Assembly (NCBI GenBank): GCA_030679035.1
Contig: JAUXTH010000210.1
Coordinates: 1-42,292, forward strand
Reading direction: 5' to 3'
Length of the DNA: 42,292 nt
From: Methylobacter sp.
GTDB taxonomy: Bacteria; Pseudomonadota; Gammaproteobacteria; Methylococcales; Methylomonadaceae
Shown: positions 1-42,292 of the stretch, piece after piece
How positions within the stretch are numbered: position 1 is the stretch's first letter
Layout of the letters: each line of letters opens with the position of its first letter
Program-made: the position numbers and the translations under genes
Notes under the pieces: model-generated
The model's database searches: none
Seen by the model: the letters and a program-made list of their open reading frames with translations, nothing else
Told to the model about the DNA's origin: nothing

Positions 1-140
1 GCCAGTTGTGAAGGAAATATAACTACTGGCGCGACTAAAGTCGCGGCTCCAATAACCTGAAATTTAAAATAACCACATTTATACGCAATTGATCAGCCAG
101 TGATTATAAAATCCAAGCTTATTTAAGCGCGATTGCCCTG
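1..140 (+). repeat. Left arm of 140-bp terminal inverted repeat (REP/MITE-like)
   Basis: This segment matches the reverse complement of 42146-42285 at 139 of 140 positions; the only difference is C at position 84 against G in the other copy. Inside the arm are two small hairpins: GCCAGT (1-6) pairs with ACTGGC (25-30), and CGCGACT pairs with AGTCGCG at about 31-46. The second hairpin resembles REP-type palindromes. No transposase is adjacent. The arm begins at base 1, so the repeat may continue outside the window. Confidence 0.9.
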
Positions 141-371
141 CATGAGGTTGCGGTATAACGTATACACAATTGGCAGCGGCGCTAGTGAATTGCTGGGCTT
201 CATTGCATCCGGCATTACCCTACCTCCTGCATAACCCACATGGACGGGAATACAGGTATTGCATAACACCATTAGCGTGTAGTTGAGCACCAAAAGTAGG
301 CGCTTTAGGCGAGTTGCCAAGGAGCAAATATCTGTCCATGCAATCGCCAAACCCTCTTGTTGCATAGTCTC

Positions 372-405
372 ATAGGTTGGGTTACGCTACCGCTAACCCG
401 GCCTA
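372..405. repeat. Imperfect palindrome (hairpin repeat)
   Basis: ATAGG and GGGTTA on the left pair with TAACCC and CCTAT on the right around a loop of about nine bases. It lies about 50 bp upstream of the small ORF at 458. The rest of 141-457 holds no convincing gene; an 80-residue minus-strand frame at 123-365 overlaps the terminal repeat and looks spurious. This type of GGGTTA/TAACCC palindrome is a common intergenic repeat, so a regulatory role is not implied. Confidence 0.6.
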
Positions 406-457
406 TGTACTACGATCCTTCCTTGCCGTTGTTAGCAATTTACGAGGATAAATAAAA

Positions 458-742
458 ATGGATAATGACACCCTAATAAACCAAGCGCAGCATCTTTATG
501 CTGTATTAGAGGTCGAACAACATACGCGATCCTTACAAAACAAAACGAAGTTCGATCGTCTTGACCGCCTGGTAATGTGTGCTTATTGCCGTTATCAGCG
601 TCGGTTAAATCGCTGTATTTTATGCTATCAGCATCGATTAATTGACTGTAATCGGGAGTTTTGGGGGAATAAACGACAGTTCTGTCCGCACCTTAATCAT
701 TCACATAATCCCTCTACGAATGATACGCTTCACTGCATTTAG
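458..742 (+). CDS. Small Cys-rich hypothetical protein
   Basis: A 94-residue open frame starts with ATG nine bases after an acceptable ribosome binding site (GAGGA at 443-447). I do not recognise a family. The middle holds two CxxC pairs, CAYC and CILC, separated by about ten basic residues, followed by further Cys and His residues. This could bind a metal ion such as zinc, which is inference only. There is no signal peptide or membrane segment. It stands alone between repeats and the exported proteins to its right. It may be a genuine lineage-specific small gene or a fragment of a longer one. Confidence 0.45.
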   Translation: MDNDTLINQAQHLYAVLEVEQHTRSLQNKTKFDRLDRLVMCAYCRYQRRLNRCILCYQHRLIDCNREFWGNKRQFCPHLNHSHNPSTNDTLHCI

Positions 743-864
743 CAAATCCTACGACTATGTTAAATTTTGACACCTACTGAGCCCGAGTGAGTCCATCCTA
801 TGCTACTGAAACAAAGAACTATTCAAATGAAATTTAATTACCATCATCTGGCGGATTCCCACAC

Positions 865-1617
865 ATGATTACCCTGCGCTCGATTTGTTTATTCAGTGTG
901 CTGTTTGTTGCACTGCTACCCTGTGCCGTAGCCATGCCAAACACGCATATTTCTGTGATTGTGTCCCTGGTTGACAACGTGTCACAAGGCATCGTGCCGG
1001 TTCCTGCGAAAATCGGCAATGGCGATGATCCGCACAACAATCTCTATTGGGGCGCGGCTTACGGTGTGAAAACTTTTTTGAGCAAGGCGGATGGTTGGCG
1101 AAAGTTGGGCTGCGAAAGTGATATTAGCGACACTATATTGGAACGCTGCCAATTTGCCTGGAAGGATCAGCTCACCGTTACCGCCGATGCTTATCGCGGC
1201 AGCCGGATTGACCAGGCGATGCTTGACTTTATGCAACAAGCAGCCACTCCGCCCAATGCGGCAGAACGGGAAATGGTGGTATTCATCGGCCATGACGGCT
1301 TGATGGACGAACAAAACCTGCCCATCATAGAACGCTTTCCAAAACATGCCGGGCACGATAAACAAGCCGTTGTCCTGGCCTGCCTGAGCGAAGAGTATTT
1401 CTCCGAGCATTTGCATGCCGCAGGTTCAAAGCCGGTGGTAACCACTTTTAGCTTCATGGCGCCGGAAGCCTATGTATTGGAAGCGATTGCTCGTGGTTTT
1501 GCAAACCAGGCGAGTGAAGGCGAATTGCGCAGTTCTGCCGGTGCCGCTTACGCCAAATACCAACGTATCTCAGCTAAAGCGGGAAAGTCGGTTTTTATCG
1601 CAAAAAATTCAAACTAG
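865..1617 (+). CDS. Exported protein with caspase-like His/Cys dyad
   Basis: This 250-residue protein has a clear Sec signal peptide (residues 1-23, ending CAVA). Two hydrophobic strands end in the candidate catalytic residues: VVFIGHDG places His143 and AVVLACLS places Cys173. That order, strand-His-Gly-like followed by strand-Ala-Cys, is the hallmark of clan CD cysteine peptidases (caspase, gingipain, legumain folds). His is followed by Asp-Gly rather than the usual Gly, and the protein is short for a peptidase, so it may be a divergent or inactive member. The next gene carries the same dyad pattern, so the two probably work together in the periplasm. The start ATG has only a weak ribosome binding site. 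I cannot name a family with certainty. Confidence 0.6.
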   Translation: MITLRSICLFSVLFVALLPCAVAMPNTHISVIVSLVDNVSQGIVPVPAKIGNGDDPHNNLYWGAAYGVKTFLSKADGWRKLGCESDISDTILERCQFAWKDQLTVTADAYRGSRIDQAMLDFMQQAATPPNAAEREMVVFIGHDGLMDEQNLPIIERFPKHAGHDKQAVVLACLSEEYFSEHLHAAGSKPVVTTFSFMAPEAYVLEAIARGFANQASEGELRSSAGAAYAKYQRISAKAGKSVFIAKNSN

Positions 1618-1758
1618 GCCTATATCTGCGCCACTCAGATTGGTCTGGTAAAGTCCGTATTGAAGGCTAAAAAGGATTTACACCGCTGGGTATCACCCCC
1701 CTTAAAAACGTATTTTATGGAATGTCTTGATTCCAACCTTATTGATGAGAGCTTTAAT

Positions 1759-2844
1759 TTGAAGAATATCGTTAGCATCCGTTTTCTGGTTTCTTTGTTG
1801 CTGCTGTGGATTTGTGCGGCAGATGTGTACAGTGATGAAAGTCACCTAGTGTCGTGCGGATCCTCCTATAGATTAAGTGACTTGAAGTTGCAGCAACCGC
1901 CGAGGCGGGTGCTGCTTGTGCCTTTATTGAGCAGGGATCCGCACACGACTGAGAGCCCAAGGTGGTCTGAGCAACCCGCCCGCACTCTGAATGCCTTTTA
2001 TCGGAACCGATTTAATGCAGACGTTACGCAACTGCGGGATGTCTGGAGCTGGACGGATTATTATCAGCAGATCGAGCAAATACCGCAGCAATCGCCTCCT
2101 TTCGACCGGGTTATTTTTATCAGTCATGGCGGTTTTGACGGACCGGTACTGAAAAATGCCGTGTTTGGGCAAGACTTTGAGATAACGGGAGGCAAAGGCG
2201 AATTGCTTCAGCTTTCCGAGGCACAGCCGGGGCTTAAGCATGTGCTGTCCATCATTTATGACACCGAAAAAAATCAAATTTTCAGCGACTATATGGCCAC
2301 GCGCTGGCCGGAGTTGGCGCCGATGAAATCGGACGACATCCTGCATCTGCTTAAGGGACTGGAAAAACAGATACAGCCACTGGATCATACTTGTTTTCAA
2401 CTTTACTGTTCGACTGAGAAACTGGCTACAAGCCCCGAACAGCAGCGAGGATACCGGCTCGAGCTCTGTGAAAGCATATGCCGCGCCCCCCTATTCGAGC
2501 AAAAGACAGCTGTTGAAATTTCCCCGGAACGGTTCTTTCACTTCACAAAATCCCTGAATTCGCTGGTAACGGCAAACGGCCTGATTTTCTTCGGCGCCTG
2601 CAACCCAGGCAGTGCGGCTCCGGTAAAAGTGCTGGAGAAAGATGAAACCGAGTTGTTAATCAATTCAACTCTTGCCGGTGGACCGCACAAGAGCTACGTG
2701 CATTTGGTTAGCGCAGCAACCGACCGCATCACCGCCGGTCCGATAGGACAAAGCAGCGCCGATGACATTGTAAATCGAGTTATCATGTTTGAAACCGGTC
2801 GCCCTCAATACAATTTATGTATCGTCACTCCTGAGGTTAAGTGA
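1759..2844 (+). CDS. Exported caspase-like (clan CD) hypothetical protein
   Basis: The frame is open from 1660 (TTG). I choose the TTG at 1759 because it follows GAGAG by seven bases and gives a textbook signal peptide (MKNIVSIR, a hydrophobic core, then cleavage near VYS). An ATG at 1717 is also possible. From 1759 the protein has 361 residues. The strand VIFISHGG presents His123 and the strand LIFFGACNPG presents Cys281, the HG...AC arrangement of clan CD cysteine peptidases. About 150 residues lie between them, including a Cys-rich stretch (CFQLYC, CESIC) that could form disulfides after export. It lies 141 bp downstream of another exported protein with the same dyad type. A processing or peptidase role is inference; substrates are unknown. 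Confidence 0.6.
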   Translation: MKNIVSIRFLVSLLLLWICAADVYSDESHLVSCGSSYRLSDLKLQQPPRRVLLVPLLSRDPHTTESPRWSEQPARTLNAFYRNRFNADVTQLRDVWSWTDYYQQIEQIPQQSPPFDRVIFISHGGFDGPVLKNAVFGQDFEITGGKGELLQLSEAQPGLKHVLSIIYDTEKNQIFSDYMATRWPELAPMKSDDILHLLKGLEKQIQPLDHTCFQLYCSTEKLATSPEQQRGYRLELCESICRAPLFEQKTAVEISPERFFHFTKSLNSLVTANGLIFFGACNPGSAAPVKVLEKDETELLINSTLAGGPHKSYVHLVSAATDRITAGPIGQSSADDIVNRVIMFETGRPQYNLCIVTPEVK

Positions 2845-2859
2845 TTATCTAACCGGGCT

Positions 2860-2879
2860 GGCTTAACCGTTCGCCCGAC
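2860..2879. repeat. Partial copy of the GGCTTAACCGTT palindromic repeat
   Basis: This 20-bp piece matches the left arm of the longer inverted repeat at 5546-5665 (18 of 20 bases). It lies between the exported protein gene and the molybdopterin oxidoreductase, without the matching right arm. It is best read as a degenerate intergenic repeat fragment. Confidence 0.5.
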
Positions 2880-2942
2880 ATTGATTTTCCGTAATTTTGA
2901 TCGTTCAAAGCATAGCTGCGCATCCAACCGAGGAGATATTTT

Positions 2943-4144
2943 ATGGTCGACAGAAGACACTTTATCAAGAAGTCCGCAAGCAGCCTGGCAGCGCTCGGCG
3001 GCTTAGCTTTGTTGCAACAATCAGGCCTGGCGGCTACGGGTGCGGAGGAATCAACAATCCTGGATGCCCTCCCCGACAAAGAGGCGCTGATCAAACAAAC
3101 CTACCGTCCTCCCAATTACGAAACACCCATCAATTATTTCGATGCGCCCTTTACGCCCAATAACCGCTTTTTTGTGCGTTACCATAACGCCGCCATTCCC
3201 GAGGTAAAAACCAGCGAATGGCGGCTGCGCATAGGCGGCGATGCCGTTCGCACCCCGTTGGAACTCAGCCTTGAACAATTGCGCAGGGATTTCGAACAAG
3301 TCGAAATCGCCGCCCTGTGTCTATGCTCCGGTAATCGCAGGGGGGCGTTTGAGCCGCCTGTTCCCGGATTACAGTGGGGTTCCGGCGCGATGGGCAATGC
3401 GCTCTGGCGCGGCGTTCCCTGAAAGATGTGCTCGCGGGGGCGGGAATCGACAAATCCGCGCTGGAAGTGAGCCTGGCCGGTGCCGATTCCGGCGTACTGC
3501 CGACAACGCCAAACTTTGTCAAAAGCCTGCCGCTGGCGAAAGCGCTGGATGAGAATACCCTGATCGCCTTCGAGATGAACGGCGAACCTTTGCCCCATTG
3601 GCACGGCTTCCCTGCCCGCCTGATCATTCCCGGCTGGACCGCCACCTATTGGATGAAGCATCTGACTGCGCTTAATGTCATGTCCCAACCCTTCGACGGC
3701 TTTTGGATGAAGACCGCTTACCGCATACCCAAGGATCGCTTCCCAAGCGGACAATTCAGCTCACAGGAAACCGAGACGGCTATGCCGATTACGGACATAG
3801 TGGTCAATTCATTGATCACCAACCTGGAGGACGGACAGACTTTGCCTAAAGACAAGCCATTCGAAATCAAGGGCGTAGCTTGGGATGGCGGCAACGGCAT
3901 CGCAAGCGTGGATGTTTCCACGGATGGCGGCAGCAATTGGCATCAGGCCACATTAAAGCAGGATTACGGACGCTTTTCCTGGCGTCAATGGCACTCGGTC
4001 TTTGAACCTAAACGCCCCGGAACATACCGGATTATGGCGCGAGCGACCAGCCATTCCGGCGTCAGCCAGCCGCTGGAGCCGATCCCGAATCCTTCCGGCT
4101 ACCACCACAACGCCGTGCAGAAAGTCACCATCCGGCTGGCTTAA
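2943..4144 (+). pseudogene. Sulfite-dehydrogenase-like molybdopterin subunit, frameshifted
   Basis: Two overlapping frames (2943-3422 and up to 4144) together encode one SorA/sulfite-oxidase-family protein of about 400 residues. The first part has a Tat signal (RRHFIKK, then a hydrophobic stretch) and the Mo-domain core ending in LCLCSGNRR, where Cys is the expected molybdenum ligand; the family norm is CAGNRR. The second part has the remaining Mo domain (WHGFPARLIIPGW) and the C-terminal dimerisation domain with VDVSTDGG. The break is at about 3417-3420: the sequence reads GTTCCCTGAAA where one extra C would restore GVPLKDVL without a stop. The rest looks well conserved, so this is either a very recent mutation or a base-call error. 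A good ribosome binding site (GAGGAGA) precedes the ATG. The heme partner follows directly. The function would be periplasmic oxidation of sulfite or a related substrate. Confidence 0.85.
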
Positions 4145-4151
4145 GGAGAAC

Positions 4152-4430
4152 ATGATGCGAACGCTGATTTTGTTGTTATCGTTTTTTGCCGCCACGGCAA
4201 CAGCCGGGGAAAGCCAGATATTTTTGAAGGACAGGCCGGGCAAAAACCAAGTCGTTGCGCAGTGCGCGATGTGTCACAGCCTGGACTATATCACCGCGCA
4301 TGCCGCGATTCTGGATAGGGCCGGCTGGGAAAAAACAGTCGACAAGATGATCAATGTTATGGGTGCGCCCATCAATGATGCCGACAAACAGATCATCATC
4401 GATTATCTGGCGCAGAATTACGGGAAGTAA
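4152..4430 (+). CDS. Small periplasmic cytochrome c (SorB-like)
   Basis: This protein of about 92 residues has a signal peptide ending TATA and one heme-c site, CAMCH. The C-terminal half (from WEKTV to IIDYLAQNYGK) fits the helix that normally supplies the methionine ligand; Met residues lie in the MINVMG stretch. It starts at either of two adjacent ATG codons (4152 or 4155) just behind AAGGAG. It follows the molybdopterin subunit by seven bases, the usual SorA-SorB gene order, so it should accept electrons from that enzyme. If the upstream gene is truly broken, this cytochrome may be an orphan. Its last bases are repeated at 4697-4728. Confidence 0.85.
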   Translation: MMRTLILLLSFFAATATAGESQIFLKDRPGKNQVVAQCAMCHSLDYITAHAAILDRAGWEKTVDKMINVMGAPINDADKQIIIDYLAQNYGK

Positions 4431-4442
4431 GAAAACCAACCT
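4411..4442 (+). repeat. Direct repeat copy 1 (3' end of cytochrome gene)
   Basis: These 32 bp span the last 20 bases of the cytochrome gene and twelve bases after it. They match 4697-4728 with two mismatches in the same orientation. The 254 bp between the copies hold no gene. Confidence 0.8.
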
Positions 4443-4775
4443 GGAAACCGCAGTAGGAAAGTGTGTAAACCGTAGGTGCAGAGCTCTTTTCCCTCGTTCC
4501 ACGCGCTGCTCGTCTTTATACACAAGTATTTAAAAGCACGTCATTCCGGCAGGGATTGCCGGAAACCAGAGCACAGGGATGTAAATGCTCGATTTAAACT
4601 AAGCTGCTCCAGCTTGTTGCCAACTTTGGCATTGCCATCAATGGCTTCTCAGCAACCGCTCCTGAATCAATTTAATCTGACCCCATTGATTCTAGACGCA
4701 AAATTACGGGAAGTAAGAAAATCAACCTTTGAGCATTCAAAAGTCCCGTTCGTCATGAGCTTTGTCGAATGGGAC
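4431..4775. other. Gene-free repeat-rich spacer
   Basis: No convincing gene is seen. The stretch holds a 32-bp segment (4697-4728) that repeats the end of the cytochrome gene plus twelve bases beyond it (4411-4442) at 30 of 32 positions. It also holds a piece around 4540-4575 with a small inverted repeat (CCGGCAGGGATTGCCGG) and the motif AATTTAATCTGACCCC at about 4668-4683, which resembles scars left near IS or REP-associated transposases. A 115-residue plus-strand frame (4476-4823) lacks any family features and is rejected. Confidence 0.5.
4697..4728 (+). repeat. Direct repeat copy 2
   Basis: This is the second copy of the 32-bp segment at 4411-4442 (30 of 32 identical). It is a detached duplicate of the cytochrome gene's terminus and suggests a past local duplication or an insertion between the copies. 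Confidence 0.8.
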
Positions 4776-5249
4776 TCAAGTATCTTCCTCCCCGATTTTA
4801 TGATGTATTTCTTGAACTGCTGAAATTTCCTTTTCCGTCAGGTCTTCCACATTGATTAGCCGATTATCGGCATGCTTCGTGACTGCTATCAGTTCATTGA
4901 GCTTTACCTGCAATATGGAAAGCTCCTTATTCTGGCCGCGCTGTATTAGAAATACCATTAGAAAGGTAATGACGCCAATATAGATCGATAATCCACGTTC
5001 CCAGTCTTGAGAAAACCCATAGATTAATCCCGCTACAAACAAGACAAGAATAGAGAGCAGTGCGGCAACAAACCCACTTGCACTACCTGTCCATTTTGCG
5101 AAACGGTGTGTAAAAACTTCAAGTCGGTCAGATATCATTTCCTGTTGGTCAGAATCACCTGAGAGCAGTGCGGCGATAAACCCACTTGCGCTATCCGCCC
5201 ATTTTGAGAAACGACTTATTAAAATTTCAAGTTGGTCTGATTTCATCAT
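4776..5249 (-). CDS. Low-affinity iron permease family membrane protein
   Basis: This protein of 157 residues matches the bacterial low-affinity iron permease family in its core: FAKWTGSASGF, a hydrophobic segment, a segment ending TFLMVFLIQRGQN, then the typical tail with LQVKLNELI and a run of acidic residues. Two membrane segments are expected. Members are usually near 130 residues. The extra length comes from an N-terminal tandem duplication: residues 2-30 and 38-66 are clearly related (SKWADSASGFIAALLS and AKWTGSASGFVAALLS), with a period of 36 residues. The start has AAGGA upstream. The bacterial family has no firmly proven iron transport role, so the function is uncertain. Confidence 0.8.
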   Translation of the reverse strand: MMKSDQLEILISRFSKWADSASGFIAALLSGDSDQQEMISDRLEVFTHRFAKWTGSASGFVAALLSILVLFVAGLIYGFSQDWERGLSIYIGVITFLMVFLIQRGQNKELSILQVKLNELIAVTKHADNRLINVEDLTEKEISAVQEIHHKIGEEDT

Positions 5250-5545
5250 GTTCTTATTTCCTTTTGGTCAAAACTATCTGAGTGTAATGGAAAATTCAAG
5301 GGTCGCAGAGGCAATAGATATTGATTTATCTTTGCCTGCAATCCCCACAGCAAGACATAATTCAAGTCATCAAAAAGGGCGCTTACCCGCTAAGAGTTGT
5401 GCCCTCTTGAAGTTCGTCACTTCGAGCGGTCATCGGAACCTTCCCGCTAGATTAACATATCAAGCAATAGGAAAAAGGGAAAAATGCGCAGCACAAAGCC
5501 AGCGCCGCAGCCCCTCGAATTGTCTGAATCTTGAACAGCAGGGTA

Positions 5546-5665
5546 GGCTTAACCGTTCTCCCTGACCCTGCGACTAGGCTCAGGACTAAAGGCCTTGTCG
5601 AAGCCTGTCATGAACTTGTTGAATGGGGTGGACGGTTAAGCCGATCATGGTTCGACAAGGTCTCT
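5546..5665. repeat. Palindromic intergenic repeat (GGCTTAACCGT / ACGGTTAAGCC)
   Basis: The left arm GGCTTAACCGT (5546-5556) pairs with ACGGTTAAGCC (5632-5642). CCTTGTCGAA (5593-5602) pairs with TTCGACAAGG (5651-5660). This composition (cctgtcgaa, tcatgaac, ggttaagcc) is typical of a widespread gammaproteobacterial intergenic palindrome. A partial copy is at 2860-2879. The neighbouring 5250-5545 shows no gene. Confidence 0.65.
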
Positions 5666-5930
5666 CATGAGCGTAGCGACTGGACACTTCGCCCAAGGTG
5701 CTGTCGAGCAGCAAGTCCGCCAGACACGGGCGCTTTTCGGTGTAAAAGCCGCGCCAATGCTGGTCGGTGCCGATCATCTCCCCGGCTTTCAGGCGGTCAA
5801 TTGCTCGCAGGCCTTGTTCCAGATCACCACCTAATGCTTGGCATTCAACACGAACGTCGACACCGGCATGTGCTGCAATAAATGCTCGGCGGATAGGTTT
5901 TAAGTCAGCGGGTTTGTTTTCATATCGGAT
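5586..5930 (-). pseudogene. Remnant of an unrecognised gene
   Basis: The minus strand is open from 5930 to 5586. The first part reads like real protein, with pieces such as FIAAHAGVDVRVECQALGG and GTDQHWRGFYTEKRPCLAD, ending DSTLGEV at about 5690. It has no good start codon at its 5' end, an upstream stop, and its 3' end runs into the palindromic repeat, where the translation loses its protein-like character. I therefore read it as an internal or C-terminal piece of a degraded gene. I do not recognise the family. Confidence 0.4.
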
Positions 5931-6200
5931 TTACAGGTGCACTAAGGCTTTCCATTTTAGAGCGGGTTGCAGCGTGAAGTACAGCGCGCAGTGCGCCGGA
6001 AACGCCGGTTTTTGCTTGCGCTCAAACAGACTTATGGGCTACAAAACTGGAAAGCCGCACTGAACGGGTTTACTATTCAGTTTGAAGACAGGAACCGGGC
6101 CGTTAATTTAAACCCCGTTGACACAAAACAAAGGACCCCCCCCCATGAACAACAGGATTATGTGCCGAAACGTCAGACAATACACAGCCTGTGGAAACCA

Positions 6201-8177
6201 ATGGTAACCCATAAAAAACACAGGCCGAGACTGCCGATATTTTCCACCGGCGGGAAAGTTGTTTTTATTATTTCCCTGTTTGTACTGATTTCGGTATTGC
6301 TGGGCGGCATGATTTTTTCGTACGGCAATATTTTCGACGGCGTGCGCTCCTATGTCAGGGGCGAAGGTTTGTGGGCCAAAGCGCAGAAGGATGCCGTATT
6401 GTATCTGAGCAGTTATTCCTATAATCATTCGGAAACCGATTACAACGCTTATCAGGAAGCTCTAAAGGTCATCAGTGGCGATAAGACTGCCCGGTTGGCA
6501 CTGTTGGAATCCCCGCCGAACTACGAACAAGCGAGAAAAGGCTTTTTGCAGGGACAAAACCACCCTGACGATATAGATTCAATGATCGGGTTCTTTTTAA
6601 CATTCCAGCGCATTTCCTATATGCGCGACGCTATCGTTATCTGGCAATCTGCTGATCAAACCATCGACGAATTGAAGCAGGTAAGCGAGCAAATTCGAAT
6701 TGAAATCAACGCATCAAACCCAAAGTCCGAAAAACTAATCGAATTGAGAGAACGCTTGCAGCATATCAATGATGAACTTCATCAACTGGAAAATCGCTTT
6801 TCACTGACCCTGGGTGAAGGAGCAAGATGGGTTAAACAAACGACATGGCGCGTTACCGTGCTGGCACTGGTCATTTTTATCGGTATCGGACTATGGGTCA
6901 GCCGTCAGATAATCAAGGGGATCACCAAAGCGGAACAACAACTGATTATCAGCGAGTCACGGTTTCGAAGGCTCAAGGAGTCGAATACGATCGGCATTAT
7001 TTCCTGGCGGATAGATGGCTTGATCGAGGAAGCGAACGATCTGTTTTTAATCATGACCGGCTATGACCGGTCAGATATTTCGACCGGTGTCATCAACTGG
7101 CGGGATATTACACCGACTGAATTTCAGCACCGGGATCAACAAGCCGTTAATGAGCTTTTAACACAGGGCCGATGCGAGCCTTTCGAGAAAGCCTTGATCC
7201 ATAAACAGGGTCACTGGGTGCCGATCTATATTGGCGCGGCCATGCTCGGCGGCAATCAGGAGCAAGGCATTGCTTATGTTATGGATCTGAGCGAACGCAA
7301 AAAAGCGGAGCAGCAATTAAAGTTGGCGGCGACGGTGTTTGCCGGCAGCAGCGACGGGATTTTGGTTACGGATCCATCGACGCGTATCGTTTCGGTCAAT
7401 CAGGCGCTTTGCGCTATGACAGGCTACGATGAAAGCGAATTAGTGGGTCAGCCTACGTCAATCTTACAATCGGGTTATACCAGCGACGAAGAATATAACC
7501 GAATGTGGGAGTCGCTGAATACAAGCGGCCAATGGCAGGGCGATATTATTGATCGGATGAAAAACGGCGCCTTAATACCGATGAGAGCCAGCATTAACCA
7601 GGTAAAAAACGCCGACAACCAACTCACGCATTATGTCGCCATCCTGTCAGATATCACCGAACGCAAGGCGGAAGAAGAGCATCTGCGTCATGTCGCTCAT
7701 CATGACCCTTTGACCGGATTGGCGAACAGGGTGCTGTTCAATGACCGACTTGAGCAGTCCATTAAAGTGGCGGCGCGCAACCATACCAAATTTGCCTTAT
7801 TGTTTCTGGATTTAGACAAATTCAAACCGGTTAACGATCTTTTCGGACATAAAATCGGAGATAAGCTATTGCAGAAAGTTGCTGATAGGCTCACCCGAAG
7901 CGTCCGCGAAGCTGACACTGTCACCCGGTTGGGCGGTGACGAATTCGTCATACTGCTTGGGAATGTTACCGACCAGGAAATGGTTGAAAAACTACTTAAT
8001 CAGATTATCGATGCAATAGGTAACACTTACCATATTGATGATTACGATATCGAAATTGGCGTAAGCGCCGGAATAAGCATTTATCCCAACCATGGGACCG
8101 ACGCTAAAACGCTGTTGCATCAAGCGGATATAGCGATGTACGAAACAAAGGCATCAAAAAGGGATCATGCTCTCTAA
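6201..8177 (+). CDS. Membrane diguanylate cyclase, PAS-PAS-GGDEF
   Basis: The frame is open from 5967, but the ATG at 6201 gives the natural start of a membrane sensor (658 residues). The order is: a membrane segment at about residues 15-40, a periplasmic domain of about 160 residues rich in helix-forming charged residues, a second membrane segment (LALVIFIGIGLWVS), a first PAS domain, a second PAS domain (ILVTDPSTRIVSVNQALCAM), then a GGDEF domain with HHDPLTGLANR and RLGGDEF. The inhibitory I-site (READ, five residues before GGDEF) is intact, so it should make cyclic di-GMP with product feedback. There is no EAL domain. A run of nine C (6136-6144) sits upstream behind AAGGA, in front of an out-of-frame ATG at 6145, so the true start is uncertain. 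Its 3' end faces the hybrid kinase gene, 13 bp away. Confidence 0.88.
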   Translation: MVTHKKHRPRLPIFSTGGKVVFIISLFVLISVLLGGMIFSYGNIFDGVRSYVRGEGLWAKAQKDAVLYLSSYSYNHSETDYNAYQEALKVISGDKTARLALLESPPNYEQARKGFLQGQNHPDDIDSMIGFFLTFQRISYMRDAIVIWQSADQTIDELKQVSEQIRIEINASNPKSEKLIELRERLQHINDELHQLENRFSLTLGEGARWVKQTTWRVTVLALVIFIGIGLWVSRQIIKGITKAEQQLIISESRFRRLKESNTIGIISWRIDGLIEEANDLFLIMTGYDRSDISTGVINWRDITPTEFQHRDQQAVNELLTQGRCEPFEKALIHKQGHWVPIYIGAAMLGGNQEQGIAYVMDLSERKKAEQQLKLAATVFAGSSDGILVTDPSTRIVSVNQALCAMTGYDESELVGQPTSILQSGYTSDEEYNRMWESLNTSGQWQGDIIDRMKNGALIPMRASINQVKNADNQLTHYVAILSDITERKAEEEHLRHVAHHDPLTGLANRVLFNDRLEQSIKVAARNHTKFALLFLDLDKFKPVNDLFGHKIGDKLLQKVADRLTRSVREADTVTRLGGDEFVILLGNVTDQEMVEKLLNQIIDAIGNTYHIDDYDIEIGVSAGISIYPNHGTDAKTLLHQADIAMYETKASKRDHAL

Positions 8178-8190
8178 GCATCCCTACCCA

Positions 8191-10212
8191 TTATGAAAAG
8201 TCGGCATCGCATAGCAATTTAGTAATCACTTCAAAATCGAATTGATTGATCCGCTCTGCCAACACATCAGCTAAAGGTGCGTCAATTTCTCTAATTTGTT
8301 CAATCACGGTCAGGCTTTGCTCTATATCCAAACTCATGGTCGCCCGCTGTAATTCAGACAATAGCGCATCGGGCAGGCGTTTTAAGCGTTGCTCATTAAG
8401 CAATTGCTCGGTAACGCTTTTCTCATTAACCGGCTCATCGTAAATAAAGCTCACACCTAAATGTTTTGCCATGCAGTCGAAAATCTCGGCATCACGATAG
8501 GGTTTGCCGACAATATCATCGATACCTGAATTTAAAAACTCTTGCCGTTGTTCTGCAAAAATCGATGCGGTGACGGCAACAATTTTCACTTTATCGCCAC
8601 CGGGCAAAGCGCGAATTTTTTGCGTGGCGGCGATGCCATCCATAATGGGCATGCGTCTGTCCATCCAAATAAAATGCGGCTGCCAATGTATAAATTGTTC
8701 TACGCCTTGTTGACCATTTACCGCTTCATGCACCTGAAAACCGACGAATTCCATCAACCTTTTCAGCAACAGCCGATTTTCCAGTTGATCCTCAACAACC
8801 AAAACACGATAGTCAGGCTGTCCCGCCGCTAACCCCAGCACTTGCTTACCATCGAGAACGGTTTTGTTGATAATCTCTGACTGGTCGACCTTGGCCGCGG
8901 GTAACGTTAAGATAAACGATGATCCTTTATTCAATTCACTGGTAACGGTAACTTGCCCGCCCATTAATTCGGCATATTGTTTGGTAATCCGCAGCCCTAA
9001 ACCGCTGCCTTGTTGATCGGATTCCCTGCCGACTTGTACAAACGTATCGAAAATAAACGGCAAATCCTGTTCGGCAATGCCGATACCGGTATCTTTAATC
9101 TCGCAGATTAAGAGGCATTGCTGAGTATCGGGCAAATTTTCAGCCGTTAAGCGCACAATAACGCGGCCTTTTTGCGTGTATTTAATGGCATTGCCCACCA
9201 AGTTAAGCAAAATCTGCCGGAATTTTGCTTCATCGCTATTAACAAATCGCGGAAAACTGGACGATTGATCCAGAAACAATTCCAATCCTTTGGCTTCGGC
9301 GCGTTGGTGCATCATGTCAATGGTATCGCGAATGAGCGCGCCTAAATCGAAATTACCGTTTTCAATGATTACACGCCCCGCCTCGATTTTCGCCATATCC
9401 AACACATCATTAATCAACCCCAGTAAATGCTTACCGCTGTTGTTGATAATGTTCAGGGTTTCACGTTGTTCAGGGCTAAGACCGCTGTCTTTTTGCATTA
9501 ACTGCGAAAATCCCAGCACGGCATTCATCGGGGTGCGTAATTCATGACTCATGTTAGCCAAGAAGATACTTTTGGCGCGATTAGCCGCTTCCGCTTCATT
9601 TTTTGCCGCTAATAATTTTTGCTCTGTTTGCTTACGAATAATAATTTCTTGCTGCAATAAGTTATTGACGTTTTGTAAACGGGTATGTCCGAGAATTTCA
9701 TTCTTTAAAACCAGCGCGGCGTAATTAAAAAAGAGCGGCAATTGATTATACAAATCGCGCATGGCGATATGCAGGCTTTCCATTTTGAACACGCCGATCA
9801 CCGTCGAACCGACTTTGAGCGGATAAATCCATGTGTACGCATGGGTGAAAGCGGGTGTCAGCATCTGGGTATCGCTAAAATCATGCTCATATTCACTGGC
9901 ATCGCCTGTGGCGAAGGCGCTGATAACGCACTCATCATCCAGTTGTTGCAGGTGTTTTTTCACGCCATACACATCGGCATAGAAAATATCCGCATCGATT
10001 TTGTAATACAGGATCAGGTTCGCCCCGCCGATAACATCGACAATTGAACGCAGCATATTATCGATGACATTTTCCAATCCTGAGGCTTCACTCATTTTAC
10101 TCATCAACTGCATGACCAGTTGTTGATTGGATTTGTCCAAGGCGAGTTTTGTAGCGCGTTGTTTGAGCTTATCCCAGTCGGCAACGGAGATGGTCATTAG
10201 TTCATTGGTCAT
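8191..10212 (-). CDS. GAF-like hybrid histidine kinase with receiver domain
   Basis: This protein of 673 residues has no membrane segment, so it should sense a cytoplasmic signal. Residues of about 40-170 resemble a GAF domain. A coiled coil (about 175-215) leads to the dimerisation domain with MSHELRTP (phospho-acceptor His223), then a HATPase domain with DTGIGI and GSGLGL motifs. A receiver domain follows (VLVVEDQLENR, phospho-acceptor Asp in IWMDRRMP, lysine in VGKPY). About 85 C-terminal residues follow; no classical HPt motif is obvious. Its start overlaps the end of the DUF1638 gene by 11 bp, so the two are translationally coupled. It is the last gene of the corrinoid operon, and a phosphorelay to the HD-GYP regulator at the operon's head is a reasonable inference. 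Confidence 0.9.
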   Translation of the reverse strand: MTNELMTISVADWDKLKQRATKLALDKSNQQLVMQLMSKMSEASGLENVIDNMLRSIVDVIGGANLILYYKIDADIFYADVYGVKKHLQQLDDECVISAFATGDASEYEHDFSDTQMLTPAFTHAYTWIYPLKVGSTVIGVFKMESLHIAMRDLYNQLPLFFNYAALVLKNEILGHTRLQNVNNLLQQEIIIRKQTEQKLLAAKNEAEAANRAKSIFLANMSHELRTPMNAVLGFSQLMQKDSGLSPEQRETLNIINNSGKHLLGLINDVLDMAKIEAGRVIIENGNFDLGALIRDTIDMMHQRAEAKGLELFLDQSSSFPRFVNSDEAKFRQILLNLVGNAIKYTQKGRVIVRLTAENLPDTQQCLLICEIKDTGIGIAEQDLPFIFDTFVQVGRESDQQGSGLGLRITKQYAELMGGQVTVTSELNKGSSFILTLPAAKVDQSEIINKTVLDGKQVLGLAAGQPDYRVLVVEDQLENRLLLKRLMEFVGFQVHEAVNGQQGVEQFIHWQPHFIWMDRRMPIMDGIAATQKIRALPGGDKVKIVAVTASIFAEQRQEFLNSGIDDIVGKPYRDAEIFDCMAKHLGVSFIYDEPVNEKSVTEQLLNEQRLKRLPDALLSELQRATMSLDIEQSLTVIEQIREIDAPLADVLAERINQFDFEVITKLLCDADFS

Positions 10213-10798
10213 GCAAGCTTTCCAATTTATGCCTGATGGCGGTGTGTAGGACGCTTTCGAGATGATCCAGAGTCACATCGCGCCATTGCACAGGTAAGTC
10301 CAGCATGGCGCCGATTTGCGAGGCTTCCCGGCTGAAATCATCGGATTGCGGCGTGCGCAGGCACAACAGATAGCGGTGCTGGTCATGGAAAATATCGCGA
10401 ATAACGGCGATATTCGAACCGAATGTCTTGGCAATAACGGCATCCCAATTGCGTACCCAGTCATCCAATAAAAAGAACGCACCTTGAGTCAGTTCCCTAT
10501 TAAATTCTTCCGCGCCTAACAGCATTTCAATACAATTTTGTCCCGATGTTCGCAGAGTACGTCCATCATTCAGCATCTTATCCATTCCCGGATGGCAGGC
10601 CCCGTAAAAGACGATGGTTTGTTCATTCTCATGTCGAGCTAAACCGTCATGTAAAGCGCAGGCCAGGCGTTTGAAGTCGATATGCAACGAGGCAGGCAGA
10701 AAATCCGTTGTCAATGCCCAGTTATTTTTTGCAATTAAATAGCCCACTTCTTTTTGCAAAATGCCGCAGCCGACCAGGCTTAGTGTTGATGGTGACAT
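10202..10798 (-). CDS. DUF1638 family protein
   Basis: I chose the ATG at 10798 (198 residues) because it begins directly with the family's conserved strand; an in-frame GTG at 10837 would add 13 residues. Conserved features are visible: LVGCGILQKEV at the N-terminus, a central strand ending FYGACHPGM, and CIEMLLG, giving three well-spaced Cys residues plus a His that could bind a metal or cofactor. DUF1638 proteins are, from general knowledge, often encoded beside corrinoid methyltransferase components, but their function is unproven. Here the gene lies between the methyltransferase-like gene and a hybrid histidine kinase, overlapping the latter by 11 bp. That coupling suggests it serves as a signal-input or corrinoid-related partner of the kinase. 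Confidence 0.8.
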   Translation of the reverse strand: MSPSTLSLVGCGILQKEVGYLIAKNNWALTTDFLPASLHIDFKRLACALHDGLARHENEQTIVFYGACHPGMDKMLNDGRTLRTSGQNCIEMLLGAEEFNRELTQGAFFLLDDWVRNWDAVIAKTFGSNIAVIRDIFHDQHRYLLCLRTPQSDDFSREASQIGAMLDLPVQWRDVTLDHLESVLHTAIRHKLESLHDQ

Positions 10799-10824
10799 TT
10801 TACTGTTCAGCCAGATCGACAGAT

Positions 10825-10907
10825 AAGGCGAAGGCACAGGGTTAAAGGCGAAAAAACCAGCGCGTCAACACGCCCGCCCTTAGCCTTTCGTCTTTCGCCT
10901 TTCGCCT
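10825..10907. repeat. Degenerate inverted repeat (AAGGCGAA / TTCGCCTT)
   Basis: Left-arm elements AAGGCGAA (about 10825-10853, occurring twice) face TTTCGCCTTTCGCCT (about 10886-10907). It occupies the 151-bp gap between the methyltransferase-like gene and the DUF1638 gene, the only sizeable gap in this operon. The transcript could fold here, giving partial termination or a processing point. A related repeat lies at 20460-20526. Confidence 0.5.
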
Positions 10908-10949
10908 CACTCTTGATAATGTCCATCTGCGTAATCCGTGACTGAATAA

Positions 10950-11978
10950 TTAAAATTGCCCGAATTCATAAACAGCATCCAACATCGCCCTGATATTACG
11001 CTCAGGGATTTTGTACGGCATTAAAATGGTGCCGAAAAGAAATTTATTCCCCGCCATACCCGCCGCCAACATGCGTTTCACTTCTTGCCTGATTTCCTCT
11101 TCCGACCAATCAATGAGTTTAATGTCATTGATAACGCCGCAGGTCAGGCCGCGGCCGTTGATGATTTGTTTTCCTGTCGCAATATCATCCAAGGGGCTTA
11201 AATAATAAGTCTTGATGCCGATTTGCGAAATAATGGATTCAATGACCTGATTAAACCGCGCCCCGCCGCAGTAATAGACGATGCCTTGTGTGCCTGCGCT
11301 TAAATCTTGTTTCATCCACGGTATGCCGGTTTTGATGATGTATTGCAGCGGCATAAAATCGGTAGAGCCGAACGGGTTGGCATAGACAATCACATCGACG
11401 CCCAATTCCCTCAACGCGGCGATATGGCGCTGGCAAAATAAAGAACATTTGGCTAACAACTCATCGCGCACTTCCGGCGGCCCCATGAATAATAATTCAA
11501 ACCATTTATCCATGCCCATTAACAATGCGGGCAATGCCATGCCGGCTGTCACATAGCCGCAAATCGGGTAACGCCCGCCGACTTCCCGCTTCAAGATTTG
11601 CAGACATTTCAATTCTTCGGCAAAAACGGGGTGGTGGATAATGTCGTCCGGAATTTCCAGGTTGTGAATATCGTCATAAGACTGGATAACAAAGTGCTCA
11701 ACATTCGGCGGGCCGTCGGGCGAAAATAAAATCTTTTGACAGCCCAATAATTCCGCTTCTTTGCCGACATAAAACAGGCTCCATACGTTATCGTAACCGT
11801 ATTTTTCCCGCATTTTCAGCTGCCCTTCGGCAACATACTCGCCACTTTGATAATAATCATGCAAAGAAGCCAAACCCAATTCTTTAGCGCCTTGATCCAA
11901 TAAATTGCAAAACACCGGAATCCGGTCCGCCTTTTCGCCCTTTATTGCCGCGACCAATCTGTCCATTCCAGTTATCAC
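10950..11978 (-). CDS. UroD/MtaA-family corrinoid methyltransferase-like protein
   Basis: This 342-residue protein has the uroporphyrinogen decarboxylase fold typical of MtaA/MtbA/CmuA-type methyltransferases: the N-terminal segment (DRLVAAIKGEKADRIPVF), the middle (CGYVTAGMALPALLMGMDKWFELL cut here as GYVTAGMALPALLMG), and the C-terminal helix (PERNIRAMLDAV). MtaA-type enzymes bind zinc through HxC plus a late Cys. Here the motif reads YYC (Tyr235, Cys237), so His is replaced, and the late region (about 312-328) has no Cys. It therefore probably does not use the classical zinc-thiolate mechanism, in line with a host that should lack coenzyme M. It overlaps the corrinoid protein gene by four bases, strong evidence for partnership. 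A methyl transfer between the corrinoid and another acceptor such as tetrahydrofolate is inference. Confidence 0.82.
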   Translation of the reverse strand: MITGMDRLVAAIKGEKADRIPVFCNLLDQGAKELGLASLHDYYQSGEYVAEGQLKMREKYGYDNVWSLFYVGKEAELLGCQKILFSPDGPPNVEHFVIQSYDDIHNLEIPDDIIHHPVFAEELKCLQILKREVGGRYPICGYVTAGMALPALLMGMDKWFELLFMGPPEVRDELLAKCSLFCQRHIAALRELGVDVIVYANPFGSTDFMPLQYIIKTGIPWMKQDLSAGTQGIVYYCGGARFNQVIESIISQIGIKTYYLSPLDDIATGKQIINGRGLTCGVINDIKLIDWSEEEIRQEVKRMLAAGMAGNKFLFGTILMPYKIPERNIRAMLDAVYEFGQF

Positions 11979-12643
11979 TTGTGCATCCCCATGATTAAAT
12001 CCTTAATGACCTTGCCTGCTGAAATACCGTCGCTTGCCCACGCGTCCGCCAGCACAACGTTGTAAAGTTCGGTATCCCATGTATAAGGTGCGCCGCCGAC
12101 TATAATTTTAATACGGCCTTCCAACTGGCGTTCTTTAAGCAATTGCCGCACGGCAAGACAACCGTATTCACTGCGGGCGGTATGCACCATCATCGAGGAA
12201 ATGGCGATAATGTCGGCATTGTGTTCCAGCGCGGTATCGACAAAGCGCTCGGCACTGACATTGACGCCTAAATCAATCACATCAATCATCAGTGAGCGCA
12301 AACAGCCGCTGACGATGCGCTTGCCCAGCGTATGCATATCGCCGTGTGATGTGCCGATGACTACGCGGCCAATGGTTTCAGGGCTTGTTTGAAACTGCGC
12401 GACCATTTCATCGGTGACTTGGGAAGCGATTTGCGAAGCCATGAAATGTTGGGCAAGATTGGCATCGAAATCTTCACTGATGGCTTTAATCATCTGTTCC
12501 ATCGAAGGAATCACCACCTTAAAAACAATGTCCTCAGGCGTAACGCCCTGGGCGATTGCTGCGTGAATGACTTCGAATGCCTTATCGCGATCCGTGTCAA
12601 AAACGGCTTCGCTGTAAGCTGCGATAACTTTTTCCAGTATCAT
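11975..12643 (-). CDS. Corrinoid-binding methyltransferase protein (MtaC/MtbC-like)
   Basis: This 222-residue protein has the two-part layout of methyltransferase corrinoid proteins: an N-terminal helical cap (about 1-90) and a Rossmann B12-binding domain. The signature DxHxxG is present as GDMHTLG, with His104 as the expected lower cobalt ligand. Further on, ISSMMVHT and IIVGGAPYTWD match the conserved strands that surround the nucleotide tail. The gene lies 11 bp after the RACo-like activase and overlaps the UroD-like gene by four bases. It would carry the methyl group on cobalamin in the cytoplasm. No MtaB, MttB, MtbB or MtmB-type substrate methyltransferase is encoded nearby, so the methyl donor is unknown. 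Confidence 0.92.
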   Translation of the reverse strand: MILEKVIAAYSEAVFDTDRDKAFEVIHAAIAQGVTPEDIVFKVVIPSMEQMIKAISEDFDANLAQHFMASQIASQVTDEMVAQFQTSPETIGRVVIGTSHGDMHTLGKRIVSGCLRSLMIDVIDLGVNVSAERFVDTALEHNADIIAISSMMVHTARSEYGCLAVRQLLKERQLEGRIKIIVGGAPYTWDTELYNVVLADAWASDGISAGKVIKDLIMGMHK

Positions 12644-12654
12644 AAAATTCTCAG

Positions 12655-14217
12655 TTAAGCTAACGGCATCGGCTGCAAATAAAGATTATCGACAAAGACT
12701 TCTTCATAAGCGCTGACTTGCGACAAATTAACCATTTCAACATTGCGCCTCAGTTCATTTAATTGTTCATCACGATGAGGGCTGGAAAGCAATTGCTCAC
12801 AACCCATTAGCGCGGCATTACCGCACAATTCGACGCTTTCAGCCGCACAATCCGGCAATAAACCTAAGGCTTGCGCATGTTGAATGTTTAAAAACTGCCC
12901 AAAAGACCCCGCAATGCACAGCCGTGTTAAATCCGCCGATGACGCCCCTGCGATGCTAAGCAGTTTACTAATACCGGCACCTGTAGCCGCTTTGGCACGT
13001 TGAAAAATATCAATATCCTGTTTTTTAACAGTAACACGATAATGCAAATTGACTAACTCAATTTCCAATTCGGAAACCGCTTTGGCAAAACGACCATTTT
13101 TTTTCAACTGTCCCGATGCCAGCAAACAGGCCATCACATCGCATAAACCGGAACCGCATAATCCTTTAATCTCGCTTGCGTCGGTCAATGTGCCGATCAA
13201 TGTGCCGTGAAACTCTCCTGTCGCGGCATCATAATCAACATGACTAATCGCCCCCTGTTCGGCGGCAACACCGCAGCTGATACCGCAGCCTTCAAACGCA
13301 GGGCCGCCGGGGACGGAAGTGATCCATAATTTGTTCTGATGCCACAAGGCTATTTCGGTATTGGTACCGAAATCAACGAACAACGCACTGCCCGGACTGT
13401 CCGTTAAACGCACCGCCAGTAAGCCGACCAATAGATCGGAACCGACAAAACCGGCTACCGGCTGAACAGACGCAATGGGGATTTGCGTTTGCCGCAAGGT
13501 TGAAAAATTTAAAGAACAATCGATGGCTTGCGTCCAATACGCGGGTTGCAATAATTGTTCGGCATGTTTGTTGGCCAGCAATGCCAACATCGCGGTATTG
13601 CCGACAATCAGAATTTCCGTAACAGTCAATTTTTTAGTGTCTATCCACTCCGTCACCACCCGCTCTACCGTGTCGTGTATCAACTCGCTCATCGCCGGCC
13701 CTGCGCTTTTATCCGTCGTAGCGGCGGTCAAGCGATTCAGTATGTCCGTGCCGTAGTAGGTTTGCGGATTAAATCCGCAATACCCCACGATACGCCGCTG
13801 ATGCACGCTATCCCAAAGACTGATGCGTATTTGCGTCGACCCCAAATCAACGGCCACCGCATAGCGGGCATCAGCTGTTGCCAACGGCGAATGAATGCTT
13901 AAAGTATCCAGCGCCTCGATAGCCAGCGGATTAATGAGGCTAACACTGGCGTGATCAAACAACGTAATTTGGCAGGCTAGACGAATGCCTTGGGCGATTT
14001 GCCCTGCGCTAAGATGCTTTTGTTCATACTGCGTCAACTCACTGGCAGCGCCTTGGTCGATACGCACCAGACACAGGCCGCAGGTACCTTTGCCCTGACA
14101 CGCTGAACGCACCCGCGTATGCTCGTACGTTGCCAACAAGTTGAATAAGTTGCAAGGTGATGCGAAGGGAATATCGGCGATGTGCCGATGGTTTAAGTTA
14201 ATCGAAAGTATGAACAT
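12655..14217 (-). CDS. RACo-like corrinoid activation protein (DUF4445, 2Fe-2S)
   Basis: This 520-residue protein begins with a plant-type ferredoxin domain: Cys40, Cys46, Cys49 and Cys82 give the C-x5-C-x2-C-xn-C pattern. A linker follows, then the ASKHA-type ATPase domain of RACo proteins (AVDLGSTQIRISLWD, IVGNTAM, FVDFGTNTEIALW, GSGLCDVMA, AGSFGQFLN). RACo enzymes use ATP to drive reduction of inactive Co(II) corrinoid to Co(I), which rescues oxidised methyltransferases. It lies directly upstream of the corrinoid protein (11 bp), its obvious substrate. Its presence argues that the corrinoid protein cycles through Co(I) and is catalytically active, because a merely B12-sensing protein would not need it. 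The start ATG follows the HD-GYP gene by nine bases. Confidence 0.9.
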   Translation of the reverse strand: MFILSINLNHRHIADIPFASPCNLFNLLATYEHTRVRSACQGKGTCGLCLVRIDQGAASELTQYEQKHLSAGQIAQGIRLACQITLFDHASVSLINPLAIEALDTLSIHSPLATADARYAVAVDLGSTQIRISLWDSVHQRRIVGYCGFNPQTYYGTDILNRLTAATTDKSAGPAMSELIHDTVERVVTEWIDTKKLTVTEILIVGNTAMLALLANKHAEQLLQPAYWTQAIDCSLNFSTLRQTQIPIASVQPVAGFVGSDLLVGLLAVRLTDSPGSALFVDFGTNTEIALWHQNKLWITSVPGGPAFEGCGISCGVAAEQGAISHVDYDAATGEFHGTLIGTLTDASEIKGLCGSGLCDVMACLLASGQLKKNGRFAKAVSELEIELVNLHYRVTVKKQDIDIFQRAKAATGAGISKLLSIAGASSADLTRLCIAGSFGQFLNIQHAQALGLLPDCAAESVELCGNAALMGCEQLLSSPHRDEQLNELRRNVEMVNLSQVSAYEEVFVDNLYLQPMPLA

Positions 14218-14226
14218 TGTTGCCTG

Positions 14227-15285
14227 CTATTCATTTTGAGTGTATTTATTTCGAATAGCGATAAAGTCATCCAAATGATCAAAAAACAGCGTAACCATGC
14301 TCGGATCAAAATGATTGCCTTTTTCTTGTTGAAAAATCTCTAAAATTCTGTCCAGACTCTTCGCGGGCTTATAGCATCGTATAGCCCCCAGTGCATCGAA
14401 CACATCGGCAACAGCGGTAATACGTCCTGCGACACTGATCTCTTCACCTTTAAGACCGGAGGGATAGCCGGTACCGTCCCATTTTTCATGATGTTCCAAA
14501 GTAATAGTCGCCGCCAATTTAAATAACGGGCGTTGTGACACACTGAGCATCTGAAAACCCAAATGACTGTGAGTTTTCATAATCTTCCATTCTTCAGCGG
14601 TTAATTCTCCTGGTTTATTCAAAATACTATCTGGAATAGCCACTTTGCCGATGTCGTGCATGGAAGCGGCTTGTTTTATCAGCTCCAGCTCTTCATAACC
14701 ATATAGTTTTGCCAATAAATACGAATATTCTGCGACACGTTTTACATGCAATCCCGTTTCATGAGAACGGGTTTCACAAATCTGCCCCATGGTAAAAATA
14801 AGTTCTTGCTGAGTATCAATGATTTCCTGATTCAAAACCTCAATTTCATGGATGTTAAAAGCTATTCTTGCTTCCATATCATCTTCATAGGCTTTTAATT
14901 GTAAATGGGTAGCAACGCGAGCCTTTACTTCTTCAAATTGAAAAGGTTTATTAATATAATCAAGAGCGCCCACATTAAAAGCTTGGATTTTATCGGCAAC
15001 ATCATTTAATGCGCTGATAAATAACACAGGAATATTTTTTGTTTCAGGATTGTCTTTTAACGCCGTACAGACTTCATAACCACTCATTTCAGGCATTTTA
15101 ATATCCAGCAGAATCAAGTCCGGCTTTTTTGTAGCAACCGCTTGTAATGCCATAGCGCCATTGTTAGCAGGCCGTACTTTATAACCCTCTTCCTTTAACA
15201 GAGTCGATAATAGCTGCAAGTTAGCCAACGTATCATCGACGATTAAAATATCCGCTGTATATTCCAAAGGTAATCCTTTAAGCAT
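14227..15285 (-). CDS. Response regulator with HD-GYP phosphodiesterase domain
   Basis: The frame is open to 15339, but the ATG at 15285 (352 residues) puts the receiver domain at the N-terminus as usual. The receiver shows ILIVDDT, the phospho-acceptor Asp in LILLDIKMPE, and the Lys in INKPF. A coiled-coil linker follows. The HD-GYP domain has HETGLHVKRV, HDIGKVAIP, HHEKWDGTGYP and ADVFDAL, all metal and substrate residues present, so it should hydrolyse cyclic di-GMP. It is the first gene of the corrinoid operon (nine bases before RACo). The hybrid kinase at the operon's end is the natural phospho-donor. The GGDEF protein encoded just beyond that kinase would supply the opposing activity. 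Confidence 0.92.
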   Translation of the reverse strand: MLKGLPLEYTADILIVDDTLANLQLLSTLLKEEGYKVRPANNGAMALQAVATKKPDLILLDIKMPEMSGYEVCTALKDNPETKNIPVLFISALNDVADKIQAFNVGALDYINKPFQFEEVKARVATHLQLKAYEDDMEARIAFNIHEIEVLNQEIIDTQQELIFTMGQICETRSHETGLHVKRVAEYSYLLAKLYGYEELELIKQAASMHDIGKVAIPDSILNKPGELTAEEWKIMKTHSHLGFQMLSVSQRPLFKLAATITLEHHEKWDGTGYPSGLKGEEISVAGRITAVADVFDALGAIRCYKPAKSLDRILEIFQQEKGNHFDPSMVTLFFDHLDDFIAIRNKYTQNE

Positions 15286-15590
15286 GAGTTTGATGAACCT
15301 AAAAATTTGTGCGCAAAATAACACGCAGAGTGAAAACAATAAAACCCAACTTGATGCGCCGACACTTTTTCGGGCACAAAATAGAGAATCTCCATGTCAT
15401 TGAAAATGGTTAACGGTTCCCGCGTTAGCTTATAAAGAATAGTACGTTAAAGACCGAATTCGTCAATAGCCGCCAGGAATAATTATCGGCAACAAATCAA
15501 CGATCTGAATTGATTACGATAACGGGATGACTAAACCGGCATTAAATCTGTAAAATAGCGGTTTTTTATTGTCCAGCTCCTTAAAACATA

Positions 15591-17300
15591 ATGCGTACTA
15601 CTCAATTCCCGCTCAATACCGTTAAAGAAACCCCGGCTGATGCTGAAATAGCCAGCCATCAATTGATGATCCGCGCCGGGCTGATCCGCAAACTGGCTGC
15701 CGGTCTTTACACTTGGTTACCCTTGGGGCTGCGGGTCATGCGCAAGGTCGAAAAAATCACCCGCGACGAAATGGAAAAAACCGGTGCACTGGAAGTGTTG
15801 ATGCCCGGCCTGCAACCCGCCGAACTGTGGCAGGAAACCGGACGCTGGGAACAATACGGCCCGGAACTGGCGAGGTTAAAAGACCGTCACGACCGCGATT
15901 TTTGCCTCGGCCCCACGCACGAAGAAATCATTACCGATCTGGCGCGCAACGAGATCAAAAGCTACAAGCAGCTGCCGGTCACTTATTACCAGATTCAATC
16001 CAAATTCCGCGATGAAATCCGTCCCCGTTTCGGCGTGATGCGTTCGCGTGAATTTATCATGAAAGATGCCTATTCCTTCCATTTGGATCATGAATCGTTG
16101 CAGCTTACCTACGATGCGATGCATCAGGCTTATACCAACATTTTTAATCACTTAGGCTTAAAGTTTCGCGCGGTAGTCGCCGACTCCGGTTCTATCGGCG
16201 GCGCTGTATCGCATGAGTTTCATGTATTGGCCGATTCCGGCGAAGATGCGATCGCCTTCTCGACCGACAGCGAATATGCCGCCAATGTTGAAAAAGCCGA
16301 AGCGGTAATGCCTTCCGGCTCACGCGGCTTGGCTACCGAGCCAATGACGCTGATCGATACGCCCAACCAACACAGCATCGAAGAAGTTTGCGGTTTTTTA
16401 AACATCCCCGCTACGCAATGCCTTAAGACCTTGATCGTTAAAGGCGAAGAAGACACGCTGGTTGCGCTGCTGTTAAGAGGCGACCATAACCTGAACGATA
16501 TTAAAGCGATAAAAATCGACGGCATCGCCTCGCCGCTGGAATTTGCCAGCGATGAGCAAGTGGGCAGCGCCTGCAACTGCAAACCCGGTTCTATCGGCCC
16601 GATAGGCTTAAACATCAAGATCATCGCCGACCGTAGCGTAACCTTGATGTCCGATTTCGTTTGCGGCGCGAATCAGGACGGCAAGCATTATCAAGGCGTC
16701 AATTGGGAACGCGATTTGCCTGTTCCTGATCACGTTGCCGACTTGCGCATGGTGGTTGAAGGCGATCCCAGCCCGGACGGCAAAGGTCAAATCACGTTGG
16801 CTCGCGGCATTGAAGTCGGCCATATTTTCCAGCTGGGCACCAAATACAGCGAGGCGATGAAAGCGGGCGTCATCAACGAAGGCGGTAAAAACCAGATCAT
16901 GACCATGGGCTGTTACGGTATCGGCATTTCCCGCGTTGTCGCAGCCGCCATCGAACAGAACCATGACGATAAAGGCATCATCTGGCCGACCAATCTTGCG
17001 CCTTTCCAGGTGGCGCTCTGCCCGATGAACATGCACAAATCGGAGCGCCTGAAAGAGGCCTCGGAGAAGTTGTACCAAGATCTGCTGGCAGCCGGAATCG
17101 ATGTATTGTTCGATGACAGGAAAGTCCGCGCCGGTTTTATGTTTTCCGACATGGAACTGATCGGCATCCCACATTGCATCGTGGTAGGCGATCGCGGCCT
17201 GGATTCAGGCACGGTTGAATACAAGGCCAGAACGGCTGAGGCAAACGAGGAAATCCCGTTTGCGGAGGTTATTGGTTTTTTGAAGGCGAAGTTAGGTTAA
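15591..17300 (+). CDS. proS: Prolyl-tRNA synthetase
   Basis: This is a full-length bacterial-type class II enzyme of 569 residues that charges tRNA(Pro). The N-terminus [10 protein letters not shown] and [16 protein letters not shown] is characteristic. Motif 2 reads [20 protein letters not shown], motif 3 reads YGIGISR, and the inserted editing domain that removes mischarged alanine lies between them (about residues 225-400, with [10 protein letters not shown]). The C-terminal anticodon-binding domain ends FLKAKLG. It is transcribed away from the corrinoid operon; the 300-bp gap between them (15286-15590) is AT-rich and should hold both promoters, including TAAAAT at about 15551, but I see no clear -35 to match. 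A bidirectional hairpin terminator follows. Confidence 0.97.
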
Positions 17301-17303
17301 ATA

Positions 17304-17398
17304 GTAGGGTCACCCCTTGTGGGTGACCTTTCTTTGTGGCCACCCACATGCGATAGGCCATTTTCGATAAGGGCAACCACAAGGGTTGCCCCCCCTAC
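17304..17398. terminator. Double-hairpin repeat, probable bidirectional terminator
   Basis: GTAGGG (17304-17309) pairs with CCCTAC (17393-17398). Inside lie two hairpins: GGTCACC/GGTGACC (17308-17314 with 17322-17328) and GGGCAACC/GGTTGCCC (17371-17378 with 17384-17391). It fills the gap between convergent proS and the unknown gene at 17407, so it could end transcription from both sides. The sequence type is a common intergenic repeat. Confidence 0.6.
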
Positions 17399-17406
17399 CT
17401 GTATTT

Positions 17407-17928
17407 TTATTCCCGCCCAATCAAATTCAGCGTTCTTTCCGGCAGGCTTTCTGTCGTTGCCCCTTCCAGATGCAAGCGAGCATCTTCATGCACGGTGGTC
17501 ATAAACCGGATTAACTGCATCTCGTGCTGCATTTTCTGTTCAAAATCTTCCTCTTCCCACATTTTATTCAGCAAATATTTCGCATGATGATGAATGGTGA
17601 AGGCGACCGCCTCGGGCAGATGGGGGTAACTGGCCTGGATTGAAGATTTAAGCTGGTCCAGCGCGGCCAGATACTGTTTATAGTCCTTAACATCCTGCCG
17701 GCACTTGGTTTTAAACATCGACAGTTCGGCGTCGTGCTTAGTCTTCAGCAGGCTGATGTCGTGTTCCAGTTGTACACTTTTCTTTTTTAACTCGGCTTCC
17801 AGGGCTTTTTCGGCCAGGACGCGGGCATGATTGAGCTTTGCCTGGTCGCCTTGATTAGCCAGATGCCATTTCAGGTTTTCATCTTTAACCGAATGAAACA
17901 GCTTAATAATTTTATTTAAGATAGTCAT
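17407..17928 (-). CDS. Hypothetical coiled-coil protein
   Basis: This 173-residue protein is cytoplasmic and mostly helical. Residues of about 30-95 are rich in Lys, Glu, Leu and Ala in a heptad-like pattern and should form a coiled coil. The second half has HHHAKYLLNKMWEEEDFEQ. No catalytic motif or known family is recognised. It is encoded three bases after the membrane protein gene upstream (17932-18456), which is likewise rich in basic helices, so the two are probably co-transcribed and may interact at the membrane. Confidence 0.65.
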   Translation of the reverse strand: MTILNKIIKLFHSVKDENLKWHLANQGDQAKLNHARVLAEKALEAELKKKSVQLEHDISLLKTKHDAELSMFKTKCRQDVKDYKQYLAALDQLKSSIQASYPHLPEAVAFTIHHHAKYLLNKMWEEEDFEQKMQHEMQLIRFMTTVHEDARLHLEGATTESLPERTLNLIGRE

Positions 17929-17931
17929 GCG

Positions 17932-18456
17932 CTAAACAAGGGTGGATATTTTTTGCTGCAATGTCAGCAACGCCTCAATGTCCTGCCGATTGCGATAGCG
18001 GGCATGGTCTTGTTGCAATTGCTGATAGGTGGTTCCCGGCAGTTTTGTCTTGATCGACAGCAGCTCTTTGTCGATGGCTTTTGACAGCGCTCGAATGTGC
18101 TTGCGATTATTCAGCTTCAACAAACGTTTTCTGCTGAGTTCATTAAAATACTTTAGTTGCCTTGTTTTAAAGTAAAACAAGCGCTTAGCTTGATCTTGCT
18201 TGACCAGGGCAAACCACAGCCGCCTCTGTATCCGCTGTTTAGCCGAAAAATAATTTAAAGCGGCGCGGACGATTATTTTGCCAACACCCCATAACCCGGC
18301 AATGATTAAGGCAACGAACCCGCCTAACAGCATGGCCGTTGCCAGCGCAGTTAATACACCCGGCAGGCCGGGCACGGCTAACCACAGCAACACTTCCACC
18401 AGTAAAAACACCGGCAATGAAGCCAGAACCAACAACAAGGAAATTCTAATAATCAA
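17932..18456 (-). CDS. Hypothetical membrane protein with basic coiled tail
   Basis: This 174-residue protein has two closely spaced hydrophobic segments at the N-terminus (about residues 4-28 and 32-62), then a strongly basic helical region (for example SAKQRIQRRLWF and LSRKRLLKLNNRKH) of about 110 residues that should face the cytoplasm. No family is recognised. It is followed after three bases by the coiled-coil gene, giving a two-gene unit downstream of the HPP-family gene (61 bp away on the same strand). Function unknown. Confidence 0.65.
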   Translation of the reverse strand: MIIRISLLLVLASLPVFLLVEVLLWLAVPGLPGVLTALATAMLLGGFVALIIAGLWGVGKIIVRAALNYFSAKQRIQRRLWFALVKQDQAKRLFYFKTRQLKYFNELSRKRLLKLNNRKHIRALSKAIDKELLSIKTKLPGTTYQQLQQDHARYRNRQDIEALLTLQQKISTLV

Positions 18457-18517
18457 GATGAAAGCCGGGAAGTCAAAAAGGCAATCAGAGTATTGTACTC
18501 AACTTTTTGGCTAAGGT

Positions 18518-19675
18518 TTAATCAGAACTAACAACGGTTGCCAACTGCTCATCATAAAGCGCGGCGATTAAATTAGCCTGATAAACCATGCCGACCAGAC
18601 GGTTCTCGCTGTTCACTATCGGAATTTGCCGATAGCCTTTGGTGGACATCAGTGCAACAAGATCGACGATATGCGTGGTTTCAGGCAATACGGTAACAGA
18701 GGTGGTCATCATGTGGCCGACCGACTCCGGCTTATCGGTCGATACATCAGGCGTACGACGTATAAATGCCCGAAATTTGTCCTGAAAACTTTCATAGGCA
18801 CTCAGGTTAATAAATTTGAAAAAGTCATTCCAGGTGATAATGCCAATCACCCGTCTGGCTCTGTCGATAACCGGCATGGATTTGAGTTTTTGCTTATGCA
18901 TGATGTTCCAGGCTTCTTCAACTTCCGTCCCGTATTCAACCGCCGGCATGTCCCTGACCATAATATCCGCACAGGTAATATTGCCCTTAAAGCGCTTAAA
19001 GCTGTGCGCCTCTGCATAGGTCAGCAGTTTACGCAGGTCGCCGGCCGAGACGTCCATAAACGTATCCATGTTTTCCAGCGCCTGTTTCAAATCCTGATCC
19101 GAAATACCGGTTTGCTGGGCCGGTTTAACAATAGCGTTTTTATTGCCGGAAACTGTGGGATACTCATGTCGCAAAAGCCAACGATTAATTGCTATCGCCA
19201 TGACCAGCATGATTATCACATTTAAGCCCACCGGCATCAGCACAAAGCCGTAACCCAGGGAACTGATAGGGTGACCGGCCAGAATGGGCGCCATTGCCGT
19301 CGCGGCTCCGGGCGGATGCAGGCACCGCAGCAACAGCATTGCCAAAATACTGCCGCCAACGGCGCAGGCTGAGGCTATTGCCGTATCGGTAAACTGGGTA
19401 CAAGCGACGCCGATAATAGCGGATACCAATTGTCCGCCGACAAATGGCCAAGGCTGCGCCAAAGGGCTGTGAGGAATAATAAATAATATGACCGCAGAAG
19501 CACCCATCGAGGCGACGAGAATCGGATAAGCGGTTCCTATGCTTAATTGTTGCGTCACCAATGCCACAATTAAAATGGCGCTGAAACTGGCAATAACCGA
19601 GAGGAACTTGCCCTTAAGGCTTAAGTTTACCGGATCAACGATAACGAAACGGATAAACTGGCTGATATTCATCAT
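18518..19675 (-). CDS. HPP family membrane protein with CBS domain pair
   Basis: This 385-residue protein has an N-terminal HPP domain of about 170 residues with four to five membrane helices. It includes the signature HPPGAATAMAPI, from which the family takes its name, and MGASAVILF. After a linker come two CBS domains (about 230-290, with MKSMPVIDRARRVIGII; and about 315-375, with YRQIPIVNSENRLVGMVY), which usually bind adenine nucleotides and regulate the attached domain. HPP proteins have been linked to nitrite transport in cyanobacteria and chloroplasts; that role is not assured here. It begins with two Met codons and reads away from apt; the 261-bp gap (19676-19936) holds no gene. Confidence 0.88.
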   Translation of the reverse strand: MMNISQFIRFVIVDPVNLSLKGKFLSVIASFSAILIVALVTQQLSIGTAYPILVASMGASAVILFIIPHSPLAQPWPFVGGQLVSAIIGVACTQFTDTAIASACAVGGSILAMLLLRCLHPPGAATAMAPILAGHPISSLGYGFVLMPVGLNVIIMLVMAIAINRWLLRHEYPTVSGNKNAIVKPAQQTGISDQDLKQALENMDTFMDVSAGDLRKLLTYAEAHSFKRFKGNITCADIMVRDMPAVEYGTEVEEAWNIMHKQKLKSMPVIDRARRVIGIITWNDFFKFINLSAYESFQDKFRAFIRRTPDVSTDKPESVGHMMTTSVTVLPETTHIVDLVALMSTKGYRQIPIVNSENRLVGMVYQANLIAALYDEQLATVVSSD

Positions 19676-19936
19676 TAGCTTGAACTACCCCTTATACCTT
19701 AATAAAGCTGTCACACCCCGAAGTGACCTCAAGTATAGAGCAATCGAACTGATATTCCAGAACTCACGAACCGGATAGGGTATTTAAAATCAATCACTAT
19801 AACCAGCCGGCATTTATAGGCTAAAACTAAAACAACTCATCAATTATTCTGCTACGTTATTAATGTTAAAATGAAACAATGGCATTAACAAAGCCGTTTA
19901 GCCTAACCGTAAATCCCTACCAATAAAAACAATACA

Positions 19937-20452
19937 ATGAATAGATTAAGAGATAAAATTCGCGACATTCCCGACTTTCCAAAGCCCGGCATTATCTTCA
20001 AGGATATTACGCCGCTGGTAAAAGACCCCGCTACCTTGAGACTCGCCGTCCATCAATTGCTACAGCCTTTTTTAGGCAGGAATATCACCGTCGTTGCCGG
20101 TATGGAAGCGCGAGGTTTTATTTTCGGCTCGCTGGTCGCCTGGGAATTGGGGCTTCCATTTGTACCGTTGAGAAAGCCGGGTAAACTGCCATACGATGTG
20201 CAAAGTGTATCGTACGACCTTGAATACGGCTCGGCCACGCTGGAAGCTCATATCGACGCCTTCGATGCAAACGATCGTGTTTTATTAATTGATGACCTGC
20301 TGGCTACCGGCGGAACGGCAAAAGCTAGCTGTGAATTAGTCGAACAACTGGGTGCAAAGGTTGAGGCGTGCGCCTTTGTCGTGGAGCTGGATTTTCTGGA
20401 AGGAAGGGGAAAGCTTGGGAATTACGAAGTCCATTCTTTGTTGCATTACTAA
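19937..20452 (+). CDS. apt: Adenine phosphoribosyltransferase
   Basis: This 171-residue enzyme is full length for the family. It converts adenine and PRPP to AMP in purine salvage. The N-terminus (IRDIPDFPKPGIIFKDITPL) is diagnostic, as is the PRPP-binding loop VLLIDDLLATGGTA (residues 115-128). In this window it could also salvage the adenine that HpnG releases from adenosylhopane, although the gene is separate from the hopanoid operons and convergent with mlaA. A weak TAAAAT box lies about 70 bp upstream. Confidence 0.97.
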   Translation: MNRLRDKIRDIPDFPKPGIIFKDITPLVKDPATLRLAVHQLLQPFLGRNITVVAGMEARGFIFGSLVAWELGLPFVPLRKPGKLPYDVQSVSYDLEYGSATLEAHIDAFDANDRVLLIDDLLATGGTAKASCELVEQLGAKVEACAFVVELDFLEGRGKLGNYEVHSLLHY

Positions 20453-20459
20453 AGAAGAC

Positions 20460-20526
20460 AAAGGGCGAAGGGCAAAAAAGCAGTCGTTGTTGGCGTCTGA
20501 TTCTTTCGCCTTGCGCCCTTCGCCTT
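20460..20526. terminator. Inverted repeat between convergent apt and mlaA
   Basis: AAAGGGCGAAGGGC (20460-20473) pairs with GCGCCCTTCGCCTT (20513-20526) with one or two mismatches. It sits seven bases after the apt stop and directly after the mlaA stop, so it can act as a shared terminator. Its composition matches the degenerate repeat at 10825-10907. Confidence 0.55.
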
Positions 20527-20528
20527 CC

Positions 20529-21521
20529 TTACCTACGTCTTTTTGATTTTTTCAATTTATCCACTTTGCTACCGGCTTCTTCAAACGACTTGGCGGTGGC
20601 ATCGAAGGATTGCGCGACACTGCTGAACGAATGAGAGGCTTGTCCTATCTGTTTAGTCTGCGCGTCCAGGCGTAAAGTAAACCCCGGCTTGTTACTTGTG
20701 CCGGCATTACCGGACGAACCTTGTTCCGACGACGCCGCACCTTTATCGTCGTCAAGCGCGTCATCTTCAAAACCATCCACATCCAAAGACGCCTCCGATT
20801 TGCCATCCGTAGCCAGGTTATTACGCCATTGCAAAAAAGATTCACGGGTAAATACGTAAGGATCTAATGCCGCCTCATCGATAAACTTCAATGCGCCTTC
20901 CGCACTGGCCCGCGCATTCAGCATAGCCAACAGTTGTATAGGCAAACCTACATAAGTGGTCGGGTTTGCTGCCGTATCAAATGCCGCTCCTGGGATTCCG
21001 CGCGCAGTTGACGGCCCCAAAATAGGCAGCACCAGATAAGAACCTGGGGGCACTCCCCATACCGCCAGGGTCTGATCAAAATCTTCTTCATTTTGTTCCA
21101 GGCCTACATGCTTGGCTACATCAAACAGACCTCCCACACCTACTGTTGAATTGATCGCAAACCGTCCGGTATCTTCAGCACTTTGTGCAAATTTAGCCTG
21201 CAAAACATCATTGATTACCACATTGACGTTTTTCAGGTTATTAAAGAAGTTAAACACCCCCGTTTGCATGAACTGCGGGGTTATCCATTTGTAAGCATTT
21301 GAAATAGGCTCGGCTACATAATTGTCAACTTTATCGTTAAAGCCAAACATTTTCCTATTAAAGTTTTCGTAAGGATCAGTCTTGCTCGCTACCGTTTGTG
21401 GCTCAACGTCGCCGGTCGTTGCACAACCGCCCAGAGTCAGAACCACTCCGATCAGCATGCCTGAGAATACATATTGCATTTTAACGCTACGATTGCCATT
21501 GTTGGGTCTATTCATTGGCAT
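20529..21521 (-). CDS. mlaA: MlaA/VacJ-family outer-membrane lipoprotein
   Basis: This protein of 330 residues has a lipoprotein signal (hydrophobic stretch then LGGC). The MlaA core follows: DPYENFNRKMFGFND, NFFNNLKNVNVVINDVLQ, RFAINSTVGVGGLFDVAK, and the pore-region stretch WGVPPGSYLVLPILGPS. MlaA removes misplaced phospholipids from the outer leaflet of the outer membrane. The last about 90 residues (from roughly 240) form an Asp/Ser-rich, low-complexity extension absent from E. coli MlaA. It starts five bases after the HpnM/MlaC-like gene, and hpnH lies further upstream on the same strand, which suggests work on hopanoid-containing membranes. Confidence 0.92.
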   Translation of the reverse strand: MPMNRPNNGNRSVKMQYVFSGMLIGVVLTLGGCATTGDVEPQTVASKTDPYENFNRKMFGFNDKVDNYVAEPISNAYKWITPQFMQTGVFNFFNNLKNVNVVINDVLQAKFAQSAEDTGRFAINSTVGVGGLFDVAKHVGLEQNEEDFDQTLAVWGVPPGSYLVLPILGPSTARGIPGAAFDTAANPTTYVGLPIQLLAMLNARASAEGALKFIDEAALDPYVFTRESFLQWRNNLATDGKSEASLDVDGFEDDALDDDKGAASSEQGSSGNAGTSNKPGFTLRLDAQTKQIGQASHSFSSVAQSFDATAKSFEEAGSKVDKLKKSKRRR

Positions 21522-21526
21522 AAAAC

Positions 21527-22144
21527 CTACTGTTTTGAATAATTATCAATTTTTTCGTTAATCTTGGTTATTAAGGCATCAAAGCTTTCGCGCTGTAAAA
21601 TAGTGGTATATTCCGATCTTTTCAAGGCTAAATCGCTTACGCCATTGGCGATAATATTAATGATACGCCAGCTATTACCCTTTTCTTTGAGCATATAATC
21701 GAATTTAACGGGCTTGTCGCCGGGAATAACAAGATGGGAATGCACAACAACACCACCTCTTGTTGTTTCTTCTTCCGAATCGAATACAAATGATTCCCCG
21801 GAATAATCTTTAAAGTTGTGCGCATAAGATGCGATGCTCAGACGGCTGAATACATCAACCAACTTTTGTTGCTGTTCCTCGGACAACTTCTCCCATTCCT
21901 TACCGACAACAATGCGGGCGATTTTTATCAGTTCGTGGCTGTTGGAAACAGAATCTTTTAGTTTTTCATATCTTCCGGCATAGCCCAATTTCTTGCCGTC
22001 TTTCATCACGGCAATAAGGTCGGCCTGAAATTTCTCTACGACCTGTCTTGCGGTTGCCCCGCCTTCATCAGCAGCAAAAGCATTCATCGTTCCTAATAAA
22101 AGGAACATGAAAACAAGAGCTAATTTCACATTTTTTAAAAACAT
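21527..22144 (-). CDS. hpnM: HpnM-like periplasmic lipid-binding protein (MlaC/Ttg2D family)
   Basis: This 205-residue protein has a signal peptide (to about AFA) and the MlaC/Ttg2D fold: GYAGRYEKLKDSV, ARIVVGKEWEKLSEEQQ, SYAHNFKDYSGE, WRIINIIANGVSDLALKRSE. In hopanoid producers, a member named HpnM travels with hpn genes, and the context here (115 bp after hpnH, five bases before mlaA) favours that assignment over generic MlaC. It would shuttle a lipid through the periplasm between the inner-membrane transporter and MlaA. The start has CGAGG upstream. The choice between HpnM and MlaC rests mainly on context. Confidence 0.82.
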   Translation of the reverse strand: MFLKNVKLALVFMFLLLGTMNAFAADEGGATARQVVEKFQADLIAVMKDGKKLGYAGRYEKLKDSVSNSHELIKIARIVVGKEWEKLSEEQQQKLVDVFSRLSIASYAHNFKDYSGESFVFDSEEETTRGGVVVHSHLVIPGDKPVKFDYMLKEKGNSWRIINIIANGVSDLALKRSEYTTILQRESFDALITKINEKIDNYSKQ

Positions 22145-22180
22145 AATTAAAAAAACCTCGTAAAAATTAAATCAGGTAAA

Positions 22181-22250
22181 AGGCAAAAGGTTCAAGATAA
22201 AAGGTGAAAAAACATCACCTCTTGTGCCTTGAACCTTGAATCTTGAACCT
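22181..22250. repeat. Inverted repeat between hpnH and hpnM
   Basis: AGGTTCAAGA (22188-22197) pairs with TCTTGAACCT (22241-22250), and AGGTG (22202-22206) pairs with CACCT (22216-22220) inside it. It fills the 115-bp gap between hpnH and the HpnM-like gene. It could attenuate or process the operon transcript, or simply be one of several degenerate intergenic repeats in this window. Confidence 0.55.
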
Positions 22251-22259
22251 AAATACATT

Positions 22260-23369
22260 TTAATCAACAATTTCCACTCTAACAGGAATTCCTGCAATGG
22301 TTGATGCCCGTTCTTCCATTGCATACTCTGGAGTGGCCTCGGGCACCATTGCACCCTCGGTTTTGGGGCCTCTAATCGATGTCCACAAGGCCTTCACCGG
22401 ATGACTTAACATATCTTCAACAGCCGTCGCTTCATAACCGCAATGCGCCATGCAGCTTGCGCATTTAGGATTGTTAACCGTGCCGTATTTATCCCAGGGC
22501 GTGGTGTCCAAAAGCTCCTGAAAGCTGGAGACATAGCCTTCATCAGCCAGCAAGTAACAAGGTTTTTGCCAGCCGAATACGTTACGGGTCGGATTACCCC
22601 AAGGCGTACAATCGTAATTTTGGTTGCCGGCCAGAAAATCGAGATATAGCGTCGAATGATTTAGTTTCCATTTGCGGTTTTTGCCAATTTTAAAAATGCC
22701 CCGGAATAAATCCTTAACATCACTGCCCTTAATAAACACATCCTGCTGAGGTGCATGCTCATAACTGAAGCCAGGGGCGATGGTCACGCCTTCAACACCC
22801 AGCTCCATCGCATAATCCAGGAAATCGGCAACTTCCTTGGAGCTTTCGCCCTGAAACAGCGTGCAATTTACAGTGACCCTAAAGCCCTTTGCCAGCGCCA
22901 ATTTTATGGCTTCAACAGCCCGCTCAAAAACACCATCCTGACATACGGACGTATCATGCCTTTCATGCATGCCGTCCAAATGGATTGAAAAGGTCAGGTA
23001 AGGAGAGGGTTTATAATCATCAATTCTTTTTTTCAACAACAGTGCATTGGTGCACAGGTAAACGAACTTCTTCCGCGCAATAATACCTTCTACGATTTGC
23101 GGCATTTCTTTATGGATAAGCGGCTCGCCTCCCGGAATCGACACCATGGGCGCATCGCATTCGTCCACAGCCTGCATGCACTCTTCAAATGAAAGACGTT
23201 TATCAAGAATATCATCAGAGTAATCAATTTTACCACAGCCTGCACAGGCCAAATTGCAACGAAACAAAGGCTCAAGCATCAGCACCAAAGGATATTTCTT
23301 AACCCCTTTCAACTTTTGCTTAATTAAATAACTACCTACAGTCAACTGCTGACGTAAAGGAACTCCCAC
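22260..23369 (-). CDS. hpnH: HpnH, hopanoid radical SAM protein (adenosylhopane synthase)
   Basis: This radical SAM enzyme joins a 5'-deoxyadenosyl group to diploptene, giving adenosylhopane, the first step of side-chain extension. I start it at GTG 23369 because GGAGG lies eight bases upstream and the protein then begins GVPLRQQLTVGSYLI, the usual HpnH N-terminus (369 residues). The iron-sulfur motif is Cys38, Cys42 and Cys45 (CNLACAGC). The glycine-rich SAM strand reads SIPGGEPLIHK. Further Cys residues near the end (CASCMAHCGYEA) match the family. It is divergent from the squalene synthase operon across 500 bp and heads an operon with hpnM and mlaA. Confidence 0.96.
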   Translation of the reverse strand: MGVPLRQQLTVGSYLIKQKLKGVKKYPLVLMLEPLFRCNLACAGCGKIDYSDDILDKRLSFEECMQAVDECDAPMVSIPGGEPLIHKEMPQIVEGIIARKKFVYLCTNALLLKKRIDDYKPSPYLTFSIHLDGMHERHDTSVCQDGVFERAVEAIKLALAKGFRVTVNCTLFQGESSKEVADFLDYAMELGVEGVTIAPGFSYEHAPQQDVFIKGSDVKDLFRGIFKIGKNRKWKLNHSTLYLDFLAGNQNYDCTPWGNPTRNVFGWQKPCYLLADEGYVSSFQELLDTTPWDKYGTVNNPKCASCMAHCGYEATAVEDMLSHPVKALWTSIRGPKTEGAMVPEATPEYAMEERASTIAGIPVRVEIVD

Positions 23370-23866
23370 GAGCAAACCCTCCAAAAAACTTCGATAAACT
23401 TAAATGACGCCCATTTAAAAATGACCGCCCTGAAACCACATGCACCACGGAATGCGACAATTCTATATCAATAAACCATGTATCAATAAAACAACAAACA
23501 GACAATATTCACCAAAATACAACCACCTACTGCTTTTTAACAACGGAGATCAAGGAATATCGACGCGCCTGTCATATAATACAATCGCTTATCTATTGTT
23601 GACTAGAATACTATCTTTTAGCGGATGACTCCAGTTTTATAGCGTGTATCTAGAATTGTTGACGCAAAGCACGGATTCATTCCGCAAGCACAAATCCGCC
23701 ACAAACACGGATAACATGTTATTTTTATTAGCAATAGACTGTTTTTGACAATTACCACGGGTGCGTATTTGCAACAAAACAACATTGCTTTGCAAAATAC
23801 CAACAAACAGTCTATTATTGCCACTTATTAACTTGAATTAACCCGCAGGTCGACATCAAAAATACC
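23370..23866. promoter_or_regulatory. Divergent control region of the hopanoid operons
   Basis: About 500 bp lies between the starts of hpnH (minus) and the squalene synthase gene (plus) and contains no supported gene. It is AT-rich, with a TATAAT at 23572-23577 lacking a good -35 partner. A large complex hairpin at 23729-23823 occupies the side nearest the squalene synthase gene. Both operons must be started from here, but I cannot pin the promoters. Confidence 0.5.
23729..23823. repeat. Large two-level hairpin upstream of squalene synthase
   Basis: The outer stem GACTGTT (23737-23743) pairs with AACAGTC (23806-23812), extended by GCAATA against TATTATTGC. An inner stem GTATTTGCAA (23765-23774) pairs with TTGCAAAATAC (23790-23800) with a one-base bulge. 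The structure ends 44 bp before the start codon. It may be a 5' untranslated-region regulator, an operator for a DNA-binding protein, or an inserted palindromic repeat. Confidence 0.55.
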
Positions 23867-24967
23867 ATGAGTGAAACTCAAATATCTCTGGATAACCCAA
23901 AATCACTCAGCAAATGTTCTGATGATGAATTTCAGGCACTTTTACTTGAAGGCGTCTCCAGAACATTTGCGCTGACTATTCCCCAGCTGCCGGAAAAACT
24001 ATACGGCGCAGTGGCCAACGCCTATTTGTTATGCCGCATTGTCGACACCATAGAAGATGAAGTTTCTCTAACGCCTGAACAAAAAAAATATTTTTGCTCC
24101 GAGTTTATTCATATCGTAAAAACCGGCACGAATTCAGAGCCGTTTGCGGTTGAACTTGCCCCCCTGCTTTCCGAGCAAACCATTCCCGCAGAACACACCT
24201 TAATACATGTATTGCCCCGGGTTATTCAAATCACCCATAAATTCGACCCCGATCAAATTGAGGCGCTGGCTTCCTGTGTAGAAACCATGGCTGCAGGTAT
24301 GCCGATCTTTCAAGCTCAGGACCTGCATGGTGGTCTCGCAACGCTCGCCGACATGGACAGATACTGCTATTACGTTGCCGGTTGCGTCGGAGAAATGCTG
24401 GCCAAGCTTTTTTGCCATTACTCACCGGAAATCGCCCAACACAAGGATGAACTGCTTAAGTTATCGGTGTCTTTTGGTCAGGGACTGCAAATGACCAATA
24501 TATTAAAAGATATCTGGGATGATGCCGAACGTGGGGTTTGCTGGTTACCGCAGGATATTTTTACCGAGACCGGGTTCGATCTTAAGAAGCTGACCCCAGA
24601 AACTAATGATGAAAACTTCAGATTAGGCCTGGAACACTTGATCAGCATTGCCCATGAGCATTTACATAACGCGCTCAAATACACGCTGCTGATTCCCAGC
24701 CATGAGGCCGGCATCCGGAATTTCTGCCTTTGGGCACTGGGCATGGCCGTTTTAACCTTGAAAAAGGTCAAACAAAACCTGGATTTCAATCATTCCGACC
24801 AAGTCAAAATAACCCGCAACAGCGTTAAAGCGACTATCCTTGCAACCCGATTAACCGGACGCAGCAACACCCTGCTTAGCTTACTTTTTAACGTGACAAG
24901 TCGCGAGCTCAAAACGCCCGACTGGACATATTCAACACCATCCTCAAAAGCCAACATAAAACTTTAA
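23867..24967 (+). CDS. sqs: Squalene synthase (squalene/phytoene synthase family)
   Basis: This 366-residue protein joins two farnesyl diphosphates to squalene. The first Asp-rich motif is DTIED (residues 60-64), the second is DIWDD (215-219), and VSRTFALTIPQLP and FGQGLQMTNILKDIW are typical of true squalene synthases. Many hopanoid bacteria use three enzymes (HpnC, HpnD, HpnE) instead; the single-gene route here is like that known for Methylococcus. It opens the main hopanoid operon, 11 bp before shc. The C-terminus is hydrophilic, with no obvious membrane anchor after residue 340. A complex hairpin lies just upstream. Confidence 0.9.
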   Translation: MSETQISLDNPKSLSKCSDDEFQALLLEGVSRTFALTIPQLPEKLYGAVANAYLLCRIVDTIEDEVSLTPEQKKYFCSEFIHIVKTGTNSEPFAVELAPLLSEQTIPAEHTLIHVLPRVIQITHKFDPDQIEALASCVETMAAGMPIFQAQDLHGGLATLADMDRYCYYVAGCVGEMLAKLFCHYSPEIAQHKDELLKLSVSFGQGLQMTNILKDIWDDAERGVCWLPQDIFTETGFDLKKLTPETNDENFRLGLEHLISIAHEHLHNALKYTLLIPSHEAGIRNFCLWALGMAVLTLKKVKQNLDFNHSDQVKITRNSVKATILATRLTGRSNTLLSLLFNVTSRELKTPDWTYSTPSSKANIKL

Positions 24968-24978
24968 GGACGTAACCT

Positions 24979-26934
24979 ATGTTTAACGAAGCCAATTCAG
25001 AAATTAATATAAGCACTATTTCGAGCTCGTCGAATACTACCAATAACTTTGATCACAATCTCAAGCTGGCCATTAGCAAAGCGCAAGAGAAATTATTAAG
25101 CCTACAGGACAAGGAAGGCTACTGGGTATTCGAACTGGAAGCGGACTGCTCGATCCCGTCAGAATACATCATGATGATGCACTACCTGGGTGAAATCGAT
25201 GAACCGCTACAGGCAAAAATCGCCAACTATCTAAGATCCCGTCAATCTGAAGACGGCAGCTACCCTCTGTTTACCGGTGGTGCAGGCGATATCAGTTGCA
25301 GCGTCAAAGTCTATTTCGCGTTAAAGATGACCGGTGATGCTGTCGACGCTCCGCATATGACCCGGTTAAGAAATTACATCCTCAGTCAGGGCGGCGCGGC
25401 AAAAGCCAATGTGTTTACACGCATTGCGCTGGCAATCTTTAAGCAATTACCTTGGCGCGGCGTTCCGTATATTCCGGTCGAAATCATGCTGTTTCCCAGC
25501 TGGTTTCCGTTCCATTTGGACAAAGTATCGTACTGGTCCAGAACCGTTATGGTACCGCTGTTTATACTTTGCACCTTAAAAGCAACAGCCAAGAACCCTA
25601 ACAACATCAATATACTGGAACTCTTCGTCACCCATCCTGACGAGGAAAAACACTATTTCCCTGAAAGAACCCTGTTAAATAAAATCTTTCTGGGTTTGGA
25701 TAAATTGGGCTTGGCCACTCGCCCGTTAATCCCGAAAAAAGCCCATGAATTGGCGATCCAAAAAGCCAAAGACTGGTTTATTGAACGCCTGAACGGCGAA
25801 GACGGCCTGGGCGGAATTTTCCCTGCAATGGTCAGCTCTTACGAAGCCATGCTGCTGCTGGGCATGCCGAAAGATCATCCTCATGTTGTCACCGCTCGCA
25901 AAGCCATCGACAAATTACTGGTCATCAATGAGCATGACGCCTACTGTCAGCCCTGCTTGTCTCCGGTTTGGGATACAGCACTGGCCGCGTTGGCTTTACA
26001 AGAAGCCGACAAAACCGGCAACAGCCAAAGCCTGACCCGCGCCTACGACTGGCTTAAAAGCAAACAGCTGTCAGACGAACCAGGCGACTGGAGAATTTCC
26101 AGACCGGATTTAGCGGGTGGCGGCTGGGCATTTCAATTTGAAAACCCGCACTATCCTGATGTCGACGACACAGCGATTGTGGCCTTCGCCATGGCAGAAT
26201 CGAACCTACCCCATCTGAATGAATCGATACATCGCGCAACCCGCTGGATAGTCGGCATGCAGTCTAAAAACGGCGGTTACGGGGCGTTTGATGTCGATAA
26301 CACCTACTATTATTTGAATGAGATTCCATTTGCCGATCACGGTGCGTTATTAGACCCGCCTACTTCAGATGTCAGCGCACGCTGCGCGATGCTGATGGCC
26401 AAAGTGGCTCAGGATCATGCCGAATATTTGCCTGCATTAGAGCGCACTATCGAGTACATCCGTAGCGAACAGGAACAAGACGGTTCATGGTTCGGCCGCT
26501 GGGGCACCAACTATATCTACGGCACATGGTCGGTATTGCTTGGACTTGAGCAAACCGGTTTACCTAAAAGCGACCCTCTGTACACCAAGGCCGCAACATG
26601 GCTCAAAAGCGTGCAACGCGGCGATGGCGGCTGGGGTGAAGACAACTACAGCTATCACGATATAAGCCATAGCGGAAAATATCATTTCAGCACCGCATTT
26701 CAAACGGCCTGGGCTGTTTTGGCTTTAATGGCGGCCGGAGAGGCCCACAGTCCCGAAGTGAAAGCAGGTATCGACTTCATCTTGCGCAACCAGCAGTCTG
26801 ACGGCGTATGGAATGACGAGTGCTTCACCGCGCCCGGCTTCCCAAAGGTTTTCTATCTTAAATACCACGGTTACGACAAGTTCTTCCCGCTTTGGGCCTT
26901 GGCTCGCTACCGTAACGAGCTCCTCAACAAGTGA
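24979..26934 (+). CDS. shc: Squalene-hopene cyclase
   Basis: This protein of 651 residues cyclises squalene to hopene and hopanol at the inner membrane. The catalytic acid motif DVDDTA is at 394-399. Multiple QW repeats are visible (for example QSEDGSYPL, QSKNGGYGAF, QEQDGSWFGRWG, QRGDGGWGED, QQSDGVWND), and the length is usual for the bacterial enzyme. It follows the squalene synthase gene by 11 bp and its stop overlaps the GTG start of hpnG. It was given an N-terminal Ser/Thr/Asn-rich extension of about 25 residues by its best start, ATG 24979. Confidence 0.97.
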   Translation: MFNEANSEINISTISSSSNTTNNFDHNLKLAISKAQEKLLSLQDKEGYWVFELEADCSIPSEYIMMMHYLGEIDEPLQAKIANYLRSRQSEDGSYPLFTGGAGDISCSVKVYFALKMTGDAVDAPHMTRLRNYILSQGGAAKANVFTRIALAIFKQLPWRGVPYIPVEIMLFPSWFPFHLDKVSYWSRTVMVPLFILCTLKATAKNPNNINILELFVTHPDEEKHYFPERTLLNKIFLGLDKLGLATRPLIPKKAHELAIQKAKDWFIERLNGEDGLGGIFPAMVSSYEAMLLLGMPKDHPHVVTARKAIDKLLVINEHDAYCQPCLSPVWDTALAALALQEADKTGNSQSLTRAYDWLKSKQLSDEPGDWRISRPDLAGGGWAFQFENPHYPDVDDTAIVAFAMAESNLPHLNESIHRATRWIVGMQSKNGGYGAFDVDNTYYYLNEIPFADHGALLDPPTSDVSARCAMLMAKVAQDHAEYLPALERTIEYIRSEQEQDGSWFGRWGTNYIYGTWSVLLGLEQTGLPKSDPLYTKAATWLKSVQRGDGGWGEDNYSYHDISHSGKYHFSTAFQTAWAVLALMAAGEAHSPEVKAGIDFILRNQQSDGVWNDECFTAPGFPKVFYLKYHGYDKFFPLWALARYRNELLNK

Positions 26935-27650
26935 TCACCGGCATAGTTGTTGCTTTACCGGAAGAACTCAGCACCCTGACTTCAAAAAAAATTGATAAAG
27001 GGTGCTGTGTTTTTATTACCGACGCAATCGTTCTCGCCTATTCCGGTGCCGGTGCCAACAATGCCCGAACAGCATCTGAATTATTGATCGCTCAAGGCGC
27101 CACTCGCCTGATCAGCTGGGGTTGCGCCGCCGCCCTCAGTGGAACATTAAAATCTGGCGATCTGGTCTTGGCAGACACCTTGATAGACTCCGAAGGCGCT
27201 CAAATCAGCATCCGCCCTGACTGGCATGGCTACACCAAAAACCTGCTTTCACCCGCTCTAAAAGTTCACACCGGCAGTTTAGCTGAAAGCAAAAGCATTG
27301 TTGCTACCGGTCAGGACAAACAGCACCTGCACATCAAGACCAGCGCAGTCGCATTGGACATGGAAACGATAGCCATAGCCAAAGTTGCCCGGCAACACAA
27401 ACTACCATTTTTAGCCATCAGGGCCATTGCCGATCCGGTTAACATGGACTTGCCTAAAGCCATCAATCAGGCCCTTAATGATGAAGGCGACATTGTTATA
27501 GGTAAGTTGTTATTATTTATTGCGCTACATCCGTCCGAACTACCGGGACTGATAAAACTGGGCCTGCATTTCAATGCTGCAAAAAAAACGTTAAAATTGG
27601 TCGCTAAACAGCTCGATCAATTGACCGCATTACCCAGCCAAGACCAATAA
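26931..27650 (+). CDS. hpnG: HpnG, adenosylhopane nucleosidase
   Basis: This 239-residue protein of the purine nucleoside phosphorylase superfamily removes adenine from adenosylhopane to give ribosylhopane. Visible features are ITGIVVALPEEL at the N-terminus, YSGAGANNA, ISWGCAAALS, and the purine and ribose site VALDMETIAIAKVA with the family's Glu. It starts with GTG at 26931 inside the last codons of shc (four-base overlap), so translation is coupled. The next gene, hpnN, starts five bases after its stop. It acts one step after HpnH, which is encoded on the opposite strand. Confidence 0.93.
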   Translation: MITGIVVALPEELSTLTSKKIDKGCCVFITDAIVLAYSGAGANNARTASELLIAQGATRLISWGCAAALSGTLKSGDLVLADTLIDSEGAQISIRPDWHGYTKNLLSPALKVHTGSLAESKSIVATGQDKQHLHIKTSAVALDMETIAIAKVARQHKLPFLAIRAIADPVNMDLPKAINQALNDEGDIVIGKLLLFIALHPSELPGLIKLGLHFNAAKKTLKLVAKQLDQLTALPSQDQ

Positions 27651-27655
27651 ACAGC

Positions 27656-30289
27656 ATGTCATCTTTTTTCAACACCCTTATCGGCTGGTGCGAGCGCCAA
27701 ATCATGCGCTGCCCATGGACACTGTTATTGCTATCGCTGTTGCTTTGCGGCGTTACCCTATACTACACCTATCAAAACCTGGAGATTAACACCAACACGG
27801 CTGAAATGTTGTCGCCCGATCTGCCTTTCCAGCAAAACCAGGCACATTTTAACCAGGCATTTCCCGAAGATGCCACCACCATTATTTTTGCAGTTGAGGC
27901 CCAAACGCCGGAAGAATCCTCTCAGGCGGCCGGGAAACTTGCCGATCAGCTAAACAAAGCAACAGACCGCTTTGATTCTGCCTACATCCCCACAGACAAT
28001 GCTTTTTTCAGGCAACAGGCCTTGCTTTATCTTGATCAAGACGACCTGGATATTTTCGCCAAAAAACTTACTGATGCCCAGCCTTTTATAGGCCATCTGG
28101 CCCAAAATTATCATCTTGAAGGCCTGTTCGGCATTATCGGCCAAGCGCTTAACCAGCATGACCATGCTTTGCCGATGGACTTGAACCCGATACTCTTAGC
28201 CATTGATAATGTCCTGAATAATCAGTTAAACGGTCAACCACGTTATTTGTCTTGGCAAAATATCCTGTCCGAAAACAAGCCGAACACTGACAATATCAAG
28301 GATACAGAAGCAGAAACCAACGTTAACAGGACTATCGTCATCGCCAAGCCTAAAATGCATTTCAATGAAATGCTGCCCGCCGATGTTGCTCTGTCGGCTG
28401 CGCGCGAAATCAGTCACGCGATCATGGCGGAAAATCCGTCACTGAGCATACGCATGACCGGCGAGACCGCACTGGAACACGAAGAACTGGAAAGCGTCAC
28501 CAAAGGCGCCACGTTCTCCGGTTTATTGTCGCTGGTTTTGGTATTCGTAGTTCAATGGATAGGCCTGCGCTCAGTAAGACTGCTGATTACCACCTATATC
28601 GTGCTGGTTATGGGCCTGATATTGACAGCCGGATTCGCCGCCGTCACCGTCGGGCATTTAAATGTCATTTCCATTGCCTTTGCCAGTTTATATATCGGAC
28701 TGGGAGTCGATTATGCGATTCACATCTGCTTGCATTACCGCGAAGGCAAGGCCGACGGCCTATCCAATAGCGAAGCCATCCTGATCAGCATCCGCGATGT
28801 CGGCTCTTCGTTGTTTTTATGCGCATTGGCCACCGCGATCGGTTTTTTTGCCTTTATACCGACGGATTATGCGGGCGTATCCGAATTGGGCGTTATTTCA
28901 GGCGGCGGTATCTTTATCGGCCTGATTATTTCACTGACCGTATTGCCGGCCTTGTTCTGCGTTTTTCCAGTCAATAATGTAAAGCCGATACGCTCGCCGT
29001 TAACCCCGGCCTTTATCATCACTTTTCCGTTTCGCTTTTCGACCGGCATCAAAATCGTGTCCATATTACTGGGTATCGGCGCTTGCTTTGTGTTGACCGA
29101 CCTTACTTTCGATTACAATCCAATCAACTTGAGAGACCCAAACAGCGAATCCGTGGTAGCCATTAAAGAACTGTTAAAGTCCAAGACCGAATCCCCGTTT
29201 GCGCTGACCGCGTTGGTAAGCAATTTTGAAGCTGCCGGTAAAATTACCGCCCAACTTAATCAGCAACCGTCTGTGCATGAAACCATCAGCTTGGCGAGTT
29301 TTATCGCTAAAAACCAGGACGAAAAACTGGCGACCATTGAAGACTTGAATTTAATGCTGGGCGGACAACTTAGAAACTTCGACAACACACTCGATACCGC
29401 CAATCAGCAGGCCGCATTGATTAAATTCAACGAAGCGCTGAAAAAAGCGATTGTTGAAAAATCCCCGAATGTGCCGCAGCAAACCTTGCAGCAGCTGCAA
29501 CAGCGCATCGAAGCGTTCATCAAACAGGCAGACTCAGCCCCGACTCCAGCAGCCGGTTATATACAGCTGGAAAAAAATATTCTAGGCCTGCTGCCGTTTA
29601 CCATAGAGCGGCTTAGAACCAGCCTGACCGCAACGCCGTTTGGATTGGACGATTTACCGTCAGAAATAAGATCGCACTGGGTCAGCGCGGGTGGTCTTTA
29701 TAGAGTCCTGATCACGCCAGAAAAAGACCAAAACAAGCCTGATAATTTGAAAGAATTCGTCACTCAGGTGCAAGCCGTTGACAACACGGTTTCCGGCCTG
29801 CCGATTATCAATCAGGCTGGTGGCGATGCTATTGTCAAGGCATTTATTAAAGCCTTCAGCGGTGCTTTTATTGCCATTGTGGTGTTATTATTGCTAATGT
29901 ACAGAAGCGTCAGAAAAACCCTGTTGATTATCATGCCATTGTTGCTTGCCGCTTTGCTCACCGGCGCGACCAACGTATTGCTGGACAACCCTTTCAATTT
30001 CGCCAATATCATCGCCCTGCCTTTGCTGCTGGGCATGGGTATCGACAGCAGCATACTGATCATGCACAGACACCATTCCAGTTCTGGTGAGGATGAAAAT
30101 TTGCTGCAAAGCAGCACCACCCGAGGCATTATTTTCAGCTCCATAACAACCTTGTGCAGCTTTTCCAGCCTTGCTTTCACCGCCCATCAGGGTATGGCAA
30201 GCATGGGTTTAGTATTGGCCATAGGCCTTACTTTCACAGTGATGTGTTCTTTAATAGTCCTGCCTGCTTTCAGCGGCAAAAGAATTTAA
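27656..30289 (+). CDS. hpnN: HpnN, RND-family hopanoid transporter
   Basis: This protein of 877 residues has the MMPL/RND layout. One membrane helix near the N-terminus (WTLLLLSLLLCGVTLYY) leads to a large periplasmic domain of about 230 residues. Five helices follow (about 280-460, with GLGVDYAIHICLHYREG). A second periplasmic domain of about 270 residues and another helix bundle (about 735-870, with LGMGIDSSILIMHRHH) complete it. HpnN moves hopanoids from the inner to the outer membrane in Rhodopseudomonas. Here it is followed after 16 bp by hpnO. The GxGxDxx(I/S) motifs in the first helix of each bundle fit proton coupling. Confidence 0.95.
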   Translation: MSSFFNTLIGWCERQIMRCPWTLLLLSLLLCGVTLYYTYQNLEINTNTAEMLSPDLPFQQNQAHFNQAFPEDATTIIFAVEAQTPEESSQAAGKLADQLNKATDRFDSAYIPTDNAFFRQQALLYLDQDDLDIFAKKLTDAQPFIGHLAQNYHLEGLFGIIGQALNQHDHALPMDLNPILLAIDNVLNNQLNGQPRYLSWQNILSENKPNTDNIKDTEAETNVNRTIVIAKPKMHFNEMLPADVALSAAREISHAIMAENPSLSIRMTGETALEHEELESVTKGATFSGLLSLVLVFVVQWIGLRSVRLLITTYIVLVMGLILTAGFAAVTVGHLNVISIAFASLYIGLGVDYAIHICLHYREGKADGLSNSEAILISIRDVGSSLFLCALATAIGFFAFIPTDYAGVSELGVISGGGIFIGLIISLTVLPALFCVFPVNNVKPIRSPLTPAFIITFPFRFSTGIKIVSILLGIGACFVLTDLTFDYNPINLRDPNSESVVAIKELLKSKTESPFALTALVSNFEAAGKITAQLNQQPSVHETISLASFIAKNQDEKLATIEDLNLMLGGQLRNFDNTLDTANQQAALIKFNEALKKAIVEKSPNVPQQTLQQLQQRIEAFIKQADSAPTPAAGYIQLEKNILGLLPFTIERLRTSLTATPFGLDDLPSEIRSHWVSAGGLYRVLITPEKDQNKPDNLKEFVTQVQAVDNTVSGLPIINQAGGDAIVKAFIKAFSGAFIAIVVLLLLMYRSVRKTLLIIMPLLLAALLTGATNVLLDNPFNFANIIALPLLLGMGIDSSILIMHRHHSSSGEDENLLQSSTTRGIIFSSITTLCSFSSLAFTAHQGMASMGLVLAIGLTFTVMCSLIVLPAFSGKRI

Positions 30290-30305
30290 TTTTTTGAGGT
30301 AACTA

Positions 30306-31691
30306 ATGTCATTCAGCATCGCCGAACTTTTTTCTCAACACAGCACTGATAAATTTGATCTGCACGAACAACATTTAAACAATCAAATGGTCAGAGTGTT
30401 AAAGACCATAGGCTATGACCGCCACTACAAAAAAGCTGTCGGACAATATCTCTACGACCAGGACGGCACGGAATACCTGGACTTGCTCAGCGGTTTCGGC
30501 GTATTTGCGATCGGTCGCAATCACCCGACCGTGATCAGCGCATTAACCGAAACCTTAACATTGGAATTGCCCAACCTGGTGCAAATGGATGTGTCGGTGC
30601 TCAGCGGATTGCTGGCGCAGGAAATCCTGAAAACCACGCCGGACAATCTAAACAAGATGTTCTTTTGCAATTCAGGAACAGAGTCCGTGGAAGCGGCGAT
30701 TAAATTCGCCCGCTATACCACCAAACGCGAAAAAATCGTCTTTTGCGAACACGGCTATCATGGGCTGACCATGGGATCACTGTCATTAAACGGCGAAGAC
30801 ATCTTCCGCGAGGGTTTCGGCCCGCTGCTGCCCGGTTGCAGCTCCGTTCCTTTCAACGATCTTACAGCACTGGAACAAGCCTTAAGCAACAAAGATGTTG
30901 CGGCTTTCGTCGTCGAACCTATCCAAGGCAAAGGCGTCAATGTACCGGATGATAATTATTTGCCGGAAGTCGAACGCTTGTGCAAAAAATACGGCACCTT
31001 GTTTGTCGCCGATGAAGTCCAAACGGGCTTAGGGCGCACCGGAAAATTCTGGGCTATCGACCACTGGAACGTCAAGCCGGATATGATTTGCATGGCCAAA
31101 GCCCTGTCAGGCGGATTCGTCCCGGTCGGCGGGGTCGCGATGACCCAGAAAATCATGGATACCGTTTATAACCGTATGGATCGGGCTGTCGTGCATGGCT
31201 CCACCTTCTCCAAGAACAATATGGCGATGGCAGCAGGCCTTGCCACGCTGTACGTTATGGAAGAAGAAAAACTGGTCGAAAACAGCATGAAAGTCGGCAC
31301 CGACATTATCGATAGCCTGAACGCGATGGCCGGAAAATATGAATTCCTGAAAGAAGTGCGCGGCAAAGGCATGATGATTGCAATTGAATTCCAGTCGCCC
31401 AAGAGCCTGAAACTCAAAGCGGCCTGGGCGATGCTGGAAGCGGCCAATAAAGGCTTATTCTGCCAAATGATCACCATTCCTTTATTTAAGGAACACCATA
31501 TCCTGACGCAGGTCGCAGGGCACGGCATGAACGTGGTCAAGCTGTTGCCGCCGTTAAACTTAACGCAAAAAGACCGTGACACCATAGTCAATTCATTTGA
31601 TAAAACCATAGCCGATACCCATCAAATTCCCGGTTCCATCTGGGACTTAGGCAAGAATCTGGCGGGACATGCCTTGAAGGGCAAAAAATAA
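30306..31691 (+). CDS. hpnO: HpnO, hopanoid aminotransferase
   Basis: This class III PLP aminotransferase of 461 residues converts ribosylhopane-derived aldehyde to the 35-amino product (aminobacteriohopanetriol and further polyols). Visible are FCNSGTESVEAAIKFAR (cofactor phosphate site), HGYHGLTMGSLSL, the Asp of VADEVQTGLGRTG, and the Schiff-base lysine Lys265 in MAKALSGG. TTTGAGGT precedes the start. It closes the hpn part of the operon; a 90-bp inverted repeat separates it from copC. The family resembles ornithine aminotransferase, so the assignment to HpnO rests on both sequence and context. Confidence 0.92.
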   Translation: MSFSIAELFSQHSTDKFDLHEQHLNNQMVRVLKTIGYDRHYKKAVGQYLYDQDGTEYLDLLSGFGVFAIGRNHPTVISALTETLTLELPNLVQMDVSVLSGLLAQEILKTTPDNLNKMFFCNSGTESVEAAIKFARYTTKREKIVFCEHGYHGLTMGSLSLNGEDIFREGFGPLLPGCSSVPFNDLTALEQALSNKDVAAFVVEPIQGKGVNVPDDNYLPEVERLCKKYGTLFVADEVQTGLGRTGKFWAIDHWNVKPDMICMAKALSGGFVPVGGVAMTQKIMDTVYNRMDRAVVHGSTFSKNNMAMAAGLATLYVMEEEKLVENSMKVGTDIIDSLNAMAGKYEFLKEVRGKGMMIAIEFQSPKSLKLKAAWAMLEAANKGLFCQMITIPLFKEHHILTQVAGHGMNVVKLLPPLNLTQKDRDTIVNSFDKTIADTHQIPGSIWDLGKNLAGHALKGKK

Positions 31692-31707
31692 ATAAACGTT
31701 AGAGAAA

Positions 31708-31797
31708 TAGGCCACAGATGACACGGATTTAGCGGATAAGCGCTGATAAAAAATAAAATCCGTTTAAATCCGTGTCATCCGTGTCATCCGTGGCCTA
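31708..31797. repeat. Inverted repeat between hpnO and copC
   Basis: ATAGGCCACAGATGACACGG on the left (31708-31727) faces its near reverse complement at about 31771-31797, in which the unit CGTGTCATC is duplicated. The two arms enclose a loop that also pairs in part (GATTTAGCGG against CCGTTTAAATC). This is a common bacterial intergenic palindrome. As the only sizeable gap after hpnO it may end or weaken transcription before copC. Confidence 0.7.
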
Positions 31798-31840
31798 TCA
31801 TTAAAATTAGCATCACAAATAGTTACAATCTGGAAAAGTA

Positions 31841-32197
31841 ATGAAAAAGTCATTTCAATTTATTTTATTATTTTTAACTTTGAGCCAAGCACATTGGGCC
31901 GCCGCTCATGCGGTGATAACCGATTATTCGCTGAAAATAGCACCCATCCATGCGGGCAGCCCGGCAAAAGTCGAACTGTCGTTTAATTCCCAGATAGAAC
32001 TGGGCTTGTCGCAGATTTTCCTGGTCAGCAAAGGCGATAAACACGAGCTATTGCAAGCCGTCAACGGCAACAAACAAGGACGGATTATCATCCAAATTCC
32101 GCCACTTGAATTAGGCGATTATGCCCTCCGCTTTAAAGTCTTCGCTGCTGACGGCCATTTAACCGAAGACGTTATTCATTTTTCTGTTTCCAAATAG
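31841..32197 (+). CDS. copC: CopC periplasmic copper-binding protein
   Basis: This 118-residue protein has a signal peptide ending WAA; cleavage before His23 would leave an N-terminal His, the classical first ligand of the CopC Cu(II) site. The conserved late motif ADGHLTEDV supplies the second His and an Asp. There are no Met-rich Cu(I) motifs, so it is a Cu(II)-only type. It is followed after three bases by copD, its membrane partner. In methanotrophs copper feeds the particulate methane monooxygenase, which would suit this gene pair, but that link is inference. Confidence 0.93.
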   Translation: MKKSFQFILLFLTLSQAHWAAAHAVITDYSLKIAPIHAGSPAKVELSFNSQIELGLSQIFLVSKGDKHELLQAVNGNKQGRIIIQIPPLELGDYALRFKVFAADGHLTEDVIHFSVSK

Positions 32198-32200
32198 GAG

Positions 32201-33946
32201 TTGGCAATGGCAGGCATAGCTGATTTTCTCGATTCTCTTATTGGCGGGTTTGACCTGATTTGTTATTCATTAGCAATCGGCAGCCTGTTTTGGGGACTTT
32301 TTGTATTGCGTCCCTGGCATTCGCCGCGCCAGTTCCCGACTGGCTCGCGGCATACACACCATCCCAGGCAATATCAAGACGGATACTCTGCGGTATTACT
32401 GCAAAAAACCATCACCCTTCTGTACAAAGGCGGTTTTTGGCTGGCTGCGGCTCAACTTTTCAAAATCATACTTAAAGTTTGGTTAATGACTGCCGTACTT
32501 GAGCGCTGGCCGTTTCCTGAATTCGCCGGTACAACGCAATTCATCGGCGGCATAATACGCACGATACTGGCTGTGGTTTTAGCCGGGTACTGCTATCAAT
32601 ACCTCAGTAAAAACCCTTTTTCCAAGCAGCACTGGATAACCGCCGGCATTGTCGCCCTGCCTATGATTATTTCAGGTGCTTGGCTGGTGCATGGCGCGGG
32701 ACGCTTTGAAAACCCAATCACCTTAATGTCGCTGACGGTCATCCATCAAGTGGCCGCAGCCGCCTGGATTGGCGGTATTTTTCAGTTGGTTAATCTATGG
32801 CTGTTACGCAGCAACAAACAAGTTCCTGCTGAATTATGGCCTTTATTGCTTAAGCGCTTCACCACGTTCGGCATAGCCTCAGTCGCGATGATCCTGATCT
32901 CGGGTTTGCCTATAGCATTGCAATACATCGACACCTGGAACGGCCTGATCGGTACCGGCTACGGCAATTTATTGATGGTAAAAATTACCTTAATGACCAT
33001 CGCCCTGGGGTTTGCCTGGTTAAATAGATCCGCCGTTTTGGCATTCGGGTTTTCCGGTAATCATCATGCTTTAAATAACCGCGTTCCTTATTACGTTGAA
33101 GCGGAAACCTTTGTTCTGGTCACATTGCTGTTTACCGCCGCCAGCTTGGCTTCTCAGCCTCCGGCTATCGATATTCCAACCCTGACCGCAAGCTGGCAGG
33201 AAGTTTTAAACACCTTTAGCCCGCAAATTCCAACAACCAGCTCACCGACACATACCGACCTGATTGCAGGTGAAGCGGGGCGCGTTGCGATTGTCGGCCA
33301 AGTGCCATCGCTCGCGGCAACCGAATGGTCGAACTACAACCACAACATTGCCGGTATTTTCCTGACCGTGATGAGCTTCTTTGCGATGCTGTCTTATGTG
33401 CAAAAATCCAGCTTCGAGAAATTCAAATACTGGCCGCTGGGCTTTGTAGGACTGGGCGTCTTCCTGTTTTTTCGCAGTGATGCGGAATCCTGGCCTTTGG
33501 GTCCGATAAGCTTCTGGGACAGCACATTTAACAACGGTGAAGTGTTGCAGCACCGGATTGCGACCTTATTGGTGTTTGTGCTCGGCATTATGGAGCTTAG
33601 CGCCCGGATAACCAAAAACCCGGACAGCAAACTACCTTTTGTTTTTCCGTTGCTGGCAGCTTTTGGTGGTTTGATGCTGCTGACTCATTCCCATGTCGGT
33701 TTCCAACCCAAAAGTGCTTTCCTTATCCAGGTCGGTCACACCATGATGGGAATTTTCTCTCTCATTCTGGCAACTGGCCGTTGGCTGGAATTAAAATTGG
33801 ACCGGCCCGGCAATGATATCGCCAAGGATGGTGTGTATGCCGCAAGCCTGCCGGGAGCAGGCTCGGCGATTGCCGGTTTTATTTCTGTTGCCGCCCTGTT
33901 TCAGATTGGCATCATCCTGATGTTCTATCGCGAACCTCTTTACTAA
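32201..33946 (+). CDS. copD: CopD-family copper transport membrane protein, with repeat insertions
   Basis: This 581-residue protein has about 12 to 14 membrane helices and the CopD motif region ([20 protein letters not shown], with conserved His and Trp; [10 protein letters not shown]). It should import copper delivered by CopC. Two stretches look foreign: residues of about 42-60 after the first helix ([15 protein letters not shown]) and about 538-555 near the end ([14 protein letters not shown]). Both are encoded by copies of the same 47-bp repeat in opposite orientations, and both keep the frame open. They fall in loops between helices, so the protein may tolerate them. dxs starts one base after its stop codon. 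Confidence 0.9.
32328..32374 (-). repeat. 47-bp coding-region repeat, copy C (in copD, inverted)
   Basis: This copy matches the plus-strand sequence at 38172-38218 at 39 of 47 positions, so it is inverted relative to the copy at 33816-33862. The core GCATACACACCATCCC is intact. It encodes the odd loop after the first helix of CopD. Confidence 0.75.
33816..33862 (+). repeat. 47-bp coding-region repeat, copy A (in copD)
   Basis: This copy matches the reverse complement of 38172-38218 at 43 of 47 positions; the core is GGATGGTGTGTATGC followed by GCAAGCC. It encodes [12 protein letters not shown] in the loop before the last membrane helix of CopD. Confidence 0.85.
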
Positions 33947-33947
33947 T

Positions 33948-35810
33948 ATGAATACACTAGATAACTACCCACTGCTCAAAGACATCAACACCCCTGCCGA
34001 TCTGCGCAAGCTGTCGAGAAACCAGCTTAAACCATTGGCAAAAGAACTTCGCGAGTATTTAACCCATACCGTGAGCATTTCCGGTGGCCACTTTTCTGCC
34101 GGCTTGGGTACGGTTGAGTTGACGGTGGCCCTGCATTACGTGTTCGACACGCCATCCGATCAGCTGGTTTGGGATGTCGGTCATCAGGCTTATCCGCACA
34201 AGATCCTGACCGGACGCAGAGACCGGATGACCACCATTCGCACTAAAGACGGCGTATCGGCATTCCCCAATCGGGCGGAGAGCGAATACGATGCGTTCGG
34301 CGTCGGCCATTCCAGCACCTCGATCAGCGCGGCCTTAGGCATGGCGATTGCCTCGGAATTAAAAGGCGAAGACAAGAAAATGGTCGCAATTATCGGCGAC
34401 GGCAGCATCACCGGCGGCATGGCGTTTGAAGCGATGAATCATGCGGGCGCTCTGGACGCCAATCTGCTGGTGATCCTGAACGATAACGATATGTCGATCT
34501 CGCCGCCGGTCGGCGCGATGAACAATTACCTGACCAAAATTTTGTCCAGCAAATTTTATTCTTCAATGCGCGAAGGCAGTAAAAAGGCCTTAAGCAGTAT
34601 GCCCAGCGTATGGGAACTGGCGCGGCGCACTGAAGAACATATGAAAGGCATGGTAGTGCCGGGCACTTTGTTTGAGGAGCTGGGTTTTAATTATATCGGC
34701 CCGATTGACGGACATGACGTGGACATGCTGGTGTCCACGCTGGAAAACCTGAAGGACATTTCCGGGCCGCGCTTTTTACATATCGTCACCCAAAAAGGCA
34801 AGGGATACGCGCCTGCCGAGAAAGATCCGTTGGCCTATCATGGCGTACCGGCTTTCGATCCCAGCAAAGATTGCCTGCCCAAATCCGCGCCCTCCCCGCA
34901 CCCGACTTACACCGAAGTGTTTGGCGAATGGCTCTGCGATATGGCTGCACAAGACGAGCGATTACTGGGCATTACTCCGGCTATGCGTGAAGGTTCCGGG
35001 CTGGTCAAATTTTCCGAGTGTTATCCGAAACGTTATTTCGATGTCGCGATAGCCGAGCAACACGCAGTAACGCTGGCCGCAGGACAGGCTTGCCAAGGTG
35101 CCAAACCCGTGGTGGCGATTTATTCGACGTTCCTGCAACGAGCTTACGACCAGATGATTCACGATGTCGCGATTCAGAATCTGGATGTATTGTTTGCGCT
35201 GGATCGCGCCGGTTTAGTCGGCCCCGACGGCCCGACCCATGCCGGTAGTTTTGATTACAGCTACATGCGCTGCATTCCCAATATGCTGGTAATGGCGCCT
35301 GCCGATGAAAACGAATGTCGGCAAATGCTCTATACCGGATTTATGCATGAAGGCCCGGCGTCCGTTCGCTATCCGCGCGGCAAAGGCCCCGGCGTTGCCG
35401 TCAACAAAACCATGACCGCATTGCCGATAGGTAAAGCCGAAATTCGTCATCAAGGCAACCGCATTGCGATGCTGGCTTGGGGCAGTATGGTAACCCCGAC
35501 ACTGGAAGCGGGCAAACAACTGGGAGCCACCGTCGTCAACATGCGTTTTGTCAAACCTATCGATACCGAACTGATACTTGAGTTAGCCAAGAGCCACGAT
35601 GTGTTGATTACCGTCGAAGAAAACGTACTCGCCGGTGGCGCAGGCAGCGCAGTCAATGACTTCCTTCAAGCCCAACAAATTCTGATGCCGGTACTGAATA
35701 TCGGCCTGCCGGACAGTTTTGTCGAACAAGGTACCCGAGAGGAATTACTGGCGTTGTGCAGTCTGGATGTACAGGGGATTTTTGCTCAAGCTGAAAAATT
35801 CTGCGCGTAG
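33948..35810 (+). CDS. dxs: 1-deoxy-D-xylulose-5-phosphate synthase
   Basis: This full-length enzyme of 620 residues condenses pyruvate and glyceraldehyde 3-phosphate with thiamine diphosphate, the first step of the MEP isoprenoid pathway. The N-terminal part shows [23 protein letters not shown] and the cofactor site [18 protein letters not shown]. The middle shows the glutamate loop [14 protein letters not shown], and the C-terminal transketolase domain has [15 protein letters not shown]. It is the last gene of the hopanoid operon, one base after copD, so precursor supply is co-regulated with hopanoid synthesis. Confidence 0.97.
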
Positions 35811-36379
35811 ACAAATTTTTGCCAGAAGGTCACGATCGAATCTTCATGGACAGATATTTGCTCCTCGGTAAGTGTTTCTACATTACTCTAGTACACGCCA
35901 TCTATGGCGCTATGCAATACCTACATTGCCTACACGGATGTAGGTAAGGGACGTTGAGCACGACTGCATGGATGCAGGAGGTAGAGCAACGCAGAAGCCG
36001 TTGCCGAGGAGCGGAAGCTTTCCCCACACCCATGCGGGGAATGTAGAAGCAATTGCCAAGAAAAAACCTGTAAGTCGCGCATGCCATTCATGCCCGACAT
36101 CCCCATGTTTCAATGAGATGGATGTGAATTCAGGTTTCCCACAGCCGCTCAATCACCGAATGCAAAATGCCTAGCAACGAAAAGCAGTTGCCTATCCAAC
36201 CCACGCTATCCCTCCGCTAACATTTTGCTAAGGATCGGAGATCCAATGCAGATGTGAACGATTAGTGAACGGTGAAGAAATTAAGTTCGCGGCCCTACAG
36301 GCAGTTAGTCTTTTAGTGTCATGTACGTTCTTTAGTGACTGTCAACAAAATAGAAACAATCTATTGCTTTGCGCGTGCA
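35811..36379. other. Gene-free region with a cluster of compact palindromes
   Basis: No gene is supported in these 570 bp. At least five tight stem-loops occur: CGCCA/TGGCG (35896-35909), CCTACAT/ATGTAGG (35920-35944), CTGCAT/ATGCAG (35964-35977), GCATG/CATGC (36079-36093) and GGATC/GATCC (36232-36244). The region from 35890 to 36130 is irregularly repetitive, with recurring CATG and GGATG words. It may be a mosaic of palindromic repeats behind the dxs terminus. Confidence 0.5.
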
Positions 36380-36408
36380 TTGCAAGCATATAGCCACATA
36401 CGTATAAT
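36380..36408 (+). promoter_or_regulatory. Sigma-70 promoter of an orphan transcript
   Basis: TTGCAA (36380-36385; four of six consensus bases) is followed after exactly 17 bp by a perfect TATAAT (36403-36408). Initiation is expected near 36415. It points into gene-free DNA that ends at an intrinsic terminator at 36648-36672. Confidence 0.7.
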
Positions 36409-36414
36409 CCTTAC

Positions 36415-36672
36415 CATCAACTAGCAAAATCCACGCCATAACTGATTTTATAGAGCATTCTGATCGAGCTGGCGTTTATCATTGGAATATAGGGACTTAT
36501 TCTACAACCATTATTTGCAAGCGTTGCTATTTTAGCAAGCCTGCCATGAGATCACGACTTAATAGCTGATCTCCACAAGTTTCATATACCTCCTCGTAGT
36601 GTGAAAGTTCAGAACTATCCAGTATCTGTACACCTTTCCTCCCTTTGCCTCCGGCACTGGGAGGTTTTTTTT
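36415..36672 (+). ncRNA. Candidate small RNA of about 255 nt with three CCUCC motifs
   Basis: Between a good promoter (36380-36408) and a strong intrinsic terminator lies a segment with no credible reading frame but several hairpins: GAATA/TATTC (about 36486-36503), TTGCTA/TAGCAA (about 36524-36538) and GAGATCA/TGATCTC (36548-36573). The single-stranded part then carries CCTCCTC (36589-36595) and CCTCC (36638-36642), with a third CCTCC in the terminator stem. CCUCC is complementary to ribosome binding sites and is the active motif of some known small RNAs. It does not match tmRNA, RNase P RNA, SRP RNA or 6S RNA as I know them. The exact ends are inferred. Confidence 0.6.
36648..36672 (+). terminator. 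Intrinsic terminator of the candidate small RNA
   Basis: CCTCC (36648-36652) pairs with GGAGG (36660-36664) around a seven-base loop and is followed by eight T (36665-36672). CCTCCC at 36638-36643 can pair alternatively with GGGAGG (36659-36664). The gene on the other side (36705, minus strand) ends 33 bp away. Confidence 0.8.
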
Positions 36673-36704
36673 GCCTACAAGGATAGCAAAAAAAGCCTTG
36701 CCTG

Positions 36705-37241
36705 TTATTCTCGGCGATCCGGCAATCCAGCCAGCCAATCCTGAATTTTCCCAGCCGCCTGCTGCGCTAAATCCGTAAAGCCGTTTATTGCGCCAGCGGC
36801 ATCGGGCGTTTTAGTGGTCTGTTGCAGATTAAATTCCTGCGCATCGATCTTCTTATTGCCAGAATACGCTTCCACGGAAAAACGCAGCATTACACGAGCC
36901 CGGTCAGACGCATCGAACTGTTGCTCAAAATCCTGTAACCGAACAATCAGTGCATAATCCATAGCCTTGCCGCCGGCAGCCAGTAACTGCTCAAGCAATT
37001 CAGGCGGAGATGCAATCCAGCGATCCAAGCCGTAGAACCTGACTTGGGATGGTGAGGCAAAAAGCAAGCGATAGCGAATACGATTGTCCCAAAGCCAAGT
37101 CGGTGCATTGACGGTAATCGATGCCCTGCCCTGAGTCGCCGCTGACGCAGGCAAGCCGAAATCATGCACTGCGGGTTGTTTGAGCGGAACGCTGCAACCC
37201 GCACTAATAAATGTCAACCATCCGATTAATAAGTATCTCAT
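36705..37241 (-). CDS. ABC-transport auxiliary lipoprotein (PqiC-like)
   Basis: This 178-residue protein has a lipoprotein signal (lipobox ISAGC, Cys16) and the fold of the PqiC/ABC-type auxiliary lipoprotein family: ITVNAPTWLWDNRIRYRLLF, SQVRFYGLDRWIASPPELLEQLL, and a C-terminal LAQQAAGKIQDWLAGL helix. Such proteins sit on the periplasmic side with Mce-domain transporters and may link to the outer membrane. Its ATG overlaps the end of the MlaD-like gene by four bases. It is the last gene of the MlaE-F-D operon. Confidence 0.85.
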   Translation of the reverse strand: MRYLLIGWLTFISAGCSVPLKQPAVHDFGLPASAATQGRASITVNAPTWLWDNRIRYRLLFASPSQVRFYGLDRWIASPPELLEQLLAAGGKAMDYALIVRLQDFEQQFDASDRARVMLRFSVEAYSGNKKIDAQEFNLQQTTKTPDAAGAINGFTDLAQQAAGKIQDWLAGLPDRRE

Positions 37242-38152
37242 TGTTGCTCCTTATAGTCCGGCTCACCGGGCCCTGAATCTCGTTGGCTAGGCCCCAGCAA
37301 CAATTCCTGCGGATTATTTTCCAACATCGTGGCGACTCTTTTTACCTGTTGCGTCGTCGACTGCAACTCAGTCAGCAACTTGTTAAGTTTCGGCAACGTC
37401 GATTGCGCCAACGCATCGCCGCTGTTCTTTCCGCTATCAACTAGGCCGCCCGCTTTCACGCTAAGATTTTGCACTGCTTTAGTTAAGCCTTGTAAGTCAT
37501 TAGTCAACGCATCAATGTTATTCAAGGTTTTTCGTGCGTCCTTAGTCAGTGTCGGGACACCGGCTAGAGCCTTATCGACGCTCTTTTGTAACTCGGAAAG
37601 TTTGTCGGTCAATGTTTTCATGTTGCTTAGAATGCCGCCGATATTCTTTTCGTTTTCATCGTTTAATAATGAACTGAGCCGCTGCATTAAATGATCGGCT
37701 TTATGCAAAAGCTCTTCCCCTGAATCCATCAGTTTGTCGGTCAACGACGGCACCAAAGGAATACGGGACACGGGATCATCCCCCGGCGGCAAAGCCTCGC
37801 TAATAGTACCGGAATCTTGCAACTGAATCTGGGTTAAGCCGGTCACGCCTTTTAAGCGTAAAGTCGCGTAAACCCCTTTGTTCAGCACGATATTCTTATC
37901 GACTTCTATCGGGACAAGAATAGTGCCGGAATCCAAGGGGTCGAACTGAACATTAACCACTTTCCCCACCGCTATGCCCCGGTAAAAGACAGTAGATTCA
38001 GGATTTAGTCCCGACACCGATTCCCTGGTTGAAATAACGTAGGCATTGCGTTCCTCATCCATACTGCCGATCCAGAAAATAATCGCCGACGACGCCGTCA
38101 CCAAAGCAACCAAAAACAGCCCGGTAATCAGTGCATGATTGTCTCTACCCAT
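37238..38152 (-). CDS. MlaD-like Mce-domain substrate-binding protein
   Basis: The frame is open to 38206, but ATG 38152 is the natural start: AGGAG lies seven bases upstream and the protein then begins MGRDNHALITGLFLVALV with its anchor helix (304 residues). The Mce domain follows (VSGLNPESTVFYRGIAVGKV, then ATLRLKGVTGLTQIQLQDSG). The second half is a long helical region (about 160-290) of the sort that forms the central tunnel in MlaD and related rings; it is longer than in E. coli MlaD. It overlaps the mlaF-like gene by eight bases. The upstream 47-bp repeat lies directly before its ribosome binding site. Confidence 0.9.
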   Translation of the reverse strand: MGRDNHALITGLFLVALVTASSAIIFWIGSMDEERNAYVISTRESVSGLNPESTVFYRGIAVGKVVNVQFDPLDSGTILVPIEVDKNIVLNKGVYATLRLKGVTGLTQIQLQDSGTISEALPPGDDPVSRIPLVPSLTDKLMDSGEELLHKADHLMQRLSSLLNDENEKNIGGILSNMKTLTDKLSELQKSVDKALAGVPTLTKDARKTLNNIDALTNDLQGLTKAVQNLSVKAGGLVDSGKNSGDALAQSTLPKLNKLLTELQSTTQQVKRVATMLENNPQELLLGPSQRDSGPGEPDYKEQQ

Positions 38153-38996
38153 GAGCAGTCTCCTGATCCGCGCCCGCTCCCGGCGGGCTTGCAGCATACA
38201 CACCATCCCTGGCGATATACTGAAATACCCGTTCAGCGCGTTTATTGTGAAAGAATTTCTCTACAAAAGGATGCTTGCAGTTTAAAACATCAGCCAGCGT
38301 TCCGAAAGCAACCAATTGATTATCCGCCAGCACAGCAACCTTGGTACACAGATCCCTTAATATATCCAAATCATGGGTCACCATGACGACCGTAAAATGC
38401 AGATCCTTATGCAGCTCGGATAACAGACTGACAAAATCCTCGCTGGAAATAGGATCAAGCCCCGAGGTCGGCTCATCAAGCAACAACAGCCCAGGTTCCA
38501 GCACCATGGTGCGTGCCAGCGCCGCCCGCTTGATCATGCCGCCCGATAAATCGGCAGGCTTTAACCAGGCGTCGCCGGCAGCCAACCCGACCATTGCCAG
38601 CTTCATAAACACGATGCGCGCAATCAATTCCTCATCCTTAAAACCCAGCTCCCGCAGTGGAAAGGCAATATTTTCAAAAACGTTCAAGACGCTGAATAAC
38701 GCGCCTTTCTGAAACAGCACGCCGCAATTGTAGCGTAGCCGCTGACCGTGATTGGACGCGCTATTTTTCAAAGACTGCCCCATCACGAACACCTCGCCCT
38801 GAGTGGGGGTTTGCAAACCGACGAGTTCGCGCAGTAAAGTGGTCTTGCCGCAACCGGATGCGCCCACCAAGCCCAAAATCTCGCCCTGTTCCAGGCAAAG
38901 ATTAATATCCTTATGAACAACCTTGTCTGCACCCGTATGAGGATCGGTAAAGCTGGTCCAGACATGCTCCAGCTGAATTGCGTAGGAATCGCTCAT
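38145..38996 (-). CDS. MlaF-like ABC transporter ATPase with repeat-derived C-terminus
   Basis: This 283-residue ATPase energises lipid transport by the MlaE-type permease. Walker A is GASGCGKTT, the signature is LSGGM, Walker B is LLLLDEPTSGLD and the switch His is in VMVTHDL. The normal C-terminal part ends near FVEKFFHNKRAERVFQ. The last about 20 residues (IARDGVYAASPPGAG and a short tail) are encoded by a copy of the 47-bp repeat and look foreign. It overlaps both neighbours (four bases with the permease, eight with mlaD), so the operon is translationally coupled. Confidence 0.92.
   Translation of the reverse strand: MSDSYAIQLEHVWTSFTDPHTGADKVVHKDINLCLEQGEILGLVGASGCGKTTLLRELVGLQTPTQGEVFVMGQSLKNSASNHGQRLRYNCGVLFQKGALFSVLNVFENIAFPLRELGFKDEELIARIVFMKLAMVGLAAGDAWLKPADLSGGMIKRAALARTMVLEPGLLLLDEPTSGLDPISSEDFVSLLSELHKDLHFTVVMVTHDLDILRDLCTKVAVLADNQLVAFGTLADVLNCKHPFVEKFFHNKRAERVFQYIARDGVYAASPPGAGADQETAHG
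38172..38218 (-). repeat. 47-bp coding-region repeat, copy B (3' end of mlaF-like gene)
   Basis: Read on the minus strand this copy matches 33816-33862 at 43 of 47 positions. It encodes the terminal IARDGVYAASPPGAG of the ATPase and ends some 20 bp before the MlaD start codon. Confidence 0.85.
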
Positions 38997-40132
38997 GGCA
39001 TCCCCACATGCATAAACAGGATGGCGAATACCGCATCGACCATAATCACCACGGTAATAGCCGCCACCACGGAATTAGTGGTCTCACTACCCAGGCTTTC
39101 AGTATTCGGCTTGATCCGAAAACCGAAGTGGCAGGCAATCAGCGCAATCATCAAGCCGAATACCGCGCTTTTCAGCAAGCCGATAAACAGGTTAACCAGC
39201 GGCACCGCATCCGGCAATCTAAGGAAGAATTGCTGGTAGCTGATGTCCAACGTTGTTTGTGCCGAAAACATCCCGCCTATCAACGCCATCGAACTGGTCC
39301 ACACGCCTATCAGCGGCAGGATGATGGTCAATGCCGTCACCTTGGGCAGAATCAGGCGCAAGGAATGGGATATACCCATCGCCGACAGCGCATCGAGTTC
39401 CTCGGTGACCCGCATGATGCCGATTTGCGCGGTTATTGCCGAGCCGGAACGACCGGCAACCAAAATAGCCGCCAGCAATGGCCCTAACTCGCGAATGACG
39501 CTCAAGCCCAGAATATCGATGATATAAATCTCCGCCCCGAAAATCTTCAATTGCAGCGCAGACAAATAGCTGAGCACGATGCCGATCAAAAAACCCACCA
39601 GCGCGGTAATGCCCAAGGCCCGAACCCCGGATTCATAAATCGTGATGGAAATTTCCGACCAGGGAATTTCGCCCGGATGCAGCAACAGATAGCCGATATC
39701 CAAAAACAGTTGGCCCAACAAAGTCACAAATTCCAACAACTGGCCCCAAAAGTTGGCAAACGTTTGATAGACGTATTGAATGAGCAGGCTTGAACTGTAT
39801 CTGGCCGGTTCGGATTCAGGAATTGCCTGGGCTTGCCATCGCTCGAACAAGCGCTGATGCTCAGGTCGTAGTTGCAACGCAACCGGCAGCTTTCTCCCCC
39901 ATGCTTTCCAGAGGAACAAGGCGCTGGCGCTGTCGAGCACGTTAATCGAGTTCAGATCCCATTGCATGTTTTTATTGGCTGCGTGGGAACTGATTTTTTG
40001 ACGCAGCTCGGGCGCTATGATCAGGTTGCGGAGATTCCAACTGCCTGATAATTTGACGCACTGTTGTCCATCATTCTGTTCAACGACTGCCAGTGTAGGC
40101 GGTATATCCTGATTAATTGCAGTGTCGTTCAT
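38993..40132 (-). CDS. MlaE-like permease with N-terminal STAS domain
   Basis: This 379-residue protein fuses an N-terminal STAS-like domain (about residues 1-110, with LSGSWNLRNL and WDLNSINVLDSASALFLW), which is a separate MlaB protein in E. coli, to an MlaE permease with five to six membrane helices. The permease signature is seen in ELGPLLAAILVAGRSGSAITAQIGIMRVTEELDALSAMGI. It forms the membrane part of the lipid ABC transporter with the next two genes. It follows the DUF455 gene by 39 bp on the same strand, so they may share a transcript. Confidence 0.93.
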   Translation of the reverse strand: MNDTAINQDIPPTLAVVEQNDGQQCVKLSGSWNLRNLIIAPELRQKISSHAANKNMQWDLNSINVLDSASALFLWKAWGRKLPVALQLRPEHQRLFERWQAQAIPESEPARYSSSLLIQYVYQTFANFWGQLLEFVTLLGQLFLDIGYLLLHPGEIPWSEISITIYESGVRALGITALVGFLIGIVLSYLSALQLKIFGAEIYIIDILGLSVIRELGPLLAAILVAGRSGSAITAQIGIMRVTEELDALSAMGISHSLRLILPKVTALTIILPLIGVWTSSMALIGGMFSAQTTLDISYQQFFLRLPDAVPLVNLFIGLLKSAVFGLMIALIACHFGFRIKPNTESLGSETTNSVVAAITVVIMVDAVFAILFMHVGMP

Positions 40133-40171
40133 AGGAATAATTATATTGTCCGAACCAGAAAATTGGCGCTA

Positions 40172-40966
40172 TTAACATTCCAGCCAATCGATCTCGGCAT
40201 CCGAAAAGCCGGCAGTCTTGCGCAGTTCCCTGTTAAACGGGCCTTTGGGTTTACCACCCACATAGTATAGCTCGATTAACTCCCTGTATTTGGTTTCAGC
40301 TTCAAAACCCTGTTGCTGACAAACGTACTTAAACCAGTAAGAACCCAGCTCCACATGGCCTACTTCGTCAGTCAAAATGCGCGTTAAAATTGCCACACTT
40401 GCATCATCACCCAGTATGCTGAATTTTTCAATGAGCGCGGGCGTCACATCCAGCCCCCGCGCTTCCATGCAGCGAGGAACCATTGCCAACCGGCCCAATA
40501 AATCATCGGCCGTGTCTTTGGCATGATCCCATAAACCGCTGTGCGCCGGTAAATCGCCGTAATCGAGCTGCATAGCCTGCAAATGCGTCCTGATTAATGC
40601 AAAGTGCTGCGCCTCCTCATCGGCAACCCGCAGCCAATCCAGGTAGAATTGTTCGGGCATGCCGCGAAAACGATACAAAATATCCCAGGCCAAATAAATG
40701 GCGACGAATTCAACATGGGCGATAGCATGAAAAAAGGCTGCGACACCGGCCGTCGTAGTCAGCTTTCGCCGTGGCATCTGACGCGGCGCCAATAACTCAG
40801 GCCTTTCGGGGAACGTCACCTGCTCTATCGGTAATACAAGCCGCTCGGAGGCAATAGTTAATTCTCCTGCGATGTAGGCTTGCCATGCCTGATGCGTCAG
40901 CGTCAATTTTTCATCGACATTTGTTAGCTGAAAAAACGCCTCGGCAAATTCAAATAAATTTTTCAT
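40172..40966 (-). CDS. DUF455 family ferritin-like protein
   Basis: This 264-residue protein matches DUF455 in its ferritin-like helical core. Conserved acidic and His residues that could bind two metal ions appear in FFHAIAHVEFVAIYLAWD, VADEEAQHFALI and ILTDEVGHVELG. These motifs have the ExxH spacing of di-iron proteins. The biochemical role is not established. It has an unusual start region with two Phe-rich stretches but good coverage to the usual C-terminus (KPKGPFNRELR). It lies upstream of the Mla-like operon and may be co-transcribed. Confidence 0.9.
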   Translation of the reverse strand: MKNLFEFAEAFFQLTNVDEKLTLTHQAWQAYIAGELTIASERLVLPIEQVTFPERPELLAPRQMPRRKLTTTAGVAAFFHAIAHVEFVAIYLAWDILYRFRGMPEQFYLDWLRVADEEAQHFALIRTHLQAMQLDYGDLPAHSGLWDHAKDTADDLLGRLAMVPRCMEARGLDVTPALIEKFSILGDDASVAILTRILTDEVGHVELGSYWFKYVCQQQGFEAETKYRELIELYYVGGKPKGPFNRELRKTAGFSDAEIDWLEC

Positions 40967-41347
40967 TATTGAAAGGCTATGATTAAAAGTTTAAATTTCA
41001 CGTTGCTGTATCTTTATTCGACACACCGCTACACCGCTCGGATTGGCGTGTAGTAGAGCAGCAACGGTGTTCATTTACTGACCATATTGAAAATAGCCAT
41101 TTCGTCCTTTTGTAATATAACTTTCATTTGCCTCTGTTACCATTGAAATAATGCAGACCTTTCTTGGATAGTCTTTTTCCTGTGCAGCGAATGCTGTTCC
41201 CAGCCCCCACAGCCTTCAGGACGGATTACCCATGAACATGCAAAAACAACTCAATTTCTTTGGCGAGCCACTAGAATCCAAGAAAAGCAGTTAAGTGGTC
41301 ATCGACAAAGCTCCTCGTCCTTGCAATACAATGTTAACAGTTTGATT
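40967..41347. other. Intergenic region with a hairpin and a very short frame
   Basis: No full gene is seen in these 380 bp. A hairpin CTACAC/GTGTAG lies at 41029-41053. A 20-residue frame (41232-41294, MNMQKQLNFF at its start) has no clear family and may be the N-terminal remnant of a lost gene. Both the DUF455 operon (minus) and the phosphatase (plus) must be initiated here, but no promoter stands out. Confidence 0.45.
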
Positions 41348-42139
41348 ATGGATAATAACGTCTATCGAACCATCTGGATTTCCGATTTGCACCTGGGTTC
41401 CACCCAATGCCAAGCCGATGTTTTGCTCGATTTCCTAAAGCACAACGAGAGTGAAAAGCTTTACTTGGTGGGCGATGTCATCGATTTTTGGTCGCTTTCC
41501 AAGAAAATGTATTGGCCCAGAGATCATAATACAGTGATTCAAAAAGTCCTGCGTAAGGCAAGACATGGCACCCAGGTCATCTATATACCCGGCAACCATG
41601 ACGAAAACATCCGGCAATACGACGATTATGTCTTTGGCGACATCGTTGTCAAAAATTCCGACGTGCATGCCACATCGACAGGGAAGCAATTTCTGGTTGT
41701 CCATGGCGACGAATATGACACCATTGCCAAATGCCACAAGTGGCTTGCCAAGCTAGGCAGCGATGGATATGACTTTCTAATTCAGATCAATCGTTTGCTA
41801 CGAATGATCAGGCTTTGGTTTGGCGTACAATCAAGCTTCTCCCTTGCGGCCTTCGTCAAGTTCAAAGTCAAGAATGTGGTTCAGTTTATTTCCGATTATG
41901 AAGAGAGCATCGTCAACACGCTTAGAGATCAGGGCCTGGATGGTGTTATTTGCGGACATATACACCATGCTGAAATGAAGGAGATAGACGGATTTTTATA
42001 TATCAATACAGGGGATTTTGTGGAAAGTTGCACCGCCATAGTGGAGCACTCTAATGGAACTTTGGAACTCATAAAATGGCACAAAACCAAGTCGGCCATT
42101 GCCCATAATAAGCTCATGGAAGTCAAGATTCACAGATAG
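41348..42139 (+). CDS. LpxH-like UDP-2,3-diacylglucosamine diphosphatase family protein
   Basis: I choose ATG 41348 (263 residues) over the TTG at 41321 because it begins right before the first motif strand. The calcineurin-like metal motifs are complete: ISDLHLG, GDVIDFW, GNHDEN, VVHGDEYD and CGHIHH. This group of metallophosphatases includes enzymes that hydrolyse UDP-2,3-diacylglucosamine in lipid A synthesis, but this subfamily differs from E. coli LpxH in length and details, so the substrate is only probable. Its stop lies six bases before the right arm of the terminal inverted repeat. Confidence 0.88.
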   Translation: MDNNVYRTIWISDLHLGSTQCQADVLLDFLKHNESEKLYLVGDVIDFWSLSKKMYWPRDHNTVIQKVLRKARHGTQVIYIPGNHDENIRQYDDYVFGDIVVKNSDVHATSTGKQFLVVHGDEYDTIAKCHKWLAKLGSDGYDFLIQINRLLRMIRLWFGVQSSFSLAAFVKFKVKNVVQFISDYEESIVNTLRDQGLDGVICGHIHHAEMKEIDGFLYINTGDFVESCTAIVEHSNGTLELIKWHKTKSAIAHNKLMEVKIHR

Positions 42140-42145
42140 ATGAAC

Positions 42146-42285
42146 CAGGGCAATCGCGCTTAAATAAGCTTGGATTTTATAATCACTGGCTGATCAATTG
42201 CCTATAAATGTGGTTATTTTAAATTTCAGGTTATTGGAGCCGCGACTTTAGTCGCGCCAGTAGTTATATTTCCTTCACAACTGGC
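42146..42285 (-). repeat. Right arm of 140-bp terminal inverted repeat
   Basis: This is the reverse complement of 1-140 with one mismatch, so both hairpins described for the left arm are present. It begins six bases after the phosphatase stop codon, where it could also act as a terminator. Only seven bases of the window follow it. Confidence 0.9.
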
Positions 42286-42292
42286 GTTATGA

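Follow-up and report, generated by a model that had tools for sequence, protein, structure and literature searches.

Candidate corrinoid-based sensory operon adjoining histidine kinase and cyclic di-GMP signaling genes in Methylobacter

Described corrinoid systems and the Methylobacter operon

The nearest system that we found in the open-access PubMed Central literature, surveyed mostly through titles and the opening lines of abstracts, is the mec cassette; no description of a module like the present one was encountered there. According to the available sections of its description, its genes, clustered together, encode a corrinoid protein, UroD-superfamily proteins, and the MecGH reactivation proteins as well as a histidine kinase and a receiver protein (PMC9768040). 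Unlike our operon, the cassette is metabolic, with the MTII enzyme MecF and a transporter, its kinase carries a PocR sensor domain, and those sections name no cyclic di-GMP (c-di-GMP) enzyme (PMC9768040). The CdmBC chloromethane system of Acetobacterium dehalogenans, which the accessible part of its report compares with UroD-type O-demethylases, similarly combines a zinc-free UroD-superfamily substrate methyltransferase with a corrinoid protein and an activating enzyme, but it is metabolic, with the MTII enzyme CdmA, and the UroD family of the operon, a candidate enzyme, is only distantly related to it (PMC13222342). In Phaeobacter, according to the available portion of Price et al., a DUF1638 protein and a RamA-like protein both play an important part in methionine synthesis; DUF1638 is there the genetic partner of a B12 reactivase, an activity deduced from fitness data, and its own role was left open (PMC5764234). 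The operon encodes the same two kinds of protein, but the Phaeobacter pair serves a split methionine synthase, whereas the methionine synthase (MetH) of our host carries a reactivation domain of its own, and that portion names neither a kinase nor a c-di-GMP enzyme (PMC5764234).

CarH and the photocobilins also employ a B12-binding protein as a sensor, but of light. Among the Protein Data Bank (PDB) entries 8j2w, 8j2x, and 8j2y, which we take to be photocobilins, 8j2y is called a GGDEF protein; we know of no RACo, UroD, or DUF1638 protein as a partner of these sensors. The MsmS-type kinases of methanogens are tied to methylotrophic corrinoid systems, regulate methyltransferases, and sense by haem in their own GAF or PAS domain. 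By comparison, the N-terminal sensor domain of the operon kinase (named Nsens here; 9577–10212, minus strand) has no conserved Cys in an alignment of 69 sequences, and in the column richest in His, 42 of the 69 have that residue.

The window is the whole 42,292-nt stretch of Methylobacter DNA analyzed. On its minus strand, six tightly packed genes encode, in order, a REC-HD-GYP response regulator of the c-di-GMP phosphodiesterase family (14227–15285; Pfam Response_reg and HD_5), a RACo-type reductive activator of corrinoid proteins (12655–14217; Fer2, Raco_middle, and RACo_C_ter), a corrinoid (B12-binding) protein (11975–12643; B12-binding_2 and B12-binding), a UroD-superfamily methyltransferase-like protein (10950–11978; URO-D), a DUF1638 protein (10202–10798; 4.5e-28), and a hybrid histidine kinase with a sensor domain and a receiver (8191–10212; HisKA, HATPase_c, and Response_reg), all of these matches being above cut-off. 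Successive genes are separated by 9 bp, 11 bp, a 4-bp overlap, 151 bp, and an 11-bp overlap. Location, gene order, and gaps all agree with the first-pass annotation, which missed a convergent PAS-GGDEF diguanylate cyclase gene (5967–8177, plus strand; Pfam GGDEF 3.3e-50, and PAS) ending 13 bp from the kinase gene; the true start of this gene probably lies downstream of 5967. The HD-GYP reading frame is open from 15339 (TTG), and residues that we take to be the HD and GYP motifs and the receiver Asp are visible by eye in its translation. With HD-GYP and GGDEF domains above cut-off and catalytic motifs discernible by eye, c-di-GMP signaling activity is predicted. The HisKA, HATPase, and receiver partners found with Pfam mark the locus as one of two-component signaling, and the N-terminal 2Fe-2S, RACo middle, and C-terminal ASKHA ATPase domains place the activase in the RACo/RamA family. 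No RNA family reached the cut-off in the window.

Components of the corrinoid module

Asp, His, and Gly of the DxHxxG cobalt-ligand motif are present in all 55 aligned corrinoid proteins, whose PDB relatives include 1y80, MttC (7xcn, 6.9e-27), MtmC (3ezx, 1.2e-21), and 8j2w (2.3e-09). The iron–sulfur-type pattern CX4-6CX2C..C occurs in 43 of 47 RACo relatives. UroD is well conserved, with a mean column identity of 68% (n = 58, from loci chosen for having UroD) and six Cys positions retained in 53 to 57 of the 58 aligned proteins. It is related in the PDB to MtaA (4ay7, 7.7e-20) and, by a weak profile match, to CdmB (9rui, 1.7e-07). At the positions that we take to be those of the MtaA/MtbA zinc ligands, alignment to 4ay7 revealed the HxC pair in none of the 58 proteins and a Cys at the third ligand place in none. 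Scores against the NCBIfam MtaA/CmuA and MtaA models were 82 bits (cut-off 235) and 78 bits (cut-off 400). Thus, the earlier description of this protein as MtaA-like holds for the fold, but not for the family or the zinc site, and because the HxC and Cys ligands are missing we rejected an assignment as an MtaA/MtbA methylcobamide:CoM methyltransferase. In the accessible part of the CdmB report, CdmB, MtvB, and CmuA are UroD-superfamily proteins that are themselves substrate methyltransferases, and CdmB works without zinc (PMC13222342). Since a superfamily member needs no zinc, UroD may, by analogy, be the substrate methyltransferase (MTI) of the operon, and the label of an orphan system loses its support.

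The host assembly is a draft genome of 216 contigs. In it, MtrH (PF02007) had no match, nor did MttB (PF06253), in agreement with the initial remark that no MttB-type substrate methyltransferase is present; of the substrate methyltransferase families, the search covered MttB alone. The only pterin-binding proteins of the host are a 287-aa protein and MetH, a 1234-aa ORF with its own Met_synt_B12 reactivation domain (2.1e-133). Beyond MetH, no dedicated MTII of the pterin-binding or MtrH type was found, and a short MTII-like pterin protein was absent from 41 and present in 9 of the 50 module-bearing genomes tested (50 of 80). The salvage role proposed earlier is therefore unsupported, since the search of the host for these kinds of methyl acceptor enzyme yielded MetH alone; a methyl acceptor of another kind may exist.

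Three Cys residues of DUF1638 (C11, C68, and C89) are retained in all 61 aligned proteins. The structures of DUF1638 and Nsens were predicted separately. For DUF1638, a sequence search of solved structures gave nothing significant (best E 0.74), and a fold search gave low-TM matches only (best E 4.7e-04, TM 0.28). Nsens has no Pfam match of its own; G62, G63, P131, and L132 are invariant in its 69-sequence alignment (A2), and its AlphaFold2 model (mean pLDDT 88.5) matches GAF structures in Foldseek at 3.1e-07, a predicted GAF-like fold.

Spread of the module and its signaling neighbors

We built a UroD profile from kinase-linked genes; a search with it yielded 121 loci, 80 of which were taken. 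They come from about a dozen phyla, with carriers including Gallionellaceae, Mariprofundus, Magnetococcales, methanotrophs, Desulfuromonadaceae, and Chloroflexota, so the module is not the peculiarity of an aerobic methanotroph that it had appeared to be. Beside UroD, a corrinoid protein is present in 79 of 80 loci and DUF1638 in 67, the remaining 13 being unscored and some of them cut or divergent. RACo accompanies the module in 47 loci and lies away from it in 33; where RACo or DUF1638 is missing, it would therefore act from elsewhere or not always be needed. In one locus (L158) the module has no kinase next to it; another (L021) has RACo, corrinoid protein, and DUF1638 without UroD, and L154 is a cut class I locus. 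Because the UroD and Nsens profiles derive from kinase- or module-linked genes and 80 of 121 loci were taken, farther relatives with metabolic neighbors would be missed.

A signaling gene follows the module within 1.5 kb in 76 of 80 loci, compared with 40 of 363 control ORFs more than 5.5 kb away. At three of the four exceptions the contig stops within 700 bases, and at the fourth (L070) an ETR1_N protein comes next, truncated where the contig stops. Coupling of sensing to signaling is thereby strongly supported, nearly all relatives keeping a kinase next to their corrinoid genes. The HD-GYP gene is conserved only partly: it lies upstream of RACo in the Methylobacter relatives L023, L024, and L025, has moved in L022, and follows the kinase in L016 and L017, and receiver-GGDEF-EAL genes replace it in other relatives. 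Of five close relatives, three (L022, L024, and L025; 80–85% identity over long matches) have the PAS-GGDEF cyclase in the same position; the match in L018 is only short, and L023 has none. Of the 80 loci, 30 have a gene for a GGDEF, EAL, or HD-GYP protein no more than 9 kb away. The 25 commonest of 154 Pfam families in 96 operon neighbors include PAS, HAMP, periplasmic binding, MCP, CheW, glycosyltransferase, and TonB families; no corrinoid methyltransferase is among these 25, and among the families listed no standard substrate methyltransferase emerged as the usual partner.

Nsens is carried by the following signaling gene in 69 of 80 loci, joined to a kinase in 54, GGDEF-EAL in 3, HD-GYP in 1, and no output detectable with our own profiles in 11 (7 of them cut); Pfam, applied to 8 of these 11, found a kinase in L057 and HisKA in L062. 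In an order-wide scan of 251 genomes, with the best 12 (Nsens) or best 8 (UroD) candidates per genome scored, Nsens was found in 44 genomes, once in each, UroD in 47, and both in 43 (Fisher 1.4e-42, uncorrected for shared descent). Nsens lies within 4 kb of UroD in 43 of the 44, and three of the four UroD genomes without Nsens have a PAS kinase instead (L016, L017, and L157). Within the order, Nsens is tied to the corrinoid module. DUF1638 itself is fused to Nsens and a kinase in two natural proteins (L064 and L071). A second, divergent class contains DUF1638-PAS-GGDEF proteins (L147, L151, and L153) and DUF1638 with a kinase (L027, L148, and L152). L149 of this class does not count as a fusion, since the DUF1638 match and the kinase are in different reading frames; nor does L150, which matches our purpose-built DUF1638 profile only and not that of Pfam. 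The link to c-di-GMP, visible in these fusions and in the nearby c-di-GMP genes, is one output of several, among which histidine kinases dominate.

A proposed corrinoid-based sensor and competing explanations

Because the module adjoins, and sometimes fuses to, histidine kinases and c-di-GMP enzymes, these data suggest that B12 methyl or redox chemistry serves as a sensor rather than in metabolism. We think it fairly likely that the operon is a corrinoid-based sensory apparatus read by kinases or c-di-GMP enzymes. RACo, with ATP and its 2Fe-2S cluster, would bring the corrinoid protein to Co(I), and UroD would be the receptor enzyme, either using an external methyl donor to methylate Co(I) or keeping the corrinoid protein readable. 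The signal would be the cobalt state, Co(I) versus CH3-Co(III) or Co(II), which would last for want of a dedicated acceptor methyltransferase to take the methyl group away. DUF1638 and the GAF-like domain of the kinase would read this state, and phosphate would pass from the kinase to the HD-GYP regulator and change c-di-GMP; other kinases, GGDEF-EAL, or HD-GYP proteins would be the outputs in other lineages. We infer this information flow and phosphorelay direction, and prefer a methyl donor as the signal, with redox or O2 second. Of the initial view of methyl or C1 sensing or salvage relayed to c-di-GMP, sensing with signaling is retained, salvage is not, and c-di-GMP is only one output.

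A redox or oxygen sensor, in which the cobalt oxidation state alone is the signal (O2 taking Co(I) to Co(II), and RACo with ATP re-reducing it) and UroD is a structural cap and no enzyme, seems unlikely to us. It would accommodate the missing MtaA zinc ligands, the ATP-driven reset that is the function of the RACo family, and the ecological impression that carriers among Gallionellaceae, Mariprofundus, Magnetococcales, and methanotrophs include several dwellers at oxic–anoxic borders. However, the conservation of UroD, albeit in UroD-selected loci, exceeds what a cap needs, RACo is often away from the module, and CdmB, in the accessible part of its report, shows methyl transfer without zinc (PMC13222342). 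We regard as improbable a metabolic demethylase or dehalogenase cluster with its own two-component regulator, in which UroD could be the MTI. The precedent is the mec dichloromethane cassette, where the available sections join the PocR kinase (MecA) and a receiver protein to corrinoid, UroD-superfamily, and MecGH proteins (PMC9768040). Against such a cluster stand the lack in the host, MetH apart, of an MTII of the pterin-binding or MtrH type, the 41 of 50 carriers without a pterin-type one, the absence of a corrinoid methyltransferase among the commonest neighbor families, and the c-di-GMP enzymes among the outputs, with DUF1638 fused to GGDEF and kinase domains.

A B12-based light sensor of the CarH or photocobilin type would draw on the photolability of alkyl-cobalt bonds and on the kinship of the corrinoid protein to cobalamin-binding 8j2w, 8j2x, and 8j2y. 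We give this very little credence, since MttC and MtmC are closer relatives than 8j2w and RACo, UroD, and DUF1638 would be left without a role; moreover, the photocobilin paper does not contain the words corrinoid, methyltransferase, or histidine kinase (PMC10979010). Methionine synthase reactivation is equally far-fetched, even though RACo and DUF1638 are of the same protein kinds as the Phaeobacter pair in the available text (PMC5764234): we rejected it because the host MetH carries its own reactivation domain, and the operon also encodes its own corrinoid protein.

If the operon is indeed a corrinoid-based sensor, a B12 protein would provide a sensory input through its organometallic methyl or redox chemistry, a principle of which we found no description. 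DUF1638 and a widespread, unnamed family of GAF-like sensor domains would gain a function, and the presence of corrinoid methyl-transfer genes beside kinases in methanotrophs, iron oxidizers, Desulfuromonadaceae, and Chloroflexota would be explained. What these kinases sense would become directly testable with purified parts. More tentatively, and with somewhat less than even confidence, we envisage a new class of receptor, present in many phyla, that senses by covalent chemistry: UroD would methylate the Co(I) corrinoid from an environmental donor, the methyl-cobalt state, stored for lack of an acceptor enzyme, would be the signal, RACo and DUF1638 would reset it, and exchangeable GAF-like, ethylene-receptor-like, or fused DUF1638 domains would pass it to kinases or c-di-GMP enzymes. 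The donor might, for instance, be a methyl halide or some other small volatile.

A corrinoid module beside signaling genes in Methylococcales

Coordinates and Pfam searches confirmed six minus-strand genes in the order and with the spacing that the first-pass annotation had claimed. All of their domains score above the Pfam cut-off: a receiver-HD-GYP regulator (14227-15285; REC and HD_5), the activase RACo (12655-14217; Fer2 and RACo), a corrinoid protein (11975-12643; B12-binding), a UroD protein (10950-11978; URO-D), a DUF1638 protein (10202-10798), and a hybrid HisKA kinase (8191-10212). A PAS-GGDEF gene (5967-8177) is convergent to the operon; 13 bp separate its end from the kinase. The host draft genome comprises 4.79 Mb in 216 contigs (listed completeness 100%, contamination 2.52%), and gene order round the operon, including ProS and the genes downstream, agrees with that of Methylobacter relatives, e.g., loci L024 and L025 (the latter the same stretch as L029, from M. 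tundripaludum SV96).

UroD and DUF1638 are separated by 151 bp, and within this gap two features lie at 10859-10906 (minus strand). Short repeats, GGCGAAAGRCGAAAGGC, occupy 10883-10906, with a further copy bearing two mismatches at 20508-20524. At 10874-10859 a hairpin resembling a terminator precedes a run of Ts; hairpins in the scan were no more numerous than in shuffles. The repeat is possibly a dispersed one that splits the operon.

In Methylococcales neighborhoods of up to 20 kb, the corrinoid module adjoins a kinase and HD-GYP or GGDEF genes. These neighbors persist even at loci whose module proteins share no more than 37-65% identity and whose kinase differs in architecture. Two loci are exceptions: L021 lacks UroD and has kinases upstream; L022 lacks RACo, in whose place stand a different HD-GYP regulator, a Cache-PAS-GAF kinase, and a periplasmic protein of the phosphonate-binding type, and a RACo occurs in the same genome at L021. 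DUF1638 is present in 12 of 61 Methylococcales genomes, host counted.

Distribution and fusions across phyla

Using an alignment of eight Methylococcales UroD proteins as query (genome_contigs), we retained the best 80 of 121 relatives, among them some of the Methylococcales loci (e.g., L023, L024, and L025). As judged from record titles, many of them of metagenome-assembled genomes (MAGs) in which bin errors are possible, the 80 loci span Proteobacteria, Nitrospirae, Chloroflexi, Bacteroidetes, Ignavibacteria, Verrucomicrobia, Hydrogenedentes, Acidobacteria, Planctomycetes, and others. In an all-ORF recount of these best 80, the corrinoid protein adjoins UroD in 79 loci, DUF1638 occurs in 67, Nsens (the GAF-like N-terminal domain of the kinase) in 69, and RACo beside the module in 47. 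A signaling gene lies within 1.5 kb downstream of the module in 76 of the 80; as a control, the same script found a signaling gene downstream of 40 of 363 ORFs more than 5.5 kb away. In 30 loci, GGDEF, EAL, or HD-GYP is encoded no more than 9 kb from the module. Of the four loci without a scored signaling gene, three (L069, L085, and L103) have contigs that stop less than 700 bases past the module, and in L070 the next ORF, truncated where the contig stops, has an ETR1_N match (5.6e-30) and a weak PAS match. One further locus, L158 (13130-16000, minus strand), encodes a 956-aa protein that joins a receiver domain to a complete carbohydrate (glycogen) phosphorylase; it lies upstream of a set of RACo, corrinoid protein, UroD, and DUF1638 genes with no adjacent kinase.

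Phyla are intermixed in a tree of 58 UroD sequences (18 label changes versus a minimum of 10, to which bins and paralogues may contribute), and transfer appears likely. The window protein clusters with its Methylobacter kin, outside the well-supported 19-member clade that contains the Methylomonas proteins.

Gene fusions make the best case for assigning the corrinoid proteins to signal transduction. DUF1638, Nsens, and kinase are fused in L064 (checked by Pfam) and L071, from Geobacter and Trichlorobacter. A second, divergent set of modules (class II) occupies eight places in the order, with UroD matches of ~1e-55 to 1e-61; there, corrinoid protein and UroD are followed by DUF1638 fused to PAS-GGDEF (L147, L151, and L153) or to kinases (L027, L148, and L152). 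Pfam recognizes this DUF1638 in L147 (28.5 bits), L148 (29.8), L152 (34.5), and L027 (31.8), against a cut-off of 27; those of L151 and L153 fall below it (24.6 and 25.2 bits) and match the profile built in this analysis at 3.8e-13 and 3.1e-11. The corrinoid motif is retained in all seven aligned class II corrinoid proteins.

The Nsens input domain

Residues 1 to 212 of the window kinase (9577-10212, minus strand) matched no Pfam family; 26 of 69 Nsens relatives gave weak GAF_2 matches (E <0.1). An AlphaFold2 model built from the 69 sequences (pLDDT 88.5) retrieved GAF structures with Foldseek, including PDE5A (3.1e-07) and NifA (5.3e-05). Because Nsens has no conserved Cys, and its most frequent His column is His in only 42 of 69, a metal ligand of its own seems unlikely.

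With the best 12 candidates per genome scored, Nsens is present in single copy in each of 44 of 251 order genomes, with no match from 2.5e-60 up to the 1e-8 limit. The UroD profile matches 56 of the 251 at 1e-8, and 47 at the cut for the close class (E <1e-80). Nsens and close-class UroD occur together in 43 genomes, at most 4 kb apart (Fisher 1.4e-42, shared descent ignored). Nsens is found without UroD only in genome G249, whose contig ends in DUF1638; UroD is found without Nsens in G005, G020, and G253, which have PAS kinases, and in G090, with no adjacent kinase.

A kinase forms the output in 54 of the 69 proteins with Nsens: kinase-receiver in 29, kinase alone in 21, a kinase cut by a contig end in two, and a kinase fused to DUF1638 in two. 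Three carry GGDEF-EAL and one HD-GYP. Profiles found no output in the other 11, of which seven are cut. Pfam searches of eight of the 11 (L038, L039, L041, L047, L048, L049, L057, and L062) found a kinase in L057, a HisKA ending L062, PAS or GAF in five, and nothing in L041. A 2430-aa protein from a Chloroflexi bin (L042, 11059-18351) combines Nsens with numerous PAS and GAF domains and has HD-GYP at its C terminus.

Chemistry and candidate signals

D102, H104, G107, S149, and GG183-184 are invariant in all 55 corrinoid proteins aligned. In alignment to 4ay7, at the positions we take to be those of the MtaA zinc ligands, the UroD family lacks these ligands (HxC in 0 of 58, no Cys near the third); at six other positions a Cys is kept by 53 to 57 of the 58 proteins. 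CdmB, a haloalkane-specific substrate methyltransferase (MTI) of the UroD superfamily, has a structure without zinc, and EDTA or zinc leaves its activity unaltered (PMC13222342). By this analogy, zinc-ligand loss argues against a CoM-type acceptor role for UroD and would leave an MTI role standing. DUF1638, whose predicted fold gave no confident PDB match, conserves three Cys (61 of 61) and one His (60 of 61), which may form a site for a metal or a corrinoid. In Phaeobacter, fitness patterns of DUF1638 and a RamA-like protein match those of methionine synthase, and the authors of that study offered no specific role for DUF1638 (PMC5764234).

Neither MttB nor MtrH was found in the host genome. 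Its pterin-binding proteins are one of 287 aa, taken as DHPS, and a 1234-aa MetH with its own reactivation domain; B12-binding domains occur in six places, including MetH, the operon, and four ORFs of 467 to 587 aa. Of 50 genomes covered among the 80 carriers, many of them MAGs and perhaps incomplete, 41 yielded no short, weakly matching pterin-binding protein of the dedicated acceptor (MTII) kind, as read from frame length and E-value; nine did (those of L033, L035, L036, L040, L042, L048, L055, L058, and L060).

The nearest described arrangement, the mec cassette, is metabolic and has its own kinase and MTII (PMC9768040); with B12 photoreceptors, the B12-binding domain is the sole common element. 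Our searches of the open-access literature found no description of the present module. Every part except Nsens falls in named families. The new element is the predicted role: in many phyla, a RACo-activated corrinoid module would serve kinases and c-di-GMP enzymes as their front end. The sensing principle itself would be new if the sensor reading holds.

Methyl-donor sensing best fits the retained UroD, and sensing of redox state instead is its main rival. The six loci with fused corrinoid protein and UroD offer a further hint: L086 has Nsens, and in the other five (L068, L070, L072, L074, and L075; Gallionellaceae, Methylobacillus, and others) it is replaced by Pfam ETR1_N, the ethylene-receptor input domain, on sensor proteins downstream of DUF1638 (kinases, with that of L070 cut). 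These domains carry C-G-x-T-H, a motif with a copper-binding role, and may point, indirectly, to small volatile ligands. Another hint comes from 96 of 128 listed operon neighbors: periplasmic binding proteins (phosphonate-binding, NMT1, and ABC_sub_bind types), MCP, and CheW recur there, among the 25 commonest of 154 Pfam families.
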